NCBI GenBank assembly: GCA_947478965.1
Contig: CANJXW010000007.1
Location: 1-10,830 of the forward strand
DNA: 10,830 bases
Source of the DNA: Candidatus Nanopelagicaceae bacterium
Lineage (GTDB): Bacteria; Actinomycetota; Actinomycetes; Nanopelagicales; Nanopelagicaceae
Direction: 5' to 3'
Both the position numbers and the translations under genes were made by a program. The notes beneath the pieces are model-generated. The model searched no databases and was not told the DNA's origin. It worked only from the letters and a program-made list of their open reading frames with translations. Below are positions 1-10,830 of the stretch, one piece after another; the stretch's first letter is position 1, and every line of letters begins with the position of its first letter.

Positions 1-1
1 C

Positions 2-628
2 CTAGCTAAAGAGCTTGGACTTAAGATCAACCAGCTCAACACATCTTTTGATGGCCTTATGCCAAGCCTTGTGGCCGGCAAGTGCGACATCATGTGGACT
101 GGCCTGTATCTGAGCAACAAGCGTCTCGCAGTTGCAGATGGTGTTGTTTACATGAACACAGGTGCTGGCTTGGTTGTTCCAACTGGTAACCCAAAGAAGA
201 TTTCAACTGGAATGTCACTCTGCGGTTTAACTGTTTCAGTTCAGGGCGAGGGCTCAAACTGGCAGATACTGCAAGACCAGAACAAGGCATGTGCTGCTGC
301 GGGAAAGAAAGCTCTCACAGTTCAGTCATACCCAAAAACAGCTCAGACAGTAGCTGCTGTGCTCTCAGGCAAAGCAGATGCGCTAATCGAAACTGACGTT
401 GCAGTGCCAGAAATTACTGACGCTTCCAGCGGAAAGCTCGTTGAGCAGAAGAAGGTATTTAAGGCTTCAACTCAGTTTGCAGTTTATATGCAAAAGGGAT
501 CAAGCAACTTCTTCAAGATTAAATCAGCCGTTCGTAAGCTCATTCAAGATGGAACTCTTGGAGCTATTGCAACCAAGTACGGATTAGACCCTAAGAAAGT
601 TACATCGCTTAAGAAAGCAGCGATCTAG
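2..628 (+). CDS. Amino-acid ABC transporter solute-binding protein, family 3 (5'-truncated)
   Basis: The reading frame is open from the first base, so the N-terminus, including any signal peptide and much of lobe 1, lies outside the window; 208 residues are visible. The protein would capture a polar or charged amino acid outside the membrane and deliver it to the permease encoded downstream. Family 3 hallmarks are visible: an F-x-G-L-x-P-S-L-x-x-G-K-x-D segment at the start, an S-N-K-R segment whose Arg normally binds the ligand alpha-carboxylate, a G-K-A-D-A-L-I-E-T-D segment near visible residue 125 whose Asp normally binds the alpha-amino group, and a closing lobe ending in G-T-L-G-A-I-A-T-K-Y-G. 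Two Cys flank the hinge region, as in many actinobacterial homologues. The ligand cannot be read from sequence; an arginine-like compound is inferred from the downstream enzymes. The Met codon at 59 is internal. Family call firm, ligand open. Confidence 0.9.
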   Translation, partial: LAKELGLKINQLNTSFDGLMPSLVAGKCDIMWTGLYLSNKRLAVADGVVYMNTGAGLVVPTGNPKKISTGMSLCGLTVSVQGEGSNWQILQDQNKACAAAGKKALTVQSYPKTAQTVAAVLSGKADALIETDVAVPEITDASSGKLVEQKKVFKASTQFAVYMQKGSSNFFKIKSAVRKLIQDGTLGAIATKYGLDPKKVTSLKKAAI

Positions 629-642
629 TAACTAATTAGTCT

Positions 643-687
643 GTAAGGGGATGAGTGTGTTTAAATCGCACTTATCCCCTTACTTTT
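643..687 (+). terminator. Hairpin terminator/attenuator after the binding-protein gene
   Basis: A 17-bp stem (643-659 with 667-683, including two G-U pairs) encloses a 7-nt loop, TTTAAAT, and is followed by TTTT. It begins 14 bases after the binding-protein stop and ends before the permease ribosome-binding site. A partial terminator here would give much more binding protein than membrane components from one promoter, a common arrangement in ABC operons. The U-run is short, so read-through is likely. There is no T-run on the opposite strand, so it works in the plus direction only. Confidence 0.8.
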
Positions 688-710
688 AATCCGAGACCAA
701 AAAGAACTCA

Positions 711-715
711 GAGGG
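711..715 (+). promoter_or_regulatory. Ribosome-binding site that fixes a TTG start
   Basis: GAGGG lies 7 bases before the TTG at 723. It supports TTG as the permease start over the in-frame ATG at 765, which would remove the first 14 residues and has no comparable purine-rich site in front of it. Confidence 0.7.
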
Positions 716-722
716 AATTAAA

Positions 723-1433
723 TTGAAATTTGAATTGGATATCTTCCTTGACGCTATTTTTTCTATGGCATATTTAAAGGGTGCTGGAATATCCATAGCC
801 CTGGCAACTCTTTGCCAATTTTTAGCTGTAATTCTCGGATTCTTTCTCACACTCATGCGAGTGAGCAAGAACAAGATTTTGGTTTCAATATCAGGAATAT
901 ATATTTGGTTCTTCCGAGCAATCCCAGCCCTCTTGCTCTTGATGGTCTTCTGGTTCTCAATTCCGGAGATTTTTCCACCCTTTCGTCAACCTTGGTACAG
1001 CCCCTTTATAGCTGCGATGCTTGGATTCGCAGTATTAGAAGCCGCGTATATGGCTGAAATTCTCCGAGCTGCGCTCATTAGCGTTGATGATGGACAACCG
1101 CTCGCAGCACGAGCACTTGGTATGACGCCGTCGCAGGTTATGAGAAAAGTTACCCTTCCTCAACTCATTCGAATTGCAATACCTCCCACAGCCAATGAAT
1201 ACATTGGAATGATTAAGTACACAAGTCTTGCAACAGTAATCTCACTCCAGGAACTCCTCACAACTGCAGGAAATGGAGTGAATAAGACGTTTCGTTATTC
1301 AGAATATTACGCCGCAGCCGGTGTCTATTACTTAGCAATGGTTTCAGTACTCATGTTTGCCCAATCACGTATTGAGCGAAAGTTTGCTTGGATTTCAACG
1401 ACAGGCAAAGTCTCACAGAAAGCGAAACGATGA
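723..1433 (+). CDS. Polar amino-acid ABC transporter permease (HisM/GlnP type)
   Basis: This 236-residue inner-membrane protein forms the channel for the binding protein encoded upstream. It has about five hydrophobic segments, roughly residues 15-45, 52-80, 93-115, 160-182 and 196-214. Family signatures include F-F-R-A-I-P-A-L-L (63-71), matching the usual FRGTP-type loop, and a cytoplasmic coupling loop G-Q-P-L-A-A-R-A-L-G-M-T at 124-135 followed by T-L-P-Q at 144-147. In that loop the Glu that normally opens the EAA motif is Leu127, a mild departure. Only one permease gene is present, so the channel is probably a homodimer unless a partner lies upstream of the window. Start TTG at 723. The stop overlaps the ATPase start as ATGA, implying translational coupling. 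Confidence 0.92.
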   Translation: MKFELDIFLDAIFSMAYLKGAGISIALATLCQFLAVILGFFLTLMRVSKNKILVSISGIYIWFFRAIPALLLLMVFWFSIPEIFPPFRQPWYSPFIAAMLGFAVLEAAYMAEILRAALISVDDGQPLAARALGMTPSQVMRKVTLPQLIRIAIPPTANEYIGMIKYTSLATVISLQELLTTAGNGVNKTFRYSEYYAAAGVYYLAMVSVLMFAQSRIERKFAWISTTGKVSQKAKR

Positions 1434-2185
1434 ATCTAGTAGAAGTACACAACCTCCATAAGCATTATGGCTCAAATCATATTCTTAAGGGAGTAAACCT
1501 CGAAGTTAAAACTGGCGATGTGAAGGCAATTCTTGGCCCATCAGGTTCTGGAAAGTCAACGCTTCTTCGTTTAATCGCGCTCCTTGAACCCATCGATCAA
1601 GGGTCCATACGTGTCGATGGCAGAGTCCTAGCTAAAAATGAAGATGGCCATAAACAACGTGATCATGAAAAAAGCCTTGCGATTCTTCGCCGTGGAATCG
1701 GCATGGTCTTCCAAAAATTCAACCTATTCCCTCATCTCAATGCAATCGATAACGTTGCACTAGCACTTATTACGGTTCAGAAAATGAACCGAAGAGATGC
1801 ACTTGATAAATCAGCTGAAATGTTAAAGCGAGTAGGGCTTGCAGACCGCATGAATTTCTTTCCATCTGAGCTCTCGGGTGGTCAACAGCAAAGAGTCGCA
1901 ATCGCCAGAGCGCTTGTACTCGAACCGAAGTTGATGCTCTTTGATGAGCCAACATCAGCCCTAGATCCCGAGCTCGTTCGCGAAGTACTCAACGTGATTG
2001 AACAACTTGCGGCCGATGGAATGACAATGTTGATTGTTACTCACGAGGTTGGTTTTGCTCGAAAGATCGCCAATGAGGTTGTCATGTTTGATGAAGGCGA
2101 GATCGTAGAGACTGGAACTCCTGAAGAAATTTTCACCAATGCACAGCATGCCAGAACGCGAAAGTTTCTTGAGCACGTTTTATGA
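1430..2185 (+). CDS. Polar amino-acid ABC transporter ATP-binding protein (HisP/GlnQ type)
   Basis: This cytoplasmic ATPase of 251 residues is the standard length for the family and powers the importer. All nucleotide-binding elements are intact: Walker A GPSGSGKST (36-44), Q-loop Gln95, signature LSGGQQQ (148-154), Walker B LMLFDEP (168-174), D-loop SALD (176-179) and switch His205. The stretch T-H-E-V-G-F-A-R at 204-211 and the E-T-G-T-P-E-E-I-F ending are typical of the polar-amino-acid subfamily. The ATG at 1430 is preferred: it gives the 4-bp ATGA overlap with the permease stop and has AGAAAG at 1417-1422. A longer version from a TTG at 1388 would add 14 residues that match nothing in the family and lie inside the permease gene. 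The stop overlaps the next start, again as ATGA. Confidence 0.95.
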   Translation: MNLVEVHNLHKHYGSNHILKGVNLEVKTGDVKAILGPSGSGKSTLLRLIALLEPIDQGSIRVDGRVLAKNEDGHKQRDHEKSLAILRRGIGMVFQKFNLFPHLNAIDNVALALITVQKMNRRDALDKSAEMLKRVGLADRMNFFPSELSGGQQQRVAIARALVLEPKLMLFDEPTSALDPELVREVLNVIEQLAADGMTMLIVTHEVGFARKIANEVVMFDEGEIVETGTPEEIFTNAQHARTRKFLEHVL

Positions 2186-3153
2186 CGCTCAAAGCTGTTT
2201 ATACCGATACCGATGACCTAGACCCAACCGCAGGAATCGAAAGATTACAAGCTGCAGGTTTTGAAGTTCTGTACCTAGAAACGCACGATCCAGAGAAAAT
2301 TGTGACTGCGGCGATGGATGCAGATGCTCTCCTGCTTGGGTATGCACCGATCACGGCTGCCATGCTTGCCAAGATGGAAAAGCTTCAAATCGTTTCATTG
2401 CTCAGCACGGGATATGACAATATTGATATCAAAGCTGCCACTGATCGTGAAATATGTGTCTCAAATATTGGCGCAACTTCGGCAGAAGAAGTCGCAACTC
2501 ACGCTCTAGCCCTGACCCTTTCAATCTCTAGAGGGATTGAGACCTATCGCAAGGTAGCTGCTCGCCGCGAATGGTTCAAAACTCCTTATCCGTTTATTCC
2601 ACCACGGCTATCGGCTAAGAATCTCGGTGTTGTTGGTTTTGGAAATATCGGCCGCCAGTTCGCAAAGATAGCTCAGCCACTCTTCAAATCTGTCTCATTT
2701 TATGATCCGATGGTAAAAATAGGAGAAGTCATCAACGGTGTTGAATCTAAGGATTTGGATTCAATACTTCAAGATTGCGATGTGATCTCACTTCACCTGC
2801 CCTTGCTGCCAACGACTCATCACCTATTTAACGATCAAACTTTTGGGAAGATGAAAAAGGGTTCCGTCATCATCAACGTCTCACGAGGAGGCCTTATTGA
2901 TCCTGCTGCACTCATCAACGCGCTCAATTCGGGCCAACTTTTAGCTGCAGGACTAGATGTTCTTGAATCCGAACCACCGATTGCGGATGACCCACTTTTG
3001 AGCCATCCACGAGTGTTAATAACGCCACATGTTGCATTTCTTTCCGACTATTCAATGAGCGCATATATTGATGTTCAGGCTGAAAATGTCATGCAGTGGT
3101 TCGAAGGAAAAGAAGTAAAAAATAGCGTCAATGGAATAAGGGTGAAAAAGTGA
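2182..3153 (+). CDS. D-isomer-specific 2-hydroxyacid dehydrogenase (CtBP-like)
   Basis: This 323-residue NAD(P)-dependent enzyme interconverts a 2-oxoacid and its D-2-hydroxyacid in the cytoplasm. The N-terminal domain (about 1-100) includes S-T-G-Y-D-N-I-D at 75-82. The Rossmann domain carries G-F-G-N-I-G (152-157). The catalytic triad is visible as Arg235 in S-R-G-G, Glu264 in E-S-E-P and His283 in T-P-H. The spacing (29 and 19 residues) and the L-x-S-D-Y-S stretch after the His resemble the C-terminal-binding-protein branch. An Asp at 175, in F-Y-D-P, sits at about the end of the second strand, where an acidic residue usually favours NAD over NADP. The substrate is not readable. Its place between an amino-acid importer and a 2-oxoacid decarboxylase suggests a 2-oxoacid derived from the imported compound, possibly 2-ketoarginine or argininic acid. 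The gene is coupled to the ATPase gene by an ATGA overlap. Confidence 0.9.
   Translation: MTLKAVYTDTDDLDPTAGIERLQAAGFEVLYLETHDPEKIVTAAMDADALLLGYAPITAAMLAKMEKLQIVSLLSTGYDNIDIKAATDREICVSNIGATSAEEVATHALALTLSISRGIETYRKVAARREWFKTPYPFIPPRLSAKNLGVVGFGNIGRQFAKIAQPLFKSVSFYDPMVKIGEVINGVESKDLDSILQDCDVISLHLPLLPTTHHLFNDQTFGKMKKGSVIINVSRGGLIDPAALINALNSGQLLAAGLDVLESEPPIADDPLLSHPRVLITPHVAFLSDYSMSAYIDVQAENVMQWFEGKEVKNSVNGIRVKK
3138..3142 (+). promoter_or_regulatory. Ribosome-binding site for the decarboxylase GTG start
   Basis: AAGGG lies inside the last codons of the dehydrogenase gene, 7 bases before the GTG at 3150. It supports GTG as the true start and independent ribosome loading in addition to coupling. 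Confidence 0.65.
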
Positions 3154-4748
3154 GTTTTGGAAGCGAAGCAATCAAATTACTAGCTCAATATGACGTAGAT
3201 ACAATCTTCGGAATTCCGGGCGTCCATACAATCGAATATTACCGAGGCATCACAGAGACCGGAATGAAAACCGTTGTCCCTCGCCACGAACAAGGCGCCG
3301 GCTTTATGGCAGATGGATACACACGTATAAGTGGGAAACCAGGTGTTTGTGTTCTTGTCTCAGGTCCAGGAGTACTCAACGCTGCAACGCCAATCGCCCA
3401 AGCTTGGCATGATTCCATTCCAATGCTCATCATCGCTGCAAGTACCGATTCTGAACTTCGCGGGCGCAATCGCGGTCCCTTACATGATGTGCCGGATCAG
3501 GCTGCCTTCTTTGGTCAATTGACGTATACAAGCAAGACGGTCACATCACCCGAGGAATTCGCTGAAGTCATCGCTCGAACTTTTCATTCATGGGCAACAT
3601 CCCGACCACGCCCCGTTCATATTTCAATCCCTACAGATATTCTTGAGATGGAATGCGGACCTATTAAGAAAGTTGAAATTTCTGAGTTGGTTCCAACCGC
3701 ATCAGATGAACAAATCTCTCAAGTAGTTGCTGCTCTGGCAGAAGCACTTAGGCCAATAATCATTGTTGGTGGCGGCGCACTTCGAGCATCCTCTGAAATC
3801 CTTGCAATTGCTGAAGCGGTAAACGCACCGGTGTTAACGACAGGTAATGCTCGCGGAATAATTCCTCATGCTCATCCCCTTAGCGTCGGAACTTTGTTGC
3901 CATTTGGTGCAACCCGTGAACTCATCGAATCATCGGATCTTGTGATTGCGATTGGCACAGAATTTAGCGATGTTGACATTATTTACACCGGAAAGCGATT
4001 GCCACAACCAAAGAAGCTCATCCGTGTGGATATTGACTTAACGCAGCTCAATGCTGGGCTCACGGCGTGGCTTGGAATCACAAGTGACGCTCAAAGCTTT
4101 GCTAAAGCCCTTGTTGCTGGAATAAAGAGCGCAAGTCTTGTCTCACGATTTACTTCTGCATCTCAGGAAGTTACGAAGGTGAGAGAATCTGTCACCTGGA
4201 CTGATCAGTCACGGAGCCACTTTGCGTGGGTAGATGCCATTAACTCTGTGATTCCAATAGATGCAATTGTCTCCATCGATTCAACCCAACTTGCCTACAC
4301 CGCCCATCACTACATGCCATGGTCTAATCCTGGCTCATGGTTAGCTCCGTATGGACTTGGAACGCTCGGGCCTGCTCTGCCTATGGCCCTTGGTGCAAAA
4401 ATTGCAGCACCGGATAGACCCGTATTAGTCATCGCAGGTGATGGTGGTTTCTTATTTACAATCCAAGAGCTTGCAACCGCTCGAGATATCGGCGGGAATG
4501 TCGTCATTATAATTTGGGATAACGCGGGATATGGAGAAATTCGAGATTCATTCGATCGCGCCAAGGCATCTAGAACTGGTGTTGACGTTCAAACTTTTGA
4601 TTTGGTAACTATAGCTCGAGGATTTGGGCTTACCTCTGAACGCATAACAACTCCTGAACAATTGGCTGAGGCAATGAGAAAAGGTTTCGCCTCTTCCACT
4701 CCAACCTTCCTTGTTGTCACTGAGCCTGGATCGCCGGCAGATAAATGA
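3150..4748 (+). CDS. Thiamine-diphosphate decarboxylase, 5-guanidino-2-oxopentanoate decarboxylase-like (AruI family)
   Basis: A 532-residue enzyme of the acetolactate synthase/2-oxoacid decarboxylase superfamily with three domains: pyrimidine-binding (about 1-165), central (about 185-325) and diphosphate-binding (about 355-530). Glu47 in P-R-H-E-Q-G-A-G-F-M-A-D-G-Y is the conserved cofactor-activating Glu. Asp431 in G-D-G-G and Asn458 in W-D-N-A-G-Y-G-E-I, 27 residues apart, form the Mg-diphosphate site. From memory, the stretches G-I-P-G-V-H-T-I-E-Y-Y-R-G (21-33) and L-H-D-V-P-D-Q (111-117) match AruI of Pseudomonas, which decarboxylates 2-ketoarginine to 4-guanidinobutanal in the arginine transaminase pathway. 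I see no FAD- or regulatory-subunit context for acetolactate synthesis. The GTG start overlaps the previous stop as GTGA. Superfamily assignment is firm; substrate is inferred from motif recall and from the nearby ureohydrolase. Confidence 0.85.
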   Translation: MSFGSEAIKLLAQYDVDTIFGIPGVHTIEYYRGITETGMKTVVPRHEQGAGFMADGYTRISGKPGVCVLVSGPGVLNAATPIAQAWHDSIPMLIIAASTDSELRGRNRGPLHDVPDQAAFFGQLTYTSKTVTSPEEFAEVIARTFHSWATSRPRPVHISIPTDILEMECGPIKKVEISELVPTASDEQISQVVAALAEALRPIIIVGGGALRASSEILAIAEAVNAPVLTTGNARGIIPHAHPLSVGTLLPFGATRELIESSDLVIAIGTEFSDVDIIYTGKRLPQPKKLIRVDIDLTQLNAGLTAWLGITSDAQSFAKALVAGIKSASLVSRFTSASQEVTKVRESVTWTDQSRSHFAWVDAINSVIPIDAIVSIDSTQLAYTAHHYMPWSNPGSWLAPYGLGTLGPALPMALGAKIAAPDRPVLVIAGDGGFLFTIQELATARDIGGNVVIIIWDNAGYGEIRDSFDRAKASRTGVDVQTFDLVTIARGFGLTSERITTPEQLAEAMRKGFASSTPTFLVVTEPGSPADK

Positions 4749-6382
4749 AAACTAACAAAATATTCACGAACTTAATTGTTGCTGATCCTTCATCTAAGTC
4801 GAACGGTTCCACATCAATCCTGGTTCAAGGTGGCGAGATTCGTGCGATGGGAAGCTTTGAAAATGTGATGGCCACCCTTGGTGGCACGGATGTAGAAACT
4901 ATTGACCTGGGTGGAAAGTTTGTTCTACCTGGTTTTGTAGATCCTCACGCACATCCACTCATGTATGGACAGATGATGGATTGGGTTGATGTTGGCCCCA
5001 ATGAGGCAAAAGATATTCAAGAGATAATCGAAATACTGAAAAGCGCTGATAAGAGCCTTCCTCTTGGCGCTCCTCTTCGAGCATTTGGCTATGAACATAG
5101 AAATCTCACCGAAGGTCGCCATCCAACTCGATGGGATATCGATCAAATCGGAAGCGTGCGCGAAATCTATGTCATGAATGCAAGTGGCCATGGTGGAGTC
5201 GTAAATTCACTCGTTCTCGATGGCAACGGGATTACTGAAAAAACTCTCGACCCTGCTGGTGGCCGATTTGAACGTGATGAAAAAGGAATCCCAACGGGTG
5301 TTATCTGGGATGCTGCCTGCGACATATTAACTGGTGCAGATGGTGTAAAACTTTCAGATCATGGTCCAAATTTTCATTTACCCGATTCGCTTGAAGTACT
5401 CACTAAACAGCTACTTCAAGCAGAGACTGACTTCGTCAATCATGGAACGACTTCAATTGGTGATGCTCAAGTAAGCAAGCGCGAATTCGATACCTACCGC
5501 AACGCATTTCTTCAGAAGAAGACTAGATGCCGATATTCGTTTTATCTCACTTCCGCCCTTCTCAACGAGGCAACAGCACTTCGAGATGATTCATTTATTG
5601 ATGGCCAGTTCATGACATCTAATGGAATCAAACTCTACGTCGATGGAACCTTGGGTGGGTGGACTGCATATTTCCCTGAAGGTTATGCAGTTGATAAGAA
5701 TAAAACTGGACAGCTGTATCACTCCCAAGAGGATTACCAACGTCTTTTTCTTGAAGCTGGTGAAAAAGGATTTCACATTGCAACTCATGCACAATCACCA
5801 ACTGCTCTAGGAATGGTTATCGCTGCAACTCGAGCGCTGAGAGCTTTAGATTACAAAGCCTCTGATGGCAGTGAAATCATTGTCCGAATAGAACATTGCG
5901 GGCTTCCTATGACATCTCAAAGTAAAGAGTTTGCTGAATTAGGAATCATCTCTGTCAGCCAGCCCCTCCATCACCATAATTGGGGCGATGGAGTAATTAC
6001 CGCTGTTGGAGCAACTCTTGGTGGCCGATTTAATCCCCTAGGTGAATTTGTTCGAGAAGGCGTCTCATTTGCTCTCTCATCTGATGCGCCAGTTGCTAAG
6101 CCTCGACCATTTGAAGCTATTGCCGCCACGATTGATCGCCGTACCGTACATGGAAATTATATGGGTGATGAAAATCTAGCGATTGATGTAAAGACTGCTT
6201 TAATCGCACACACAATGGGTGGCGCGCAGGCCCTTGGTAAAGAAGCCCTGATCGGTTCTCTCGATATTGGGAAAAAAGCCGACTTTATCGTTCTCTCACA
6301 AGATCCACTCACGCTCGATGTCGAAGGGTTGCGCGCTCTTAAGGTTGAAGCAACTTGGATAGATGGCGAGAAAGTTTTTTAG
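4745..6382 (+). CDS. Amidohydrolase family 3 protein (YtcJ-like)
   Basis: A 545-residue metal-dependent hydrolase, normal length for the YtcJ branch of the amidohydrolase superfamily. It has a split beta-sandwich (N-terminal about 1-60, including G-K-F-V-L-P-G-F-V-D, and C-terminal from about 500, G-S-L-D-I-G-K-K-A-D-F-I-V-L) around a TIM barrel. Candidate metal and catalytic residues are His68 and His70 (HxH), Lys296 in G-I-K-L-Y-V-D-G, His348, His384 and Asp447 in S-S-D-A-P, so the site appears intact. Characterised relatives remove formyl or acyl groups from N-substituted amides, but most members have no known substrate. No signal peptide is seen, so it is probably cytoplasmic. It is coupled to the decarboxylase gene by an ATGA overlap and is the last gene of the plus train, so it probably acts on the same compound class. 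The actual reaction is unknown. Confidence 0.88.
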   Translation: MKTNKIFTNLIVADPSSKSNGSTSILVQGGEIRAMGSFENVMATLGGTDVETIDLGGKFVLPGFVDPHAHPLMYGQMMDWVDVGPNEAKDIQEIIEILKSADKSLPLGAPLRAFGYEHRNLTEGRHPTRWDIDQIGSVREIYVMNASGHGGVVNSLVLDGNGITEKTLDPAGGRFERDEKGIPTGVIWDAACDILTGADGVKLSDHGPNFHLPDSLEVLTKQLLQAETDFVNHGTTSIGDAQVSKREFDTYRNAFLQKKTRCRYSFYLTSALLNEATALRDDSFIDGQFMTSNGIKLYVDGTLGGWTAYFPEGYAVDKNKTGQLYHSQEDYQRLFLEAGEKGFHIATHAQSPTALGMVIAATRALRALDYKASDGSEIIVRIEHCGLPMTSQSKEFAELGIISVSQPLHHHNWGDGVITAVGATLGGRFNPLGEFVREGVSFALSSDAPVAKPRPFEAIAATIDRRTVHGNYMGDENLAIDVKTALIAHTMGGAQALGKEALIGSLDIGKKADFIVLSQDPLTLDVEGLRALKVEATWIDGEKVF

Positions 6383-7365
6383 TTTTTATGTTGTATGGCA
6401 AGAAGAGTGATGAGTTCATAGGCCATATGCGCTGCAGCGATACTCGTAATTTCTGCATGATCGTAAGCAGGAGCCACTTCAACCACGTCCGCTCCAACTA
6501 TGTTGAGTGAACCAAGCCCTCTAAGTATTGCCAGCATCTCTCGAGAGGAAAGTCCGCCTGCCTCAGGCGTACCTGTGCCAGGAGTAAATGCTGGGTCCAT
6601 TACATCGACATCAATCGAAACATAAACCGGCGCATTTCCAACGCGCTTTTTGATTCGCTCGATGACTCCAGCAGTTCCAATCTCAGGTACCGATGCAGCG
6701 GTAATAGCAGTGAAACCAAGAGCTACATCATCAAGTAAATCTTGGCGATCATAGAGAGGTCCACGAAGTCCAATATGAACCGATGATTCCTTTACTAGTA
6801 GACCTTCTTCTGTAGCTCGGCGAAATGGTGTTCCATGAGTACAAGGTTCGCCGAAATAGGTATCCCACGTGTCTAAATGTGCATCAAAGTGAATCAATGC
6901 AACGGGACCATGTAATTTATTGACAGCTCGTAAGATTGGTAGAGAAATAGTGTGATCTCCGCCAAGAGTGACGACAGATTTGCCATGCTTGTATAAATGA
7001 GAAATTCCTTCCTCAATTGATTTCACTGCCGCGGTAATATTAAATGGATTGACGCCAATATCTCCAGCATCGACAACTTGTACTAAAGAAAACGGAGCAG
7101 CTTCTTGAGAGAAGTTGTATGGACGCAGCAATCGTGATCCCTCACGGATTGCACTTGGACCGAATCGAGCGCCTGGACGATATGAAGTGCCGGCATCGAA
7201 GGGAACTCCGACAACTGCTATGTCGTAAGAATCCACCTCATCCATACGAGGAAGTCGGGCAAATGTCGCAGGTCCTGCAAAACGGGGTAACTTAAAGGAG
7301 TCTATTGGACCTACTTTTCCATCGCCTGAGACGGTGTACCGGTCCAAAGTATTCTCGTTATCCAT
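6379..7365 (-). CDS. Ureohydrolase of the agmatinase/guanidinobutyrase family
   Basis: A 328-residue Mn-dependent enzyme that would split a guanidino compound into an amine and urea. Metal ligands are all present: His138 in G-G-D-H-T, Asp161, His163 and Asp165 in D-A-H-L-D-T, and Asp252 and Asp254 in D-V-D-V-M-D-P; Glu296 lies in V-E-V-A-P. The sequence resembles actinobacterial proteins annotated as agmatinase and also Pseudomonas guanidinobutyrase GbuA. Tyr170 occupies what I recall as a specificity position (Met in GbuA, Tyr in guanidinopropionase). Agmatine, 4-guanidinobutyrate and 3-guanidinopropionate are all possible; the facing AruI-like gene favours guanidinobutyrate. I chose the ATG at 7365, which gives a family-like N-terminus and a possible leaderless promoter; an in-frame TTG at 7383 would add six residues. 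The gene converges on the amidohydrolase gene with a 4-bp overlap of stop codons. Confidence 0.9.
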   Translation of the reverse strand: MDNENTLDRYTVSGDGKVGPIDSFKLPRFAGPATFARLPRMDEVDSYDIAVVGVPFDAGTSYRPGARFGPSAIREGSRLLRPYNFSQEAAPFSLVQVVDAGDIGVNPFNITAAVKSIEEGISHLYKHGKSVVTLGGDHTISLPILRAVNKLHGPVALIHFDAHLDTWDTYFGEPCTHGTPFRRATEEGLLVKESSVHIGLRGPLYDRQDLLDDVALGFTAITAASVPEIGTAGVIERIKKRVGNAPVYVSIDVDVMDPAFTPGTGTPEAGGLSSREMLAILRGLGSLNIVGADVVEVAPAYDHAEITSIAAAHMAYELITLLAIQHKN

Positions 7366-7371
7366 GTCGTC

Positions 7372-7399
7372 AGGGTATACCAATTTTAAGCACTTTCAA
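7372..7399 (-). promoter_or_regulatory. Candidate promoter for a leaderless ureohydrolase transcript
   Basis: Reading the minus strand, TTGAAA (7399-7394) is followed after 16 bases by TACCCT (7377-7372), a TAnnnT-type -10. The ATG at 7365 begins 7 bases after the -10 ends, where transcription would be expected to start. No good ribosome-binding site precedes this ATG. Leaderless genes are common in Actinobacteria, so the arrangement is plausible, but the match is short and unproven. Confidence 0.35.
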
Positions 7400-7404
7400 G
7401 AACA

Positions 7405-7416
7405 CACATTCATGTG
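7405..7416. repeat. Short inverted repeat upstream of the ureohydrolase gene
   Basis: CACAT-TC-ATGTG is a perfect 5-bp inverted repeat in the 66-bp gap between the SGNH hydrolase and ureohydrolase genes, 5 bases upstream of the candidate -35 element. It could be part of a regulator site. A repeat this short can occur by chance. I see nothing else in this gap. Confidence 0.25.
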
Positions 7417-7449
7417 CAAGATAAGAAAGTTCAAATTCAAAGTAGAGAT

Positions 7450-8001
7450 CTAGCTGCTAATGAGCGCAAGGTTGTCGGCGATAACTGGCTGTAGACCGCG
7501 GAACCATTCCTCATAACCTGCATTATTTAGATGCAATCCAAATGTCTCTGGGTCTTCGCAATACTTTTGTTCGATGACGATTTCATCTGGGTCCTTCAAT
7601 AAGGAAAAAGCATCAAAATATAAAATCCCTAAATCCTCAAGAACGGGCTTTATCGAGGTATTGACTTCAATCATGCTCTTGGAAAATTCATCGCTTCTAG
7701 GAGAGAGAGAGTTCCAAATTATCGGCACCTCAGGCAATAATTTCCGCAAATTGCGCGCGTTCTCGAGAATATTTTCGATTACAACATCTTCAGTCAGTCT
7801 GTACTTACCGAAGTCATTTGTTCCGATCATGACGATCAAAAGTTCTGGTTGGGATTGCACGATTTCATTTAGTAGCCCGGCAAGATCACTGTTGGTATGG
7901 CCAGGGAATGCAAAGTTCGTCACATAATGTTCAGGTAGCCAGTACTGCCAAGGCCCACCATGAATAATGCTATCTCCTGCAAAAACAACTCTTCTCTTCA
8001 T
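7450..8001 (-). CDS. SGNH/GDSL-family hydrolase with atypical block V
   Basis: A 183-residue protein of the SGNH esterase/lipase fold. Block I is G-D-S with nucleophile Ser11, block II Gly34 in F-P-G-H-T, block III G-T-N-D at 60-63 (Asn62), and block V His157 in F-G-L-H-L-N. The Asp normally three residues before that His is Phe154, so the usual DxxH is incomplete; the nearest acidic residues are Glu152 and Asp150. No signal peptide is present, which points to the cytoplasm. I start it at the ATG at 8001, sharing one base with the upstream stop (TGATG) and preceded 6 bases earlier by AAAGGG; a TTG at 8022 would add seven residues that look like translated ribosome-binding site. Its position after malF-malG and an esterase suggests it removes an acyl group from an imported sugar. 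That role is inference. Confidence 0.82.
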   Translation of the reverse strand: MKRRVVFAGDSIIHGGPWQYWLPEHYVTNFAFPGHTNSDLAGLLNEIVQSQPELLIVMIGTNDFGKYRLTEDVVIENILENARNLRKLLPEVPIIWNSLSPRSDEFSKSMIEVNTSIKPVLEDLGILYFDAFSLLKDPDEIVIEQKYCEDPETFGLHLNNAGYEEWFRGLQPVIADNLALISS

Positions 8002-8870
8002 CACTTTCCCTTTCTTAGCCAAAAATCAAGAGCAGCCGGTGCATACCTGGCCCATGTAGCATTTGAGTGCGATCCTTTGTTGAGTACTCGTGTGATCAGG
8101 TCTTTATTCTCTCGGTAGCCTCTGCTCTTTATTAATTGATCTGCTTTATATTGCGATTGTTCATACAGCGCATCGAGTCCTTTGCTTCCACGACTCATCC
8201 ACAGTTTATGTTTTCCGGGAGTTGGAAAATCTCTCATCATCTTTTCGGCTAAGGCATCTCCTCCGATTACCCAGTGGGGCGAAAAGCTCAGAGATGTGTA
8301 GAAGAAATCAGGTCTACGGATAACTGAATAAATCGAAGCTAGACCACCCATACTTCCGCCAATAATGGCAGTCTTCTCATGGTTGATAACTTGACCGATG
8401 CGATCAGCAATCGCAGGAACGATGATGTCGATAATGTCATCAATTAATTGGTCTGCTGTCAGAGTGTCTAAGAAAGTATCTACTTTTGCTTGATACAAGC
8501 CGTAACTTTCAATCATCCAATTTTTCTGATCGCTCATGTATTGAGCAGGAACATATTCTTTTAAGCGACCAATATTATCTTCAAGATATGGCGTGTGATA
8601 AATACAAATAACCGTTGGAGATGCCTCATTATTAAGCGTGGCTACTCTTACAGCCGATTGTGCAATTTCCCACGTGGCTCTTTGATGTGGATTAATTCCG
8701 ATATTGCGTTTATCGAGCATATTTTGACCGTCATGAGCTACAAGAATGTGATCTCCAGGAACTCTTGGAGCCCAGTAATCAATAGTTCGATTGCCTATAC
8801 GAATTTTATAGACTGTTCCAGGAAGCCCTGTAACCTGAAATTCCTCAATGTCGAGAATAGATCGGTTCAT
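8001..8870 (-). CDS. Putative alpha/beta-hydrolase esterase (esterase D/enterochelin-esterase family)
   Basis: A 289-residue serine hydrolase of the putative-esterase family. Visible landmarks are H-D-G-Q-N at 46-50 (oxyanion region typical of the family), the nucleophile elbow G-G-S-M-G-G with Ser173, and a late G-S-H-S-N-A-T-W stretch with His268 as the likely catalytic His; the acid is probably Asp233 in S-K-G-L-D-A-L-Y. Family members cut carboxylic esters of sugars, siderophores or S-formylglutathione; nothing here points to siderophores. There is no signal peptide, so it probably acts on something already inside the cell. The ATG at 8870 overlaps the malG-type stop as ATGA. An AAGGG run directly abuts this ATG, too close for a normal ribosome-binding site, so initiation probably depends on coupling. 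An SGNH hydrolase follows at once, giving two ester hydrolases in tandem. Confidence 0.85.
   Translation of the reverse strand: MNRSILDIEEFQVTGLPGTVYKIRIGNRTIDYWAPRVPGDHILVAHDGQNMLDKRNIGINPHQRATWEIAQSAVRVATLNNEASPTVICIYHTPYLEDNIGRLKEYVPAQYMSDQKNWMIESYGLYQAKVDTFLDTLTADQLIDDIIDIIVPAIADRIGQVINHEKTAIIGGSMGGLASIYSVIRRPDFFYTSLSFSPHWVIGGDALAEKMMRDFPTPGKHKLWMSRGSKGLDALYEQSQYKADQLIKSRGYRENKDLITRVLNKGSHSNATWARYAPAALDFWLRKGK
8008..8016 (-). promoter_or_regulatory. Ribosome-binding site fixing the SGNH hydrolase start
   Basis: AAGAAAGGG on the minus strand, inside the end of the esterase gene, lies 6 bases before the ATG at 8001. It favours that ATG over the upstream TTG at 8022. Confidence 0.7.
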
Positions 8871-9754
8871 CCCTTGGTTGACCCACTTACAAGACCAGTT
8901 ACAAGGTACTTCTGTAAGAACATAAAGAGTGTAAGAACGGGAATAGTTGCAAGCAAGGCTCCAGCTGTAAATGGTCCCCAGTTCTTTCCATATTGACCAT
9001 AGATAAATTGTTGGAGCCCAACGGCAACAGTCATGTTATTGCTATCAAGGCCAAGAATGACCGAGGTAATGAGGTATTCGTTGAGCATCCCAATGAGAGA
9101 GAGCAGGAAAATAACGACAAATACCGGTATCGCAAGCGGAACTATTATTAGAGTAAAGATTGTGAAGTGGCTTGCACCATCAATTTTTGCTGCTTCATCT
9201 ATCTCTGTTGGAATGGTGTCAAAGAACCCTTTAAGCATCCATGTATTAACACCTAGAGCTCCACCACCAAAAATAAGAATCAGCGGCAATTGATGACCAA
9301 GCCCCAAGAAGGCAAAAGTCTTACCAAAGGTGTTGATGATGAGAAATAGGCTGGTTGCGGCTAATAATTGTGGAAACATCTGAACGATAAGAATTGTAGA
9401 TAATGTCAGTTTGCGCCCTTGAAATCTATGGCGACTGAGGGAATAAGCAGCCATCGCACCGATCATCGTCTGCATGACTGCTGCAGATATAGCTATGACG
9501 AGTGAATTTCGCACCCAAACCAAGAATGGCTTCTCTCGGTTTGAAAATAGCGCGGTGAAATTATCAAAACCTCGATGGAGCGGGATTAATTGCTGCGTAC
9601 TGACCTGGCCGGTGACATCAAAAGCCGCAGAAACCATCCACATCAGTGGAAAAATCGCAAAGATAGCTACGACGATTCCTACGAGATGGCGCCAGAGAAC
9701 TTTCTTGGCCCAAATTCTTATTTTTCTTCGTGCAATAAAGGTGGACTGGCTCAT
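8867..9754 (-). CDS. MalG-type carbohydrate ABC transporter permease
   Basis: A 295-residue inner-membrane subunit of a family 1 carbohydrate importer. A basic cytoplasmic N-terminus precedes the first membrane segment (about 24-44); further segments lie at about 84-105, 118-140, 155-172, 203-226 and 262-280. The coupling motif E-A-A-K-I-D-G-A-S is complete at 187-195. The C-terminus, G-L-V-S-G-S-T-K-G, resembles the end of E. coli MalG, where the tail contacts the MalK ATPase. The gene abuts the malF-type gene with no spacer (TAA directly followed by ATG). A GGAAGGG site at 9764-9770, within the upstream gene, lies 9 bases before the start. No sugar-binding protein or MalK-type ATPase is in the window; the binding protein is probably encoded upstream of malF. 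Confidence 0.93.
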   Translation of the reverse strand: MSQSTFIARRKIRIWAKKVLWRHLVGIVVAIFAIFPLMWMVSAAFDVTGQVSTQQLIPLHRGFDNFTALFSNREKPFLVWVRNSLVIAISAAVMQTMIGAMAAYSLSRHRFQGRKLTLSTILIVQMFPQLLAATSLFLIINTFGKTFAFLGLGHQLPLILIFGGGALGVNTWMLKGFFDTIPTEIDEAAKIDGASHFTIFTLIIVPLAIPVFVVIFLLSLIGMLNEYLITSVILGLDSNNMTVAVGLQQFIYGQYGKNWGPFTAGALLATIPVLTLFMFLQKYLVTGLVSGSTKG

Positions 9755-10830
9755 TTAATTGATCCCTTCCATTGTCTTCATACGACGCAACCCATAGATC
9801 GAGATCAACGCGATGAGCAAGAAGTTAAGAATTGAGAGCGCGCTAGCTAAGCCGTAGTTATTGCCCTCTTGCGAATTAAAGGCCAATTTATAGGTATATG
9901 AAATGAGGATATCTGTCGCCCCAGCGTTGCCGTTGGAATTTGGAAAAGTCGGTCCCCCACCCGTCAAGAGATAGATGACACCGAAGTTATTGAGAGCCAT
10001 AGCGAGTGATGCGACTAAGAGCGGCGCCAGCGTGCGCATAACGAGTGGCAGTTTTATCAAGCGGAAGGTTTTAAAAGGTGAAGCACCATCGATCTCTGCA
10101 GCTTCGATGATCTCATTAGGAATGGCTTGAATTGCACCCGTTGAAATTAGGAACATATATGGAAATGAGATCCAAATTTCTACAATAAGGACAGCCACAC
10201 GAGCCCAGAATGAATCCGTCAGCCAAGGTGTTGATATATGGAAGAGTCGATCAATTACTCCGCTTTCACCTTGAAAAAGTGCAGACCACACCAGAATGGA
10301 GAGCACGCTTGGGATAGCCAAGGGGGCGATAAAAATCGTTCGATAGATCCGCTTAGAGCGCATATTTGGAAAGTTGAAGATGAGGGCCAAGGTAAGCCCA
10401 AAGAGAAAACTCAAAATTACCAGGAGCAAGGCGTTAAAGATCGTCCAAGCCAAAACCGCTGCAAGAGGCCCTCTAATATCTTCATCATTGATAACAGAGG
10501 AGAAATTTCTCCAGCCTACATTGGCTTTCCAACCGGGGTATAAAACATCACCAGATTCGTTAACCATCTGCCCGTTATCATTAGGAAAGTAGCGCACACC
10601 GGTATCAACTTCAAGGAGCTCATCTTTCGTAGCTGAATAAATGAAAGACGGCTTAAAGGCCTGAAGGGTTTCTAAGTCTTGTGGCGCTAGGGAGATACCG
10701 TTCTTAAATTTAATGACCATATTTTGCAGTTCATCAGAATACGCAGAACTTTGAGTTTCATTGAGAATCGAAAACCCAATAACTTTCTGGATGGCTCCAT
10801 CGTTTGAAATCGAAACATCACCAAGAGCTA
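9755..10830 (-). CDS. malF: MalF-type maltose/oligosaccharide ABC transporter permease (5'-truncated)
   Basis: The frame is open to the edge of the window, so the N-terminus is missing; 357 residues are visible and the Met codon at 10720 is internal. The first 130 or so visible residues form a soluble stretch, including T-G-V-R-Y-F-P-N and G-W-R-N-F-S-S-V, that lines up from memory with the end of the large periplasmic P2 region of E. coli MalF, ahead of W-T-I-F-N-A-L-L. Membrane segments follow, then the coupling motif E-A-A-E-I-D-G-A-S near visible residue 242, L-L-T-G-G-G-P and S-Y-T-Y-K-L-A-F, all MalF-like. The P2-type insert is characteristic of maltose/maltodextrin systems rather than general sugar permeases. 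It heterodimerises with the MalG-type protein encoded next. The MalF type is well supported; the exact sugar is not. Confidence 0.9.
   Translation of the reverse strand, partial: ALGDVSISNDGAIQKVIGFSILNETQSSAYSDELQNMVIKFKNGISLAPQDLETLQAFKPSFIYSATKDELLEVDTGVRYFPNDNGQMVNESGDVLYPGWKANVGWRNFSSVINDEDIRGPLAAVLAWTIFNALLLVILSFLFGLTLALIFNFPNMRSKRIYRTIFIAPLAIPSVLSILVWSALFQGESGVIDRLFHISTPWLTDSFWARVAVLIVEIWISFPYMFLISTGAIQAIPNEIIEAAEIDGASPFKTFRLIKLPLVMRTLAPLLVASLAMALNNFGVIYLLTGGGPTFPNSNGNAGATDILISYTYKLAFNSQEGNNYGLASALSILNFLLIALISIYGLRRMKTMEGIN

Follow-up and report, generated by a model that had tools for sequence, protein, structure and literature searches.

Gene Organization of the Locus

The window, which is the whole 10,830-nucleotide stretch of Candidatus Nanopelagicaceae contig CANJXW010000007.1 that was analyzed, carries a train of genes on the forward strand that converges tail to tail with a gene on the reverse strand. 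The train begins with a family 3 substrate-binding protein of an ABC importer (SBP_bac_3, positions 2–628; PF00497, 50.3 bits), truncated at its 5' end at contig base 1, and continues with an importer permease of the amino-acid type (HEQRo/3TM; 723–1433; PF00528, 79.4 bits; TIGR01726, 67.4 bits against a cut-off of 42.2), an ATPase of the same type (1430–2185; PF00005, 123.9 bits), a D-2-hydroxyacid dehydrogenase (2182–3153; PF02826, 182.2 bits, and PF00389, 89.6 bits, both over cut-off), a ThDP-dependent 2-oxoacid decarboxylase of the AruI (PRK07524) family (3150–4748; NF005712, 556.9 bits against a cut-off of 500), and an Amidohydro_3 (YtcJ-like) amidohydrolase (4745–6382; PF07969, 255.6 bits). 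The reverse-strand gene, which overlaps the train by 4 bp at 6379–6382, encodes a ureohydrolase, probably of the guanidino-acid type (6379–7383; PF00491, 327.3 bits); its listed start is a TTG at 7383, and an ATG six codons downstream, at 7365, is a possible alternative. It was confirmed that the genes lie at their predicted places, and they look intact, with the exception of the binding-protein gene, which is cut by the contig start. The description of the ureohydrolase in an earlier, sequence-only reading, as facing the train with intact metal ligands, proved correct, the binuclear metal ligands His144, Asp167, His169, Asp171, Asp258, and Asp260 all being present.

The same reading had the importer and the enzymes of the train chained by 4-bp overlaps. 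True overlaps of this kind (ATGA/GTGA) are found at the four junctions from the permease to the amidohydrolase (1430–1433, 2182–2185, 3150–3153, and 4745–4748), but the chain does not include the binding-protein gene, which is separated from the permease gene by 94 bp (629..722) containing, on the forward strand, a strong hairpin with a long stem (−31.5 kcal/mol). Hairpins of different sequence are located at the equivalent place between the genes in three related loci (L134, L112, and L113). The L134 binding protein is full length (277 residues) and 87.5% identical to the truncated copy in the window; it was examined as a guide to the identity of the substrate, and its nearest solved chains are amino-acid binders that match only weakly (AncQR, 66.6 bits; arginine-binding 3tql, 46.3 bits). 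The best NCBIfam models for the ATPase, EhuA (304.6 bits) and GlnQ (300.1 bits), each score under their own cut-offs. Neither the window nor the cluster of any of six related loci has an Rfam match that would point to riboswitch control; a single FMN riboswitch in L112 lies more than 4 kb away from the train.

An identical six-gene order is present in 4 of the 135 genomes searched in the genus, that of the window included, and the train is therefore more than a chance arrangement. In the closest relative (G171) the genes are 84–94% identical one by one, and the flanks, which were examined for an aldehyde dehydrogenase or an aminotransferase, contain other kinds of gene, a multicopper oxidase next to the ureohydrolase and a dienelactone-hydrolase-like gene on the other side. 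The local absence of both enzymes noted previously is borne out: a Pfam scan of the window's 11 ORFs detected neither, and searches with seeds for the two were likewise negative at E ≤ 1e-5 for the window, L134, L112, and L113.

The Decarboxylase and Its Partner Genes

The ThDP enzyme belongs to the NCBI-named 5-guanidino-2-oxopentanoate decarboxylase family, an assignment supported by its NF005712 score, which identifies an AruI-type 2-ketoarginine decarboxylase at the family level only. Acetolactate synthase was considered and rejected, the best such model reaching 311 bits where 538 are required. The protein has the ThDP motif GDGG...DN at residues 430–458 and a glutamate, Glu47 in RHEQ, that we take to be catalytic. 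Glu271 and Asp276 are invariant in an alignment of 20 family members, and the latter presumably corresponds to His281 of benzoylformate decarboxylase, a tentative lead on the substrate pocket.

Homologues were sampled as the genome loci of the best 80 of at least 586 relatives, 54 of the 80 having 5 kb of sequence on both sides. Within 5 kb of the decarboxylase, an aminotransferase is present in 32 of these best 80 of at least 586, a dehydrogenase of the present kind in 2, both from the clade of the window, and a ureohydrolase in 9, five of which are Pseudomonas loci whose ureohydrolase is 90–97% identical to the solved guanidinobutyrase (3nio). Trees were constructed from 98 rows (quick tree) and from 38 of these with 4 new rows (careful tree), genes in high-GC loci being located by seed tblastn together with a GC3 caller; it should be noted that AruI is represented in them by Pseudomonas rows paired with AruH-like genes and that the assayed Pseudomonas aeruginosa AruI itself is absent. 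The window decarboxylase is placed in an actinobacterial clade of 10 rows (support 100/96), outside the Pseudomonas AruI-type rows, and the likeness to AruI drawn in the sequence-only reading thus holds for the family and not for that clade. At Leu76, an otherwise conserved position, the clade departs from the remaining groups, and it shares with its sister group the deviant conserved positions His386, Phe468, and Ala473; these differences count against the substrate proposed below.

In 8 of the 10 rows of the clade, the decarboxylase has beside it a D-2-hydroxyacid dehydrogenase together with an ABC importer of the amino-acid type; the remaining two are linked to a ureohydrolase (L162) and to a flavin amine oxidase (L163), whereas 4 of the 5 rows in the sister group have an AruH-like aminotransferase beside the decarboxylase. 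Because the partners in the clade and its sister group are a dehydrogenase, a flavin amine oxidase, or an aminotransferase, several makers of 2-oxo acids appear to stand beside a single decarboxylase lineage, which would retain its reaction while the supplier seems to have been swapped.

The dehydrogenase contains a GFGNIG motif at residue 152, followed by Asp175 in SFYDP; an aspartate after the glycine motif indicates NAD rather than NADP. Arg235, Glu264, and His283 are present and are presumably the Arg/Glu/His set of the D-isomer-specific 2-hydroxyacid dehydrogenases. The eight dehydrogenases linked to the decarboxylase group together in a single clade (100/100), separately from 23 paralogues drawn from six genomes; five of those six genomes have a linked copy, and in each of the five this copy outscores all other matches by at least 70 bits. 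The trees show that dehydrogenase and decarboxylase share a history. The dehydrogenase had been set aside as having no place in the known pathway, but no other gene accompanies the decarboxylase clade as constantly as it and the importer do; given this constancy, its single clade, and its position where the sister group has an aminotransferase, it is not an odd extra.

The amidohydrolase has a conserved active-site pattern (HAH at 68–70, His348, His384, and Asp447, all invariant in an alignment of 26) and is kept in all 4 carriers in the genus, the only group in which it was seen beside the decarboxylase. None was found with the seeds used at L004, L160, or L161, and in Kineosporia an M20 amidase lies beside the importer, decarboxylase, and dehydrogenase. 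Aldehyde dehydrogenases unlinked to the cluster number 3, 10, 8, and 9 in the four carrier genomes G000, G171, G014, and G055, respectively.

The Ureohydrolase

The best solved relatives of the ureohydrolase are guanidinobutyrase (3nio, 285.5 bits), proclavaminate amidinohydrolase (1gq6, 280.1 bits), and guanidinopropionase (3nip, 267.9 bits), which outrank agmatinases among solved chains; two agmatinase models are also over their cut-offs (PRK02190, 329.3 against 302; TIGR01230, 240.9 against 174.3). Identity was tried as a guide to the substrate, and the protein is at about equal distance from the three references (46% to GbuA, 46% to PAH, and 44% to GpuA); in the tree it does not group with GbuA but falls in its own actinobacterial clade of 14 rows (100/97). 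Arg87, in LLRPYN, is at the position of GbuA Arg72, which is proposed (PMC9772407) to contact the substrate carboxylate. This arginine is no clean marker of GbuA, being shared, in a gapped stretch of the alignment, by other ureohydrolases of the genus (L150–L152) and replaced by His in PAH. Tyr176 is found, as in GpuA, at the position of GbuA Met161, a residue that we assume to have a role in specificity and that is not matched here, and Trp173 replaces an Asn present in GbuA, GpuA, and PAH.

Some PF00491 match occurs in 122 of the 135 genus genomes, relatives carrying a further ureohydrolase type, whereas the window type is present in 12, including all 4 that have the decarboxylase; the probability of this co-occurrence by chance is 3.7e-5 uncorrected for kinship and 0.007 if the carriers are counted as two lineages. 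Eight of the 12 carriers showed no such decarboxylase, several of the assemblies being incomplete, and in these the ureohydrolase often has an NCS1 permease and carbon-nitrogen hydrolases as neighbors. In Actinoplanes, a 61–62% identical relative is flanked by an NCS1 permease on one side and an aldehyde dehydrogenase on the other.

The view of the ureohydrolase as a core component is weakened. It sits next to these genes in the window, in G171 and, with a different layout, in G871, but in G014 and G055 it is encoded at a distance from them. Of the 8 rows with a linked dehydrogenase, 6 lack it as a neighbor, and it was not found at E ≤ 1e-30 in Kineosporia (G652) or in four genomes of the aminotransferase type (G649, G650, G653, and G654; assemblies of 1.0–1.5 Mb).

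Proposed Pathway and Alternatives

In the arginine transaminase pathway of Pseudomonas, AruH and AruI act in sequence and are followed by the guanidinobutyrase GbuA. The present locus resembles it in the family of its ThDP decarboxylase, in having a GbuA-related ureohydrolase, and in its amino-acid type of importer, but it has no adjacent aminotransferase, has a D-2-hydroxyacid dehydrogenase in place of one, and has an added Amidohydro_3 enzyme; its decarboxylase is also outside the Pseudomonas AruI-type clade. The earlier proposal of a catabolic cluster for arginine or guanidino acids is supported in part, by the decarboxylase family, the repeated ureohydrolase neighborhood, and Arg87 of the ureohydrolase; it is not supported with respect to the dehydrogenase as an extra, and it is weakened with respect to the ureohydrolase as a core part. 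The two conditions that the earlier reading set for its own refutation give a mixed picture, the decarboxylase being placed outside the Pseudomonas AruI-type clade and the ureohydrolase being a neighbor in some relatives only. We give a little less than an even chance to the cluster being a module for the breakdown of an imported 2-hydroxy acid whose cationic side chain is, or closely resembles, a guanidino group. In its most likely form it would be the arginine transaminase pathway in a variant fed by a hydroxy acid, leading from argininic acid to 4-guanidinobutanal and later to urea and GABA.

In this scheme, the ABC importer would bring the compound into the cell and the amidohydrolase might free the hydroxy acid if it is imported as an amide or in a cyclic form, which is the weakest step. 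The dehydrogenase, using NAD+, would take the place of the AruH aminotransferase by converting the 2-hydroxy acid to its 2-oxo counterpart, and the AruI-type enzyme would decarboxylate this to the aldehyde, which an unlinked aldehyde dehydrogenase may oxidize to the guanidino acid, from which the ureohydrolase would release urea, leaving GABA. We infer the identity of the substrate, the direction of the dehydrogenase, the role of the amidohydrolase, and the order of the steps; if the side chain is arginine-like, the substrate would be argininic acid (2-hydroxy-5-guanidinopentanoate). More tentative is the suggestion of a bacterial pathway devoted to argininic acid or its amide, patchily distributed in small-genome actinobacteria and with a related form in Actinoplanes and Kineosporia. 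A literature search found no account, for or against, of bacterial catabolism of argininic acid; if the scheme is true, it offers a testable pathway for a compound for which that search revealed no microbial consumer, arginine-type carbon enters as a hydroxy acid rather than an amino acid, and a gene named as a 5-guanidino-2-oxopentanoate decarboxylase need not imply arginine transamination.

The main alternative, somewhat less likely than this scheme, is that the same module handles an acid with a non-guanidino side chain, such as 5-amino-2-hydroxypentanoate or a larger polar acid, in the manner of the mandelamide route described below, and that the ureohydrolase adjoining it in two genomes of the genus serves another pathway. 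The Sinorhizobium meliloti AspC-IlvB1 pair, part of an arginine transamination network, resembles the present one in having an AruI-homologous decarboxylase next to the maker of its 2-oxo acid, which there is an aminotransferase, and IlvB1 was sevenfold more active on 5-amino-2-oxopentanoate (PMC7268258). A guanidino substrate is therefore not settled by the family name. The Kineosporia locus, where importer, decarboxylase, M20 amidase, and dehydrogenase occur in a genome in which no ureohydrolase was found, and the eight ureohydrolase carriers, some incompletely assembled, that showed no decarboxylase are in keeping with this alternative, but the renewed adjacency of the two genes in the different layout of G871, the presence of the window-type ureohydrolase in every decarboxylase genome of the genus, and the family members elsewhere that adjoin GbuA orthologues speak against it.

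It is improbable that the cluster represents the ordinary arginine transaminase pathway, with arginine imported, 2-ketoarginine formed by an unlinked aminotransferase, and the dehydrogenase and amidohydrolase performing side functions. The name of the decarboxylase family, the type of the importer, and the aminotransferase linkage of the sister group would all fit, but no aminotransferase seed match lies beside the decarboxylase in the window, L134, L112, L113, L004, L005, L160, or L161, and the dehydrogenase adjoins the decarboxylase, whose history it shares, in all eight loci. More improbable still is a dehydrogenase that acts as a safety valve, reducing a surplus or toxic 2-oxo acid to the hydroxy acid, rather than as the entry step. 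Many enzymes of its family are used as 2-ketoacid reductases, and its NCBIfam neighbors include glyoxylate reductases; however, the aspartate of SFYDP, by the rule given above, points to NAD and not NADP, and no other maker of a 2-oxo acid was recognized in the train.

The hydroxy-acid-fed scheme can be compared with two further systems. Pseudomonas loci with gbuA, a symporter, and a decarboxylase (L021, L034, L040, L062, and L076) resemble the window in that a decarboxylase of the AruI family and a ureohydrolase lie no more than 5 kb apart, but the latter is a GbuA orthologue (90–97% to 3nio), the transporter is a sodium/solute symporter rather than an ABC importer, and, unlike the window, they lack a hydroxyacid dehydrogenase of this kind in the surrounding 5 kb. 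The mandelamide route, consisting of an amidase, mandelate dehydrogenase, and benzoylformate decarboxylase, has the same logic of amidase, 2-hydroxyacid dehydrogenase, and ThDP 2-oxoacid decarboxylase, but its substrate is aromatic and its enzymes are from other families, whereas the decarboxylase of the window scores best with the 5-guanidino-2-oxopentanoate model.

Gene Cluster and Its Surroundings

ORF calls and Pfam and NCBIfam profiles bear out the gene positions and families assigned in the sequence-only reading, and the cluster enzymes keep the residues expected for activity. The chain of 4-bp overlaps described there holds at four junctions but not for the binding-protein gene (2–628, + strand; start lost at the contig edge), which is set off from the permease gene by 94 bp. 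This gap (629–722, +) contains an intercistronic hairpin (−31.5 kcal/mol). A strong hairpin lies between the two genes in all four carriers of the genus (L134, the G171 locus, 11496–11586; L112 and L113, the loci of the remaining two, 13650–13763 and 8813–8917), with stem sequences that differ, and it perhaps lowers the expression of the later genes. The best NCBIfam match of the binding protein, to the C-terminal region of StpK7, a kinase model (65 bits; cut-off 900), probably reflects a shared binding domain only. The genes for a GDSL hydrolase, an esterase-like protein, and two ABC permeases, one MalF-like (7450–10828, − strand), are probably unrelated to the cluster, since none is matched on L134. 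The window (bases 1–10830 of contig C7) has a G+C content of 45% and belongs to an assembly of 0.78 Mb (52% complete); single-contig relatives in the genus are 1.3–1.5 Mb. Together with the Actinomycetota named below as nearest decarboxylase relatives, these sizes point to a small-genome actinobacterium, probably of aquatic habitat.

Decarboxylase and Dehydrogenase

Against NF005712, the model for 5-guanidino-2-oxopentanoate decarboxylase (cut-off 500), the decarboxylase reaches 556.9 bits, with the next model 160 bits lower, and among the matches listed its nearest named relatives are Actinomycetota. The surroundings of the gene (5 kb; tblastn seeds, E ≤ 1e-20) were surveyed in the best 80 of at least 586 relatives, 54 of these loci extending 5 kb on both sides. 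Within this distance, an AruH-like aminotransferase occurs at 32 of the 80 loci, a ureohydrolase at 9, a symporter at 7, and a dehydrogenase of the window type at 2. Pseudomonas accounts for five of the nine ureohydrolase-bearing loci, and the enzyme there is 90–97% identical to GbuA; decarboxylases of the NF005712 family therefore adjoin an orthologue of a known guanidinobutyrase.

A carefully built 42-row tree places the window decarboxylase in a 10-row clade (support 100/96) with the other three of the genus, Actinoplanes couchii (L004), L160 to L162 (genomes G731, G795, and G871), and two Kineosporia copies (L005 and L163). A divergently oriented ureohydrolase gene, its product 62% identical to that of the window and in a common ureohydrolase clade with it, stands beside the decarboxylase of L162 instead of dehydrogenase and importer, and in the second Kineosporia copy the decarboxylase is followed by a flavin amine oxidase (174 bits; L163, 8993–12385), possibly an oxidase-fed version of the module. 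The sister group, united with this clade at 100/100, has an aminotransferase beside the decarboxylase in four of five rows; the fifth, L008, has weak dehydrogenase (31%) and aminotransferase (22%) matches more than 5 kb away. The AruH-paired Pseudomonas decarboxylases form a separate clade. With a dehydrogenase, a flavin amine oxidase, or an aminotransferase beside related decarboxylases in the tree, it seems that this lineage has changed its supplier of the 2-oxo acid.

The dehydrogenase had been said to have no place in the known pathway, a view that is not upheld: it and the ABC importer lie beside the decarboxylase in 8 of the 10 clade rows. When six genomes were searched, the linked copy was the top match in all five that have one, scoring 203–218 bits in the three high-GC genomes, where the next best reached at most 133. 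In a 39-row tree, all 8 linked copies group with 7 database relatives in a single clade (100/100); 23 paralogues lie outside it, as does the L139 dehydrogenase, which is linked to a ureohydrolase. The two enzymes thus have a common history, both being parted into the genus and a high-GC group. The hydroxyacid dehydrogenase is the key to the proposed pathway variant.

Decarboxylase carriers in the genus number 4 of 135 genomes (G000, which contains the window, G171, G055, and G014; E ≤ 1e-120), and a family-wide search of 296 genomes (E ≤ 1e-95) returned the identical four. In a class-wide sample, 15 of 394 genomes have matches (E ≤ 1e-95), of which only those of the window's genus (three, including G000) reach 65% identity, the remaining 12 lying at 35–38%. 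The A. couchii decarboxylase is matched in 4 of 250 genomes of its family, itself included (E ≤ 1e-130), and the Kineosporia family has a match in 1 of 13, with two copies there.

Ureohydrolase

Conservation among relatives is divided: the six-gene order of binding protein, permease, ATPase, dehydrogenase, decarboxylase, and amidohydrolase is the same in all four carriers, but the ureohydrolase is adjacent only in G000 and G171, the latter enzyme being 94% identical to that of the window and in the same converging layout. The other two, G014 (a single contig; 99% complete) and G055, have a relative of 57–59% identity elsewhere (about 58 kb off in G014); its neighbours are a pair of carbon-nitrogen hydrolases, a further Amidohydro_3 protein, and an NCS1 permease. 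Ureohydrolases of the window type occur in 12 of 135 genus genomes (E ≤ 1e-58), including all four with the decarboxylase; the chance of this co-occurrence is 3.7e-5 with genomes taken as independent and 0.007 with G000/G171 and G014/G055 as two lineages. No such decarboxylase was found in the remaining eight, several of which are incomplete.

The metal ligands reported as intact are present in the alignment. One study (PMC9772407) proposes that an Arg of GbuA reaches the substrate carboxylate from the adjacent subunit. The window enzyme has Arg at this position, a weak marker because other ureohydrolases of the genus (L150–L152) also show Arg in that column, in a gapped stretch; L139 has Gln. 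At the position of GbuA Met161 it has Tyr, as in GpuA, and it has Trp where GbuA, GpuA, and PAH all have Asn. In the ureohydrolase tree it belongs to an actinobacterial clade (100/97) that neighbours the GbuA/GpuA clade, apart from L150–L152. The substrate is likely to be some guanidino acid.

Proposed Pathway

We interpret the module as a variant of the arginine transaminase pathway that is fed by a hydroxy acid, with argininic acid as the most economical putative substrate. The first step would fall to the amidohydrolase, working on the substrate in amide or cyclic form, and the D-2-hydroxyacid dehydrogenase would supply the 2-oxo acid to the decarboxylase. An unlinked aldehyde dehydrogenase, of which the genomes have several (3 in G000, 10 in G171, 8 in G014, and 9 in G055), would oxidise the aldehyde, and the ureohydrolase would release urea. 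A relative of the window ureohydrolase adjoins an aldehyde dehydrogenase in Actinoplanes, a neighbourhood consistent with the final two reactions. The observation behind the earlier proposal of a guanidino-acid cluster is confirmed and its interpretation correct in part: what it says of the decarboxylase and the ureohydrolase holds, with caveats, but it had found no place for the dehydrogenase.

Several points speak against a substrate of the guanidino type. In Kineosporia G652 (8.3 Mb), the module of dehydrogenase and decarboxylase occurs with an M20 amidase (NF006772, 463.8 bits; cut-off 424), and the genome has no ureohydrolase at E ≤ 1e-30; none was found at this threshold in G649, G650, G653, G654, or G655, assemblies of 1.0–1.6 Mb and unstated completeness. 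According to PMC7268258, Sinorhizobium meliloti IlvB1, an AruI by homology, is sevenfold more active on 5-amino-2-oxopentanoate. Furthermore, otherwise conserved decarboxylase positions are changed, to H386, F468, and A473 in the window clade and its sister, and L76 is peculiar to the window clade. The Kineosporia amidase is unrelated to the window amidohydrolase, and we would guess from this one case that the two may meet the same need twice.

Among the papers listed on argininic acid and dehydrogenases, most belong, judged by title, to metabolomics and medicine, and a single paper turned up on argininic acid in bacteria and cyanobacteria; one report (PMC8745165) describes argininic acid as a uremic solute tied to enzymes via a database. 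Nothing was found on 2-hydroxy-5-guanidino compounds, or on ketoarginine together with a hydroxyacid dehydrogenase, in a search that covered few subscription journals, so that absence is not proven.

Lrp/AsnC-like regulators (matches below cut-off) lie near the high-GC clusters (L004, 6452–7465 and 13177–14052; L005, 6384–7472) and would fit an amino-acid-like effector. The second genus context of the window-type ureohydrolase, with the neighbours seen in G014 and G055 (L141, 4245–10147; also L140, L137, L142, and L135), perhaps represents another guanidino or ureide pathway; L136, L137, and L143 carry either a gene whose arylformamidase match, scanned in L143, falls below cut-off, or a relative of that gene. 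On the short contig L139 (genome G028; 350–4808), where the decarboxylase was not found, the ureohydrolase lies near a DUF2848 gene, a different D-2-hydroxyacid dehydrogenase, and an importer of the amino-acid ABC type.
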